Source of the DNA: Armatimonadota bacterium
GTDB taxonomy: Bacteria > Armatimonadota > Hebobacteria > CAIYQO01
Assembly (NCBI GenBank): GCA_029553475.1
Contig: JAKPKV010000053.1
Location: forward strand, 1 to 56,323
Reading direction: 5' to 3'
Length of the DNA stretch: 56,323 nt
The position numbers and the translations under genes were made by a program. The first letter of the stretch is position 1. The number at the start of each line of letters is the position of its first letter. Shown piece after piece: positions 1 to 56,323 of this stretch. The notes under the pieces were generated by a model. The model saw nothing but the letters and a program-made list of their open reading frames with translations. It had not been told where the DNA came from and did no database searches.

Positions 1-1479
1 TTCGTCGCCTGGGTGCAGCAGGCGTGCCAGACCAGCCGGACGGCACTGCTGCTGCGCGACGCGGAGACCGGGCGCTTCGTGTGTCGCGCCCAGCGCGGGC
101 TGCCCGCCGCGCTGGTGCCGCACTGCATCTTCGCGCAAACCTCGCCGCTGGGCCGCTGGCTCACCGCGTCCGCGCGCATCCTGGTGCGCGATCAGTCCGC
201 CGACCCGCTGGCGCGCGACGCGCAGGCCGAACTCGACCTGCTGCAGGCGGAGGCCGCCGTCCCGGTGATGTGCGACGGGCAACTGGTGGGCATCCTGGGC
301 ATCGGCCCGCGGCTGGTCGGGCACGGCTACGGCCCGGCCGAGCTGGAGGCGCTCTTCGCCCTCGGCGGGCAAATCGCCGCCGCGCTGCACCACTGCCGGC
401 TGCACCGCGCGCTGCGCATCCAGCAGGAGATGACCGAGCACATGCTCAGCGTGATCCCCAGCGGCGCGGTCGTGCTGGGCGAGGACGAGCGCATCGCCTT
501 CGTCAATCATGCCGCCGCCGCCCTCCTGGGCAAGCCGTCCGCCGCCTTCATCGGCGACGATATGCGCGCGCTGCCCTCGCCGCTGGGCGATATCGCCTAT
601 GCCACGCTGCTGCACCGGCACGATCAGCCGCGGCAGGAGCTGGCGCTGCTGCCTCTCGCCCGCCCGCTGGCCGTCTCCGGCTACGCGCTGGCCACCTCGC
701 CGCCCTCGGCCATGCTGCTCATCGAGGATTTGAGCGCGGCCAAGCGCCTGGAGACCGAGCACGACCGCCGCGTGAACCTGGAAGTGCTGACCAACCTGGT
801 GCACTACCTGGCGCACGAGCTGCGCAATCCGCTGGTGGCGCTCTCCACCTTCAGCGCGCTGGCCCCGGAGCGCGCCAACGATCCGGACTTCAAAGAGTTC
901 TGCGCGTCGGTGCTGCAGGGCGAGATCGGGCGCGTCAACCTCATCCTGGAGCAATTGCTGGTGCTCACCGACAAGGTCGAGCTGTCGTTCCGGTCTATGG
1001 ACCTGCTGCCGGTGCTCGACCGCGTGACCAGCACCGAGGAGATGAGCACCGCGGTGGTCACCTCCTTCCCGGTGGCGATGCCCGTGCTGTTCGCCGACGA
1101 ACAGCGGCTGGAGACGGCGCTGACCTGCATCCTGCGCACCGCCACCCGCCTGTCCAACCTGCAGACGCCCGTGACCATGAAGGCCAACGTGGCGCCGACC
1201 GACATCGAGGTGCGCGTGGAGACCCCCATCGCCTCGGCGGTGTCGCCGGAAAAATTTTTGAACCCGTGGCAGCAATTTCTCGAGCTATCTGAGGAAGATG
1301 TAGATTTAGGATTGGCCACAGCGCAGTACATCGTAGAACAGCACGAAGGGCAATTGTCCGTCTCCGCGGAAGAGCACGTGCTGACCATCGTATGTCGGTT
1401 GCCGTTGCGCTCCGAAGCTGACAGCGCCGGCAAGGAGGAAGGACATGACGCACCGCAAAGTGCTCGTCGTCGACGATGA
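1..1479 (+). CDS. Sensor histidine kinase-like protein (GAF-PAS-HisKA), 5' truncated
   Basis: The frame is open from the first base, so the true start lies outside the window. The visible part has an N-terminal GAF-like domain (to about nt 430), a PAS-like segment (about nt 430-740) and a HisKA-type dimerisation helix whose H-box HELRNP has its histidine codon at nt 814-816. The C-terminal ATP-binding region is poorly conserved. The usual N-box asparagine is not evident in ETALTCILRTA and I see no DxGxG box, although GLATAQYIVEQHEG resembles the G2 end of HATPase. No membrane segment is visible, so it is probably cytosolic. Its last 35 bases overlap the response regulator gene, implying a translationally coupled two-component pair. 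Whether it still binds ATP is uncertain. Confidence 0.8.
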   Translation, partial: FVAWVQQACQTSRTALLLRDAETGRFVCRAQRGLPAALVPHCIFAQTSPLGRWLTASARILVRDQSADPLARDAQAELDLLQAEAAVPVMCDGQLVGILGIGPRLVGHGYGPAELEALFALGGQIAAALHHCRLHRALRIQQEMTEHMLSVIPSGAVVLGEDERIAFVNHAAAALLGKPSAAFIGDDMRALPSPLGDIAYATLLHRHDQPRQELALLPLARPLAVSGYALATSPPSAMLLIEDLSAAKRLETEHDRRVNLEVLTNLVHYLAHELRNPLVALSTFSALAPERANDPDFKEFCASVLQGEIGRVNLILEQLLVLTDKVELSFRSMDLLPVLDRVTSTEEMSTAVVTSFPVAMPVLFADEQRLETALTCILRTATRLSNLQTPVTMKANVAPTDIEVRVETPIASAVSPEKFLNPWQQFLELSEEDVDLGLATAQYIVEQHEGQLSVSAEEHVLTIVCRLPLRSEADSAGKEEGHDAPQSARRRR

Positions 1480-2614
1480 GCGCGGGGTACGCGAGTCAAT
1501 CCGCATCCTGTTGAAAGGGCAATATGACGTCACCCTGGCGGTCAATGGCCGTGATGCCATCGCCAAGTTTCCGCAGGTCCGTCCGGATGTGGTGTTGCTC
1601 GATTTGCGCCTCGGGGACATGCACGGCATTGAGGTGCTGCAACACATCAAATCACAGGACCCCAACGTCGAGGTGATCCTGGTCACCGCCTATGCCTCCC
1701 TCGAAACCGCCCGCAAAGCGCTACACCTGGGCGCCTTCGATTACCTGACGAAACCGTACGACCTGCACGAGCTGCAGCAGATGGTCCGGCTGGGCATCGA
1801 GCGCCGGGAGAAGACCCGGCGCGAGAGCAGGATCCTGGAGACCTACCAGCACGACCTGACCACGCTGCGCCAGGAAGTGGAATCCGCCAAGTCCCGCATC
1901 TCCAAGCACGTGCGCGACACGATCTTCGCCCTGCTGACCGGCCTGGAGATGCGCGATGCCTACAGCGGGCAGCACAGCATGGCGGTGCTCTGGCTGGTGG
2001 ACCATTTCGCCCAGTTCCTCGGCCTGCCGCCAGAGGACCGGACCCGCCTGAAGCGCGCCGCGCTGGTGCATGACCTGGGCAAGATCGGCATCCCGGAGGA
2101 TATCCTCAACAAGCCGGAACCGCTCTCCGGCAATGACCTGCTGGCCATGCAGACGCATCCCATTTTGAGCGCGGAGCTGATCGCCACCGTGGGCGCGCTG
2201 TCGGACCTGGCGCCCATCGTGCGCGCGCACCACGAGCGCTGGGACGGGCAGGGGTATCCCGACAAGCTGGCCGGCGAGCAGATTCCCTGGGAAGCGCAGA
2301 TCCTCGCTATCTGCGACGCCGTGCACGCCATGAGCGGCGACCGCTGCTACCGCGCGCGCCTGCCGGAGAGCACCATCCGCCGCGAGCTGATCTCCCAGCG
2401 CGGGCGGCAGTTCAAGCCGGAATGCGTCGACATGATGCTGGCCAGCACGCTGATCCGGGAGATCTACCAGGCGGAGGACGCCGGCACCATGGTCCTCACT
2501 CCGCAGCAGATCCGCCAGGTGCTCGACGACACGCCGGAGCTGGACGACGAGGACCTCGGCGAGATGCCCCCGCTGGCGCAGCAGGTCGCGCGGTTGAGCC
2601 TGCGCGGCGGCTAA
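1445..2614 (+). CDS. Response regulator with HD-GYP output domain
   Basis: 389 residues. The N-terminal receiver domain carries the acidic pocket D10/D11, phospho-acceptor D53 (LLDLRL), T81 and K103 (LTKPYD). A helical linker (about 118-155) leads to an HD-GYP domain with the metal dyad H209-D210 (HDLGKIGIP) and the signature [11 protein letters not shown] at 262-272. HD-GYP proteins hydrolyse cyclic-di-GMP, so phosphorylation here probably tunes c-di-GMP turnover; that is inferred from the family. ATG 1445 is preceded by AAGGAGGA. The gene overlaps the kinase gene upstream, its likely partner. Confidence 0.93.
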
Positions 2615-2636
2615 CCCGCCGGTCGATCACCGCACG

Positions 2637-2669
2637 CCGGCCCGGGCATCACGTGGACGCCCGGGCCGG
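2637..2669 (+). terminator. Hairpin after the two-component genes
   Basis: A perfect 11-bp inverted repeat (CCGGCCCGGGC / GCCCGGGCCGG) with an 11-nt loop starts 22 nt after the response regulator stop. There is no U-run behind it, so it may be a weak terminator or 3'-end stabiliser. Confidence 0.5.
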
Positions 2670-2707
2670 GGCGTCACCTGTTCGGCGGCGGCCGAGTGCG
2701 CGCGGGG

Positions 2708-2736
2708 TTGACGCATTCCCGGAAGCACGGTACGCT
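2708..2736 (+). promoter_or_regulatory. hisF promoter, probably giving a leaderless mRNA
   Basis: TTGACG (2708-2713), a 17-nt spacer and TACGCT (2731-2736). The ATG of hisF lies only 6 nt after the -10 box, where transcription should begin, and no Shine-Dalgarno sequence fits in between. Confidence 0.65.
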
Positions 2737-2742
2737 AGGCGC

Positions 2743-3498
2743 ATGCTGGCGAAACGTGTCATTCCCTGTCTGGATGTGAAAGACGGCCGCGTGGTGAAGG
2801 GGACGAACTTCCTGCACCTGCGCGATGCCGGCGACCCGGTGGAGCTGGCCGCCTTTTACGACACCGCAGGCGCCGACGAACTCGTCTTCCTGGACATCAC
2901 CGCCTCCCACGAGCGCCGGCAGACCATCGTCGACATCGCTTCCCGCACTGCGGAAGCGGTGTTCATCCCCTATTGCGTGGGCGGGGGCATCCAGTCGGTG
3001 GAGGATTTCCGCGCGCTGCTCAAGACCGGCGCGGACAAGATCTCCATCAACACGGCCGCCGTGCTCAACCCCTCGCTCATCTCCGAGGCCGCCGAGCGCT
3101 TCGGCAGCCAGTGCGTGGTGGTGGCCATCGACGGGAAGAAGAATGACCGGGGGTGGTGGGAAGTTTTCCTGCACGGCGGGCGCACCCCCACCGGCATCAA
3201 CGTGCTGGAGTGGGCGGTGGACGCGGAACGGCGCGGCGCCGGCGAAATCCTCCTCACCAGCATGGATGCCGACGGCACCAAGGCCGGCTACGACATCCCG
3301 CAGACCCGCGCGGTGGCGGAGCGAGTGCATATCCCCGTCATCGCCTCCGGCGGCGCCGGCGCGCCCGAGCATCTCTACGACGCCCTCACCGAGGGGTTGG
3401 CCGACGCCGCCCTCATCGCCAGCATCACCCATTACGGCGAATACACGATCGGACAGCTCAAGGCGTATTTGCGGGAGCGGGGCGTGGTGGTACGGTAA
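2743..3498 (+). CDS. hisF: Imidazole glycerol phosphate synthase cyclase subunit HisF
   Basis: 251 residues, full family length. HisF is a (beta/alpha)8 barrel that uses ammonia from HisH to turn PRFAR into imidazole glycerol phosphate and AICAR in histidine synthesis. It begins [20 protein letters not shown], with catalytic D11 and D130 (VVVAIDG) both at the family positions. The open frame extends further upstream, but the conserved N-terminus and the promoter just before it fix the start at 2743. No hisH, hisA or other his gene is nearby, so the pathway is dispersed. A small unknown gene follows after 15 nt. Confidence 0.96.
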
Positions 3499-3513
3499 GG
3501 GAGGGGATACGTT

Positions 3514-3723
3514 ATGGATTCCAAATCCCATGACACCCCCTATCGGTATAAAACCATCGACGTCGAGTGGCTGGGCAAGGTGGATACCAACCACGTGATG
3601 GGACGCGTGAAGGTGCCCGGCGGGTGGCTGGTCATCATCAAGCTCGCCTACGGCGCCTATGTCCTCACCGTGACCTTCTATCCCGACCCCGAGCACGGCT
3701 GGGACGGCAAAGCCTTGCCCTGA
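3514..3723 (+). CDS. Small protein of unknown function
   Basis: 69 residues, beginning MDSKSHDTPYRYK. I do not recognise a family. It is preceded by a good ribosome site (AGGGAGG about 9 nt upstream) and lies 15 nt after hisF, so it is probably co-transcribed. The middle (WLVIIKLAYGAYVLTVTFYP) reads as alternating hydrophobic beta strands and the end is acidic and glycine-rich. There are no cysteines and no signal peptide. A strong hairpin follows. It is supported by the ribosome site and position rather than homology. Confidence 0.6.
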   Translation: MDSKSHDTPYRYKTIDVEWLGKVDTNHVMGRVKVPGGWLVIIKLAYGAYVLTVTFYPDPEHGWDGKALP

Positions 3724-3751
3724 CGGGCGGGAACCGGGTAAGATGCAGGCG

Positions 3752-3787
3752 GCGAATGCCGAATCGATCCCGCCATTCGGCATTCGC
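3752..3787 (+). terminator. Terminator-like hairpin after hisF and the small gene
   Basis: A perfect 13-bp inverted repeat (GCGAATGCCGAAT / ATTCGGCATTCGC) with a 10-nt loop, followed by TATTCT. It separates the hisF transcript from the MreB-like gene. Confidence 0.6.
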
Positions 3788-3813
3788 TATTCTGCAGTCA
3801 CCATGGGATCACT

Positions 3814-4857
3814 ATGCGCTGGTTCGGCTTCGGCACCGCCTTGGGCATCGATCTGGGCACCTCGAACGTGTTGGTGTATCAGCACGGGCGCGGCATCGTG
3901 CTGCGCGAACCGGCGGTGGTGGCGGTGACGCGCAGCGAGGGCAAGCTGGCGGCCATCGGCGAAGAGGCGCGCCAGATGCTGGGCCGCACGCCGGGCAACA
4001 TTCACGCCGTCAGCCCGCTGCAGGCCGGCGTGATCGCCAACTACAGCGTGGCGACGGGCCTGCTGCGCCACCTCATCAACCGGCTGTGCGGCCGCGGACG
4101 GCTGGTGCACCCGGACGTGGCCATCTGCCTGCCCTGCGCCGCCACCGGGGTGGAGCGCCGGGCGGTGCTGGATGCCGCGCATGACGCCGGCGCGCGCCGC
4201 GTCTACCCGCTGCTGTCGCCGGTGGCGGCCGCGCTGGGTGCCGCGCTGCCCGTCACCCAGCCGCAGGGGCACCTGGTGGTCGATATCGGCGGCGGCACCA
4301 CCGACATCGCCGTCATTTCGCTGGGCGGTATGGTCACCGGCGGCGCCGTACGCGTGGGGGGGCAGAACTGCGACGACGCGATCATCCGCTACCTGCGCCG
4401 CGAATACAACCTGCTGGTGGGCGAGCATATGGCGGAGGAGGTGAAGCTGCAGATCGGCTCCGCCGAGCGCCTGGAACACGAGATGACCATGGAGGTGCGC
4501 GGGCGCGACCTGATGGACGGCCTGCCGCGCACCGTGCGCCTGCGCAGCGAGGAGATCCGCGACGCGCTGGCCGAGCCCCTCACCGCCATCAGCGACAAGA
4601 TCCGTCAGGTGCTGGAGCGTACCCCGCCCGAATTGGCCGCGGATATCATGGAGCGCGGCATGGTGCTGGCGGGCGGCGGGGCGCTGCTGCGCCGCATCGG
4701 CCGCTTCATCACCCGCCGTACCAACGTGCCCACCCGCCAGGCGGACGATCCCCCCTCCTGTGCCGCGCTCGGCGCCGGCAAGTACCTGGAGACGCTGCGC
4801 CGCACGGATGGCGCGTGGGAGCCGGCGGCGCCGTCGGTGACGGGGCGGCGGGAGTAG
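3814..4857 (+). CDS. MreB-like actin-family protein
   Basis: 347 residues, the usual MreB length. The actin-fold ATPase motifs are present: phosphate 1 (GIDLGTSNVLVY, from residue 11), phosphate 2 (VVDIGGGTTDIAVISLGG) and the adenosine motif GMVLAGGGALL near residue 280. MreB polymerises under the membrane and guides cell-wall synthesis, through a short hydrophobic N-terminus like the MRWFGFG here. The usual partners mreC and mreD are not adjacent; a large membrane protein follows instead. It could be the main MreB or a second paralogue. Confidence 0.88.
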   Translation: MRWFGFGTALGIDLGTSNVLVYQHGRGIVLREPAVVAVTRSEGKLAAIGEEARQMLGRTPGNIHAVSPLQAGVIANYSVATGLLRHLINRLCGRGRLVHPDVAICLPCAATGVERRAVLDAAHDAGARRVYPLLSPVAAALGAALPVTQPQGHLVVDIGGGTTDIAVISLGGMVTGGAVRVGGQNCDDAIIRYLRREYNLLVGEHMAEEVKLQIGSAERLEHEMTMEVRGRDLMDGLPRTVRLRSEEIRDALAEPLTAISDKIRQVLERTPPELAADIMERGMVLAGGGALLRRIGRFITRRTNVPTRQADDPPSCAALGAGKYLETLRRTDGAWEPAAPSVTGRRE

Positions 4858-5008
4858 GAAATTGACAATGGGCAATGTGGATATGAGGATGAGGGCGCGG
4901 GGGCGGTGTCGCCGTGCTATCGCTACGGCCGGGGCAGCGCCACTCCGCGATGCTGCGTGGCGCACTACCAACAGCCGGATACAGACTCGATAGGTTATTG
5001 TTGAGCAC

Positions 5009-6523
5009 ATGGACAATCCAGAGATCATGCCTGATCCTGTCGCGGCGCCGCGCCGGCGCGCGCCGGCGCGGTCGCCGGTGTGGGCGGCGGCGGGGGCGTG
5101 CCTGCTGTATCTCGTCTTCTTCGCGGTCATGACGGCGTTCAACCAGTACGCCGCGGCGCATCCGGTGACGCTGCCGCTGGCCGGGTGGATGGGGATGGCG
5201 GTGCTCACCACGGTGGGGTATCTGCTCATCCTCATGCACGCGATCCGCCAGTTGTGCCGGGTGCCGCTCTCCGCGCGGGCGGAGGGCTGGCTGACGCTCG
5301 GCTTCCTCCTGCTGTTTCTCGTCGTGAATCCGCTGACGTGGGAAATCGTCCGCCTGCTGGGGCAGGGGGCGTCGCTGGAGGAGATCTTCGCGCGGATGAC
5401 GAAGCCGGACATGAGCCTGCTGGCGGAAGTGGTGGTGCCGTTCCTGCTCATTCTCACCGGCGTCTTCGGCGGACGGCTGCTCTCGCGGGTGGTGCGCGAG
5501 TGGGGCATGCTGCTGCCGGTGGGCCTCATCGCCGGGATGATTGATTTTTGGGGCGTCTACTGGGGGCCGGTGCACGTGGCCACCACCCGGGCCGCGGAGG
5601 CGGTGAGCGGTCTCGCCACCGCGACCACCGCGGCGGCCGCCGTGCCGGAGGAGGTGAAGGCGCAGGTGCCGCGGAGCCTCGCCTTCCTGGTGAACCTGCA
5701 GCCGCCGCAGAATATCGGCATCGGCGACTTTGTGTTCGTCGCCTTCTTCCTCGCCTGCGCCGTGCGCTTCTGGCGTTCCGAGCGGCGGTCCGCCTGGGGC
5801 ATCTTCACGGGCTTGCTGCTCGCCTGCGTGCTCTTCGCCATCGAAGGCACCACCGTCGTCGGCCTGGATCTCCGTTTCGACTATCTCCCCGGCCTGCTCT
5901 TCATCTGCGGCGGCCTGCTGCTGGCGAACTGGGGGCGCTGGCAGCTTACGCGGCAGGAATGGGTGATGACCGGCGTGCTGGTCGCCGTGCTCGGCGGATG
6001 CATCGGCGTGGCCGCGATACAGGCGGAGATGAACAAGCCGCGGGTGAGCCGTTCCGTGCTGCGCGCGCCGCTCGGCACTGACCGCGACATCCTCGAGCGC
6101 GCCTTCCGCGCCGTCTCCCGCGACAGCCTGGCGCCGGCCACGCTCGCGCCGAAGGAGCTGGTCTGCGTCTACACGCGTACCGCCGGCGGCGAAACGCTGG
6201 AGCACTTCCGCCTGCGCCTGGAGGCCTACGACGACGCCAGGCCGAACGTCTCCTGGCACTATCTCGTGCAGGGAGAGCGGACAGAGACGGAGTGGCTCAT
6301 CGGGCTGGACGGCACGCGCTCGCGCCGGACGGAGCCGGATGACCGGGCGCGCATCCGCGAACCGGGCATTCCGGCGACGTATACCGTCATCCTCGCGCAG
6401 ATCGCCGCCTACAGCGCCGGCGTGCAGGACGGCCAGCGCTTCGGCGTCCGCTTCGTGCCGGAGCAGGCGCAGATCGGCGATGACACGCGGATACTGAAGA
6501 CGCTGAAGTATCCGGCGCCGTAA
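5009..6523 (+). CDS. Multi-pass membrane protein with presenilin/SPP-like GxGD motifs
   Basis: 504 residues. About nine hydrophobic segments (near 27-45, 57-80, 93-113, 138-157, 166-187, 235-255, 264-285, 291-307, 318-337) precede a soluble C-terminal tail of roughly 160 residues. Three motifs match the order seen in intramembrane aspartyl proteases: an aspartate in IDFWGVYWGP (D179), NIGIGDF (D240), and LPGL at 293-296 at the start of a later helix, where the family has PAL. The 61-residue spacing between aspartates and about 54 residues from D240 to the third motif are close to those of archaeal presenilin homologues. Assignment rests on motifs alone; the helix count before the first aspartate is one short and one extra helix follows. 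The tail is unrecognised. It could instead be an unrelated membrane protein. Confidence 0.5.
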   Translation: MDNPEIMPDPVAAPRRRAPARSPVWAAAGACLLYLVFFAVMTAFNQYAAAHPVTLPLAGWMGMAVLTTVGYLLILMHAIRQLCRVPLSARAEGWLTLGFLLLFLVVNPLTWEIVRLLGQGASLEEIFARMTKPDMSLLAEVVVPFLLILTGVFGGRLLSRVVREWGMLLPVGLIAGMIDFWGVYWGPVHVATTRAAEAVSGLATATTAAAAVPEEVKAQVPRSLAFLVNLQPPQNIGIGDFVFVAFFLACAVRFWRSERRSAWGIFTGLLLACVLFAIEGTTVVGLDLRFDYLPGLLFICGGLLLANWGRWQLTRQEWVMTGVLVAVLGGCIGVAAIQAEMNKPRVSRSVLRAPLGTDRDILERAFRAVSRDSLAPATLAPKELVCVYTRTAGGETLEHFRLRLEAYDDARPNVSWHYLVQGERTETEWLIGLDGTRSRRTEPDDRARIREPGIPATYTVILAQIAAYSAGVQDGQRFGVRFVPEQAQIGDDTRILKTLKYPAP

Positions 6524-6586
6524 GACATTGTTTCAGAAGTCCCCGCCGCCGTCGCGCCCCGCTCGCATTGGGCATACGCGGCGGCG

Positions 6587-7147
6587 TCACGCCGCGCGGC
6601 GCAGGTAGATCGCCTCCAACTCGTGAATCAGCGCGTGGTAGCGCTCGTGGACGCCATCGCCGATGCGCTCCTGCTCCACCGTTTCGAACTCGCCGATCAG
6701 TTGGGCATGCACGGCGGGCGGCAGCAGGCGCTCGGCCATGACGAAGAGGATATCGTTCTCCTTGTCAATGTGCGCGCGCAGCAGTTGCACGTAGCCGTAG
6801 GCATTCTTGGCAAAGCTGGTGGCGCCGCCTGTGCCGGCGCGCAGCGCCTCCAGGGCGTCCGCCATGCCGCGGATATAGGCCCGTCCTTGCGTGTGCTCCA
6901 GCAGCATGACGCCCACCGGTCCGCCCTCGGCGGGCAGGCCGGCGCGGCCCAGCGCGGGGAAGAGCAGCTCTTCTTCCTTCCCGTGATGGCAGGCGTCCGC
7001 GAAGGTGCGCAGGAAGTCGAGGACCTGCGCCAGGTGGTCCAGGTTCACCGCCCGCCCCGCCGAGACGTCGTCCGCCAGGCGCTCCAGCACGGAGAGCATC
7101 ACCGTGATGCCCTCGTGCTCGGCGCGCAATTGATCGGTTGCATACAT
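6587..7147 (-). CDS. Hemerythrin-like HHE-domain protein
   Basis: 186 residues. The four-helix hemerythrin ligand pattern is visible: an early histidine (RAEHEG), HHGKEEELLFP in helix 2, LLEHTQGR in helix 3 and HIDKENDILF in helix 4. This is expected to hold a di-iron centre that binds oxygen or nitric oxide. The start is placed at ATG 7147 because AGGAAAGGAG lies just upstream; an earlier in-frame ATG (7183) has no such site. It is convergent with the GxGD-like membrane protein gene. A small inverted repeat upstream may be an operator. Confidence 0.88.
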   Translation of the reverse strand: MYATDQLRAEHEGITVMLSVLERLADDVSAGRAVNLDHLAQVLDFLRTFADACHHGKEEELLFPALGRAGLPAEGGPVGVMLLEHTQGRAYIRGMADALEALRAGTGGATSFAKNAYGYVQLLRAHIDKENDILFVMAERLLPPAVHAQLIGEFETVEQERIGDGVHERYHALIHELEAIYLRRAA

Positions 7148-7208
7148 GGTGCCAGCTCCTTTCCTCTCCGGTGTTGACCCCATGATACGTCAGGTTGGAT
7201 ACGAAGGA

Positions 7209-7227
7209 TATTACCTAAGTCATAATA
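7209..7227 (-). promoter_or_regulatory. Possible operator before the hemerythrin gene
   Basis: TATTA and TAATA half-sites, 9 nt apart, lie 62-80 nt upstream of the hemerythrin-like start within an AT-rich patch (TATTAT, TAATAT) that could hold the -10 box. The regulator is not known. Confidence 0.3.
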
Positions 7228-7249
7228 CGGAATGTTCGTGACAAGAGCC

Positions 7250-7274
7250 TGGCGGGCGCGACGGAGGCCCGCCA
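7250..7274 (-). terminator. Terminator after glmS
   Basis: Read on the minus strand this is a perfect 8-bp stem (TGGCGGGC / GCCCGCCA) with a 9-nt loop, 14 nt past the glmS stop and followed by a short T-rich run. Confidence 0.55.
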
Positions 7275-7288
7275 CGAGGCATGTCTGC

Positions 7289-9118
<1,830 letters not shown>

Positions 9119-9207
9119 CGGCGTCTCTCCCGTTGCGATTCCGCGAATAGTGCCCAGAAGATACCCGCGGTGCTCATGCCTGACGCGGGGCGCTTGTTCC
9201 GCCGGGG

Positions 9208-10005
9208 CTACGCGGGGGGACCCACGATACGCGCCGCGGTATCGTGCCAGATGCGGCAGCACAGGCCGTCATCGAGTTTCAGCGTATCCATGACGATCGC
9301 GTAGTCGTTGACAACGTCGGCGATGGCGGGGGAGGCGACGTCGCTGCCGAAGACAATCTTCGCCCAGGCGTCGCTGCGGTCGGGCGCGGCGTAGGGGCCG
9401 TCGGCCTTCCACCAGAGCAGCTCACCGAGGAAGGCGGGGCGGCGATATTTCAGCAGCGAGCCGGACAGGTCGAAGTAGAGATTCGGATTCCAGCGGCAGG
9501 CCATGGCCGCTTCCTCGGGCCACGGATTGCCGAAGTGCGCGCCGATGAGCGTCAACTCCGGCAGGCATCGCGCGAGGTGATCCAGGTGGATGGCGCGCAT
9601 CAGGTTGCTGTCGCAGTCCTGATACCCCGGCGTGTTCGCCACGATGCCCAGGTGGAAGAGCACCGGCAACTGCAAGTCCGCCGCGCGCTCGTACAGTGGA
9701 AAATAGCCGGGATCATTGTAGGCGCGCTTCGGCCCGATGCACTTCACGCCGGTGAAGCCGACATCGCGCGCCCGCGTGATGGCATCCGGCCCATCGGCGT
9801 CCATATCCACGCCGTACCAGGCGCGGAAGAGCGTGGGGTACGCCCGCGCCGCCGCCAGCGTCAACGCGTTATCGCCCGGCACCCGGCTCTCCGGCTGTCC
9901 GAGAATGACGGCGGTGACGATGCCGGCATCCCGGCAGGCCTGCACGCGGGCGTCCAGCCCATCGGGGGTGGGGGCGTGCTGGTGCAGATCAATGATGGGC
10001 ATCAT
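9208..10005 (-). CDS. Amidohydrolase-family (TIM-barrel) metal-dependent hydrolase
   Basis: 265 residues of the amidohydrolase_2 type. Metal-binding features are HQH near the N-terminus (DLHQHAP), a lysine in GVKCIGPK, FHLG, GAHFGNPW and the late aspartate in FGSDVASP. The family includes decarboxylases and lactone or amide hydrolases; the substrate cannot be told from sequence. The start is well supported by GAGGAG six nt before ATG 10005. It lies 10 nt downstream of a metallo-beta-lactamase-fold hydrolase gene, so the two are probably one transcript. No signal peptide, so cytosolic. Confidence 0.85.
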   Translation of the reverse strand: MMPIIDLHQHAPTPDGLDARVQACRDAGIVTAVILGQPESRVPGDNALTLAAARAYPTLFRAWYGVDMDADGPDAITRARDVGFTGVKCIGPKRAYNDPGYFPLYERAADLQLPVLFHLGIVANTPGYQDCDSNLMRAIHLDHLARCLPELTLIGAHFGNPWPEEAAMACRWNPNLYFDLSGSLLKYRRPAFLGELLWWKADGPYAAPDRSDAWAKIVFGSDVASPAIADVVNDYAIVMDTLKLDDGLCCRIWHDTAARIVGPPA

Positions 10006-10015
10006 GGTTGGCTCC

Positions 10016-10651
10016 TCATTCCTCCATCTCGTCGGCGTGCGCCAGCCATGTCTCGCGGCCGATGGTGGTGTCTGGGCCGTGGCCGGGGTAGACGCGCGTC
10101 TCAGGCGGCAGCGCGCGCAGGCGGAGAAGGCTGTGGACCATCCGCGCGGGATCGCCGCCGGGGAAGTCGGTGCGGCCGTAGGTGCCGGCGAACAGGATGT
10201 CGCCGCTGAAGAGCACCCCCTCGTCCGCGCTATACAGGCAGATGCCGCCGGGGGTGTGGCCGGGGGTGTGCAGCACGGTGAAGATGCGCGTGCCCACCAC
10301 CACCGCGTCGCCGTCTTCCAGCAGCCGCGCCGGCGTCACCGGCGTCAGCGGCAGCGGCAGGTTGAAGGGCGCGGTGGAGGGGTGTTCCAGCATCTCGGCG
10401 TCCAGCGGGTGACAGGCCACCGGCGCCCCGAACGCCTCGCTCAGCGAGGCCGCGCCCATGCTATGGTCCCAGTGCCCGTGGGTGCAGATAATCTCGCGCA
10501 CGACCACGCCGGCCTCGTCCGCCAGCGCCAGCATCGCCTCCGTCACCTGCCACGGCGCGTCAATGATGATCGCCGCGCCGGCGTCTACGTCGGCCACGAG
10601 GTAGCAGTTCGTCTCCAGCGGCGCGCCCGGCACCACACGTATCGTGAGCAT
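10016..10651 (-). CDS. Glyoxalase II-like metallo-beta-lactamase-fold hydrolase
   Basis: 211 residues. It begins MLTIRVVPGAPLETNCYLV, the usual first strand of glyoxalase II-like proteins. The zinc motif is THGHWDHSMG, followed by HTPGHTPGGI, FSGDILFAGTYGRTDFPGG and the late histidine in YPGHG. These bind one or two metals and hydrolyse thioesters or related bonds. The start at 10651 has GGAGG six nt upstream; a CATACT element lies just before that, so the leader may be very short. It is divergent from the ComEC-like gene and upstream of the amidohydrolase. Confidence 0.9.
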   Translation of the reverse strand: MLTIRVVPGAPLETNCYLVADVDAGAAIIIDAPWQVTEAMLALADEAGVVVREIICTHGHWDHSMGAASLSEAFGAPVACHPLDAEMLEHPSTAPFNLPLPLTPVTPARLLEDGDAVVVGTRIFTVLHTPGHTPGGICLYSADEGVLFSGDILFAGTYGRTDFPGGDPARMVHSLLRLRALPPETRVYPGHGPDTTIGRETWLAHADEMEE

Positions 10652-10697
10652 ATCGTGCCTCCAGTATGCTGTATTCTTGCATTTCCTCCCCGGCTTT

Positions 10698-10715
10698 CCC
10701 TGCCGTTTGGCAGGG
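10698..10715. promoter_or_regulatory. Hairpin in the divergent intergenic region
   Basis: A perfect 7-bp stem (CCCTGCC / GGCAGGG) with a GTTT loop lies 33 nt before the ComEC-like start and 46 nt before the oppositely oriented hydrolase. It could act in mRNA or as a protein-binding site. Confidence 0.35.
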
Positions 10716-10748
10716 ATACCAGCCCTCCGCGCCCAATTCTTGTCAGTG

Positions 10749-11651
10749 ATGGAAGCTCTGCGCGAGTGGATGCGACGAATACGGACGGTGGCGCCGGAGC
10801 GGTATGTCTTGCTGGGGCTGCTGCTGGCGGCGGCCGCGCTCTGGACGGCCATCCTGCTGCTGCCGCCGCCGGCGCTGGAGGTGACGGCGTTCGCGGTGGG
10901 AGAGGGGGACGCGCTGCTCATCCGCGCGCCGTCGGGGCGGGCGCTGCTCATTGACGGCGGCAGCCGCACGCTGCCGGACGTCGGCGCGCGCGTGCTGGCG
11001 CCGAATTTGCTGCTGGCGGGCGTGCGCAAGCTCGACGCCATCCTCATCACCCACCCGGACAGCGACCATATCAACGCACTGCCGGCGGTGCTGAACACGC
11101 TGCCGGTGGACATGCTGCTCGACCCCGATCTGCCCTGCGAGACGGATACCTATCGTCGCCTGCTGGCGAAGGCGGAGCAAAAACGCGTGCCGCGCTACCG
11201 CGTGCGCGCCGGCGACACGCTGAACCTGGGGAGCGGCGTCCAGCTGCGCATCCTCGCCCCCGCCGAGCAGCTCGTCGGGGGCGGGGAAGATAACGAGAAC
11301 TCGGTGGTGTGCCTGCTGGAGATGAAGAACGCGCGCATGCTCTTCACCGGGGACCTGGAAGGCGCGGGCGAAACGGCGCTGCTGGAACGCGGCGCGGATG
11401 TGCGCGCCGATGTGCTGAAAGTGGCACACCACGGCAGCCGGAACGCCACCAGCGAGGCATTCCTGGCGGCGGTGGACCCCACCTGGGCGCTCATCAGCAC
11501 CCGCGGCGACGCGAGTCGCGACCTGGCGCCGGTGATGGCGCGGCTGCGCAAGCGCGGGGTGCAGGTGCTGCGCACCGACGCCCATGGGCAAATTCGCCTG
11601 CGGACGGACGGCCAGCGGTGGCGGGTGACGACATTTCTCCAGGGCGAGTAG
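10749..11651 (+). CDS. ComEC/Rec2-like metallo-beta-lactamase domain protein, membrane-anchored
   Basis: 300 residues from ATG 10749. One membrane segment (about 19-37) anchors a metallo-beta-lactamase domain of the ComEC C-terminal type: AVGEGDALLI, LLIDGGS, ITHPDSDHINAL, FTGDLEGAGE and LKVAHHGSRNATS. The channel domain of ComEC is absent, so this is the stand-alone hydrolase form, probably outside the membrane. Such proteins are suspected nucleases or phosphodiesterases, but the substrate is unknown. The frame extends upstream to 10644, overlapping the divergent gene; 10749 gives the sensible anchor. Endonuclease III follows after 15 nt. Confidence 0.82.
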   Translation: MEALREWMRRIRTVAPERYVLLGLLLAAAALWTAILLLPPPALEVTAFAVGEGDALLIRAPSGRALLIDGGSRTLPDVGARVLAPNLLLAGVRKLDAILITHPDSDHINALPAVLNTLPVDMLLDPDLPCETDTYRRLLAKAEQKRVPRYRVRAGDTLNLGSGVQLRILAPAEQLVGGGEDNENSVVCLLEMKNARMLFTGDLEGAGETALLERGADVRADVLKVAHHGSRNATSEAFLAAVDPTWALISTRGDASRDLAPVMARLRKRGVQVLRTDAHGQIRLRTDGQRWRVTTFLQGE

Positions 11652-11666
11652 GGAATACTGACAGGT

Positions 11667-12389
11667 ATGGACTGGTTTCCAACGATGACATTACGCGAGA
11701 AAAGTGCCGAGATCACCCGCCTGCTGCGGGACACCTATCACGCGGAAGGACCGCGGCGCGGCCACGCCGCCAGCGTGCCGCCGACCGATGAGCTGGTGCT
11801 CACCGTGCTGTCGCAGAGCACCACCGACGTGAACAGTTGGCGCGGATATCAGGCGCTGCGCGAACGGTATGGCGGCGACTGGGAGGCGGTGGCGGACGCG
11901 CCGGTGGCGGAGATCGAGGAGGCGATCCGTCCCTGCGGGCTCTCGCGGCAGAAGGCGCCGCGCATCGCGGCGATCCTCCGGCGCCTGCGCGAGGAGCGCG
12001 GCAGCGTCGCGCTGGATTTCCTCGCCGAGATGCCGCCGGATGAAGCGCGGGACTACCTGATGTCCTTCCACGGCGTCGGACGGAAAACCGCCTCCTGCGT
12101 GCTGCTGTTTTCACTGGGCATGCCGGCGATGCCGGTAGATACCCACGTGCATCGCGTGGCGCGGCGGCTGGCGCTGATTCCTCCCACTGCCGGCGCCGAA
12201 CAGGCCCACGACCTGCTGGAAGCCCTCTTGCCCGAAGACGATTACTACGACTTCCACGTGAACATGATCACCCACGGCCGCCAAACCTGCACCGCCCGCA
12301 ACCCCGCCTGCGAACGCTGCCCGGTGCTGCGCCTGTGCCCGCATGGACAGGCGCGGATGGGAGGCGGCGGTGACGGGGTGATGGGGTGA
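11667..12389 (+). CDS. nth: Endonuclease III family DNA glycosylase/AP lyase
   Basis: 240 residues. The helix-hairpin-helix is FHGVGRKTA with the catalytic lysine, and the catalytic aspartate follows in PVDTHVHRVARRL. A 4Fe-4S cluster loop closes the domain with spacing C-x6-C-x2-C-x5-C (CTARNPACERCPVLRLC). The enzyme removes oxidised pyrimidines and nicks abasic sites in base excision repair. ATG 11667 or ATG 11685 could start translation. The C-terminal tail (GGGGDGVMG) runs into a simple repeat tract, so the last residues are probably not functional. Confidence 0.93.
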   Translation: MDWFPTMTLREKSAEITRLLRDTYHAEGPRRGHAASVPPTDELVLTVLSQSTTDVNSWRGYQALRERYGGDWEAVADAPVAEIEEAIRPCGLSRQKAPRIAAILRRLREERGSVALDFLAEMPPDEARDYLMSFHGVGRKTASCVLLFSLGMPAMPVDTHVHRVARRLALIPPTAGAEQAHDLLEALLPEDDYYDFHVNMITHGRQTCTARNPACERCPVLRLCPHGQARMGGGGDGVMG

Positions 12390-12430
12390 TGGGGTGAAGA
12401 GGTGAAGAGGTGAAGAGGTGACGGGGTGAC
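12371..12430 (+). repeat. Simple tandem repeat after nth
   Basis: Nine-base units of the form GGGGTGATG and AGGTGAAGA are repeated about six to seven times, overlapping the last codons of nth. It looks like replication slippage. Confidence 0.8.
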
Positions 12431-12433
12431 ACA

Positions 12434-12580
12434 GGCCCGACGGGCCGGAAGATGCTAGCCACGGGTGGAGCGAGAGCGGAACCCGTGGGTCGGGTCCGCC
12501 ATGAGAAGGGAAGTCCTGAAAGGATGACAGCAGAGCATGTCGGTGGTTCTCATGCGCGGCCCGATGGCGTCCCGCCTTCC
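12434..12580. repeat. REP-like structured intergenic sequence
   Basis: The 278-nt gap between nth and the ABC transporter has no credible gene. It holds a GGCCC-GAC-GGGCC hairpin (12434-12446) and a CCACGGGT / ACCCGTGG stem with a 14-nt loop (12459-12488), followed by a stretch with AGTCCTGAAAGGATGACAG. This style of sequence recalls repetitive intergenic elements of several phyla. Copy number cannot be judged here. Confidence 0.45.
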
Positions 12581-12667
12581 ACATCGCCTTTGCCCGACGG
12601 ATGAGCGCGGGTGTTGACCAACCCCCCGGCAGGAGATGCCCCTGTTGATCGGGAAGAGTGAAGTGTC

Positions 12668-14530
12668 ATGCGTGTTGGCGTGGGGCGATATGTGCGCGGG
12701 GGGATGACGCCGGTGAGCGCGAAGCATCCGTTTCAGTCGTTGAAGCGGGTGCTGCCGTGGATTCTGCCGTATTGGCCGGTGATGCTGTTTGGGCTGGTCT
12801 GCATGCTCATCACCACGTACCTGGGGCAGCAGCCGCCGCGGATCATCCAGCACATCATTGACGACGTGCTCGCCCCCGGCGGCGGCGTGTACCAGGGGGT
12901 GCGGGCGGTGCTGCTGCTCGGCGGCGTCTACCTGGGCGGCATGCTGTTCAACATGCTGCGCACCTATTGGCTGCACGTGGCCGGGCAGCAGGTCATCCAC
13001 ACCCTGCGCGTGCGGCTCTACGGGCATTTTCAGCAACTGCCGCTCACCTATTACGACAATCGGCAGACGGGCGACCTGATGTCGCGCATGACCGGGGACG
13101 TGGAGCAGATCGAGAGCATGATGGTCCACGGGCTGGACGTGCTGGTGATGGGCCTGCTCGGCATGGGGCTGGCCTGGTACTACATCCACGTCTACGCGCC
13201 GCTGATCTCCTGGCTGGTGCTGATCCCCGTGCCCATTTTGCTCATCGCCATCTACTTCTTCAGCGGGACGGTGCGGAAGATCTATCGCATCGTTCGCGAC
13301 CGCGTGGGCGACCTTCACGCCAAGCTGCAGGACAACATCTCCGGCATTCGCGTCATCAAGGCGTTTTCGCGCGAGGCGGATGAACTGGACCGGGTGACGG
13401 CGGACAGCGAGCAGGTGCGCGCGATGAGCGTCCGCGGCGTCCGCATGTGGTCCACCTTCGGCCCGCTGATGGGATTGATCGGCCACGTCGGCACGCTCAC
13501 CGCGCTCATCGTCGGCATCCACCTCGTCGCCAGCGGCGAGATCAAGGCCGGCGCGGTGATGGCGATTTTCCTCTACACGGGGAATTTTTACCAGCCCATC
13601 GGGCAGCTCTTCCAGTTCTTCGACAGCATCCAGCGCTCGCTGGCGGCGGGCGAGCGCATCCTCGAAGTGCTGGACACCATCCCGGAGATTCAGGATCCGG
13701 AGGCGCCGGCGACGCTGGCGGCGGTGACCGGGCGCGTGGAGCTGCGCGAGGTCTCCTTCAGCTACGCCAGCGGCGAGCGCGTGCTGCACGAGATCAGCGT
13801 GATGGCCGAGCCCGGCCAGCGCATCGCGCTGGTAGGACGCAGCGGCGCGGGGAAGACGAGTTTCATTAACCTCATCCCGCGCTTCTACGACCCGCTGGAG
13901 GGCGCGGTGCTGGTGGACGGCGTGGACGTGCGCGCCCTGCGGCAGGCGGAGCTGCGCCGGCATATCGCGCTGGTGCTGCAGGAGACGTTCCTGTTCAACG
14001 GCACGGTGGCGGAGAATCTGCGCTACGGCCGGCTCGACGCCGGCGACGAGGAGCTGGCGGCGGCGGCGCGCATCGCCAACGCCCACGAGTTCATCGAAAC
14101 GCTGCCGGACGGCTACGCCACCGAGATCGGCGAGCGCGGGGTAAAACTCTCCGGCGGGCAGCGCCAGCGGCTGGCCATCGCCCGCGCGGTGCTCGCCGAC
14201 CCGCGCATCCTCATCCTCGACGAGGCGACCTCGTCGGTGGATTCCGAGTCGGAGCTCCTCATCCACCAGGCGCTGGAGCGGCTGATGGCGGGGCGCACCA
14301 CCTTCATCATCGCCCACCGGCTGAGCACCATCCGCGGCGCGGACGTCATCCTCGTGCTGGAAAACGGCCGCATCGTGGAACGCGGCCCGCACCGCGACCT
14401 TATCAAAACGCGCGGCATCTACGCCCACATGTATGAGCAGCAATTCTGGCTCGACGATCTCGCGGAGGAGGAGGAAGCGGCGGCGGGACGGCGTACTGAT
14501 GAGGAGCCGGTGCCGATACCGGAGATATAG
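12668..14530 (+). CDS. ABC exporter, fused membrane and ATPase domains
   Basis: 620 residues. The N-terminal half is a six-helix type IV exporter membrane domain (about 35-335); the C-terminal half is the ATPase with Walker A GRSGAGKTS, Q-loop VLQETFLFNG, signature LSGGQRQRLAIARA, Walker B ILILDEATSSVD and the switch histidine in IIAHRLST. It would work as a homodimer in the inner membrane. The family covers lipid A, drug and peptide exporters and the cargo cannot be told. ATG 12704 is an alternative start, giving a 608-residue protein. The nitrilase-type gene follows after 21 nt. Confidence 0.93.
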   Translation: MRVGVGRYVRGGMTPVSAKHPFQSLKRVLPWILPYWPVMLFGLVCMLITTYLGQQPPRIIQHIIDDVLAPGGGVYQGVRAVLLLGGVYLGGMLFNMLRTYWLHVAGQQVIHTLRVRLYGHFQQLPLTYYDNRQTGDLMSRMTGDVEQIESMMVHGLDVLVMGLLGMGLAWYYIHVYAPLISWLVLIPVPILLIAIYFFSGTVRKIYRIVRDRVGDLHAKLQDNISGIRVIKAFSREADELDRVTADSEQVRAMSVRGVRMWSTFGPLMGLIGHVGTLTALIVGIHLVASGEIKAGAVMAIFLYTGNFYQPIGQLFQFFDSIQRSLAAGERILEVLDTIPEIQDPEAPATLAAVTGRVELREVSFSYASGERVLHEISVMAEPGQRIALVGRSGAGKTSFINLIPRFYDPLEGAVLVDGVDVRALRQAELRRHIALVLQETFLFNGTVAENLRYGRLDAGDEELAAAARIANAHEFIETLPDGYATEIGERGVKLSGGQRQRLAIARAVLADPRILILDEATSSVDSESELLIHQALERLMAGRTTFIIAHRLSTIRGADVILVLENGRIVERGPHRDLIKTRGIYAHMYEQQFWLDDLAEEEEAAAGRRTDEEPVPIPEI

Positions 14531-14551
14531 CAGCGGTAAAGGAGCCATGCC

Positions 14552-15385
14552 ATGCGGTCACTTCACGTCGCGGTTGCGCAGATTCATGCCGTCTCCGGCG
14601 ATCCGTGGGCGAATCTCGCGCGGATGCGGCGGCAGATTGCGTCGGCGGCGGCGGTCGGGGTGGAGGTCATCCTCTTCGCGGAGACCGCGGTGCATGCCTA
14701 CGAGTTCTCCGCCGAGAACCTGGCCTTCGCCGAGCCGGTGGGCGGGCCGCTGACGACGCAACTGTCGCGGTGGGCGCAGGAATACGGCATCGCCATCCTC
14801 GCCGGCTTCATCGAGCAGCAGGACGGCGCATATTACAACAGCCACGTGGTGGCGCGGCCCGACGGCTCGCTCGGCTGCCAGCGCAAGCACAACATGACGC
14901 CGCCGGAATTGCGGGGCGGCCTCTCCGCCGGCCCGCGCGAGCGGGCCATCTTCGAGTTCAACGGCATCCGCACGGCGATCATCATCTGCGCGGACAGCGG
15001 CATGGACGGCCTCTACGACATGCTGGAGGAGCTGGGCATCGAGTTCCGCTTCTGCCCGACGGCCGGCGGCGACCATATCAATAACCGGCCCATCCCCTAC
15101 ATGCACCACGAGGAGCTGTTCACCGCGGAAGGGCGCGCGCTGGCCGCCGAGTATCGCGGCTACGTCTGCCTGGCTGACGCCTTCACCGGCGACGCTCGCC
15201 CCCCGCTGGCCTTCGCCGCCGCCAACGCCCTCGGCTTCGACGGCAAGGCGATGCACCACATGGGGCACTGCCTCATCGCCGACACCTTCGGCACCCTCCG
15301 CGCGCAGATCCCCGGCACGCTGATTATCGAGCACCAACAGGATCAAATGGCGCACGCGGTGGTGCATTTCCCGGAGGGCGAATGA
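14552..15385 (+). CDS. Carbon-nitrogen hydrolase (nitrilase superfamily)
   Basis: 277 residues with the full catalytic triad: E44 (FAETAVHAYEF), K112 (QRKHNMTPPEL) and C146 (IICADSGMDG). Family members hydrolyse nitriles or amides through a cysteine thioester; the substrate is unknown. ATG 14552 follows AAAGGAG. Its position just after the ABC exporter suggests co-transcription. The hairpin that follows marks the end of the unit. No signal peptide. Confidence 0.9.
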   Translation: MRSLHVAVAQIHAVSGDPWANLARMRRQIASAAAVGVEVILFAETAVHAYEFSAENLAFAEPVGGPLTTQLSRWAQEYGIAILAGFIEQQDGAYYNSHVVARPDGSLGCQRKHNMTPPELRGGLSAGPRERAIFEFNGIRTAIIICADSGMDGLYDMLEELGIEFRFCPTAGGDHINNRPIPYMHHEELFTAEGRALAAEYRGYVCLADAFTGDARPPLAFAAANALGFDGKAMHHMGHCLIADTFGTLRAQIPGTLIIEHQQDQMAHAVVHFPEGE

Positions 15386-15421
15386 CGCGGTGAGCCGCGC
15401 GGCCCGTTGCAAACGGAAGAG

Positions 15422-15452
15422 GAGCCTGGCCGACCATGCCGCGGCCAGGCTC
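15422..15452 (+). terminator. Terminator after the nitrilase gene
   Basis: A perfect 10-bp stem (GAGCCTGGCC / GGCCAGGCTC) with an 11-nt loop, 36 nt after the stop, followed by a modestly T-rich stretch (TCGTGTTATCGTTT). Confidence 0.6.
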
Positions 15453-15491
15453 TCGTGTTATCGTTTCGGGGGGGACGTGGTGCGCGGACGG

Positions 15492-15516
15492 TTCCGGAAA
15501 TCGGACATTTCCAGAA
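15492..15516. promoter_or_regulatory. 25-bp palindrome, distal copy, upstream of pilin genes
   Basis: The inner arms GGAAAT and ATTTCC flank the centre CGGAC; outer TTC and GAA extend the symmetry with one mismatch. The centre is the reverse complement of that in the second palindrome, 181 bp away. It is likely a dimeric regulator site. Confidence 0.55.
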
Positions 15517-15672
15517 CTTAAGATACGGTCATGGGCCCATTTTGTCAAGCATTGCGAGCATTTCTCCCCACAAACGCCCCTGGTATCGTCACCGGACAGC
15601 AGCGCTCGAGGGCATGCTGCGCCCCATGCAGATGGAAAGGAGCGCCAGGCAGCACGTTTTTCGCCCGCTGGC

Positions 15673-15697
15673 TTCCGAGAATGTCCGATTCTCGGAA
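15673..15697. promoter_or_regulatory. 25-bp palindrome, proximal copy, upstream of pilin genes
   Basis: The arms TTCCGAGAAT and ATTCTCGGAA are perfect 10-bp inverted repeats around the centre GTCCG. It ends 44 nt before the first pseudopilin start. Copies share the core AATGTCCGATT once one is reversed. Confidence 0.6.
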
Positions 15698-15741
15698 TCG
15701 AGGCGTCAGCCATGCTTTATGTTGGAAAGGAGCGCAGAGGT

Positions 15742-16956
15742 ATGTCTTACATGCAGAGTAGGAGGGCCCGCCGCGCGGGCTTCACCCTCATCGAGCTCTT
15801 GGTGGTGATCGCGATCATCGCGATTCTCGCCGCCATCCTGTTTCCCGTCTTTGCCAAGGCGCGGGAAAAAGCCCGGCAAAATTCCTGCATCAACAATCAG
15901 CGGCAGATCGCCATTGCCATCCAGATGTACATCCAGGATAACGACGAAAAGCTCTTCCCCGACCCCGGCGATTCGGCGTGGTCCACATATCTGGCGCCGT
16001 ATAACGAACCGACGCTGTATGACTGCCCCACCTCGAACGCTGTCGGCACCAATACCAAACCTGATTACGGCTTCAATGCCTTCCTGTTCAGGCTCGCCCT
16101 GGGTGATATCTCGCAACCGGAACGCACGCTGGCCGTCGCCGACCTGGCGACGGGCATGGCAAAAGGAAATTGCGCGCTGCAATCGTTCAACAATGACATC
16201 GAAACCCGCCATCTGGACGGCGCCGTGGTGTCGTGTGTGGACGGGCACGTGGCGTATGAAAACTTCAAAGGCCTGGTGGTCGCCGACACGTTAAGCAGTC
16301 GCGGCTACATCATGCTCCCCGAAGCCGCCTGGCAGCAGGTGGGCGATACGGATCCCACCACGTATGCATTGGCCACCAGCGCCAATGGGTGGTATCGCTT
16401 GCCCGACCCGTTTCTCAGCATGCCGGCTGGCTCGTATAAAGTCGGCGCCGGCGCTGCCACGCCCACGGGCATCCGCGTCGCCTGGGCGCAACGCATCACT
16501 GCCGGCAGCACCAGCTACTATGTGGGCAATACTTCGCTCATCTCCCTGTACGATCCCGGCACGACCACCTATACCGCCGGCGCCAACAACAATAACAGCC
16601 CGAGCGGCGCCGCGCCCAATATGCTCGTGGTCGGGCATGGGCAAAATGGCCTGGGCGTGAGCCCGGGCAGCGCGGCGATCTGGCCGAAAGCGTCGAGCAT
16701 CGGCATTCTCCCCCCCACCTCGGTCGCGACGAATACCAGCATGTTTGGCGACTGGAATACGTACGCCGTCTCGATATTGCATGGGAAAACGATCATCTTC
16801 ACCATGACGTCGTCGTCAGGCGCGACTCTGGTGAATTTGATGACGGAAAAAGATGTCTCCGGGATTATGACAAACAATAAGATGATGCTGTATATGTTCA
16901 CGTATAACAGCGGATATACCGCGAGCATCAAAGACATTGCCTGCTACACGCTGTAA
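15742..16956 (+). CDS. DUF1559-like prepilin-type protein 1
   Basis: 404 residues. The N-terminus has a type IV prepilin signal: basic leader, cleavage after G13 and the mature start [24 protein letters not shown] with E18 at mature position 5. [20 protein letters not shown] then matches the large pseudopilin families of Planctomycetes and Armatimonadota. The short [15 protein letters not shown] resembles their H-x-DG end motif, but about 180 further residues rich in T, S and G follow, so the C-terminal part is an added, unrecognised domain. The frame is open upstream; GGAAAGGAG before ATG 15742 decides the start. A paralogue follows after 39 nt. Probably exported and surface-associated. Confidence 0.85.
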
Positions 16957-16995
16957 GCCCAACCGATCAGCACTGCTACGCGAAGGAGGATTATC

Positions 16996-18165
<1,170 letters not shown>

Positions 18166-18173
18166 AGGCCCGA

Positions 18174-18205
18174 CGCCATGCAACGCCGCGCGGCGTTGCA
18201 TGGCG
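18174..18205. terminator. 32-bp perfect palindrome between pilin and speB genes
   Basis: Two 15-bp arms (CGCCATGCAACGCCG and its complement) flank a central CG, so the whole 32 bp is self-complementary. It sits 8 nt after the second pseudopilin stop. No T-run follows. It could be a bidirectional terminator for the convergent genes, or a repeat element. Confidence 0.5.
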
Positions 18206-18291
18206 CGACTCGCCGCGGTAACAGCACCGCGCACGGTGTCTGTCGCCCCGTTGGGGCTTACGCATCGTATAACGCTACCCTTCCACGGGTT

Positions 18292-19179
18292 TCACCCGCG
18301 GCCAGCGGCTGCCGGCCCTTCGGGCCTTTTCATGCCGAACAGCAGCATCAGCTCCCGCGCGATCTTCGACGCCACGGCGGAGGTGATGCCGCTGGGGTCG
18401 AGGGGCGGGGCGACTTCGTTGATATCCATCGCCACCACGTGGAGGTCGCGCAAGCTGGTGAGGCAGGCCATCAGCTCCGGGTAGGTGGGGCCGCCGGCTT
18501 CCGGGGTGCCGGTGCCGGGGGCGTGGCTGGGATCGAGCACGTCAATGTCCAGCGTGAGGTAGACGGGGCGTTCGGCGAGGGCCAGGCGGACGCCGGCGGG
18601 GATCTCCAGCCCGGTGCCGAAGTGGGCGCAGCGGGCGCGGCCCAGGGTGAATTCCTCGCGCAGGCCGGAGCGGATGCCGAGTTGCACCAGCCGTTCGAAC
18701 CCGTAGGCGGCGCCGGCGTGGTAGGCCCAGGCGGCGTGGGAGCAGCGCTCCCCCAGGTACTCCTCGCGCAGGTCGGCGTGGGCGTCGAAGTGGAGGATCA
18801 TCGCCTCGGGATGGCGCGCCATCACCGCGTGGGTGATGCCCAGCGCGATGGTATGCTCGCCGCCGAAGACCAGCGGCAGCGTGCCCGCGTCGAGCAGCGC
18901 GCCGGCCTCGGCGGCGATGCGGTTGACGGCTTCCTCCGCGGAGCAGTCATCGAACGACAGGTCCCCCAGATCTCCCACCTCCAGGTCTTCCAGGTCCAGG
19001 TCGAGGGCGGGGCTGTATGTCTCCAGATTCTCCGAGGCCCAGCGGATGCCATGCGGCCCGTCCGCGGTGCCGGGGCGGAAGGAGCCGGTGCGGTCCAGCG
19101 GGGCGCCGAGCAGGGTCACCCGCCCGACGCGCCCCGCCTCACTCGCCAGAAATGGGTAGGGGGAGGGCGGCAGGATCAT
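18292..19179 (-). CDS. speB: Agmatinase-type ureohydrolase
   Basis: 295 residues of the arginase/agmatinase fold. The binuclear manganese ligands are in FGGEHTI, HFDAHADLR, CSHAAW and DIDVLDPSHAPGTGTPE. In this operon the likely reaction is agmatine to putrescine and urea, or aminopropylagmatine to spermidine. It is the last gene of pdaD-speD-speE-speB and its start overlaps speE by 41 nt, indicating translational coupling. Arginase specificity cannot be excluded from motifs alone; the neighbours favour agmatine. Confidence 0.92.
   Translation of the reverse strand: MILPPSPYPFLASEAGRVGRVTLLGAPLDRTGSFRPGTADGPHGIRWASENLETYSPALDLDLEDLEVGDLGDLSFDDCSAEEAVNRIAAEAGALLDAGTLPLVFGGEHTIALGITHAVMARHPEAMILHFDAHADLREEYLGERCSHAAWAYHAGAAYGFERLVQLGIRSGLREEFTLGRARCAHFGTGLEIPAGVRLALAERPVYLTLDIDVLDPSHAPGTGTPEAGGPTYPELMACLTSLRDLHVVAMDINEVAPPLDPSGITSAVASKIARELMLLFGMKRPEGPAAAGRG
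18314..18330 (+). terminator. Possible plus-strand terminator inside the speB end
   Basis: GGCCC-TTC-GGGCC followed by TTTT, within the last codons of speB on the opposite strand. It could stop transcription from the pilin genes. Confidence 0.4.
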
Positions 19180-20032
19180 CAGGGCTCTGCATCTCCAGCG
19201 CGGCGGCCAGGAAATTAGGTAAGGCGAACGCCGCGCGATGGATGGCGGGCGTATACCAGCCGGTGGGCGCGCCGTTCGCGCGCAGGCGGGCGGCGATGGC
19301 CGCCGGCGCCACGGCGGACGGGTCGCAGTTGACGGAGGCGGCGGTGAAGCTCCAGAGCACGCCCGGATAGAGCGGGATGGCGCAGAGATACGTCCGCACC
19401 AGCGGGAAGACGCGCCGCATGAGCGCCACGGCGTCCTTCAGCTCATCGAGCATCACCAGCGGCGACCCGCTCTGGGTGACGATGAGGCCGTCCTCGCCCA
19501 GCGCGCGGCGGGCGTCCCGGTAGAAGGACTCGCCGAAGAGGTCCGCCGCGGGACCGACGGGATCGGTGGAATCCACCAGGATGACGTCGAAGTGCTCGTC
19601 CGTCTCCCGCAGGTACCGCACCCCGTCGCCGATGATGAGCTCCGCGCGCGGGTCGTCGAAGGCGTCGCCGGCGATGGCGGGCAGCAGCGCGCGGCTGACG
19701 CGCACCACCTCGCCGTCAATCTCCACCATGGTGGCCTTGCGCACGGGGTGTTCGAGCACGCGGCGCAGCGCGCCGCCGTCGCCGCCGCCGATGACCAGCA
19801 CCCGCTGGGGGTCGGGGTGCGCCATCATCGGCACGTGGACGAGCATCTCGTGATAGAGATATTCCTCGACCTCGCTCGTCTGGGTGGCGTCGTCCAACAC
19901 CAGCATCCGCCCGAAGGGGATAGTGTCCAGCACCTGAATGTGCTGGAAGTCGGAGTGCCCATCGTACAGCGTGTCGCGGACGAGGGCTTCCTGGCGCCAC
20001 CCCCGGCGAAACGGCTCAGCAAACGCCCGCAT
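19139..20032 (-). CDS. speE: Polyamine aminopropyltransferase (spermidine synthase)
   Basis: 297 residues. It transfers the aminopropyl group of decarboxylated SAM to putrescine or a related amine. Visible motifs are DDATQTSEVEEYLYHEMLVH in the substrate entrance, the nucleotide-binding VIGGGDGGALR, VEIDGEVV, and VDSTDPVGPA with the catalytic aspartate region. GGAGA lies eight nt before ATG 20032. It overlaps speD by 17 nt upstream and speB by 41 nt downstream. The acceptor (putrescine or agmatine) is not determined by sequence. Confidence 0.94.
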   Translation of the reverse strand: MRAFAEPFRRGWRQEALVRDTLYDGHSDFQHIQVLDTIPFGRMLVLDDATQTSEVEEYLYHEMLVHVPMMAHPDPQRVLVIGGGDGGALRRVLEHPVRKATMVEIDGEVVRVSRALLPAIAGDAFDDPRAELIIGDGVRYLRETDEHFDVILVDSTDPVGPAADLFGESFYRDARRALGEDGLIVTQSGSPLVMLDELKDAVALMRRVFPLVRTYLCAIPLYPGVLWSFTAASVNCDPSAVAPAAIAARLRANGAPTGWYTPAIHRAAFALPNFLAAALEMQSPDDPAALPLPISGE

Positions 20033-20423
20033 ACAGCGTCTCCGGATCGCGCGGCTGGGGGGGCGCCGGTTCTTCGATGATGAGGCCGCGGTTCATCTCC
20101 ATCACCTGGATGCGCTCGGGCGTGAAGTAGTGGCGCAGCACCGGCACGGCGGCGTTCGGATCGGTATGGAAGCCGCAGGTGAAGACGTCCACCGCCGCGT
20201 ACCCGTGTTCGGGCCAGGTGTGGATCATCATATGAGACTCGGACAGGATGGCCACGCCGGTGACGCCGATGGGCGTGAACGGGTAGACCCGCAAGTCCAG
20301 TAAGGTTGCGCCGCACGCCTCGACGGTCTCCGTCATGGCGCGTTCAATGGTCTCGATGGCGTTGAGGCGATCCGCGTCGCAGCCCCAGAGCTCCAAAATC
20401 AGGTGGCGTCCAATACGCTGCAT
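20016..20423 (-). CDS. speD: S-adenosylmethionine decarboxylase proenzyme, class 1B
   Basis: 135 residues. The precursor self-cleaves before S63 (ILSESHMMIHTWPEHGY), turning the serine into the pyruvoyl cofactor; H68 and C83 are the processing and catalytic residues. This numbering equals that reported for the Thermotoga maritima enzyme. It supplies decarboxylated SAM to SpeE. The start at ATG 20423 is chosen because GGAGGT lies seven nt upstream and the family begins close to this point. It starts 5 nt after pdaD. Confidence 0.95.
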   Translation of the reverse strand: MQRIGRHLILELWGCDADRLNAIETIERAMTETVEACGATLLDLRVYPFTPIGVTGVAILSESHMMIHTWPEHGYAAVDVFTCGFHTDPNAAVPVLRHYFTPERIQVMEMNRGLIIEEPAPPQPRDPETLYAGVC

Positions 20424-20428
20424 GTGTG

Positions 20429-20896
20429 TTACCTCCACCACAGCACGACGGCCGCGACGGCGCAGCCGATGCGCTCGACTTTGTGCTCGGACGAAAAAAT
20501 CAGGAGTTCGTCCAGCTCCATCCCGCGCTGGGCAAAGCCCGCGCGCACCATCCGGCTCACCGTGTCTTCCACGGCGCCCCGGGACCCGCCGGTATTCTCA
20601 AAGATCATCCCGTGCCCGTCGCGGCGCAGGCCGATGCCGACGGCGGCGGCGACGATATCGCCGGGGGTATCGCTCGTCTTCACCGTGTAGACGGTGGGCA
20701 CCAGCGCGCCCGGCTCCAGGTCGTCGGGGCGGACATCCAGCACCCGCACGCCGGCCGGCACGATGCTGCTGACCTTGATCAGGTTCAGGTTGCCGATGCC
20801 GGCCATCAGCAGCGCGTTATCGAAGGCGTTCAGCTCGGTCAGCCCTTCGGCGTGACCGGCGGTCGGCCAGATACAGGTCGGTGTCGTCCAGCGCAC
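20429..20896 (-). CDS. pdaD: Pyruvoyl-dependent arginine decarboxylase
   Basis: 155 residues from a GTG start. PvlArgDC self-cleaves at a serine pair, here S43-S44 in LIKVSSIVPAG, to form a pyruvoyl group and makes agmatine from arginine. Other family landmarks are ELNAFDNALLMAGIGNLNLI, GDIVAAAVGIGL and the C-terminal HKVERIGCAVAAVVLW. The frame extends about 240 nt upstream, but GAAGGAGA just before GTG 20896 and the family's usual short N-terminus fix the start. It is the first gene of the polyamine operon, so the pathway starts with arginine. Confidence 0.92.
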   Translation of the reverse strand: MRWTTPTCIWPTAGHAEGLTELNAFDNALLMAGIGNLNLIKVSSIVPAGVRVLDVRPDDLEPGALVPTVYTVKTSDTPGDIVAAAVGIGLRRDGHGMIFENTGGSRGAVEDTVSRMVRAGFAQRGMELDELLIFSSEHKVERIGCAVAAVVLWWR

Positions 20897-21087
20897 GGCA
20901 CCTTCTCCTTCCCGTTTCTCACCTGCCCACAGGCGCGCGAAAGCACCACCCCCAAGGTGGCCCCCAGCCCTCTTCGAGCCAGTGGTGGCATTGAACAAGC
21001 CAACCCCAGATAATGGTGCTTTCCGATAAAAAGCGATCTGTGCGTGCGAACGGCACGTATTGTCTACCGGCTCACAGGCCGCGACAG
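20897..21087 (-). ncRNA. Structured 5' leader of the polyamine operon
   Basis: About 190 nt separate a TATACT element from the pdaD GTG. The minus strand has a perfect 9-bp stem (GAAAGCACC at 21024-21016 with GGTGCTTTC at 20948-20940) enclosing 67 nt with further stems (CCACC / GGTGG), and a separate CGTGC-GTTC-type hairpin near 21057-21043. The ribosome site lies about 35 nt past the closing stem. It does not match a riboswitch class I know, and a spurious open frame across it is not supported. Confidence 0.4.
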
Positions 21088-21093
21088 CAACGT

Positions 21094-21099
21094 AGTATA
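21094..21099 (-). promoter_or_regulatory. Candidate -10 box of the polyamine operon
   Basis: A consensus TATACT on the minus strand. The -35 region (TAGCAT at 17-nt spacing) is poor, so an activator or another sigma factor may be involved. Confidence 0.4.
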
Positions 21100-21199
21100 C
21101 CGCAAAGCGATGAAGAATGCTAGAGTTTTCCACAAAGATTTTTCACATGTGCGGCGGCGGCGGCAGGACGGGCGCCCCGCGGCGGCATATGTGTCCTCA

Positions 21200-21235
21200 T
21201 ACTCGTAGTCGTACTCGTGCTCGTACTCGTACTCG
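21200..21235 (+). repeat. Hexamer tandem repeat (TACTCG)
   Basis: Six consecutive hexamers TACTCG, TAGTCG, TACTCG, TGCTCG, TACTCG, TACTCG. A shorter array of the complementary hexamer (CGAGCA/CGAGTA) lies about 240 nt downstream, on the other side of the inverted-repeat element. Confidence 0.8.
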
Positions 21236-21304
21236 AAACGGTTGTGCTGCGGCCGAGCGCTTTTGTTACCGCGCGTCGGGCAGTCCGATGCCTGGAGATG
21301 AGAT

Positions 21305-21439
21305 GTAGTGGGCCGTCACGTTGCACCGTTTTACCCCGTGCCTGATGATGGTGGTGTCGGACACGGGTGCGCATGTTGGTCACACGCGCCGCGGAGGGCG
21401 CGGACTACAGAGCACGGTACATCGTGACGGCCCACTACA
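21305..21439. mobile_element. MITE-like element with terminal inverted repeats
   Basis: 135 bp bounded by exact 16-bp inverted repeats (GTAGTGGGCCGTCACG and its complement). The interior contains GCGCCGCGGAGGGCGCG. Bases 21338-21408 have a copy about 93% identical, in reverse orientation, at 52601-52672, and the right end is repeated again at 52716-52769. It has no coding capacity. Together with its flanks (21134-21574) this gap contains no convincing gene. Confidence 0.65.
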
Positions 21440-21474
21440 ATTAGATACGAGGTGAAGAAGCGAAGCCCGTATGC

Positions 21475-21504
21475 GAGCACGAGCACGAGTACGAGTACGA
21501 AACG
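21475..21504 (+). repeat. Hexamer tandem repeat (CGAGTA/CGAGCA)
   Basis: Four to five hexamers complementary to the array at 21200-21235, ending CGAAACG, as the other ends CGAAACG. Together the two arrays bracket the MITE-like element in inverted orientation. Confidence 0.65.
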
Positions 21505-21574
21505 AGCGCTGACGCGCTGATGACGCAGATGCCCCGCGGCGGGGGGTTACCACGGGGGAAGAAAGGGGTATCGT

Positions 21575-22432
21575 ATGGTCATGGGACTACGCCGGTTGGC
21601 CGTGCTGGCGCTCGCGCTGCTCTTCTGCATCGTTCTGCTGGGCCAGGCGCCGCACGCGGATGTGGAGATTGCGCGCGACCTCGTCTACGCGACCGCCGAC
21701 GGGGAGGCGCTGAAGCTTGATGTCTACCTGCCGCGCGGGGTGGCGGGGCCGACGCCGGTGGTGCTGGCCTTTCACGGCGGCAGTTGGATGGCGAACGGAC
21801 GGCCGGAGATGGGCGCGCTGGCGGAATATCTGGCCACGCGCGGCTACGCGGTGGTGGCGCCGAGCTACCGGCTGGCGCCGCGCCACATCTATCCCGCGCA
21901 GCTTGAGGACGCCCGCGCGGCGGCGCGCTGGGTGACGGAGCACGCGAAAGAGTACCGCTGGGATCTGGGGCGCTTCGTGCTGCTGGGACATTCCGCCGGG
22001 GGCCAGCTTGCCGGCCTGCTGGCGACCGATCGCCCCGCCGACCTGCCGAAACCGCGCTGCATGGTGGACCTCTTCGGCCCGATGGACTTCACCGGCGTTC
22101 CGCCCAGCCTCAAGGCGAAATGGGCGGTGAAGCTGTATCTGGGCGCGGCGCAGGAGGAGGAGCCGGAGCTGTACGCGGCGGCGTCGCCCATCACGCACGT
22201 CACGCCGGATGATCCCCCGTTCCTGATCCTGCACGGCACGCGGGACGACGTGGTGCCCATCACCCAGTCAGAGCGGATGCGCGCGGCGCTGACGGCGGCG
22301 GCGGTGCCGGTGGACTATCACGCGGTGCCGGGCGCCGGCCACATCTTGCCCACGCCGAGCACGGCCGCCGGCCGCGCGATGCTGGAGCACATCGCCGCTT
22401 ACCTGCGGGTGCGCTGCCCGGCCGGCGAGTGA
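21575..22432 (+). CDS. Exported alpha/beta-hydrolase esterase
   Basis: 285 residues. A hydrophobic N-terminus (about 8-24, then APHADVEI) looks like a signal peptide or anchor. The esterase core has the oxyanion loop FHGGSW, nucleophile S140 in GHSAGG, an acid in HGTRDD (224/225) and H256 in GAGHI. It resembles the BD-FAE/carboxylesterase group acting on short acyl or acetyl esters; the substrate is unknown. ATG 21575 is preceded by AGAAAGGGG; ATG 21581 is a possible second start. It stands alone between a repeat region and the tRNA promoter. Confidence 0.85.
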   Translation: MVMGLRRLAVLALALLFCIVLLGQAPHADVEIARDLVYATADGEALKLDVYLPRGVAGPTPVVLAFHGGSWMANGRPEMGALAEYLATRGYAVVAPSYRLAPRHIYPAQLEDARAAARWVTEHAKEYRWDLGRFVLLGHSAGGQLAGLLATDRPADLPKPRCMVDLFGPMDFTGVPPSLKAKWAVKLYLGAAQEEEPELYAAASPITHVTPDDPPFLILHGTRDDVVPITQSERMRAALTAAAVPVDYHAVPGAGHILPTPSTAAGRAMLEHIAAYLRVRCPAGE

Positions 22433-22462
22433 CGCGTGTCGTGGACTTTTTTCCCAAAGCCC

Positions 22463-22491
22463 TTGACGCCGCCGCATGATTTCCCTATACT
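22463..22491 (+). promoter_or_regulatory. tRNA operon promoter
   Basis: TTGACG (22463-22468), 17-nt spacer, TATACT (22486-22491), 79 nt before tRNA-Trp. Confidence 0.85.
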
Positions 22492-22570
22492 TACACCCGT
22501 TGCGGAGGTCGCGCCGCGCGCCCGTCCCGTGAAGCCGGAGGCAGGCGTGCCGCGGGAGCTTAGCGCGCGC

Positions 22571-22646
<76 letters not shown>

Positions 22647-22651
22647 AACGC

Positions 22652-22730
22652 GGAGCCGTGGTGTAGCCTGGTTTAACACACCGGACTGTCACTCCGGAGA
22701 TCGCGGGTTCAAATCCCGTCGGCTCCGCCA
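22652..22730 (+). tRNA. tRNA-Asp (GTC anticodon)
   Basis: 79 nt with encoded CCA. The acceptor GGAGCCG pairs with CGGCTCC; the anticodon loop CTGTCAC gives GTC for aspartate; the T-loop is TTCAAAT. The D-loop is long (11 nt). Its last 32 bases plus one are repeated with two mismatches at 31362-31394, beyond the CRISPR-Cas genes. Confidence 0.95.
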
Positions 22731-22737
22731 GAATTGA

Positions 22738-22768
22738 GCGTGGCACGCTGGATTTCAGCGTGCCACGC
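22738..22768 (+). terminator. tRNA operon terminator
   Basis: A perfect 13-bp stem (GCGTGGCACGCTG / CAGCGTGCCACGC) with a GATTT loop, 8 nt after tRNA-Asp, followed by GTGTTTGGT. Confidence 0.75.
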
Positions 22769-23207
22769 GTGTTTGGTCGCACCATTCCGGGCACGAATCG
22801 CCCCAAGATTCGCCCCGCTGCTCCTTACGGCGGCGCGTTCACGAACCGCTCATCCTCGCCGCGCGCGGTCCGGTGGGGGCCAGCCAGGCAGCAGACTCGG
22901 CCGGAGCGCGGGTGATCGGCGTGCGGTGATGGCATCAGGTGATGCAGGCATTGGCCGCCGTGGGGATGATCGTCACAGTGGAGCGTTCGGTGACGTGCGG
23001 GCACAGCCAGACCTCCCAATAGGCCGGCGAAGAGCCGAGGCGGATGCAGCCACAAAGCCCTCGGGATCTTCGCGTGGTGCGTGGCCGGCTGGTACCACTC
23101 GTGGAGGCCACGCGCCAGCATGCGACAACGCCGGCGTCGCGCTGCCGCGCGGGACGCCGGCGTTTCCGCGGCACAGCCGGACCACGGGACGCATCATGCC
23201 GGCTGTT
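22769..23207. other. Gap of about 440 nt inside the island, no recognisable gene
   Basis: Between the tRNA terminator and cas2. Open frames of up to about 98 codons exist on both strands but none has a ribosome site plus a recognisable domain. I see no integrase or transposase. It may be decayed mobile DNA. Confidence 0.6.
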
Positions 23208-23498
23208 TCAAACGACCAATGCCGCGCGGAAGTCCCGGTAGCCATCCAAACCGATCACCTCCACGACGGCCGCGCGCGGGGCGTGCAGGCGATAGAGGCG
23301 CAGGCTGTCTTCGTCGGCCTTGATCTCTTTGCGCAGGCGCTGCTTCAGCAGTTCGTACTCCACCGCGTTGACGGTACACTCGAAGACGGAGAGTTGCACC
23401 CGCTGCCCAACACCCTCACAGACTTTGGCCACCCGGCGCAGGCGGCGCCGGCCCTCTTTCGTCTCGGTGCAGACGTCATAGGTCACCACGATATCCAT
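23208..23498 (-). CDS. cas2: CRISPR-associated endonuclease Cas2, type I-C
   Basis: 96 residues. Cas2 pairs with Cas1 to insert spacers. It starts MDIVVTYDV, the ferredoxin-like first strand with its conserved aspartate, followed by TKEGRRRLRRVAKVCEG, typical of I-C Cas2. ATG 23498 is chosen because the family begins there; a GTG at 23513 overlapping the cas1 stop would add five residues. It is the last gene of the cas4-cas1-cas2 adaptation unit. Confidence 0.95.
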   Translation of the reverse strand: MDIVVTYDVCTETKEGRRRLRRVAKVCEGVGQRVQLSVFECTVNAVEYELLKQRLRKEIKADEDSLRLYRLHAPRAAVVEVIGLDGYRDFRAALVV

Positions 23499-23509
23499 CG
23501 GCGGGATCC

Positions 23510-24550
23510 TCACGTAAACAGGAACGGCTCGTACTGGGTGAGCTCACCGCGCAGGTACCGCGTCAGCAGGCGGGCCTGCAGATGCGGCACCAATCCCAGC
23601 GGCACCGGCTCTTTCAGGAAGCGATGGGCAACGGGCTCCTCTTTCCGCTTCTGGTACGCCACCAGCACGGCCTTGCGGCCCTCGTCGTTCAGCAGCACGC
23701 TCTCGCCGGCCTCCTCGCGAATGGAAAAATGCTCCGGGCGCAGTTGCCGACGGTTGATGAGGGTGAGCGCCAGCCGATCCGCCACCCCGGCGCGATATTC
23801 CTCCACCAGGTCGAGTGCCAGCGCAGGGCGACCGGGCCGCATGGCGTGCAAAAATCCCATCTGCGGATCCAGGCCGACGCCCTCCAGCGCCGACGTGCAG
23901 TCATGGGTGAGCAGGCTGTAGAGAAATGACAACAGCGCGTTCACCCGATCGCGCGGTGGGCGGCGTGTCCGCTGGGCGAAGGCAAAGGCGGTCGTCTCCA
24001 CCGTCAGCAGGTCGCCGAACACGGCGAAGTAGCGCGCGGCCATCTCGCCTTCAATGCCGCGGATGCCCTCCAGCGTGGGCGTCTGCTCAAGGCGCGACAG
24101 CGCAACCGCCAGTTCGGCGGCCACGCCGGCCATACGCGTGCGACGCGGCGATTCTTCGGCATCGCGCGCGGAGCGCAGCAGCACCTGGCGGCTGTTGCGC
24201 AGCTTGCCGGCCACGAGGCGCCGGGCCATCTCACGGGCGGCGCTCTCGCTGCGCACGGCTTCGTACTGTACGCGCCGCAGCAACACGTTGCCGTGCGTCG
24301 GGCCGACCACCCGGCAGAGGAAGCGCCCCCCATAGTCCAGGAAGGTCACCTCGCGTCCGTCCGCCACGCAGCGCGCCATCGCCTGCGGGCTCATCGTCGC
24401 GTTGGCGAACAGCACCACGCCGCCCAGGTGATGCAGCGGCACTTTGATGAGGCGCGTGCGCTCCGCCTCCACGCAGAGGGCGTCATGGTCAAGGGTCACA
24501 TAGGCATTGGGCGTCTGCACGAACAGCGTGTTGAGCAGTTGGCGGGCCAT
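23510..24550 (-). CDS. cas1: CRISPR integrase Cas1, type I-C
   Basis: 346 residues, full length. Metal-binding residues lie in RGIEGEMAARYF (Glu), FLHAMRPGRPALALDLVEEYR (His and Glu/Asp), as needed for integrating new spacers. The N-terminal beta domain starts LLNTLFVQTPNAYVTLDHDAL, characteristic of I-C. It begins 3 nt after cas4 and its stop overlaps a possible cas2 GTG, so the three genes are tightly coupled. All expected catalytic residues are present, so adaptation could be functional. Confidence 0.96.
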   Translation of the reverse strand: MARQLLNTLFVQTPNAYVTLDHDALCVEAERTRLIKVPLHHLGGVVLFANATMSPQAMARCVADGREVTFLDYGGRFLCRVVGPTHGNVLLRRVQYEAVRSESAAREMARRLVAGKLRNSRQVLLRSARDAEESPRRTRMAGVAAELAVALSRLEQTPTLEGIRGIEGEMAARYFAVFGDLLTVETTAFAFAQRTRRPPRDRVNALLSFLYSLLTHDCTSALEGVGLDPQMGFLHAMRPGRPALALDLVEEYRAGVADRLALTLINRRQLRPEHFSIREEAGESVLLNDEGRKAVLVAYQKRKEEPVAHRFLKEPVPLGLVPHLQARLLTRYLRGELTQYEPFLFT

Positions 24551-24553
24551 GAC

Positions 24554-25180
24554 TTACTCCTCCGCGATGATGAAGAGTGCATGGGGATCGGCCCCGCGGC
24601 ATTCCCCCAGCAGCGCCGGCTGGCAGGCCTCCACCAGCGAACAATCCGGGCAACGTGCGTCGGCGGCGAGTGGGGGCGGCAGGCATCCCGCGGCAAGCAG
24701 CGCCCGCACGTCGGCAATCACCACCTCCGTCTCCGCGCGCACGTCGGCGGTAAAGGCCACCGCACGGCTCTGGTGCGAAGCGTGGTGAAAGACCTGGCCG
24801 GCGGGTACCGCCACCCCCAACATCTCCTCCAGGCACAGCGCCTGTGCGCACAACTGCACGTCCACCGCCCGCCGCGCGCGCTTGCGCCCGCGCTTATACT
24901 CGATGGGCACCACGCGCCCATCCGCGTGGAACTCGACCACGTCGGCTTTCCCCAGCAGGCCGAGCCGGTCCGACCAGAGCGGCAGCGCCCGCTCAATGCG
25001 CGTCGTGCCCTCCCAGGTCGTCAGACTCTCATCGGCATGCTCATGGATCGCCCGCCCCTGCAGCGTGAAGACGTTCTCCGTAAAGATGCCCTCTACGTGG
25101 ATCAGCGCGCACTGGCGCGGGCAGTAGACGTAATGCTCCAGCGCGGAAATCAGCACCGTCATCTCCTCGGCCACCGTCAT
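24554..25180 (-). CDS. cas4: CRISPR-associated exonuclease Cas4
   Basis: 208 residues. Cas4 trims prespacers and selects those with a correct PAM before Cas1-Cas2 integration. A RecB-type nuclease core is visible (GRAIHEHAD; DVVEFHADGRVVPIEYKRGRKR; LCAQALCLEEML) and the iron-sulfur cysteines are in YCPRQC (C20/C24) and CPDCSLVEAC. AAAGGAGG lies six nt before ATG 25180, which sets the start inside a longer frame. The CRISPR array lies 167 nt upstream, between cas4 and cas7. Confidence 0.93.
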   Translation of the reverse strand: MTVAEEMTVLISALEHYVYCPRQCALIHVEGIFTENVFTLQGRAIHEHADESLTTWEGTTRIERALPLWSDRLGLLGKADVVEFHADGRVVPIEYKRGRKRARRAVDVQLCAQALCLEEMLGVAVPAGQVFHHASHQSRAVAFTADVRAETEVVIADVRALLAAGCLPPPLAADARCPDCSLVEACQPALLGECRGADPHALFIIAEE

Positions 25181-25317
25181 CCTCGCCTCCTTTCCCTTGC
25201 CGCGCACCGTCCTAACTTCTTTCCCGCCCCCGCGTTACCTTCCTGCCGACTCCCGTCCCCAGCACGCGCCGATGCGCACGGACGCTCATGCGACGCCACG
25301 CGCTCCTCCAGCCAGCC

Positions 25318-25346
25318 TTGACACGTATTACCTAATTGGTCAATAT
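25318..25346 (+). promoter_or_regulatory. Promoter-like sequence facing the CRISPR array from the cas4 side
   Basis: TTGACA (25318-25323), a 17-nt spacer and CAATAT (25341-25346), ending next to the degenerate repeat in AT-rich DNA. It would transcribe the array on the plus strand, opposite to the direction predicted from the repeat. Confidence 0.4.
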
Positions 25347-25347
25347 T

Positions 25348-25524
25348 ATTTCAATCCCCAGCGCCCTACCGGGGCGCTGCCACACTGCTCGGCATCAGCA
25401 TCACAACGGTCTGGCGGTTTCAATCCCCAGCGCCCCTACCGGGGCGCTGCCACGATCAACAGCGCAGAGCATGGGGTGCAGGGGGAGGTTTCAATCCCCA
25501 GCGCCCCTACCGGGGCGCTGCCAC
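25348..25524 (-). CRISPR. Type I-C CRISPR array, three repeats and two spacers
   Basis: Repeats at 25348-25383 (36 nt), 25417-25453 and 25488-25524 (37 nt each); spacers of 33 and 34 nt. The repeat holds a 9-bp stem (CAGCGCCCC / GGGGCGCTG) with a TACC loop. On the minus strand it ends in ATTGAAAC, the usual 5' handle of type I crRNAs, so transcription is predicted on the minus strand. The repeat at 25348 lacks one C in the stem and has A for the first G, as expected for the leader-distal end. Confidence 0.95.
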
Positions 25525-25662
25525 GGCCAGTTCACGCTCACCCCGATACCCTGACCGACAGCATCGGAAGTTGGGTCACCGATGGCGGAACCCACGGTGC
25601 GTTCAAGCCGTCGCGCGAACCGCCCGCGTGACCGGCCATCGCCACCGGTTCGCGGAGAAGGC
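25525..25662 (-). promoter_or_regulatory. Presumed leader between cas7 and the array
   Basis: 138 nt with no gene. By repeat orientation this is the leader side. It is not AT-rich and no strong promoter stands out, so the array may be read from the upstream cas operon. Confidence 0.4.
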
Positions 25663-26592
25663 TTACACGCCGGCCAGGCGCGCGCCTGCCAGCACGCTCA
25701 AGGTCACCCCGTCGGGCAGTCCGGCGTCCTGCATCTGCACGGTGTAGTCGGCAAAGCTGCGCGGGGTGTCGGTCGCCGTCGCGCGCGTCACGGTGACGCG
25801 GGCGAACAGGTCCTGCGCGGGGGCATTGCCGAGGGCGCTGTCATGCGTGAAGACATACAGGCCGCGGCAGGCCATCATGCCGCGCGCGGCGGAGCGGTCC
25901 AGGTCCCACATCATTTGCAGCGCCTGCCAGAACAGCGCCAGGTCGTCCGCTGTCACCCCCGTCTTCGCGGCAAACGGCGCGGAGAAGAAGCCGTGCGCCA
26001 CGTACAGGCCGTACGGCACCACCGCCTTGCGCCCCATCTCGGTCTGCTTCATTTTCCCGGAGTCGCCCTCGCCTTCCACCAGACCGGCATCTTCTGGTTT
26101 CGTAATCGCCACGCGGGTGATGCTCACGTCCATCGGCACGATGGGATCAATGGATCGCGCGAAAGTGAGTTGCACCGGGCCGCGCACCTGGCCGCAGTTC
26201 ACCCCCGTCGTCATCACCGCCCCGAAGAGGCGCACGTCGAAGTAGGTCGCGCACATGCGGCGCCGAGCTTTGTCAATGTCCTCGCGCTTTTGCTTGCTGC
26301 CGGTGGATTTCAGCCCCTCCGCCTCATAGGCCCGCTCGTGAAGCGTGTTCAGTGCGACGCCGCCGTCATTCACATAGATGGCGTATCCCGGCGCGCCGTC
26401 CCGCGTGAGCGCCACGAAGTTGCGCACTTTCCGCTTCAGGCAGACATCGGTGACCAGTCCCTGCATCGTCTCGGGGTCCACGCGCGGCAGGTTGCCGGCG
26501 TCCGGATCGCCGTTCGGGTTGCCGTCCATCACGTCAAAAAGCAGCACGAAGTCGTGCCGGCGGGCGGGGTCAGTGTAGATCGCATTACTCAT
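25663..26592 (-). CDS. cas7: Cascade backbone protein Cas7, type I-C (Csd2)
   Basis: 309 residues. Cas7 copies form the helical backbone that coats the crRNA spacer. DFVLLFDVMDGNPNGDPDAGNLPR and VTDVCLKRKVRNF are signatures of the Csd2 family, and the RAMP-like fold continues with YFDVRLFGAVMTTG and GPVQLTFARSIDPI. Its ATG overlaps the cas8c stop by 4 nt (ATGA), so translation is coupled. It is followed by the presumed leader and array. Confidence 0.96.
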   Translation of the reverse strand: MSNAIYTDPARRHDFVLLFDVMDGNPNGDPDAGNLPRVDPETMQGLVTDVCLKRKVRNFVALTRDGAPGYAIYVNDGGVALNTLHERAYEAEGLKSTGSKQKREDIDKARRRMCATYFDVRLFGAVMTTGVNCGQVRGPVQLTFARSIDPIVPMDVSITRVAITKPEDAGLVEGEGDSGKMKQTEMGRKAVVPYGLYVAHGFFSAPFAAKTGVTADDLALFWQALQMMWDLDRSAARGMMACRGLYVFTHDSALGNAPAQDLFARVTVTRATATDTPRSFADYTVQMQDAGLPDGVTLSVLAGARLAGV

Positions 26593-27014
26593 GGGGTCTC
26601 CTCCTCGGTCTCGATGGTGTCGGTCTGGGCGGCGTCGCCCGCCGCCTTGCGCGCCTGCGCGTCCGCGCGGTCCTGGGCGCGCTGGTGGTAATAGCCCAGG
26701 CCGAACAGCGCCTGGTCCTGTAGACTGAGCGTGCGCGGGAAGCTGGGCAAGCCGCGCATCACGGTTTCCAGCCGCTGCTGCAGCGCCGTGCAGGCGGCTG
26801 GCCGTGTCTTGCGCAGCTTCGCCAGGTGCGCCTGGACGTCGCCCAGCAGGTTGCCGAAGACGCTGGCCGGCGCGGTGCTGGCGGCGCCGTAGAAGCGGTC
26901 CACCAGCGTGGTGTTGATCTTGCCCTGGGCCGCGTATTGCACGGCCTCCAGCACCGCCAGCAGGCGCCCGCAGAGATAGGCGGGCCGCTGCTCGGTCGGT
27001 TCCAACTGTGCCAT
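26589..27014 (-). CDS. cas11: Putative Cas11 small subunit from an internal start within cas8c
   Basis: 141 residues in the same frame as the C-terminal part of cas8c. ATG 27014 (MAQLEPTEQRPAYLCGRLL) is preceded by a full AAGGAGG Shine-Dalgarno sequence at 27026-27020, five nt away, within the cas8c reading frame. Type I-C systems are known to make Cas11c this way, and several copies pack along Cascade and bind the non-target strand. The predicted product is helical. The evidence here is the ribosome site and the position, not a protein measurement. Confidence 0.7.
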   Translation of the reverse strand: MAQLEPTEQRPAYLCGRLLAVLEAVQYAAQGKINTTLVDRFYGAASTAPASVFGNLLGDVQAHLAKLRKTRPAACTALQQRLETVMRGLPSFPRTLSLQDQALFGLGYYHQRAQDRADAQARKAAGDAAQTDTIETEEETP

Positions 27015-28322
27015 AGAGTCCTCCTTCATACCCGTCAGGGATTGCAGCACGGCCTTCATCAGCGCCGCGCGGGGATAGGTGACGCGCTGCTCCGCCCGGC
27101 AGCGGTTGACGGCCTGAGTGAGCAGCCATTGGGGCAATGGGCCGCCGTGCAGGGCGGTGCGTACCAGCACGCGCGGCACCTGGGCGACCATCTCTTTATT
27201 CGCATCGCGGTAGAGGCTGGCGGCGAGCTTGTAGACGCCGAGGGGTTCGCCGGGTTGACCAAAACTGTCCACTTGCTTCAGGCGCGCAAACCATTGCGCC
27301 AGGTGGGCGGCGGCGTCCCCCACCGTGGTCTGCAGCCAGTCGCGCACCACCGCCCGGCCGCCGCTGGCACTGAGCGCCGTGGCGTAAAACGCCTCAGCAT
27401 CCGCCACGGTGAACGGCTTGCCGGTGCGGTACGATGCCAGCAACTCCCGCACGGCGCCGGCCTGCGGCTGCTGCAGCAGCGTCGCCCAGGCGAATCCACC
27501 GCCTTGCCGCGTCCAGAAGACGTAGACCAGCGGCCCCACCGCCAGATGCCCATCCTCCGCCGCCAGCAGGTGGTTGAGCGCTTTGCCGAAGCGCTCGCCG
27601 CAGTCGCCACAGACGCGGGAGGTGGTGCCATCATGTAAATTGAACGATTCGAAGGCTTCCGCATTGATGGATACCAATGGTATGCCCGATGCCTGCCCAC
27701 CATGCAATCCCTTGATTGGCACCGGCAGACATTTGGGGATCACCGTTTGACGGCCACACACCAGGCACTGTGAAAGTGCGCCTCCTAATGAGTCGCCCTC
27801 CGACGCCGATGACTTGGCAGCCCAGAACTGTTGGACGCCAGGTACGTCAATTGGCAATATCCCGCCAATACGAAACGTGATGAGATCGTTATCACCGATC
27901 TCGCTCAAGCCAAGTCGTGAAAGTGATGGTTCTCCCGCATCCCACCAGGTGAGGAAAGCAGCCACCGCTTGTACAGTGGCTTCTCCAGTTGCCTGGTAAC
28001 ATTCATTTACAAGCGCACGAAAAGACGCCGCCTCTTTCGGTGCGCGTTTATCATCAGCAGGGATGCCAAATACGTAAGATGGTTTGTCGACGAGCAACTG
28101 CGGCGTGATACCAGAAGTTCGCTTCCGACTCAATATGGGCGCTTGCTTGATCTGGCCTTTATCCTTTTTCGTATGCTCGTTTTCGACTGTAGGTATGCAT
28201 TCGAGAAATGCCCCATGGGCATCCAGACTGATGATCCACTTGATCGGCGTCGGACCATACATCGTAGGTGGCATCTTTTTGACGATGCGCTCGGCATCCT
28301 TCACCAGTTGCTGTAGGATCAT
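26589..28322 (-). CDS. cas8c: Cascade large subunit Cas8c (Csd1)
   Basis: 577 residues, normal size. The large subunit recognises the PAM and recruits Cas3. The N-terminus (LKQLVKDAERI-like, MYGPTPIKWIISLD) and the YVFGIPAD region match Csd1. A zinc-finger-like pair of CxxC motifs, CLVCG and CGDCG, lies near residues 190-250. Its ATG overlaps the cas5 stop by 4 nt. The C-terminal 141 residues are probably also translated separately as Cas11. Confidence 0.94.
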   Translation of the reverse strand: MILQQLVKDAERIVKKMPPTMYGPTPIKWIISLDAHGAFLECIPTVENEHTKKDKGQIKQAPILSRKRTSGITPQLLVDKPSYVFGIPADDKRAPKEAASFRALVNECYQATGEATVQAVAAFLTWWDAGEPSLSRLGLSEIGDNDLITFRIGGILPIDVPGVQQFWAAKSSASEGDSLGGALSQCLVCGRQTVIPKCLPVPIKGLHGGQASGIPLVSINAEAFESFNLHDGTTSRVCGDCGERFGKALNHLLAAEDGHLAVGPLVYVFWTRQGGGFAWATLLQQPQAGAVRELLASYRTGKPFTVADAEAFYATALSASGGRAVVRDWLQTTVGDAAAHLAQWFARLKQVDSFGQPGEPLGVYKLAASLYRDANKEMVAQVPRVLVRTALHGGPLPQWLLTQAVNRCRAEQRVTYPRAALMKAVLQSLTGMKEDSMAQLEPTEQRPAYLCGRLLAVLEAVQYAAQGKINTTLVDRFYGAASTAPASVFGNLLGDVQAHLAKLRKTRPAACTALQQRLETVMRGLPSFPRTLSLQDQALFGLGYYHQRAQDRADAQARKAAGDAAQTDTIETEEETP

Positions 28323-28948
28323 CTCGCACCTCCCCCCACGTGGAAGTCATACGGCGGCACGTGCAGCACGCCGTCCAGCAGCTCCGCCGGGAAGAAGTGC
28401 GGCTGCGCCGGCGCGTCCTTCCGGTACTCAAGGTCCAGCAGCATCAAGCCCAACGACGCATTCAGGGGCTGCGCCCGCTCGCTGCCGTCCGGCTTCGCGA
28501 AATCGGCGGCGAACTCCCGGCAGCCGAGGTAGGGGCGGTGGTAGCACTGTCCGCGCTCCACCCGCCGCCGGAACTGGTCGCGGTACTTCGCCGGGTCCGC
28601 CGCCGTGCCGGGCCGCGGGACCACGTCCGCCACGATGAGGTAGGCGGGGTCCTGCAGGCCGAGCGTGTGCCGCTGGGTGCGATAATCCGTAATGTCCAGT
28701 CCCGGACTGCGCGGCGACATGCGGGCGCTCACCTCGTTGCGCAGCAGCGAGAAGTGCCGGATCGGCGCCAGCACGTGAATCTCGCGCACGCGCCAGACGA
28801 ACTCCGGTTTCCAGCAGATCGCTTCCAGCACCCCGCGCGCCGCCGAGGGCGTCATCACCGGATAACTCACCCGCTCCACCTTCATCTCCGGGCGCGTGAA
28901 GCAGGCATATCGCCCCCAGACCTTCACCTGGACAGGGGGATACTCCAT
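28319..28948 (-). CDS. cas5: CRISPR RNA endonuclease Cas5, type I-C (Cas5d)
   Basis: 209 residues. In type I-C, which lacks Cas6, Cas5 cuts the pre-crRNA and keeps the 5' handle. Family landmarks are VKVWGRYACFTRPEMKVERVSYPVMTPSAARGVLEAI, RNEVSARM and DYRTQRHTLGL. Catalytic residues cannot be assigned with certainty by eye. ATG 28948 has AAAGGAGG nine nt upstream; an earlier in-frame ATG at 28969 would overlap the cas3 end. It ends in an ATGA overlap with cas8c. Confidence 0.95.
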   Translation of the reverse strand: MEYPPVQVKVWGRYACFTRPEMKVERVSYPVMTPSAARGVLEAICWKPEFVWRVREIHVLAPIRHFSLLRNEVSARMSPRSPGLDITDYRTQRHTLGLQDPAYLIVADVVPRPGTAADPAKYRDQFRRRVERGQCYHRPYLGCREFAADFAKPDGSERAQPLNASLGLMLLDLEYRKDAPAQPHFFPAELLDGVLHVPPYDFHVGGGAR

Positions 28949-28961
28949 CGGGCACCTCCTT

Positions 28962-31121
28962 TCAGACAATCAAATCCGCCGCGTCCCAGGCCACCTCGGC
29001 CAGGCCGCGCGCACTATAACCTCCCAGCCAGCGGAAGAGCCCGCTGTCGGGCAACACCTCTTCCACCAGTCCGTCGCGCTGGTACTGCTGCAACTCCCGC
29101 CGTCGCACGGCGACGCTGTATTGCTGCGCCTCGCGCCAGTCCGCCCGGCTCAGGTGCCCCTTGCCGCGCGCCCGCGCCACCAGCGCCTCCATCCGTGCCG
29201 TGTCATACGGCACCAGCACCGGCACGGTATCCTCCGGGATCATGCGGAATGCCGCCGCCACCGCCGGGAACTCCAGCCGTTCGCGCAACGCTTGTATCCC
29301 GTTCGCATCGGTCTGTACATCGCCGAAGACCGCGCGAAAATACGCCGGGAAGATCGCCGGGTCGTGTAAATCTACCTCAGGCCGCTGCAGCACCTGCCGC
29401 GCGTGGGCGAAGGCGGTCGCGTACGCGCCCTTCGGCATGCGGTGCTCCTCGGGCGTGAAGATGATGACCTCTCCCGTCGCGTGCTTCCCCTCACGGTTGC
29501 AGCGTCCCGCCGCCTGCACCAGCCGGTCCAGCGGGCCGATGGCGCGCAGCACGCAGGGGAAATCCACGTCCACCCCGGCTTCCACCACCTGCGTGCTCAC
29601 CACCCGGCAGGGGCGGCCATCCCGCAGGCGCGCGCGGACGCCGTCCAGCACCGCCCGCCGGTGGGCCGGGCACAGCAGCGTGGAGAGGTGCAGCGCGTCG
29701 GGGTCGTCAAGAATCTCCAGCAGCGCCAGCGCGTCGGCGCGGGTGTTCAGCACCGTCAGGCACTGCGGCCGGTCGCGCATCGTCTCGGCGACGGTCTCCC
29801 ACGACCAGGGCACGGGCGGAAGGGTATATGTCACCCGGCGCAGCGCCTGGAAATGCGCGGCCGGGTCCCGGACGATCTCCCGCACGCCGGCAAAGCCGCG
29901 CAGCAGCCCGCTCTCCGCCGTCAGCGCCGGCTGGGTGGCCGTGCAGAGCACCACGGTGGTGCCGTACCGTTCCGCCAGCAGGCGGAGGGCGTCAATGACC
30001 GGGGTAACCAATCCCGGCGGCAGCGCCTGCACCTCGTCGAGGATGAGGACGCTCCCCGCCAGCCGATGGACTTTCCGGCAGGCGGCGGGGCGCGCGGCAA
30101 ACAGGCTCTCAAAACACTGCACGGTGGTGGTGACGATGAGCGGCGCGTCCCAGTTCTCCGCCGCCAGCCGCGCCCAGAGCCGCCCATCCGCCGCCGCATC
30201 GTCATCCTCATCCGGCTCCGGGGCGGCGGAATGGTGCTCCAGCACCGCCTGCGGATCGGGGAAGATGCCGCGAAATACCCCGGCGGTCTGCTCGATGATG
30301 GAGGTATACGGCACCGCGTAGATGACCCGCCGCAGGCCGTGCCGCCGGGCGTGCGCCAGCGCGAAGGCCAGCGACGAGCGCGTTTTGCCGCCCCCCGTGG
30401 GCACGGTGAGGGTAAAAACCCCCGGCGGCAGCTCGGCCGCGCGCAGGCAGTCGGCATAGACCGCCCGGCGCACGGCATTTACCATGGTCGGCTCCGCATG
30501 TGCCTGCAAGCGCTCCTGATCGGCCGCCAGCGCCTGCCAGAGATCGTCGGGCGTGACGGTCACCGCGCGTCCGGCTGCCTCGGCCGGATCGAAATGCGCC
30601 TCGGTATCCAGCGCGTCGGCATCCACCAGGCAGGCGTAGAGCAGACGGATGAGGAGATCGGCTTCCTGAGGCGAGGCTTCGGCCAGTTCCTGCGTGGCCG
30701 CGGCCAGGAGTGCGGGCAAGTCATCCGGCACCGGGAGCCCATCGAGCGAGCTCGCCTGCTGCAGACGCTGCTGGAGCTGCACGAGGCTGGGCAGGCCGCC
30801 GTGGTGCCCCGCGATGGCAAAGGCCAGCGGCGGGCAGTCCGCCGTCGCCAGCGCACCGGCGGTTTTGTGGTCCACCCCGCGTCGCGGCGGAGGTGCACCG
30901 TCATCGGCGGCACGCGCGCATTGGCGCAGGTAGGTCTGGAAGGCCGGGGAGGCTTTGCCAAGGTCGTGCAGGAGTCCGGCGGCCCGCGCCAGCGCGGGCA
31001 ATCCTGCCGCGCGGGCGAAGGCTTCCGCCAGGCATGCCGTGGCCCGCAGGTGGTCCGCCAGGGTGTGCCAGGTCGGTGTGCCCGGACGCGGCGTATGCGC
31101 CGCCGGCGCGTATGCCATCAT
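28962..31121 (-). CDS. cas3: CRISPR helicase-nuclease Cas3
   Basis: 719 residues. The N-terminal HD nuclease has LLHDLGKASPAF (H52-D53) with HHGG-type residues further on (IAGHHGG). The SF2 helicase follows: Walker A VPTGGGKTRSS, DEVQ box LILDEVQALPPG, and motif VI QAAGRCNREGK. It unwinds and degrades DNA marked by Cascade. The start is ATG 31121, after AGCGAGGAT; the long upstream extension is only an open frame through the tRNA remnant. It is the first gene of the minus-strand cas operon, 13 nt upstream of cas5. Confidence 0.95.
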   Translation of the reverse strand: MMAYAPAAHTPRPGTPTWHTLADHLRATACLAEAFARAAGLPALARAAGLLHDLGKASPAFQTYLRQCARAADDGAPPPRRGVDHKTAGALATADCPPLAFAIAGHHGGLPSLVQLQQRLQQASSLDGLPVPDDLPALLAAATQELAEASPQEADLLIRLLYACLVDADALDTEAHFDPAEAAGRAVTVTPDDLWQALAADQERLQAHAEPTMVNAVRRAVYADCLRAAELPPGVFTLTVPTGGGKTRSSLAFALAHARRHGLRRVIYAVPYTSIIEQTAGVFRGIFPDPQAVLEHHSAAPEPDEDDDAAADGRLWARLAAENWDAPLIVTTTVQCFESLFAARPAACRKVHRLAGSVLILDEVQALPPGLVTPVIDALRLLAERYGTTVVLCTATQPALTAESGLLRGFAGVREIVRDPAAHFQALRRVTYTLPPVPWSWETVAETMRDRPQCLTVLNTRADALALLEILDDPDALHLSTLLCPAHRRAVLDGVRARLRDGRPCRVVSTQVVEAGVDVDFPCVLRAIGPLDRLVQAAGRCNREGKHATGEVIIFTPEEHRMPKGAYATAFAHARQVLQRPEVDLHDPAIFPAYFRAVFGDVQTDANGIQALRERLEFPAVAAAFRMIPEDTVPVLVPYDTARMEALVARARGKGHLSRADWREAQQYSVAVRRRELQQYQRDGLVEEVLPDSGLFRWLGGYSARGLAEVAWDAADLIV

Positions 31122-31246
31122 ATCCTCGCTTTCCGTCGCGGAAGACCGGCCACAGAAGCAAGCGTCTCCCTTACCCTTCAGCAACCGAGCGCTCTCTCCT
31201 GTAGCCGGCGACCGCGAAGCTGCTGTAGATAGCATAGCACGGCGAG

Positions 31247-31265
31247 GGGGACAGCTTCTGTCCCC
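31247..31265. repeat. GGGGACAG hairpin upstream of cas3
   Basis: A perfect 8-bp stem, GGGGACAG / CTGTCCCC, with a CTT loop, about 125 nt before the cas3 start. Similar GGGGACAGTCCC sequences occur at 49701-49766. It may be an operator or a dispersed repeat. Confidence 0.5.
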
Positions 31266-31361
31266 AATACGATAGATTCGCGCTGTGCCTGCGCGCGTAT
31301 ACCGAGGAAACGGCCGCGGCGGGGTGGTAGGCCGCAGTCCAGGCAGTGCGGCTGGCAGGGT

Positions 31362-31394
31362 GATCGCGGGGTCACATCCCGTCGGCTCCGCCAG
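31362..31394 (+). repeat. Partial duplicate of the tRNA-Asp 3' end (attachment-like site)
   Basis: 33 nt matching tRNA-Asp bases 22699-22731 with two mismatches, covering the T-arm, acceptor 3' side and CCA plus one base. No matching 5' half of a tRNA precedes it. The orientation equals that of the tRNA, so the pair forms 8.66-kb-spaced direct repeats around the CRISPR-Cas genes. Confidence 0.85.
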
Positions 31395-31400
31395 CATTCA

Positions 31401-31429
31401 ACAACACCGCCGAGATTCGGCGGTGTTGT
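31401..31429 (+). terminator. Hairpin behind the tRNA-Asp remnant
   Basis: A perfect 13-bp stem (ACAACACCGCCGA / TCGGCGGTGTTGT) with a 3-nt loop, 7 nt after the remnant, followed by GCTTTCG. It mirrors the terminator behind the intact tRNA. On the minus strand it could also end the TolC-type operon. Confidence 0.65.
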
Positions 31430-31467
31430 GCTTTCGGGCTCTCGCTGACCGGCATGAGGCCGGGGAG

Positions 31468-32829
31468 TTATGGCGCGTCCGGCGCCAGCGCGGGGTCGGC
31501 GTGGATGGCGTGGGCCAGCGCCGCGCGCGCCTGATTCACCGCGGAGCGGGCGTTGATGCTGTTGGTCTGCGCGGTCACCAGCGCCGCCTGGGCGTCCAGC
31601 ACGTCGAGGAAGGTACCCAGGCCGGCGGCATAGCGCCCCTCCGCCAGGCGCACGGCTTCCCCCGCATTCGCCACCTGCGCGTCGGCGGTGAGGATGCGCT
31701 GCTCGGCGGTCGTCGCGTTCAGGTACGCCTGCGAGACGGAGGCGGCCACCGCCAGCGTGGCCGTGGCCACCTGCGCCTGCGCGGCGACCTGCTGCGCGCG
31801 GGCTTCGTCCAGGCGTCCGGCGAGATTGCCGCCGTCGAAGGCAGCCCATTCCAGCGCCACGCCGAGGGTGAGCGTCTCGTTCGACGGCGGGAAGCTCGGC
31901 CCGCGCAGCCCCATCCCCACCGTGCCCATCACGCGGGGGCTGTTGGCGGCGTGCGCGGCCCGCGCGGCGTAGTCCGCGGCGCGCAGCGTCGCCTGCGCCT
32001 GGGAGAGCTCGGGCCGCCGCGCCAGCGCCTGCGCCTGCAGGGCGGCGAAATCATCCGTGGTCGGCGCGGGTTCCGCGTCTTCGGCGATCTCCAGCGGCGT
32101 GCGGGGGTCGAGGCCGAGCAGTTGCGCCAGCGTCACGCGCGCCACCGCGGCATTGGTCTGGGCCAGGTTCAGCCCCAGGACGGCCTCCGCCACCGCCGTC
32201 TCCGCGCGCACCACGTCAATCGGCAGGCCGATCCCCGCCTGCACGCGCGCCCGCGCCTGGGCGAGGTGTGCGCGGCGGTTGCGCAGGTTCGCCTCCTGCA
32301 CGGCCACCTGGCGCTGTTGCTGCGCGTAGCCGTAGAAGGCCTGTTTCACCAGCAGCACCAGGTCCGCCTGCGCCCGCGTGAAGCCGGCGCGCGCCGATTC
32401 CTCCTGCGCGCCCGCCTGCCGCGCGAGACTGCTCGCCCGCTGGTCGTCAAAGAGCAACTGCCGCACGTTGGCCCCCGCCGAGAACTCGTTCGACGCGTTG
32501 CTCGAAGAGGAGACGAGGGGATCGGTATACCCGGTGGTGAGGGTGACGCTGGGATAGAGATCCGCCCGCGCCTGCCGCGAGCGCCCCTGCGCGGCGACGA
32601 CGTTCATCTGCGCCACGGTGAGCGACGGCTGGCGCCGCAGCGCGAGGCGCGCGGCCTCGTCCGCGGTGAGCGGACCCGTCGGCGCCTCCGCCGTCGCCTC
32701 CGGCGCCGGCAGCGTGACCGGCGGAGGCAGCGGCGTGTCGGTGACCGCCGGCATGATGGGCGGGGTGGGGTCGGCGCGGAGGACCGCGGCGGCGATCAGC
32801 AGGATCATCACTGTCAACGAACGTAACAT
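31468..32829 (-). CDS. TolC-family outer membrane efflux protein
   Basis: 453 residues. A signal peptide (MLRSLTVMILLIAAAVLRA) is followed by two outer-membrane-factor repeats rich in long alanine/glutamine coiled coil; paired motifs such as VVAAQGRSRQARADLYPSV, PIDVVRAETAVAEAVLGLN and YAAGLGTFLDVLDAQAALV are typical. It should form the trimeric outer-membrane channel for the pump encoded upstream. AAGGAG precedes ATG 32829, which sets the start in a longer frame. It ends the efflux operon, 34 nt after the RND gene. Confidence 0.92.
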   Translation of the reverse strand: MLRSLTVMILLIAAAVLRADPTPPIMPAVTDTPLPPPVTLPAPEATAEAPTGPLTADEAARLALRRQPSLTVAQMNVVAAQGRSRQARADLYPSVTLTTGYTDPLVSSSSNASNEFSAGANVRQLLFDDQRASSLARQAGAQEESARAGFTRAQADLVLLVKQAFYGYAQQQRQVAVQEANLRNRRAHLAQARARVQAGIGLPIDVVRAETAVAEAVLGLNLAQTNAAVARVTLAQLLGLDPRTPLEIAEDAEPAPTTDDFAALQAQALARRPELSQAQATLRAADYAARAAHAANSPRVMGTVGMGLRGPSFPPSNETLTLGVALEWAAFDGGNLAGRLDEARAQQVAAQAQVATATLAVAASVSQAYLNATTAEQRILTADAQVANAGEAVRLAEGRYAAGLGTFLDVLDAQAALVTAQTNSINARSAVNQARAALAHAIHADPALAPDAP

Positions 32830-32863
32830 CGGTATGGGCTCCTTATCGGCAGCGGCGCAACGG

Positions 32864-35800
32864 TTATGAGGCCAGCGGCGCGCCCGGCTCTGCCGCCGCC
32901 TCCGGCTCGACGCCATTCCCGGACGCCGCGGGGGCGGCGGGCCCACGGCGCGCGGCCAGGTCGTCGAGGAACGTATAGGCCACCGGCACCACGAAGAGGG
33001 TGAGCAGCGTGGAGGTGAGCAGGCCGCCGATCACCGTGGTGGCCATCGGCGTGTGAATCTCCGAGCCGTGTCCGAGGCCCAGCGCGATGGGCAGCATGCC
33101 GAAGATGGTGGCGAACGCGGTCATCAGAATCGGGCGCAGGCGGGTGGGGGAGGCGGTGAGGATCGCCTCGTCGCGGGCGATGCCGCGCCGGCGCAGCGTG
33201 TTGGTATAGTCCACCAACAGGATGCCGTTCTTCACCACGATGCCCACCAGCATGAGCATGCCGATCATCGCCGTCAGGCCGAACGAGCGGTCGGTGAGGA
33301 AGAGCGCCAGGATGACGCCGGTGATCGCCAGCGGCACGGAGAGCATGATGGCCAGGGGGTGGCGCAGCGATTCGAATTGCGCGGCGAGCAGCATGTAGAT
33401 GATGGCGATGGCGAGGAAGACCGCCACCCCCATGCCGGCGAACTCCTCCTTCTGCCGCTGCTGGCTGGTGCCCCACGCCCAGTAGTAGCCGCTGGGGAAG
33501 TGCATGCCGGCCAGCGCGCGCTCGATGTCGCGCTGGATATCGCCGACGGGGCGGTCGCCGGGGATGCCGGTGACGGCGATGTAGCGCTGCCGATCCTGGC
33601 GGGTGATCTGGTTCGGCCCGGTGGCGAAGTGGTGGCTCGCCACCTGCCGCAGGGTGATGGCGCGGTCGCCGTTGCCGCTGGGGGTGATGACCAGGTTCGC
33701 CATCGCTTCCACGGTTTTCCGCTCCGCCTCCGGCAACTGCACGACGATGGGATACTGGTATCCCGCTTCCTGATAATAGGTGGCGATGGCGCCGTTGGTC
33801 GCCACGCTCAGCGCGTCGGAGATATCGCGGAAGGTGACGCCGAGCTGCGCGGCTTTCTGCCGGTCAATCGTCCATTGCAGCTCCGGCATGGATTCCTGCC
33901 AGTTCACGTCCATGTTCTCCAAGCCCGGCACCTCGCGGATGGCGCCCATCACCTGGCGCGAGAGGGTGGAGAGGGTGGGGAGATCGTTGCCGAAGATGAT
34001 GATCTCGATATTGTCGCTGCCGCCGCTCATCAGCCGGCTGACGATATCCATGGAGGAGACGCGGGGGCGCACGCCGGGGATGCGGCCGAGCTCGCGGCGA
34101 ATCTCCTCCACCAGCTCCTCGGAGGACTGGCGGTGGCCTTCCTTCAGGCGGATGGAGACCGATCCCTGGCTGGCGTTGCCGCCGCCGCCGCCGCCGCGGC
34201 CGCCGCCGACGGAGGCGAACGCCGAGGCGACGTTCGGGTTGCGCTGGACGATCTCCTCCACCTGGCGCATCACGCGGTCGGTTTTGGCCAGCGCGGTGCC
34301 GGGCGGCAGGCGCACGCTGACCGAGATATTGCCGGAGTCCGTCGGCGGCATCATCTCCGTGCCCACGTATTTCAGCAGCAGCAGCGAGGAGAGGGTGATG
34401 AGCAGCGCGCCGACCACCGGCACCCAGCGGAAGCGCAGCGCCCAGCGCAGGCCGTTGCGATAGGCGTCGTCCAGCGTGGCGAACCAGGCGCCGAAGCGCA
34501 GGAAGAGGCGCATGAGCAGGGTGGGGTGCTCGCGCCAGGTCTCCAGCATCTCGGCGTGCGCCGTGCCGGAGATGAGGCGGGTGGAGAGCATCGGCACGAT
34601 GGTGGTGGCCACCAGCAGCGACACCGCCAGCGAGAAGATCACCACCAGCGCGAACTGCGAGAACATCTGCCCGGCCTGCCCTTTGATGAGCAGCAGCGGC
34701 AGGAAGACGACCATCACCGTCCAGGTGGAGGCGATGACGGCGGAGAGGATCTCCTGCGTGCCGGTGATGGCGGCGTCCCGGATGGTGCGTTTATCGCGCT
34801 CCAGGTGCCGGAAGATATTCTCCATCACCACCACGGCGTCATCCACGATCAACCCCGTCGCCAGCGCCAATCCGCTCAGCGACATGGTATTCAAGGTGAA
34901 GCCGCACAGGTAGAGCAGCGAGAAGGTGGAGATGATGGAGACCGGGATGGAGAGCGACACCACCAGCGTGCTCTGGATGTTGCGCAGGAAAAACAGCAGC
35001 ACCAGTATCGCCAGCACGCCGCCGATGATGGCGTGCGTCATCAGGTGATGGACGGAATTCTGCACGTAGATGGACTGGTCGAAGGTGATGCTGTATTTCA
35101 ACTGCGGATACATGTGCGCGACGCGCTCCAGGCGCTCCTTCACCGACTTCGCGGTGGTGATGGTGTTGGCGTCGCTCTGCTTGGAGATGCTCACCCCGAC
35201 CGCCGGCTGCCCGTTCAGGCGCACGTATTCGCGCGGCTCCTGATAGGCGTCCTGGATATCCGCCACGTCGCCGATGGTGACGGTGCGCCCGCCCGTCGAG
35301 CTCAGCGGCAGGCCCCGAATTTCCTCGAGGCTGGTGAGCCAGCCCAGGCTGCGGATGGTGTACTCCGTCTCGCTCTGCCGGGCGATGCCCGCGGGGACGT
35401 TGATATTCTCCTGACTCAGCCGGCGGGTGATATCCCCCAGCGTGACGTGGTGCGCGCGCAGGCGCACCGGGTCCACGTTGAGGAGGATGGCGCGCGGCTG
35501 CCCGCCGTTCACGCTGATGGAGGCCACGCCGTCCGCCGATTCCAGCATGGGGGCGATCTGGTTTTCCAGCAGCATGCGCAGCTTCACCACGTCGCTCTCG
35601 CCGGAGAAGGCCAGCGAGAGAATGGGCATCTGGTTCGGGTCGAAGCGCAGCACCGAAGGCGCCTGCAGCGTGTCGTCGTTGGGGAAGCGGCGCTTCACGC
35701 GCTCCAGGCGCTGCATGATGTCAATGGACGCCTGCCCCAGGTCCACCCCCCAGTTATACTGCACCCGCACGCTGGAGCTGCCCATGCTGGTGGAGGAGGT

Positions 35801-36040
35801 GATCTGATAGAGGCCGGGCGCCGACGAGAGCGCCTGTTCGATCGGCCGGGTGATCTGCGCCTCGATCTCCTCCGGCGCCACGTTCGGCCACTGCGTGGAG
35901 ACGTTGATCGTCGGCAGGGTGATCTTCGGCAGCAGGTCAACCGGCAGGCGCGTGAAGCAGATGGCGCCCAGCAGCACGAGCGCGATAATCAGCATGGTGA
36001 CGGCCACGGGCCGGTTGACGGAAAAATGCGCGATGTTCAT
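32864..36040 (-). CDS. RND efflux pump inner-membrane transporter (AcrB/HAE type)
   Basis: 1058 residues, full length. It starts MNIAHFSVNRPVAVTMLIIALVLLG and has two halves of membrane helices plus large periplasmic loops. LATGLIVDDAVVVMENIFRHLE in helix 4 carries the paired aspartates that relay protons. A glycine stretch (GGGRGGGGGGN) sits in a periplasmic loop. The substrates are unknown; this clade often exports drugs or lipophilic compounds. The gene lies between the membrane fusion protein and TolC genes, a complete tripartite system that implies a two-membrane envelope. Confidence 0.96.
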   Translation of the reverse strand: MNIAHFSVNRPVAVTMLIIALVLLGAICFTRLPVDLLPKITLPTINVSTQWPNVAPEEIEAQITRPIEQALSSAPGLYQITSSTSMGSSSVRVQYNWGVDLGQASIDIMQRLERVKRRFPNDDTLQAPSVLRFDPNQMPILSLAFSGESDVVKLRMLLENQIAPMLESADGVASISVNGGQPRAILLNVDPVRLRAHHVTLGDITRRLSQENINVPAGIARQSETEYTIRSLGWLTSLEEIRGLPLSSTGGRTVTIGDVADIQDAYQEPREYVRLNGQPAVGVSISKQSDANTITTAKSVKERLERVAHMYPQLKYSITFDQSIYVQNSVHHLMTHAIIGGVLAILVLLFFLRNIQSTLVVSLSIPVSIISTFSLLYLCGFTLNTMSLSGLALATGLIVDDAVVVMENIFRHLERDKRTIRDAAITGTQEILSAVIASTWTVMVVFLPLLLIKGQAGQMFSQFALVVIFSLAVSLLVATTIVPMLSTRLISGTAHAEMLETWREHPTLLMRLFLRFGAWFATLDDAYRNGLRWALRFRWVPVVGALLITLSSLLLLKYVGTEMMPPTDSGNISVSVRLPPGTALAKTDRVMRQVEEIVQRNPNVASAFASVGGGRGGGGGGNASQGSVSIRLKEGHRQSSEELVEEIRRELGRIPGVRPRVSSMDIVSRLMSGGSDNIEIIIFGNDLPTLSTLSRQVMGAIREVPGLENMDVNWQESMPELQWTIDRQKAAQLGVTFRDISDALSVATNGAIATYYQEAGYQYPIVVQLPEAERKTVEAMANLVITPSGNGDRAITLRQVASHHFATGPNQITRQDRQRYIAVTGIPGDRPVGDIQRDIERALAGMHFPSGYYWAWGTSQQRQKEEFAGMGVAVFLAIAIIYMLLAAQFESLRHPLAIMLSVPLAITGVILALFLTDRSFGLTAMIGMLMLVGIVVKNGILLVDYTNTLRRRGIARDEAILTASPTRLRPILMTAFATIFGMLPIALGLGHGSEIHTPMATTVIGGLLTSTLLTLFVVPVAYTFLDDLAARRGPAAPAASGNGVEPEAAAEPGAPLAS

Positions 36041-36063
36041 GGATGTCTCCCTCTCGGTGACCG

Positions 36064-37971
36064 TTACTGACCACGACGCGCGCCGCGCGGCGCGCCTTCA
36101 CCGCCGGATTCACGGCCCGGCCCGTCGGGCCGTCCTTCGCCCGGGCGCCCGTCCGGGCGTCCCTGCCGCTCGGCGCCGGCGTCGCGCACCTGTTGGCCGT
36201 CGCTCAGCCGCATGGCGCTCATCGTCACCACGCGCTCGCCGGGCTGCAGGCCGCCCAGGATGGCGGTCCAGTTGCCGTCACTGATGCCGAGGGTGACCGG
36301 GCGCTGCCGCACGGTGCTGTCCGCGCCGACGGCGTAGACGAACGCGCTGCCGTCGCGGTCCTGGTGCACCGCTTCGTTGGGCACCGCCAGCGCCTGCGTC
36401 ACCGCTTCCGTCACCAGCGTGACGCGGGCGAACATGCCGGGCGTGTAGCGGCCGTCGCGATTATCGAGGACCACGCGTACGGTGTATTGGCGGCTCTGCG
36501 GGTCGGCGGCGGGATTGATCTGCGCGATGCGCCCGGTGATGTGCAGGTCAAGCTCGTCGAACGCGACCCGCGCTGTCTGGTTGAGCTGGAGCCGCCGGCA
36601 GACATCCGCCGGCGCGGCGATGGTCACCCAGACGGTGTTGGTCGTCTGCACGGTGAGGATCGCCTGCCCCGGCGAGGCCAGGCCGCCGACTTCCTGCGCG
36701 CGGGCGCTGACCACGCCGCGCAGCGGCGAGCGGATCTCCGTATCCAGCAGCTTCACCTGGATGCTGTCCAGCGCGGCCTGTTCGGCGGCGATGCCGGCGC
36801 GCAGCGCCGCCAGGTTCTGCTCGAACGCCGGGGAGGAGGCGGCGTTGGCGCGCGCGTAGTCCAGCGCGGCTTTCGCCTGCGTCACGCGGGTCTGCGCCGC
36901 TGCCACGTCGCCGTCCGCTTTCACTGTCGTGATCTTCGCCTGCTGCTCGGCGGAGCGCTGCTGCGCCGTTGCCGATCCCACGGCGGCCTTCATCTGCGTC
37001 ACGCGGGCGCGAGCCGATTCAATGTCGGCGTCCACCTTCGCGCGGGTGACGGTCGCCCGCTGCGCGGCGGCGCGCTGCTGCGCCTGCGCGGACGCGAGCG
37101 CGGCGGCGGCGGCCTGCTGCTGCCCGTTGGCCGTCTCCACGCCGGATTGCTGCACGCGCACGGCGGTCTTGGCGTCGTCCACGTCCTGCGCGGCGACGTA
37201 CCCCTGCTGGTACAGCGCATGGATGCGCTCGTATTTCGCGGTGGCGTTCTCCAGGTTGGCCTGCGCGCTCTTCACCTGCGCGGCGGCGTTCGCCACCGTG
37301 GCGGTCGCCGTCTCGATTTTCGTGCGCGCGTCCTCCACGTCGGCCGCGCTGGCTTCCAACTGCGCGGCGCGCGTCGTCTCCGCCTGCCGCAGGTCCGCCT
37401 CCGCGCTGGCCAGCGTGGCGGCGGCGTTCTCGACTTTGCCCTTCGCGTCATCAAGGCTGGCGGCGATGGCGTCGAGCTGCGCGGCGCGGGTGTGCTGCGC
37501 CTGGCGCAGCTCATCGTCCGCGCTGGCCAGCGCGGCTTCCTGCTGGCGAATCTGCGTCCGCACCGCCGCGTCCACCGGGGACTGGTTCAACTGCGCCTGC
37601 GCCAACCGGGCCTTGGCTTCCGCCAGATTGGCCTGCTGCTGGCGGACCTGCGTCAACACTTCGGACTGGTCAAGCCGCGCCAGCACCTGCCCGGGCGTCA
37701 CGTGGTCGCCCTCGCGGACCGCCAGGTATGCGATGCGCCCGCTGATTTTCGGCGAGAGCGTCACCTCCTGGATGGATTCGACGCTGCCGGTGGCCTGGTA
37801 GGTTTTCATCACGTCGCGACGCGAGGGCGTGGTCATCTCCACCGAGGCCGGCCCGCCGCGCAGGCGCGGCCCGGCTTCCTCGGCCTCCTCCGCGAGTTTG
37901 TCGCGCAGGCGCCAGCCTATCAGCGTCCCCACGATGAGCAGGGGAACGAGCACCATCAGCCATTTCTTCAT
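36064..37971 (-). CDS. RND membrane fusion protein with an enlarged coiled-coil hairpin
   Basis: 635 residues, much longer than the usual 350-400. One N-terminal membrane segment (4-20) is followed by the first lipoyl half (KISGRIAYLAVREGDHVTPGQVLARLD), a very long alanine-rich coiled coil (about 100-400) with repeated units such as TRAAQL, then the second lipoyl half (VKLLDTEIRSPLRGVVSARAQEVGG), barrel and membrane-proximal domains. The C-terminus is glycine/arginine-rich. It should bridge the RND pump and TolC. The hairpin seems to have grown by internal duplication. Confidence 0.93.
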   Translation of the reverse strand: MKKWLMVLVPLLIVGTLIGWRLRDKLAEEAEEAGPRLRGGPASVEMTTPSRRDVMKTYQATGSVESIQEVTLSPKISGRIAYLAVREGDHVTPGQVLARLDQSEVLTQVRQQQANLAEAKARLAQAQLNQSPVDAAVRTQIRQQEAALASADDELRQAQHTRAAQLDAIAASLDDAKGKVENAAATLASAEADLRQAETTRAAQLEASAADVEDARTKIETATATVANAAAQVKSAQANLENATAKYERIHALYQQGYVAAQDVDDAKTAVRVQQSGVETANGQQQAAAAALASAQAQQRAAAQRATVTRAKVDADIESARARVTQMKAAVGSATAQQRSAEQQAKITTVKADGDVAAAQTRVTQAKAALDYARANAASSPAFEQNLAALRAGIAAEQAALDSIQVKLLDTEIRSPLRGVVSARAQEVGGLASPGQAILTVQTTNTVWVTIAAPADVCRRLQLNQTARVAFDELDLHITGRIAQINPAADPQSRQYTVRVVLDNRDGRYTPGMFARVTLVTEAVTQALAVPNEAVHQDRDGSAFVYAVGADSTVRQRPVTLGISDGNWTAILGGLQPGERVVTMSAMRLSDGQQVRDAGAERQGRPDGRPGEGRPDGPGRESGGEGAPRGARRGQ

Positions 37972-38029
37972 TGAGCTCTCCTCAAGGATTCGTCACGCGG
38001 TGTCCGAGATGGATAACGCGCGCGGCCGG

Positions 38030-38548
38030 TTATCGGTTGCACGCGGGGAGGTCAGGGGCGGCGCCGCCGGGCGCGGCACAGCCCACGTGGGCGCCGACCA
38101 CCCGCTGCAGCGCCTGCATGGCCACGCTCACGGCCTGTCGTTCAGCGGCGGTCAACGCCGCCAGGCGCTCCTCCATGCGCGCCTGGGCACGCGCGCGGAC
38201 GGCGTCCAACATGGTGGCGCCGTGCGCGGTCAGCGCCAGCGTGGCGCGTCGGCGGTCGCCCGCGGCGGTCTCGCGCGCGACGTAGCCGTCCTTCACCAGC
38301 GCGTCAATGAGCTGCGAGGTGGAAGACAGCGCCAGCCCGAGATGCTCGGCGAGGTCGGAGACGGAGGCGCCCGCGTGAAAACGGAGATGGATGAGGGTGC
38401 GGAATTGCGACAGCGACAGCTCCCGCGGGCGGCTGGCGCGCATCTCGAGCCGGAACGCCTGCATCACCGCCGGCACGGCGGCGACCACCAGTGCCGCGCA
38501 GTCCGCCACGGGGAGGTCGGGAATGCTTCGGGTGGAGAATGGTTCCAT
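38030..38548 (-). CDS. MarR-family regulator of the efflux operon
   Basis: 172 residues with a winged helix: SQFRTLIHLRFHAGASVSDLAEHLGLALSSTSQLIDALVKDGYVARETAAGDRRRATLALTAHG. MarR proteins bind DNA as dimers and release it when ligands bind. It is first in the minus-strand operon marR-MFP-RND-TolC (58-nt gap to the next gene), so it probably represses itself and the pump. The start ATG 38548 lies 6 nt after a consensus -10 box, indicating a leaderless mRNA; a longer open frame upstream is therefore not used. Confidence 0.9.
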   Translation of the reverse strand: MEPFSTRSIPDLPVADCAALVVAAVPAVMQAFRLEMRASRPRELSLSQFRTLIHLRFHAGASVSDLAEHLGLALSSTSQLIDALVKDGYVARETAAGDRRRATLALTAHGATMLDAVRARAQARMEERLAALTAAERQAVSVAMQALQRVVGAHVGCAAPGGAAPDLPACNR

Positions 38549-38554
38549 AACCGA

Positions 38555-38584
38555 AGTATAAGCGGGCAAGCCGCGTGCTGTCAA
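38555..38584 (-). promoter_or_regulatory. marR/efflux operon promoter, leaderless type
   Basis: TTGACA (38584-38579), 18-nt spacer, TATACT (38560-38555), then six bases to the ATG. Both hexamers match or nearly match the sigma-70 consensus. Confidence 0.8.
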
Positions 38585-38724
38585 CCGGGTGAGGGCCGTG
38601 TCGTGTCGATCAGCCGGCGCTGCCGCGACGTTTTTTCTCCCGCGCGCAAGGTTCCCGCGCGCCCGTGGCGAAGAGGGGAAATTGCGGTTCACCGGGAACC
38701 ACGATATCCGACGAGGAGAGCGGC

Positions 38725-38913
38725 ATGAGCGCGGAGCAGACCTGCAAATGCGAAGGCACCCACCACGGCCACCTGTGCGTACTGCACAGTAAAGGGCTGA
38801 CTGACGCGATCGCGTGCGTGACGGATACACCGACGGTGGTCTGTTTCAACTGCGGGCGGGAGGCGAATGCGGCGGAGCACGTCTGCGTGCCGATGCCGCT
38901 GGAGACGCCGTAG
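38725..38913 (+). CDS. Small cysteine/histidine-rich protein, probably metal-binding
   Basis: 62 residues with seven cysteines (7, 9, 18, 31, 40, 43, 54) and five histidines, including THHGHLC and VCFNCGREA with a CxxC. This suggests a zinc ribbon or knuckle. No family is recognised. GAGGAGAG before ATG 38725 fixes the start in a longer frame. It is convergent with the SUI1-type gene, 5 nt away, and divergent from marR. Confidence 0.7.
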   Translation: MSAEQTCKCEGTHHGHLCVLHSKGLTDAIACVTDTPTVVCFNCGREANAAEHVCVPMPLETP

Positions 38914-38918
38914 CGCCG

Positions 38919-39284
38919 TCAGTTCCCCCGCACCACCTGTTGCGCGCCGTGCGCGCGCAGCCATGCCTCGGCGCGGGGGGCGAGATCACCCTGCAGGACG
39001 ATGGTCGCGCCGTCCACCCTGGCGCCGCAGCCGAGCGCCGTGCGCAGGGCGCGCGCCAGCGCGTCCAGCCGCGCGGGGGGCAGCGCCAGTCCGCTGAGCA
39101 GCGTGACGGTTTTGCCGCCGCGGCCCTTGCGCTCGCGGCGCAGCACCAGTTTCCCCTGGCCGGCCAGCGTGAGGTCGCCGGCGGGCGCGGGCGGCTCCGG
39201 AGTCTGTTCATACCCGCGCGCGGCCAGCAGGTCGCCCAGGCGGGGGGCGGGGGCCGCGTCCGGCGGGGCGGGTGGCTTCTTCAT
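38919..39284 (-). CDS. SUI1/YciH-family translation factor-like protein
   Basis: 121 residues. The C-terminal two-thirds matches the eIF1/SUI1 fold: KLVLRRERKGRGGKTVTLLSGL, then LARALRTALGCGARVDGATIVLQGD and AEAWLRAHGAQQV. Bacterial YciH proteins of this family influence initiation fidelity on ribosomes. The first 45 residues are proline/alanine-rich and variable, as often seen. The zinc-ribbon gene lies just upstream on the same strand (76 nt), so co-transcription is possible. Confidence 0.88.
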   Translation of the reverse strand: MKKPPAPPDAAPAPRLGDLLAARGYEQTPEPPAPAGDLTLAGQGKLVLRRERKGRGGKTVTLLSGLALPPARLDALARALRTALGCGARVDGATIVLQGDLAPRAEAWLRAHGAQQVVRGN

Positions 39285-39360
39285 GCGCGCCTCCGGGACG
39301 CGTGAACGGGCTCGCGCGGTTCTCCCGCGCGCGCCCGTTCGGGTGCGTGGGTTCGTCGCA

Positions 39361-39672
39361 TCAGTAGCGGCTGCTCCCGCGCTGGGCCTGGAAGCAGTCC
39401 GAGCAGTAGACCGGCTTGTCGCCGCGCGGCACGAAGGGCACGCGGGCTTCCCGGCCGCACTCGGAGCAGACGGCCACGTGCATCTCGCGCGGGCCGCTGC
39501 TCACGCGGCGATCGCCGAAGCCGCCGGACGCTTTGCGCGCGGAGCGGCACTCGGGGCAGCGCGTCGGGGCATTGGTGAAGCCCTTCTGCGCGTGGAAGTC
39601 CTGCTCGCCCGCCGTGAAGACGAACTCTTTGCCGCAGTCGCGGCAGTTCAGGGTTTTGTCGGTGTAGCTCAT
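39361..39672 (-). CDS. Zinc-ribbon protein with four CxxC pairs
   Basis: 103 residues. Paired CxxC motifs at C10/C13 with C39/C42 (NCRDCGKEF ... RCPECRSAR) and at C69/C72 with C90/C93 (VCSECGREA ... YCSDCFQAQ) form two zinc ribbons of the CxxC-x-CxxC type, a small-protein family of unknown function common in several phyla. FTAGEQDFHAQKGFTNAPTRC is the conserved first part. A GAGGAG ribosome site fixes ATG 39672. Its role is unknown, perhaps nucleic-acid binding. Confidence 0.85.
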   Translation of the reverse strand: MSYTDKTLNCRDCGKEFVFTAGEQDFHAQKGFTNAPTRCPECRSARKASGGFGDRRVSSGPREMHVAVCSECGREARVPFVPRGDKPVYCSDCFQAQRGSSRY

Positions 39673-39944
39673 GCGAACACTCCTCGAAGATACTCCTCGT
39701 TGCTGCGGCGTTTGGATCGGGGGCACACGGGGGTTCTTGGCGGTGGCAGGAACATCCAGGCTGGAGCCAAACTATGCGGACAACTCGGTTATAAATGGGG
39801 ACGATTGCTCTACCCCTACATACTACTATACAAGCGAGAGGTGCGGAATGCAATAGGGTTGATGAAAAAAGTTCTCACCGACGGCAGGAGCGCGCCATCG
39901 CGCCGTGCGTCCGCGGCAGGCGCGGGGCGGCAGCCGGGCCGCCA

Positions 39945-41339
39945 TCACATCCGCATGCGCATGGCGTGCAGCACGTGATGCAGCGGCGCGTGGGCGCTGA
40001 CGGGGAGCACGTCAATGCCGGCGGCGGCCGCGGCGTGGAGCAGTGCGCGGTGCTCCGCACTGGTGGGCAGGCTGCGGCGCACCCCATTGGCGCCAGTGAG
40101 GCCGGAGAGGGTGATGGGCGCGGTGGCGAGGGCCAGCAGCGGGTTTTTCGGCTTGTTCGCTTCCTGCTCCACCTCGTGGTACGTGCGCGCATCGAGCAAG
40201 ACCAGCATGACCTGGGCGGCGCGACCGCGCAGCGCCAGCAGCGCGCCGACCACGCTCGTGTCTACCGTCGGGGTGATGACGATGGTGGTGCAGCGGCGCG
40301 AGAGGGGGATGGCGCCGCTGGTCAGCGCCTTGGCGATGCCGGTGGGGCCATCATCCTTTGCCAGCGCCAGCGCTTCCAGCGCGCGGTGACGCTGGCGCTG
40401 GCCGGATTCCGGCGGCAGGGTGGTGACGTTGCCGCCGGTGGCGAACAGGCCGGCCTGATTGCCCGCCTGCAGCACGTGATCGAGGATAGAGGCCGCGAGG
40501 GTGATGGCCGTCTCCAGCGACGCGTACTCGCCCTCGCCCAGGTAGACGCCCGCCTGCAGGTCGAGGATCACCTGCACGGCGCCGGAGTGGCGATACTCAT
40601 ACTCTTTGATCGCCAGCTTGCCGGTGTGCGCGGTGGCTTTCCAGTGCACGCGGCGCAGGTCATCCCCCTGCACGTAGGGGCGGATGCCGTGAAAATCGGC
40701 GCTTTCGCCGGCGCGGCCCACCGGGCGCACCTCCATCGTCTGCCGCCCGCCGGCGCCCCCCAGCATCAGCTCGGGGAACGGGATCGGCTGCGGGTAGACG
40801 ATCACCTCATGCTGGCCGGGCAGCGTGGAGGGCAGATAGACCAGCCCCAGCGGGTCGTAGGCGTGCACGGTGAGCGGGCCGAGGCGGTAGAGGCCGCGCC
40901 GGGGGAAGCGCAGGGCGTCGCGCACCACCACTTCGCGCGCGCCGTCCAGCGTCGGCTGCAGCGGCTCGCGCGCGCCGGAGATGAGCGCGCGCGGCTGGCT
41001 GCCTTCCATCAGCACGGACATTTTCCGGTGCCGCTCCAGCCCGGTGGTCAGGTTGATCAGGTGGTCGAAGATGTCCAGGATGCGCCAGCGGCGGCGGCGC
41101 TCGATGATGTGCAGGCGGCTCTCCAGCGGATCGCCGCTGAAGGTGACGGCGCCGGGCAGCGCGCGCCGGCAGCGGAGATCGCGGGTGGCCAGCCAGGCGA
41201 AGACGCCCCCCGCCACCAGCGCCGCCAGGCAAAACAGGGCGATCATATACATATAGAGCGACGAATGGACGAAGCCGATGAGGAAGAAGGCCAGCGCGAA
41301 CAGTCCCACCAATCGCCCGAGTTGCGTTAAGACGACCAT
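39945..41339 (-). CDS. DUF58 domain protein with N-terminal membrane hairpin
   Basis: 464 residues from ATG 41339. Two membrane segments (about 13-32 and 36-56) precede a beta-rich region and the DUF58 signature AGESADFHGIRPYVQGDDLRRVHWKATAHTGKLAIKEYE, then a von Willebrand A-like fold with VQVILDLQAG. These proteins usually accompany MoxR ATPases and transglutaminase-like proteins; neither is adjacent here. The function is unknown, possibly envelope assembly. Earlier in-frame ATGs (41360, 41489) exist; 41339 begins right before the first membrane helix. It is divergent from the MutL-family gene. Confidence 0.88.
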   Translation of the reverse strand: MVVLTQLGRLVGLFALAFFLIGFVHSSLYMYMIALFCLAALVAGGVFAWLATRDLRCRRALPGAVTFSGDPLESRLHIIERRRRWRILDIFDHLINLTTGLERHRKMSVLMEGSQPRALISGAREPLQPTLDGAREVVVRDALRFPRRGLYRLGPLTVHAYDPLGLVYLPSTLPGQHEVIVYPQPIPFPELMLGGAGGRQTMEVRPVGRAGESADFHGIRPYVQGDDLRRVHWKATAHTGKLAIKEYEYRHSGAVQVILDLQAGVYLGEGEYASLETAITLAASILDHVLQAGNQAGLFATGGNVTTLPPESGQRQRHRALEALALAKDDGPTGIAKALTSGAIPLSRRCTTIVITPTVDTSVVGALLALRGRAAQVMLVLLDARTYHEVEQEANKPKNPLLALATAPITLSGLTGANGVRRSLPTSAEHRALLHAAAAAGIDVLPVSAHAPLHHVLHAMRMRM

Positions 41340-41479
41340 CCTCACCCCCACGCCATCCATTCCACGCCGCGCCGGGAAAATCCTACCGGCGTCCGCTCCG
41401 CGCTGTTTGCCCGGCGCGCCATTTATGGTATCGTTTAGGGACGGATACCCGCGCATCTTCTCACGAGTATAGGATACCG

Positions 41480-43282
41480 ATGCCCACACCCGTACAAACG
41501 ATGATTGCCACCGACTGCGGCAGCACGACCACGAAGGCGATCCTCATCGAGGGCGATGGGGAGACCTATCGGCTGGTCGCGCGCGGCGAAGCGCCCACCA
41601 CCGTGGAGGCGCCGTTTGACGACGTGACGGTGGGCGTGCTGAACGCGTTGAATGAGCTGGAAGACCTGACCGGCCGCGTCTTCACGCGGGCGGGCAGGCC
41701 GGCGCTGCCGCGCGCGACCGACCGCGACGGCATGGATATCTACCTGTCCACCAGCAGCGCCGGCGGCGGCCTGCAGATGCTGGTGGCCGGGGTGATGAAA
41801 CATATGACGGCGGAGAGCGCGCAGCGCGCGGCGCTGGGCGCGGGCGCCATCGTCATTGACGTGCTGGCGGTGGACGACGGCCGCAAGGAGTATCAGCGGG
41901 TGGAGCGCATCCGCGGCATCCGCCCGGATATGATCCTCATGTCCGGCGGCACGGACGGCGGCACCACCCAGCACTTGCTGGACCTGGCGGAGACGCTGCG
42001 CGCCGCCGACCCGCGCCCGCGGCTGGGGAAAAGCTACCGCCTGCCGGTGGTGTACGCCGGGAATGTGGCCGCGCGCGACGGCGTTGCCGAGATTCTGGAC
42101 GCGCTGGTCGAGCTGGAATGCGTGGACAACCTGCGCCCGGTGCTGGAGCGCGAAAACCTCGGCCCCGCCCGCCACGCCATTCACGAGCTCTTCCTGCGCC
42201 ACGTGATGGCGCAGGCGCCGGGGTATGACAAGTTGCTCACCTGGGTGAGCGCGCCGATCATGCCGACGCCGCACGCGGTGGGGCTGATGGTGCAGGCGGT
42301 GGCGGAGGAAGAGGGCGCGGGCGTGCTGGCGGTGGATATCGGCGGCGCCACCACCGACGTCTTCTCCGTCTTCGGCGGGGAATTTGTGCGCACGGTGAGC
42401 GCGAACCTGGGGATGAGCTACAGCGTGTGCAACGTGCTGGCGGAGGCGGGCACGGCGCACATCAAGCGCTGGGTGCCGATGGCGATGAACGATTTCACCC
42501 TGCGCAACCGCCTGCGCAACAAGATGATCCGCCCGACCACCATCCCGCAGACGCAGGAAGACCTGCTGGTGGAGCAGGCGGTGGCGCGCGAGGCGCTGCG
42601 GCTGGCCTTCATCCATCACCAGGAATTGGCGACCGGGCTGAAGGGCGTGCAGCAGCAGCGCGACATCGGCGCGGCGCTGGCGCAGAGCGAGGCCGGCACA
42701 TCGCAGGTGAATCTCTTCAATCTCGGCCTCATCATCGGCAGCGGCGGGGTGCTCTCCCACGCGCCGCGCCGCCACCAGGCCGCGCTGATGATGGTGGACG
42801 CCTTCCAGCCGGTGGGCGTCACCATGCTGGCGGTGGACTCCATCTTCATGATGCCGCAGCTCGGCGTGCTCTCCCAGCAGTATCCGGAGATCGCCCGCCA
42901 GGTCTTCCGCCGCGACTGCCTCATCCCGCTGGGGCCGGTGGTCGCGCCGCTGGGGCCGGTGACGGAGGGGGACGAGGTGATGACGGTGCGCGTGGAGCCG
43001 GACGGCGGCAATCCGGTGGAGGTGACGGTGCGCGGCGGCGAGCTGCATCGCCTGCCGCTGGCGCGCGAGGCGACGGCCCGCCTCATCGCCCGCCCCGCCC
43101 GCGGCCTGGACCTGGGGGAGGGGAAAGGCAAGCTCATCGAGCGCGCCATCACCGGCGGCGTGGTGGGTATTCTCCTTGATGGCCGCGGCCGCCCGCTACA
43201 GCTTCCCGCTGACGAAACGGCGCGCGCCGAACGACTGCACCGGTGGCTGGACGCCGCGGGGGCATCGGGGGACGCGCGTTAG
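41480..43282 (+). CDS. MutL-family (glutamate mutase L-like) ASKHA ATPase
   Basis: 600 residues. It starts with the actin/Hsp70-type phosphate loop IATDCGSTTTKAIL and has a second one, LAVDIGGATTDVFSVFGG, with LSTSSAGGGLQMLV and LMSGGTDGGTTQHLLDLAE between, all features of the MutL/GlmL family. GlmL is thought to act as a reactivase or chaperone for B12-dependent glutamate mutase. No mutase genes are visible here, so its client is unknown. It is unrelated to DNA mismatch repair MutL. TATAGG lies six nt before the ATG. Its stop overlaps the next, convergent gene by 4 nt. Confidence 0.9.
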   Translation: MPTPVQTMIATDCGSTTTKAILIEGDGETYRLVARGEAPTTVEAPFDDVTVGVLNALNELEDLTGRVFTRAGRPALPRATDRDGMDIYLSTSSAGGGLQMLVAGVMKHMTAESAQRAALGAGAIVIDVLAVDDGRKEYQRVERIRGIRPDMILMSGGTDGGTTQHLLDLAETLRAADPRPRLGKSYRLPVVYAGNVAARDGVAEILDALVELECVDNLRPVLERENLGPARHAIHELFLRHVMAQAPGYDKLLTWVSAPIMPTPHAVGLMVQAVAEEEGAGVLAVDIGGATTDVFSVFGGEFVRTVSANLGMSYSVCNVLAEAGTAHIKRWVPMAMNDFTLRNRLRNKMIRPTTIPQTQEDLLVEQAVAREALRLAFIHHQELATGLKGVQQQRDIGAALAQSEAGTSQVNLFNLGLIIGSGGVLSHAPRRHQAALMMVDAFQPVGVTMLAVDSIFMMPQLGVLSQQYPEIARQVFRRDCLIPLGPVVAPLGPVTEGDEVMTVRVEPDGGNPVEVTVRGGELHRLPLAREATARLIARPARGLDLGEGKGKLIERAITGGVVGILLDGRGRPLQLPADETARAERLHRWLDAAGASGDAR

Positions 43283-44274
43283 CGGCTCCGCTCCACCAGC
43301 ACCTCCACCAGCGTGAGGGCCGCGATGCAGCGCTCGTGTTCGGGGAAGCGCGGCAGCACATCTAGCGCGCGGTGCAGCAGGTCGTCGCGGCGGAGTTGTT
43401 TCGCGCAGTAGGCGAGGCCGCCGACGGCGGTGCCCACGTTCGGCATCAGCGCCAGCGGGCGTTCGTTGAGGGCGTCAATGCAGCGCTCCAGATAGGCGAT
43501 GATGACGTCCGGCCGGCTGATCGTCACCGCCAGGTAGATGACGCGCGGGCCGATGTCATCGAGGTCGTGCACCCAGATGGGGGTGTCGGACTGCCGCTCG
43601 TGCCACATGCGCGCGTGATCGAGCAACTGGTAGATGCGCTGCTCCACGTCGTGCGGCTCGCCGTATTCGCTGATCGCCTGCAGTTGCTGCGCCAGCACCC
43701 CGCGGCAGTCGCCGGGCAGCGGCGTGAGGTAAATCAGCTCCAGCCAGCTCATCGGCGGGCGCACGATGTCGCGCACCGCCTGCTCCTCGTCGGAGTTCAG
43801 CAGGCTGGCGGTGGAGTCCAGGCCGGGGAGAATGCGCGAGACGCTTTTGCGCAGCCAGGCGGGCATTTTGCTGGTGTTGTCGGCCTTGCGCGCGACGATG
43901 AGCGGCACGCTCGCTTCATCGATGCCGATCTGCGTGAGGAAGTAGCGCATCAGGTCAATGCGGAACTTCACGCCGTCCTGTCCCAGGTTGAAGGCATCCG
44001 CGGCGTGCGCGGAGGCGAGCATGGAGAGGTAGTCAATCGCCTGCTGTTTTTTGCCGATGCGCGCCCACAGCGCGGCCACGCGCAGGTGCAGGAAGGTTTC
44101 CTCTCCCCATTGGCTGGCGAGAATGCCCGAGACTTCCAGGATATTCGACAGGAGCTGTAACGGGTCGCTGCTGCGCTCGATGACGAACTGCTCGCCGTCT
44201 TGCTTCTCCGGCAACCCATCCGGCCCCAGCGGTCCTGGCGTTTTTGGCGGCTTCTGTGGGATCATCGGTATCAC
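43279..44274 (-). CDS. Protein of unknown function, mostly helical
   Basis: 331 residues, not recognised. It has no signal peptide, membrane segment or metal motif. The sequence is leucine/alanine-rich and looks helical, with repeat-like stretches (LRVAALWARIGKKQQAIDYLSMLAS; DDLLHRALDVLPRFPEHERCIAAL) suggesting TPR or HEAT-like repeats. The first 25 residues are proline-rich. The stop codon overlaps the stop of the convergent MutL-family gene. It may follow from the promoter region before 44300; the argD-like gene upstream is on the same strand, 75 nt away. Confidence 0.75.
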   Translation of the reverse strand: MIPMIPQKPPKTPGPLGPDGLPEKQDGEQFVIERSSDPLQLLSNILEVSGILASQWGEETFLHLRVAALWARIGKKQQAIDYLSMLASAHAADAFNLGQDGVKFRIDLMRYFLTQIGIDEASVPLIVARKADNTSKMPAWLRKSVSRILPGLDSTASLLNSDEEQAVRDIVRPPMSWLELIYLTPLPGDCRGVLAQQLQAISEYGEPHDVEQRIYQLLDHARMWHERQSDTPIWVHDLDDIGPRVIYLAVTISRPDVIIAYLERCIDALNERPLALMPNVGTAVGGLAYCAKQLRRDDLLHRALDVLPRFPEHERCIAALTLVEVLVERSR

Positions 44275-44349
44275 CTATAGATGAAGAATCTGGTCCGCCC
44301 AACAACCACGCATGGTCTGGATTGTCCACGTGACGCACGGCCGCGCCGC

Positions 44350-45561
44350 TTACGCGGGCGCCGCGGCCGGCATAGCCTCCAGAATCTGAGTGAGCATCGC
44401 CAGCGCGTCATCCACCTGCGCGGGCGTGCAGATCAGGGCGGGCAGCAGCCGCAGCATGCCGTCGCCCACGGTGAGGAGCAGCAGGCCGGCGTCCTGCGCG
44501 CGGCGTTTGACCTCGGCGGCCACCGGCGCGCCCAGATCCACCGCCGCCATGCAGCCCATCACCCGAAAATCCGTGACGAGCGCGTGCCGCGCCCGCAGCG
44601 CCGCCAGGCCGTCGCGCAGGTGCGCGCCGATGGCCGCCGCCCGCGCCGGCAGATCTTCGTCAATGATGGTGCTGACGGCGGCATACGCCGCGGCCGCCAC
44701 CAGCGCGGAGCCGCCGAAGGTGGTGGCGTGATCGCCCCGCTGGAAGGCGGAGGCGACGGCCTCCTTCGCGAGCATGGCGCCGATGGGCGCTCCGCCGCCC
44801 AGCGCTTTCGACAGCGTGAGGATATCCGGTTCAATGCCGTAGTGCTGGTAGGCAAACAGCGCGCCCGTGCGGCCCAGGCCCGTCTGCACTTCGTCGAGAA
44901 TCAGCACCGCGCCGCGCTCGTCGCAGCGCCGCCGCACGCCCGCCAGATACTCCGGCGTCGCGGGGTAGACGCCGCTTTCGCCGAGCACCGGCTCCAGCAT
45001 CACCGCGCAGGTGCGGTCGGTGATGGCGGCGTCCATGGCGGCCAGGTCATTGTAAGGCACGTGCGAAAAGCCGGGCACCAGCGGGGCGAAGCCCTGCTGG
45101 TACTTCGGCTGGCCGGTGGCGGTCATGGCGGCGAAGGTGCGCCCGTGGAAGGACTGCCAGGCCGTGACCACTTCCACCCGCGCGGCGCTGTCGCGCGTGC
45201 CGTGTTTGCGCGCGAGCTTGATGGCCGCCTCGTTCGCCTCGCTGCCGCTGTTGCTGAAGAACACGCGCGGGCAGGCGCAGTGGCTGGTCAACAGCCGCGC
45301 CAGCTTCGCCTGGGGCTCGGTGTAGTAGTCGTTCGAGGTATGGATGAGCAGGCCGGCCTGTTCGCGAATCGCCGCCACCACGCGCGGGTGGCAGTGGCCG
45401 AGGGCGTTCACCGCGCGCCCGCCGCTGCAGAAATCCAAGTAGCGCCGCCCCGCGTCGTCCCAGACATACATGCCCTCGCCCCGCGTCACCATCAGCGGCG
45501 TGCGGGTGTAGAGAGTGAACAGGCACTCGTCATCAATCCGTTGGGCGTCGGGGAGCTTCAT
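44350..45561 (-). CDS. argD: Class III aminotransferase, acetylornithine aminotransferase-like
   Basis: 403 residues of PLP fold type I. Landmarks are NALGHCHPRVVAAI, FFSNSGSEANEAAIKLARK, ILDEVQTGLGRTGALFA and the lysine that binds PLP in LTLSKALGGGAPIGAM. The closest group is ArgD, which makes N-acetylornithine in arginine synthesis, and this would supply substrate for the arginine-derived polyamine pathway elsewhere in the window. Related enzymes (ornithine, succinylornithine or GABA aminotransferases) share these motifs, so the substrate is inferred. Confidence 0.88.
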   Translation of the reverse strand: MKLPDAQRIDDECLFTLYTRTPLMVTRGEGMYVWDDAGRRYLDFCSGGRAVNALGHCHPRVVAAIREQAGLLIHTSNDYYTEPQAKLARLLTSHCACPRVFFSNSGSEANEAAIKLARKHGTRDSAARVEVVTAWQSFHGRTFAAMTATGQPKYQQGFAPLVPGFSHVPYNDLAAMDAAITDRTCAVMLEPVLGESGVYPATPEYLAGVRRRCDERGAVLILDEVQTGLGRTGALFAYQHYGIEPDILTLSKALGGGAPIGAMLAKEAVASAFQRGDHATTFGGSALVAAAAYAAVSTIIDEDLPARAAAIGAHLRDGLAALRARHALVTDFRVMGCMAAVDLGAPVAAEVKRRAQDAGLLLLTVGDGMLRLLPALICTPAQVDDALAMLTQILEAMPAAAPA

Positions 45562-45727
45562 TCACCAACCTTTGCGCACAGAAAATAAGCTGTCTAACAA
45601 TAAAACATTAACGGCTGAGTGTCAAATCGCTTCCCCGGTCGGTGAGCGGCGCCGCCCCCGTTCCCGGCGGGGAATTTCGGGGTTTGTGGTGCCGGCACGA
45701 CACGGCGAGGGCCGGGGAAGGCGGCGG

Positions 45728-46192
45728 TCAGCGCAGCGCGAAGCGCGTGTCGCCGACGCTCAACCGGTCGCCGGGGGTGACCCGCGTGGGCGCCAGCAGG
45801 GGTTCGTCGTTCAGCAGCGTGCCGTTGGTGCTGCCGGTGTCTTCCACGAACCAGTCGCCGGCCTGCGCGTAGAGGCGCGCGTGCTGCTTGGAGACGGTGG
45901 GGCTGGGGATGACGATCTGGCAGCCGGGATCGCGGCCGATGGTGAGCGTGCCGACGAGGGGGAACTCGCGGCCGGTGGTCGGCAGCGGGCCGGCCTGGTA
46001 GGCCAGCGTGCGCACGCGGCGGCCGGGGGCCGGCGTGCGCGGCGTCTCCGGCTTCGGCTCGGGCGCGGCGGCGGCCGCCGGGTCGCCGGCGGCGCGCAGG
46101 TCCGCGCGCAGCGTCAGCATCAGCGCGAGCACGAGCAGGAGCAGCACGCCCATCATGGCGAGGCGCAGTATCCAGATGATCAGTTCGAGCAT
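45728..46192 (-). CDS. Membrane-anchored FHA-domain protein
   Basis: 154 residues. One membrane helix (about 5-28) is followed by a proline/alanine-rich linker and a forkhead-associated domain with TIGRDPGCQIVIPSPTVSKQHARL and DTGSTNGTLLND, the residues that bind phosphothreonine. It probably reads Ser/Thr-kinase signals at the membrane; no kinase gene is adjacent. GGAGGAC before ATG 46192 fixes the start. It lies 87 nt after the radical SAM gene on the same strand. Confidence 0.9.
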   Translation of the reverse strand: MLELIIWILRLAMMGVLLLLVLALMLTLRADLRAAGDPAAAAAPEPKPETPRTPAPGRRVRTLAYQAGPLPTTGREFPLVGTLTIGRDPGCQIVIPSPTVSKQHARLYAQAGDWFVEDTGSTNGTLLNDEPLLAPTRVTPGDRLSVGDTRFALR

Positions 46193-46279
46193 GCCGCGAC
46201 GTCCTCCGGGCGGATGTGATCGCCGGTCCCGCCGGTTCGCACTCCATTATAGCGCACAACGGCGCGCCGGCAAAGCGCG

Positions 46280-47809
46280 TCACCCGGCGGGCGCCGCGTC
46301 GCCGTCGGCGGGGCGCGTCGCGCCGATGTGCGCCCAGAGGAGCGGCGCGTCGGCGGGGAGGGCGGCCAGCGCGTACGGCGCGGGATCCAGGCCGGCCTCG
46401 CGGAACGCCGCGTCCCAGCGCGCGGGGGTGTCCCCCGGCTCCAGGCGGGCCAGCGCCGGGGCCAGCGCGCGCCCGCCGCGCGCCAGCACGCCCTGCCAGA
46501 AGGACCAGCGCGGCGATTCCGCGTGGAGGGCGGCGTACCCGCGCAGCGCCGCGCGGACCGTCCGGAGGCGACGGTCCGCCTCCTCGGGGGCGATCATCGG
46601 CTGGCGGGCGAAGGGGGTGCCGGGTTTGGGCACGAACGTGGCGCAGCCCACCGTCACCCGCATGCCGCTCTCCGCCGCCAGCCGCCGCGCCAGCGCGGGG
46701 ATGGCGGCCACGTCCTCCGGCGTCTCGCCGGGCAGGCCGATGATGAAATACAGCTTCAGGTTGGGGATGCCCGCCGCGCGGGCGCGGATCGCTGCCGCCA
46801 GCAGCGCGTCATCGGTCACGGCTTTCCCCGCCTGGCGGCGCAGGGCTTCGCGCCCGGCTTCCGGGGCGAGGGTGATGGTGCGCAGCCCGCCGCGCGCCAG
46901 CAGCGCCAGCAGCGCGTCGGTGAGGCGGTCCGCGCGCATGGAGGCCGGCGCCGGCTCCCCGCCGCGCGCCAGAATCGCCTCGCACAGCGGGAGAATCGCC
47001 GGGTGGTCGGTGACGGAGGCGCCGATGAGCCCGATGCGGGTGCGCTCCCGGCGCAGCCGCTCGATGGCCGGCAGCAGCGCCTCCAGCGACCGCCAGCGCG
47101 CCGGGCGGTAGACGTGGCTGGCGACGCAAAAGCGGCAGCCATACGGGCAGCCGCGGCTCACTTCCACCAGCCCCATATCGCCGAACTCCGTCCGGCGGGT
47201 GAACACCTGCGTGGCGAGGGGCTCGCGGTCGAGATCGCGCACCAGCAGGCGCGCGGTGGGGTGGGGACCGCGCGCCGGCAGATAGAGGCCGGGCAGCGCG
47301 GCGAGCGCCGCCGCGTCGCCGGCGCGGGCGGCTTCCCACAGGCCGTCCACCAGCGGGTCGAGGATGTCTTCCGCTTCGCCCACCACGGCGGCGTCGAGGA
47401 AGGGGGCAATCGGCTCCGGATTATAGCTGACGGTGGCGCCACCGGCGATCACCAGCGGCCCCGCGCGCTCCGCGGCGAACGGCTCCACGCCGCCCCGCCG
47501 CAGCATCGCCGGCAGGTGCGGGTAGTCCAGCTCGAAGGAGACGGAGAACGCCACCACGTCCATGGCGGCGAGCAGCGTGCCGCTTTCCAGCGTGCGCAGC
47601 GGCCCGGGCGCGTCCGGCAGGAAGGCGCGCTCGCAGACGACGTCCGCGCGGGCGTTGAACAGGCGGTACAGCGACTGGAACCCCAGGTTGGACATCCCGA
47701 TGGCGTAGGTGTTGGGGTAGAGGAGGGCGATGCGCAGCCTGCCGCCGTGATCCTTGCGCATCACGCCGGTCTCGTCCAGCACGGGCTGCGGGCGACTGCG
47801 ACGGGCCAT
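46280..47809 (-). CDS. B12-binding-type radical SAM protein
   Basis: 509 residues. The N-terminal cobalamin-binding-like fold has LLYPNTYAIGMSNLGFQSLY, typical of the TIGR03960-type group often found with rRNA or ribosome-linked genes. The radical SAM cysteines are C221, C225 and C228 (CPYGCRFC), followed by a GASVTDHP stretch and a TIM-barrel core. The substrate is unknown. ATG 47809 is chosen because CATACT lies seven nt upstream and an MARR start is usual; a longer frame begins at 47869. The C-terminal region does not carry a TRAM-like pattern. Confidence 0.88.
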   Translation of the reverse strand: MARRSRPQPVLDETGVMRKDHGGRLRIALLYPNTYAIGMSNLGFQSLYRLFNARADVVCERAFLPDAPGPLRTLESGTLLAAMDVVAFSVSFELDYPHLPAMLRRGGVEPFAAERAGPLVIAGGATVSYNPEPIAPFLDAAVVGEAEDILDPLVDGLWEAARAGDAAALAALPGLYLPARGPHPTARLLVRDLDREPLATQVFTRRTEFGDMGLVEVSRGCPYGCRFCVASHVYRPARWRSLEALLPAIERLRRERTRIGLIGASVTDHPAILPLCEAILARGGEPAPASMRADRLTDALLALLARGGLRTITLAPEAGREALRRQAGKAVTDDALLAAAIRARAAGIPNLKLYFIIGLPGETPEDVAAIPALARRLAAESGMRVTVGCATFVPKPGTPFARQPMIAPEEADRRLRTVRAALRGYAALHAESPRWSFWQGVLARGGRALAPALARLEPGDTPARWDAAFREAGLDPAPYALAALPADAPLLWAHIGATRPADGDAAPAG

Positions 47810-47914
47810 CGCGCCCAGTATGCCACAAATCGCGGGAGAGCGGGAGGGAAGCAAACGCGCCGCGCCCACTGCGCGGGGCAGCGGGCGCGGTGAGCGCGGT
47901 CGGCCGGGTCAGCG

Positions 47915-48376
47915 TTAGAGTTGGTCGAACGTGACCCCATCCTCGACTGTGGTCAGGGCATCCTGGGCCGCCGGGACCTTCACGGAGCCATCCGCGGTGG
48001 TGTAGAGCCAGTGATCGGTCACCGTGGCGCTCGTCTGGCTGGAGAACGGGTTCTTCGGGATGCCGGTGCCGCCGATGCCGCCCTTCGGGGTCAGGTACGG
48101 GCCTTTGTAACTATCGGCGGGGGTACCCGTGGGGTCAGAACCGGAAGTGGCGACCAGGTCAGCCAGGGCAGCCGGATAGATGCCGGTGTCGGACTGGAAC
48201 TGCTCAATGGCGTTGCGCAGCTGCTGCAGGTTGCCTTTGAGCGCGGATTCTTTCGCCTTGCGGCCGGCCCCGAGTAGGCGGGGAACGACGATCAGGGCGA
48301 GGATCGCGATCACGGAGATCACGATCAGCAGTTCAATGAGGGTAAACCCTCGGCGGCGCGCGCGTTTCGTCTGCAT
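47915..48376 (-). CDS. GspG-like type II secretion/type IV pseudopilin 1
   Basis: 153 residues. A prepilin leader is cleaved after G10, giving FTLIELLIVISVIAILALIVVPRLLGAGRKAKESAL with the conserved glutamate at mature position 5. The globular part has LRNAIEQFQSDTGIYPAALADLV and the YKGPYLTPKGG ... NPF region typical of major pseudopilins. It would assemble into a short pilus that pushes substrates through a type II secretion system; no other gsp gene is nearby. A similar gene lies upstream, 211 nt away. Confidence 0.88.
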   Translation of the reverse strand: MQTKRARRRGFTLIELLIVISVIAILALIVVPRLLGAGRKAKESALKGNLQQLRNAIEQFQSDTGIYPAALADLVATSGSDPTGTPADSYKGPYLTPKGGIGGTGIPKNPFSSQTSATVTDHWLYTTADGSVKVPAAQDALTTVEDGVTFDQL

Positions 48377-48587
48377 GTAACGTCCTCCTCATCCAAGGTG
48401 ATAATCTGCGTGGTCTGCCGCTGTCCCGTGGTGGGAGTCGGCGGCTACTTGCCCTTCTAGAGCCAGTATTCCATAGTAGCGATAAATCTTCACAAGCAGC
48501 GGCAAATATTCACAACCCGATGGCGGTTTTTTCTACATCGGCGGATTTTTCGCCCGGCGCTTCCCGCCGGCGCCGGCGCGGCGCGGT

Positions 48588-49061
48588 TTATAGGTCACGG
48601 TAATACGTGTTGCCGTCCAGCGTGACCCAGGCATCCGCCTGCTGCGCGGGGGGCACGCCGACGGTGCCCTGGGTGGCGTCGTATTCCCAATGCGCGTCAA
48701 TATCCGTGCTCCGTTGGTCGGCGAAGGGGTTTTTGGGCAGGCCGTCGCCGCCGATGCCGCCCGGCGAGCTGAGGTACGGACCTTTGTAAGTATCCGTGGG
48801 AATGTCCGCCGTGACATCGGCTTCCGCGGGCGCGATCAGGTCGTGCAACGAGGCCGGCATGCGGTTGGTGTCCGCGAAAAATTGCGAAATGGCCGTGCGC
48901 ATAGTATGCAGATTATCGCGCAAGGTGGCTTCGCGCGCTCGCCGCGCCGCGCCCAGCATGCGCGGAACGACGATGAGCGCCAGCAACGCGATGACGACGA
49001 TGACGATGAGCAGCTCGATGAGCGTGAAGCCGCGGCCGCCCGGTGGCCTGATCCGCCACAT
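48588..49061 (-). CDS. GspG-like pseudopilin 2
   Basis: 157 residues, paralogue of the next gene downstream. The leader is cleaved after G11 and the mature part starts FTLIELLIVIVVIALLALIVVPRMLGAARRA. LRDNLHTMRTAISQFFADTNRMPASLHDLIAPAEAD, YKGPYLSSPGG and LPKNPFADQR repeat the GspG layout. The two differ enough to be separate subunits rather than a recent duplication. A ribosome site (GGGAGG) precedes ATG 49061. Confidence 0.87.
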   Translation of the reverse strand: MWRIRPPGGRGFTLIELLIVIVVIALLALIVVPRMLGAARRAREATLRDNLHTMRTAISQFFADTNRMPASLHDLIAPAEADVTADIPTDTYKGPYLSSPGGIGGDGLPKNPFADQRSTDIDAHWEYDATQGTVGVPPAQQADAWVTLDGNTYYRDL

Positions 49062-49191
49062 GAATCATTCCTCCCGTAGGTAGGCATGCGAAAAATGTGT
49101 GCCTAGGGTACTCCATCGTCATTATACCATATTCCGACATGGCCGCAACTCACCCGGTGAGGAATCGCCTTGCTGGCGTGCGGACGAGGGG

Positions 49192-49677
49192 TCACGGTGA
49201 ACGCGGGGGGACGACGTGCGGGCCGAAGCGGCCCGCGCGCACCCACTCGCGGGCGTCGTGCGTGCTCAGATACTGTTCCGCGGGCGTATACCCCGCGCGC
49301 CAGATGTCCAGCCGGTCCGCGTCCCAGCAGGCGCCGATCGTCGGGTCCTCGGAACGGAAGCCGGAGGTGTGATGGATGCAGGCGAACGCCAGCCGCGTGA
49401 AATCGGCGTCCGGCAGGTCGAACCATTCCCCGCGCAGCCGCGCCGCCAGCGCCGCGCCGCGCGCGCCGTGAGCGGGATCAACGCCGTCAGTGTCCCGGCA
49501 GACATCATGGAAGACGGCGAAGAGGCGGACGACGACGAGATGCCCCCCGTTGCCCGCCGCCAGCGCCACGGCGTGGCGCTCCACCCGCCGCCAGTGATCG
49601 GGGCCGTGCAGCGAATGCGTGCCCAGCGCGAAGCGGCCGGTAAGATGTGCCCGGAGTTGGGTCCAGTTGATGTCCAT
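49192..49677 (-). CDS. HD-domain phosphohydrolase-like protein
   Basis: 161 residues. The HD metal ligands are H27/H31 (HGPDHWRRVERHA), the dyad in FAVFHDVCRD, and a later HH in CIHHTSGF with D in CWDADRLD. Such small HD proteins are often nucleotide phosphohydrolases, but the substrate is unknown. No ribosome site as strong as elsewhere precedes ATG 49677. A GGGGACAG repeat follows in the gap upstream, so it is probably its own unit. Confidence 0.83.
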   Translation of the reverse strand: MDINWTQLRAHLTGRFALGTHSLHGPDHWRRVERHAVALAAGNGGHLVVVRLFAVFHDVCRDTDGVDPAHGARGAALAARLRGEWFDLPDADFTRLAFACIHHTSGFRSEDPTIGACWDADRLDIWRAGYTPAEQYLSTHDAREWVRAGRFGPHVVPPRSP

Positions 49678-49699
49678 ACTACGGTGCTTTCATGCGAAA

Positions 49700-49766
49700 A
49701 TGGGGACAGTCCCGGTGATGAGCTTGTGGATCACATGCTACCGACAGTCAGGGGGACAGTCCCCAT
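49700..49766. repeat. Inverted pair of GGGGACAGTCCC sequences
   Basis: ATGGGGACAGTCCC (49700-49713) and GGGGGACAGTCCCCAT (49751-49766) form a near-perfect inverted pair about 38 nt apart, between the HD and glycosidase genes. Related to the hairpin at 31247-31265. Confidence 0.6.
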
Positions 49767-49798
49767 GTTGCGTCCGTGCGGGAATCCCGCTTACAGTT

Positions 49799-52153
49799 TT
49801 ACCCGCTCAGCGTGAACAGGAACGTCTCCGGCGGTGAGACGGTGACGCGGATCTCCGTCAGGGGATCACCGATCACCTCACGCGTGAGGGCGTTCGTCAC
49901 CGTGCAGGGGCGCGGCAGCGCGATCACGCGCGGGCCGGCCTTCACGCTGTGCAGCGCGACGAAGGCGTCGCTGGCGTAGATCACGTCATCCTGCTCGCAC
50001 CAGATGTGGCAGCCGGCATAGCGGGCGGCGGCGCGCAGCAGATTGGCGGGCAGCGGCATGGCGCTGCTGAAGAGCAGGGCGTAATCCCCGGCGCCGCGCG
50101 CCCCCGGCGCGCCGTTGCCGGCGGCGCCCGCCCCCATCTCCTTGAGGAAAAGGCCGGTGCGATGGATGAACCAGCAGGCGTTGGCATGGCCCAGCGGCAC
50201 CCCGCCGGCGTTTTCGACCGCCCACTCCTGCGGCACCAGCGTCGGGCCGTAGGCCATGCGGTCGCCGTACGTCAGGCTGGCGGGCAGCTCCGCGCTGATG
50301 GGGTGGCCGTGATCCTGCACGATGACGTGGCGCACGGTGGTGCGCGGGATCAGCTCCATCTCCACGTTGAAGAGCCGGGTGGCGCCGTCGGCGGAGAGGT
50401 GCGCCCCGTCGTGGATGCCGGTGGCCGGGCCGAAGATCGCCAGGTTGCCGTCGCGCAGCACGGTCGCGCGCAGCAGCGCCATCACCCGGTCATCCACCAC
50501 GAACAGGTTGGGGAACAGGTAGACTTTATACGGCGGGAAGCTCGCCTTCGCCAGATCGCTGAGCAGGAAGATGCGATACGGGACGCCGCAGTGCGCCAGC
50601 CCCAGCACGCGCTGCCAGATGACGGACAGCGCCTGGTAGCCGCCGGTGAAATCCTCGAAGAGCGCGCTCTCGTCGTCAATGATGAGCGCCACGGCGTCGC
50701 GCGTCTCGCGGTGCGGCGCGGTGTTCAGCCGGTCGAGCATCGGCACCAGCGTCGCGATGGTCCGGTGAATGCCGGGATCGTGGAAGTAGGAGCTGCCCAC
50801 GTTGCACCAATAGGATTGAATGCCGCGGGAGAGAGTGAGGGCGGCGTTGCGCAGCAGGCCGGCCTCCACTTCCTTTTCAGTGCGGAACGCGCCTTGCTCG
50901 CGCGCGCCGGCGCCCACGTAACAGCGCGCATCGTTCTCGATCACCATCGTCTTGCCGCGCAGCAGCAGCGAATCGGTCAGCCCTTCCGCTTCGTAGGCAA
51001 AACCCACGGTGCGCGCGGTATAGTCCGCCGGGGTGAAGATGAGATCAATGGCGGGCTCGTCGAGCAGGCGGCCGACGTCCCAGGAGCCGGAGAGCAGCAG
51101 GATGTGCGGGAAGCTGGCGATATCGCCGATGCCGTCGAAGTTGGAGAGGATGGGCCAGCCCATCAGCGGCTGCTTGCTGACGTCGAACCCGACCAGCCGC
51201 GTGACGCCGACCGCGGCGCAGGCGTGTTTGATCGCGCGCGCGATGAGCGTGAATTTATGCGTGAAGGCGTCGCGCATGAAGCGGCAGTAGTCCTGCTCGC
51301 GCGGGGCATTGCCCGCCTCCAGCCAGTGAAAATATCCGGTGATGCCCGCCGGCACGTTCGCCGGCATCTTCGCGCTCACGGGGTCGCCCTTCAGCGTGGG
51401 CGCGGCGGCGCGGCGCCGCTCCCGCCACGCGCGGTCCGTCGGCACGCTCACGGCGGCGTGGGTCAGGCCGTCCGCGCCCCACGCCGCCGCCAGCGCCGCA
51501 TCCGTGGCATACCGCTCGCGCGCCCACGCGCGAAAACCCGCGGCATTCGCCGGCGAGCAATCGAAAAATTTGCCAAAACAGTTCAGCGGCAGCAGGCCCT
51601 CGCCGTACGGCGCGTCCAGGTAGCCGACGATGCGATCCCCCCAGGGCATGCCCTCGCACCAGCGCACCAGCGCCCCGCAGAAGGCGGCGACATCCCGCAG
51701 GTACCGGTTGGAAGCGAGGCTGGCGTCCGCGTATGTTTTGCCGTCTTCGTCCGTCTGCATCTCCGCGGGGTGGGCTTCCGCCCATGCTTTCGGCACCGTG
51801 GAGCTGAAGCGGATGACGAACAGCGCGTCCGGCACGTGCGCCAGGATGAACGCCGCCTGCTCGGCCAGCGGCAGGCGGTGGGGACGCCACTCGCCCTCCC
51901 GCGGCGGCTGCACGGGGAAGCCCCAACATGGCCCCGTCTCCTCCGGGGTCGGCGAGAGGTAATAGACCGTCACCCCGCTCTCGATGAACTCCAGCACCCG
52001 GTCCTTCCAGTCGTTCCAGGTGATGTAGTCGCAGTACGCGGCCTGCGAGACGGGCCGGCCATCGTGCATGATGACGGGCCGCCCGTCACAATACTGGATC
52101 AGGTCCGCCGTGGTGGAGGGGACGGGATCGAGCTGATACAGATAACCGGGCAT
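49799..52153 (-). CDS. GH42-like glycoside hydrolase (beta-galactosidase-type barrel)
   Basis: 784 residues. An N-terminal TIM-barrel region has a likely acid/base glutamate in DAPYGEG (E185) and a possible nucleophile in TMVIENDARCY (E406), positions that fit clan GH-A. From about 480 a Rossmann-like domain (VALIIDDESALFEDF, PYRIFLLSDL) matches the trimerisation domain of GH42 enzymes, and a C-terminal beta domain closes the protein. The substrate is unknown; the catalytic residues are inferred from spacing. No signal peptide, so intracellular. AGGAG precedes ATG 52153. Confidence 0.75.
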   Translation of the reverse strand: MPGYLYQLDPVPSTTADLIQYCDGRPVIMHDGRPVSQAAYCDYITWNDWKDRVLEFIESGVTVYYLSPTPEETGPCWGFPVQPPREGEWRPHRLPLAEQAAFILAHVPDALFVIRFSSTVPKAWAEAHPAEMQTDEDGKTYADASLASNRYLRDVAAFCGALVRWCEGMPWGDRIVGYLDAPYGEGLLPLNCFGKFFDCSPANAAGFRAWARERYATDAALAAAWGADGLTHAAVSVPTDRAWRERRRAAAPTLKGDPVSAKMPANVPAGITGYFHWLEAGNAPREQDYCRFMRDAFTHKFTLIARAIKHACAAVGVTRLVGFDVSKQPLMGWPILSNFDGIGDIASFPHILLLSGSWDVGRLLDEPAIDLIFTPADYTARTVGFAYEAEGLTDSLLLRGKTMVIENDARCYVGAGAREQGAFRTEKEVEAGLLRNAALTLSRGIQSYWCNVGSSYFHDPGIHRTIATLVPMLDRLNTAPHRETRDAVALIIDDESALFEDFTGGYQALSVIWQRVLGLAHCGVPYRIFLLSDLAKASFPPYKVYLFPNLFVVDDRVMALLRATVLRDGNLAIFGPATGIHDGAHLSADGATRLFNVEMELIPRTTVRHVIVQDHGHPISAELPASLTYGDRMAYGPTLVPQEWAVENAGGVPLGHANACWFIHRTGLFLKEMGAGAAGNGAPGARGAGDYALLFSSAMPLPANLLRAAARYAGCHIWCEQDDVIYASDAFVALHSVKAGPRVIALPRPCTVTNALTREVIGDPLTEIRVTVSPPETFLFTLSG

Positions 52154-52806
52154 GCGGCTGCTCCTGTGGTCAGGTGTGTTGAGCGCCTATTCGGCGCTGC
52201 CCGGCCGTTCCCTCTTGCCGCGCGGCGGGTAGCTGTAGCGGATTAGGGATGAGGTATCGCGGGCCGTCACGTTGCGCCTCGCTTCGCCATCTTGACCGGG
52301 GGCGCCCCACGGGAATCGGCCGGCGCCGACGCGGGCGGCGCGCCAGCGGACCCCGCAGGCAGCACCGGTCCCTTCGGGACATGGTGCGACCGGGCGCTGC
52401 CCGCGGGGTCCGCTGATGCGCCGTCCGTGGCTGGCGGGGGGTGATCCCTTCGGGATGACATCATCTCCTCTACCTCGTACGCCTATCTCCTATCTGTCGC
52501 GGGTTGTCACGCTGTATCGTGCCCTGCGAACCGACCGCTGGTAGAGAACGCCACGGCGGGCGTTCCCTACGATGGACTATGTGTAGCAAATCAGCCCAGG
52601 GTAGTCCGCGCCCTCCGCGGCGCGTGTGACCAAGCATGCGCAACCGTGTCCGGCACCACTATCATCGGGCACCAGCCTTCGCTAAAGCTTCGGCTGACAA
52701 GCGGTGGAGCAATGCGTCACCACGCGCCGCGGAGGGCGCGGACTACAAAGCAAGGTGCAACGTGACGACCCCCTCACCCCTAATCCCCAACCCCTACCTG
52801 TAGCGG
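52154..52806. repeat. 650-nt intergenic region filled with repeat copies
   Basis: No credible gene is present. 52257-52278 resembles the left end of the element at 21305, 52601-52672 is a reverse copy (about 93% over 72 bp) of its interior, and 52716-52769 repeats its right half. TGTCAC-bearing degenerate ends also occur near 52497-52530. The region looks like nested insertions of one miniature element. Confidence 0.65.
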
Positions 52807-53163
52807 TTACGTTTTCAAGCTCCCCACGGTCAGCCCGCGCGGCGCGGCGCCGGCCTCGGCGGCAGGGGGCGCGTCGCTCGCCGCGGCGTCTGCGAACTCC
52901 CGCGCCGCCTGCGCGGCGTGGTCGGCCTGGGTGGGGTCGAGCTGATACAGCAGCTGCGCGAACTCCACCAGGTGCTCCTTCTCCTCGTCCATGATGTGCG
53001 CGATGACGCGGCGCGCCACCGGGTTGTCGGTGGCGTCCAGGTGCGCCTGATACAGGTTGATCGCGTCCAGCTCCGCCGCCATATCCAGGCGAATCGCCTG
53101 TGCCAGCTCCGCGTCCGTCAGCGTCCGGCGCGCCATCCCCACAAACGGTTCGGTGAAATCCAT
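52807..53163 (-). CDS. Encapsulated ferritin (EncFtn-like) with C-terminal cargo tag
   Basis: 118 residues. It consists of two helices with the ferritin-like metal ligands MAAELDAINLYQAHLDA (E31) and DEEKEH (59-64), the layout of EncFtn proteins. A low-complexity linker (about 88-108) leads to GLTVGSLKT (111-118), which fits the short encapsulation peptide that docks cargo inside encapsulin shells. It oxidises and delivers iron for storage in the shell. No encapsulin shell gene is visible in the window. GAGGAG before ATG 53163 supports the start. Confidence 0.82.
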   Translation of the reverse strand: MDFTEPFVGMARRTLTDAELAQAIRLDMAAELDAINLYQAHLDATDNPVARRVIAHIMDEEKEHLVEFAQLLYQLDPTQADHAAQAAREFADAAASDAPPAAEAGAAPRGLTVGSLKT

Positions 53164-53326
53164 CGCGTGCTCCTCGCTCCCGTCGGGTCTCTGGTGAACG
53201 ATGTCCCGTCACGCCCAGTATGCCGCGCGTCCACGCGCGACCGTGTCGCGTTCCTCGCACGAAACGGGCGCGGCGCGGATTTTCCGCGGGGGTCTGTGCC
53301 GCCGGACGCGCTAGAATGAACACGCC

Positions 53327-54715
53327 ATGACGACGCCGGCACGACAACCTCGCCCACGCCGGGTGCCGCGATGGGGGTGGGCGCTCACCGCGGCGGTCGC
53401 GGCGCTGGTGATGGTCCTGGTGTCGGCGAGCCGGTCCCGCCCGCGCGTGACGCTCGCGACGGTGACGCAGGGACGGGTGGTCGCGGCGGTCTACGCGCCG
53501 GGCACGGTGACATCGCGCACGCAGACCGTCATCGCCGCCGCCGTCGCCGGGCGCGTGACGGCGGTCTCCGTCGGCCTCGGTGATCCGGTCGTGCCCGGGC
53601 AGGAGGTGGCGCGACTGGACGATACCCAGGCGCGCTATCAGCTCGACCAGGCGCGGGAGGAGCTGGCGGCCGCCGAGGCGCAGCGGCAGCAGGGAGCCGC
53701 GAACGTGGATGCCGCGCGGGCGCGGGCGCACAGCGCGCGGCAGACCGTTGCCGTGCAGCGGGAGCAGGTAGGGGCCATCCAGGCGCGCGCCGCCGCCGCG
53801 GACGCCCAGGTGCGCGCGGCGCGGGCGGGGGCCGACAGCGCGCGCGATGCGTACGAGCGGCAGCGGTTCCTGTATGAGCGCGGCGCCATCGCGGAACGCC
53901 GGCTCGTCGAAGCGCGCACCGCCCTGCGCGCCGCCGAGGCGCAGCACGAGCAGGCGCGGGCGAATGCCGCCGCCGCGCGCCAGGAAGTCGCCCAGGCGGA
54001 CGCGGGCGTTGCCGCGGCCCGCGCGCAGGTCGCGGAAGCCGAAAGCGGGGTGGCCGGCGCCCGCGCCGCGCTGTCGAGCGCCGACACCGCGGTGAATGCC
54101 GCCCGCACCCGCGTGGCGGCCGCGCAAGATACGCTGGAGCGCTACGCGGTGCGGTCCCTGGTGCGCGGCATCGTCAGCGAGACGCCGCTGGACGTCGGGG
54201 CATTCGCCCAGGTGGGAGCGCCGGTGGCGCGGGTGGTCAGTCCCGAACACCTGTACGTGCGGGCGGACGTGGATGAGACGGATATCGGGCCGGTCACGAC
54301 CGGGCAGACGGCCTATTTCACCGCGGACGCCAGCCCGGAGACCAGCTACCAGGGCATCGTGACGCGCATTGGCGCCAGTGCGGACCCGGCGACGAACACC
54401 TATCCGGTGGAGATCACGCGCCTGGAGACGACCGCCGGTCTGCGGGTGAACATGAGCGTGGACGTGAATATCGTCACCCGCGTGAACGAGCGGGCGACGC
54501 TCGCGCCGGCGGCCGCGGTGGTGGAGGAGCCGGCGCCGCATGTCTGGCAGGTCGCGCCGGACGGGCGGCTCGCGCAGACGCCGGTCACCCTCGGCGCCCG
54601 CGATGACGCCACCGGGCGCGTGGAGATCCGCGCCGGCCTCGCCCCCGGCGAGCGGGTGGTGGCGGATCCGCGGCCGTCGTTCCGCGCCGGGCAGCGCGCC
54701 CGCGTCAGCGAGTGA
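53327..54715 (+). CDS. HlyD-family membrane fusion protein
   Basis: 462 residues. One membrane helix (about 17-35) is followed by the first lipoyl half (AAAVAGRVTAVSVGLGDPVVPGQEVARLD), a long alanine/arginine coiled coil (about 100-275) and the second half (YAVRSLVRGIVSETPLDVGAF), then barrel domains. It is a periplasmic adaptor of an exporter, but no ABC or RND partner is adjacent. TAGAAT lies nine nt before ATG 53327, so the leader is very short. Its stop directly abuts the convergent prfB stop. Confidence 0.9.
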   Translation: MTTPARQPRPRRVPRWGWALTAAVAALVMVLVSASRSRPRVTLATVTQGRVVAAVYAPGTVTSRTQTVIAAAVAGRVTAVSVGLGDPVVPGQEVARLDDTQARYQLDQAREELAAAEAQRQQGAANVDAARARAHSARQTVAVQREQVGAIQARAAAADAQVRAARAGADSARDAYERQRFLYERGAIAERRLVEARTALRAAEAQHEQARANAAAARQEVAQADAGVAAARAQVAEAESGVAGARAALSSADTAVNAARTRVAAAQDTLERYAVRSLVRGIVSETPLDVGAFAQVGAPVARVVSPEHLYVRADVDETDIGPVTTGQTAYFTADASPETSYQGIVTRIGASADPATNTYPVEITRLETTAGLRVNMSVDVNIVTRVNERATLAPAAAVVEEPAPHVWQVAPDGRLAQTPVTLGARDDATGRVEIRAGLAPGERVVADPRPSFRAGQRARVSE

Positions 54716-55840
54716 TTACGCGCGCTGTTCCGCCCGCTGCCGCGAGAGCCGCTGCAGGTAGGCCAGCATGAACGGGTCGAGATCCCCCTCCAGCACCGCG
54801 CTGGCGTTGCCGGTCTCGTAGTCCGTGCGGTGGTCCTTCACCAGCGTGTAGGGCTGCAGGAAGTAGGTGCGAATCTGATTGCCGAAGGCGATATCCGTCT
54901 TCGTCCCCTGCAGGCGCGCCAGCGCTTCCTCCTGCTCCGCGCGCTGCTTCGCCAGCAGGCGGGCCTTCAGCACGCGCATGGCGCTGGCGCGGTTTTTGAT
55001 CTGGCTGCGCTCGTTCTGGCAGGTGACGACGATGCCCGTGGGCAGGTGGGTGATGCGGATGGCCGATTCCGTCTTATTCACGTGCTGGCCGCCGGCGCTG
55101 CTCGCGCGGTAGGTATCCACCTTCAGGTCTTCCTCGCGCACTTCCACGGCCACGTCGTCCGCCACGTCGGGGATCACGCTCACCGAGGCGAAGGACGTCT
55201 GGCGGGTGTTGGCCGCGTTGAAGGGCGAGAAGCGGATCAGCCGGTGCGTGCCGCGCTCCGATTTCAGGTACCCGTAGGCGTTCGTCCCGCGAATCTCGAT
55301 GGTCATGGACTTCACGCCCGCCTGGTCGCCGGGCAATTCGTCGAGCACGTCCGCCTGAAAGCCGTGGCGCTCGCACCAGCGCAGATACATGCGGCCGAGC
55401 ATCTCCGCCCAGTCGCAGGCTTCCGTGCCGCCCGCGCCCGCGTTGATTTCAATGATGGCGTCCGCGCCGTCGTAGTCGTCGGCAAACAGCGCTTCCGTCT
55501 CCAGCCGTGCCAGCAGCGCGCGCAGCTCGGCGAGGTCGGCCTCGATCTCCGGGATGCTGTCCGCATCCTCGGCTTCCGCCGCCAGCTCGGCCAGCACCAG
55601 CGTATCCTCCGCCAGTGACGCCAGCCGGCGCCACGGGGCCAACTCGGTGCGGCGGCGGCCCAACTCGGTCATCACCGCCTGCGCCGCGTCCGGGTCAGCC
55701 CAGAGGGCGGGATCTTCGGCGCGCGCCTCCACCGCCGCCAGCTTGGCCTCGCGCGCGTCAATATGCAGCCGCGTGCGCAGCTCCAGCGCCTGCGCGTGCA
55801 CGTCTTTCGCCTGATGCAGAGAGTCTGCGAGTTCCACCAT
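54716..55840 (-). CDS. prfB: Peptide chain release factor 2
   Basis: 374 residues. RF2 ends translation at UGA and UAA. The stop-recognition motif SPF is in RLIRFSPFNAANTRQ, and the catalytic GGQ is in SSAGGQHVNKTESAIRITHLPTG. An N-terminal coiled coil precedes them. The gene is one uninterrupted frame, so the usual internal UGA frameshift control is missing. ATG 55840 is preceded by GGAAGG. It abuts the HlyD gene end to end. Confidence 0.96.
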   Translation of the reverse strand: MVELADSLHQAKDVHAQALELRTRLHIDAREAKLAAVEARAEDPALWADPDAAQAVMTELGRRRTELAPWRRLASLAEDTLVLAELAAEAEDADSIPEIEADLAELRALLARLETEALFADDYDGADAIIEINAGAGGTEACDWAEMLGRMYLRWCERHGFQADVLDELPGDQAGVKSMTIEIRGTNAYGYLKSERGTHRLIRFSPFNAANTRQTSFASVSVIPDVADDVAVEVREEDLKVDTYRASSAGGQHVNKTESAIRITHLPTGIVVTCQNERSQIKNRASAMRVLKARLLAKQRAEQEEALARLQGTKTDIAFGNQIRTYFLQPYTLVKDHRTDYETGNASAVLEGDLDPFMLAYLQRLSRQRAEQRA

Positions 55841-55869
55841 ACTGCTGTATCCTTCCCGACAACCCGCCC

Positions 55870-55898
55870 AGTATAGCAAAATCGCGCGGGAAGGTCAT
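55870..55898 (-). promoter_or_regulatory. prfB promoter
   Basis: ATGACC (55898-55893), 17-nt spacer, TATACT (55875-55870), 29 nt before the ATG. Confidence 0.6.
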
Positions 55899-55942
55899 GC
55901 CCGTCGGCGGAAAAGATTTTTGAAAAATCACCGGGAAAGGGG

Positions 55943-55971
55943 TTGACAGGGCCTGAGCCACGCAGTATACT
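55943..55971 (+). promoter_or_regulatory. rRNA operon promoter P1
   Basis: TTGACA (55943-55948), a 17-nt spacer and TATACT (55966-55971): both hexamers are at or near consensus. It lies about 325 nt before 16S. Confidence 0.85.
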
Positions 55972-56049
55972 TCACCTCGCGCCTGGGGAGACCGGGCGGC
56001 GGCGCCGAGCGGGGCGCGGCGGCTGATGAAAAAAAGTTCGCCACCCCTC

Positions 56050-56079
56050 TTGACGCGTCGAAGTGCGATGCAGTATCAT
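56050..56079 (+). promoter_or_regulatory. rRNA operon promoter P2
   Basis: TTGACG (56050-56055), 18-nt spacer and TATCAT (56074-56079), about 105 nt after P1. Its -10 region lies inside a perfect inverted repeat. Confidence 0.6.
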
Positions 56080-56084
56080 CGCAC
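56063..56084. promoter_or_regulatory. Palindrome overlapping rRNA promoter P2
   Basis: GTGCGATG (56063-56070) and CATCGCAC (56077-56084) are perfect 8-bp arms separated by CAGTAT, covering the P2 -10 box. A protein bound here would block P2. Confidence 0.5.
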
Positions 56085-56296
56085 TCGCTGTCGGGTACGG
56101 TGAGCATACGGGATACGCGAAGGGGTGGTGAGCCCTCGGGGCGCCGACCTCTTTTTCTTGTCCCACGCCAGCCCGGCCTATCGGCACCTTGACAACTGAA
56201 CAGTGTTTAGTGACGCGTTGTAACTCGAGCTTGGGGGCTTGGTTGGTCAAGTCGGCGCGGGGTCTCGTGAGGGGGCTCGCGCTATCAGGTATCCAC

Positions 56297-56323
56297 TTGG
56301 TGGAGAGTTTGATCCTGGCTCAG
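56297..56323 (+). rRNA. rrs: 16S rRNA gene, 5' end only
   Basis: The conserved GAGAGTTTGATCCTGGCTCAG lies at the end of the window. The upstream region 56189-56204 (TTGACAACTGAACAGT) resembles the conserved rRNA leader sequences of many bacteria. The exact 5' end is estimated; the rest lies outside. Confidence 0.95.

Follow-up and report, generated by a model that had tools for sequence, protein, structure and literature searches.

Results

The window analyzed here, the whole stretch of 56,323 nucleotides of Armatimonadota contig JAKPKV010000053.1, encodes a polytopic membrane protein of 504 residues downstream of an mreB gene (Table 1). The protein has a membrane core carrying three short motifs and a C-terminal domain predicted to lie outside the membrane. 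A sequence-only reading had proposed that the motifs form the signature of GxGD intramembrane proteases, and its coordinates, reading frame and residue numbers are exact. The two aspartates, D179 and D240, are 61 residues apart, and D240 is followed 54 residues later by P294. On its own, the protein has no match over cut-off in Pfam, NCBIfam or PDB sequences, and single-sequence searches of phage and plasmid records and viral contigs also found nothing useful.

Table 1. Features of the presenilin/SPP-like gene and its neighbor (window positions)
Position	Strand	Feature	Residues	Supporting observation
3814..4857	+	mreB gene, upstream neighbor		PF06723, E 5e-129
5009..6523	+	CDS, presenilin/SPP-like polytopic membrane protein	504 aa	
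5075..6034	+	membrane core, nine helices in the AlphaFold2 model	23-342	presenilin is the best structural match for residues 60-313
5540..5569	+	motif 1, first putative catalytic Asp, helix 5	I178-D179-F-W-G-V-Y-W-G-P187	V183 119/125, G186 119/125
5717..5728	+	motif 2, second putative catalytic Asp, start of helix 6	G237-I-G-D240	aligned by HMMER to presenilin-1 GLGD
5885..5896	+	motif 3, PAL-like, start of helix 8	L293-P-G-L296	aligned to presenilin ALPAL
5957..5959	+	conserved Glu in the predicted cytosolic loop after the PAL helix	E317	
6041..6520	+	C-terminal soluble domain, predicted outside the membrane	345-504	weakly Mog1/DcrB/PsbP-like, Z up to 6.0; no Pfam match

The gene belongs to a family found in nearly every genome of the phylum. 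A search of the window's own genome and 60 relatives found it in 45 of these 61 genomes, and a profile built from 28 members (A1) found it in 268 of 291 Armatimonadota genomes and 152 of 156 genera, usually as a single copy. No second copy was found in the window genome above chance level. Most members have about 260-350 residues, and the extra 160-residue C-terminal domain, which the sequence-only reading had noted, is confined to the three genomes of the window's own family.

One sequence with these motifs could be chance, but across 125 distinct homologues it is not. Both aspartates are invariant (125/125), as are G155 and G237, while F243 is conserved in 124/125, E317 in 123/125, L296 in 120/125 and P294 in 119/125. 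The only charged columns conserved at 95% or more are the two aspartates and E317. The second motif is GxGD in 89 members and GxAD in 36. The third is PAL in 54, PGL in 35, PLL in 19 and PVL in 5, with P-x-L in 114 of 125. One lineage has AAL or GAL in place of PAL, and one genome holds two tandem copies, the second with PAL. The aspartates are 43-61 residues apart, and the Pro lies 43-54 residues from the second Asp. In one genome, the family gene (9831-10781 of locus L057) appears frameshifted after the GxAD motif; a further part of the profile (258-309) matches in another frame. The residue before the first Asp is V, A, I, M, F, T or L (mostly V, A or I) and never Tyr, so the literal YD of presenilin and SPP is absent.

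Family profiles, unlike the window sequence, pick out presenilins among 177,635 PDB sequences. Profile A1 returned six matches, the first five being presenilin-1 and -2 (best E 0.0005), with GiGDFlF...alPgL aligned on GLGDFIF...ALPAL. The 120-member profile A4 gave presenilin-1 at E 0.002 and presenilin-2 at 0.066, followed by an unrelated weak match at 0.13, and a subfamily profile, A5, returned only presenilins, at E 0.022. These profiles share members and are not fully independent. No single sequence tried reached a presenilin in PDB. However, one member, L144, passes the gathering score of Pfam PF04258 (Peptidase_A22B), with 25.0 bits against 23.3 (E 1.8e-5), over its residues 155-258, from the first Asp motif to just before the PAL motif. 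This was its only Pfam match at E up to 1. It was the only locus over that cut-off among 291 genomes, with two further family genes scoring below it, and the window protein itself has no such match. None of 61 genomes had a match over cut-off to PF01080 (Presenilin) or PF06550 (archaeal SPP).

The AlphaFold2 model of the window protein (pLDDT 82) has nine membrane helices plus a mixed C-terminal domain. Foldseek on this full model was dominated by the C-terminal domain and gave nothing useful. VIA-align listed presenilin for the top 11 entries, with Z 8.2-10.6 over 151-194 residues at 3.5-4.1 A, followed by unrelated matches to the C-terminal domain at Z 6.0. A shorter relative of 293 residues was therefore folded with 120 aligned sequences (pLDDT 90.7, pTM 0.87), placing the equivalent aspartates, D156 and D202, on helices 5 and 6. 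Foldseek ranked presenilin-1, SPPL2a, PSH and presenilin-2 in places 1-15, with probability 0.96-1.00 for 13 of them, although at modest E-values of 0.007 to 0.18. The 24 best VIA entries are all presenilin-1, presenilin-2, SPPL2a or PSH, Z 9.3-15.0, and the next unrelated fold is at 5.0. Z under about 13 can reflect a common arrangement of helical bundles, but the top 13 entries exceed this value and the gap to the next fold is wide. The PAL helix is in register, as model residue 265 pairs with PSEN1 452 and P246 lies 187 residues below PSEN1 P433, the same offset. Among viral models the best match, by two orders of magnitude, is a giant-virus signal peptide peptidase.

The models have four helices before the Asp helix, then the GxGD helix, one more, the PAL helix and a further C-terminal helix. 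Structural alignments start at helix 2 and end just after the PAL helix, so helices 1 and 9 have no partner and some presenilin helices have none here, although this mapping is provisional. The loop between the aspartates (187-235), described as long and hydrophilic in the sequence-only reading, is only mildly polar and is modelled as short helices. Lys+Arg are high in the N terminus and in the 2-3, 4-5, 6-7 and 8-9 loops, and low in proportion to length in the others. By the positive-inside rule, this puts the N terminus inside and the loop between the aspartates outside.

Gene neighbors differ between lineages. In 20 of 39 loci, leuS (TIGR00396 in the one tested) lies directly downstream on the same strand, in some followed by comEA and comEC. 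In 8 loci, a response regulator lies upstream in the opposite direction. The mreB gene, which the sequence-only reading had noted, is adjacent only in the window's own family, with hisF before it in the window and in one other of the three genomes. The window genome has two other full-length mreB genes.

Discussion

The fold predicted for this family, together with the invariance of its motifs, supports the proposal that it is related to presenilin and signal peptide peptidase. We consider it probable, with high confidence, that the window protein is a bacterial intramembrane di-aspartyl protease of the presenilin/SPP fold. In this model, inferred from motifs and predicted structures and without a measured distance between the aspartates or any activity data, D179 on helix 5 and D240 on helix 6 form the catalytic pair and activate a water molecule, while the PAL-like start of helix 8 helps to shape the active site and hold the substrate. 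SPP and presenilin have opposite membrane orientations, and SPP cuts type II segments (PMC7366577). The predicted orientation of this family is that of SPP. The enzyme therefore most likely cuts type II (N-in) transmembrane segments, such as cleaved signal peptides or short membrane-anchored fragments, as a housekeeping activity.

Presenilin is the best structural and profile match (Z 15.0), sharing GxGDF(x)F and PAL in register. However, the family has no long loop between the aspartates, which are 128 residues apart in presenilin-1, and its predicted orientation is the opposite one. SPP and SPPL (MEROPS A22B) share two Asp in adjacent helices, GxGD, a PAL-like motif and the predicted orientation of the active site, with a structural match to SPPL2a at Z 13.3 but only 15-17% identity in the structural alignment. 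They differ in motif 1, which here is mostly [VAI]D, in the helix inventory, in the 29% of the family with GxAD, and in the C-terminal domain of the window protein. Archaeal PSH/MCMJR1 and archaeal SPP are stand-alone prokaryotic proteins of similar size, with structural matches at Z 12.3 (4y6k) and 12.1 (4hyg), but have a different helix inventory. We therefore describe the family as a divergent bacterial branch that works like presenilin/SPP, and not as a member of PF04258 or PF01080.

The GxAD variant falls in four or five clades with at least three changes on a FastTree tree. The equivalent alanine, which in presenilin is the familial-Alzheimer mutation PSEN1 G384A, lowers the rate in archaeal MCMJR1 and in presenilin without abolishing activity (PMC2947513). 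That tolerance fits the G/A-only variation seen here.

A presenilin-fold protein that is not a protease, in which the aspartates serve another role such as proton or ion handling, would also be compatible with the GxAD variants and the few members with AAL or GAL. We consider this unlikely, as both aspartates are invariant together with the third motif, the pattern expected of a catalytic site. Coincidence in an ordinary polytopic membrane protein is refuted in practice. The motifs are short and the window protein alone matches nothing, but their invariance, the profile hits to presenilin, the A22B hit in a relative and the clean structural gap leave very little room for it. A divergent type IV prepilin peptidase (A24) is equally improbable. 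A24 enzymes also use GxGD and appear to be the usual bacterial proteases of this kind, and the genome carries an A24 gene, so such substrates are likely present. However, that gene is a separate one on another contig, the window protein has no PF01478 match at E up to 10, and a PAL-like third motif is conserved. FlaK and PilD were not among the structural matches, which are presenilin/SPP, although this does not exclude them. A24 aspartates lie in soluble regions separated by several helices (PMC2947513), and here they are on adjacent helices.

It remains possible, though less likely, that the protein is a true protease with a dedicated regulatory substrate, for example in the release of a transcription or shape factor. 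The recurrent response regulator and mreB neighbors in some lineages are in line with such a role. Conversely, the neighbors differ between lineages, leuS being the commonest, and the gene is near-universal and mostly single copy, which suggests housekeeping. Signal-peptide clearance need not depend on this protein, as SppA is also present in most of the genomes tested, and an inverse relation with SppA was not seen.

Presenilin-type proteases have been studied in eukaryotes and archaea, and a published account argues for archaeal roots of SPP and presenilin (Raut et al. 2021). Neither Pfam nor NCBIfam labels the family, and no paper mentioning Armatimonadota together with presenilin or intramembrane protease was found in a literature search that covered few subscription papers. 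It is tempting to speculate, with even chances in our view, that the family is a third, bacterial branch of the superfamily, ancestral to and near-universal in Armatimonadota, with its own helix layout and a naturally occurring GxAD active site in several clades, acting as a housekeeping signal-peptide-type intramembrane protease. A phylum-wide bacterial family that the standard databases miss would change the picture of where the class occurs and how small an active core can be. It would also give bacterial proteins of about 300 residues, some with a natural counterpart of an Alzheimer mutation, that should be practical to express in E. coli.
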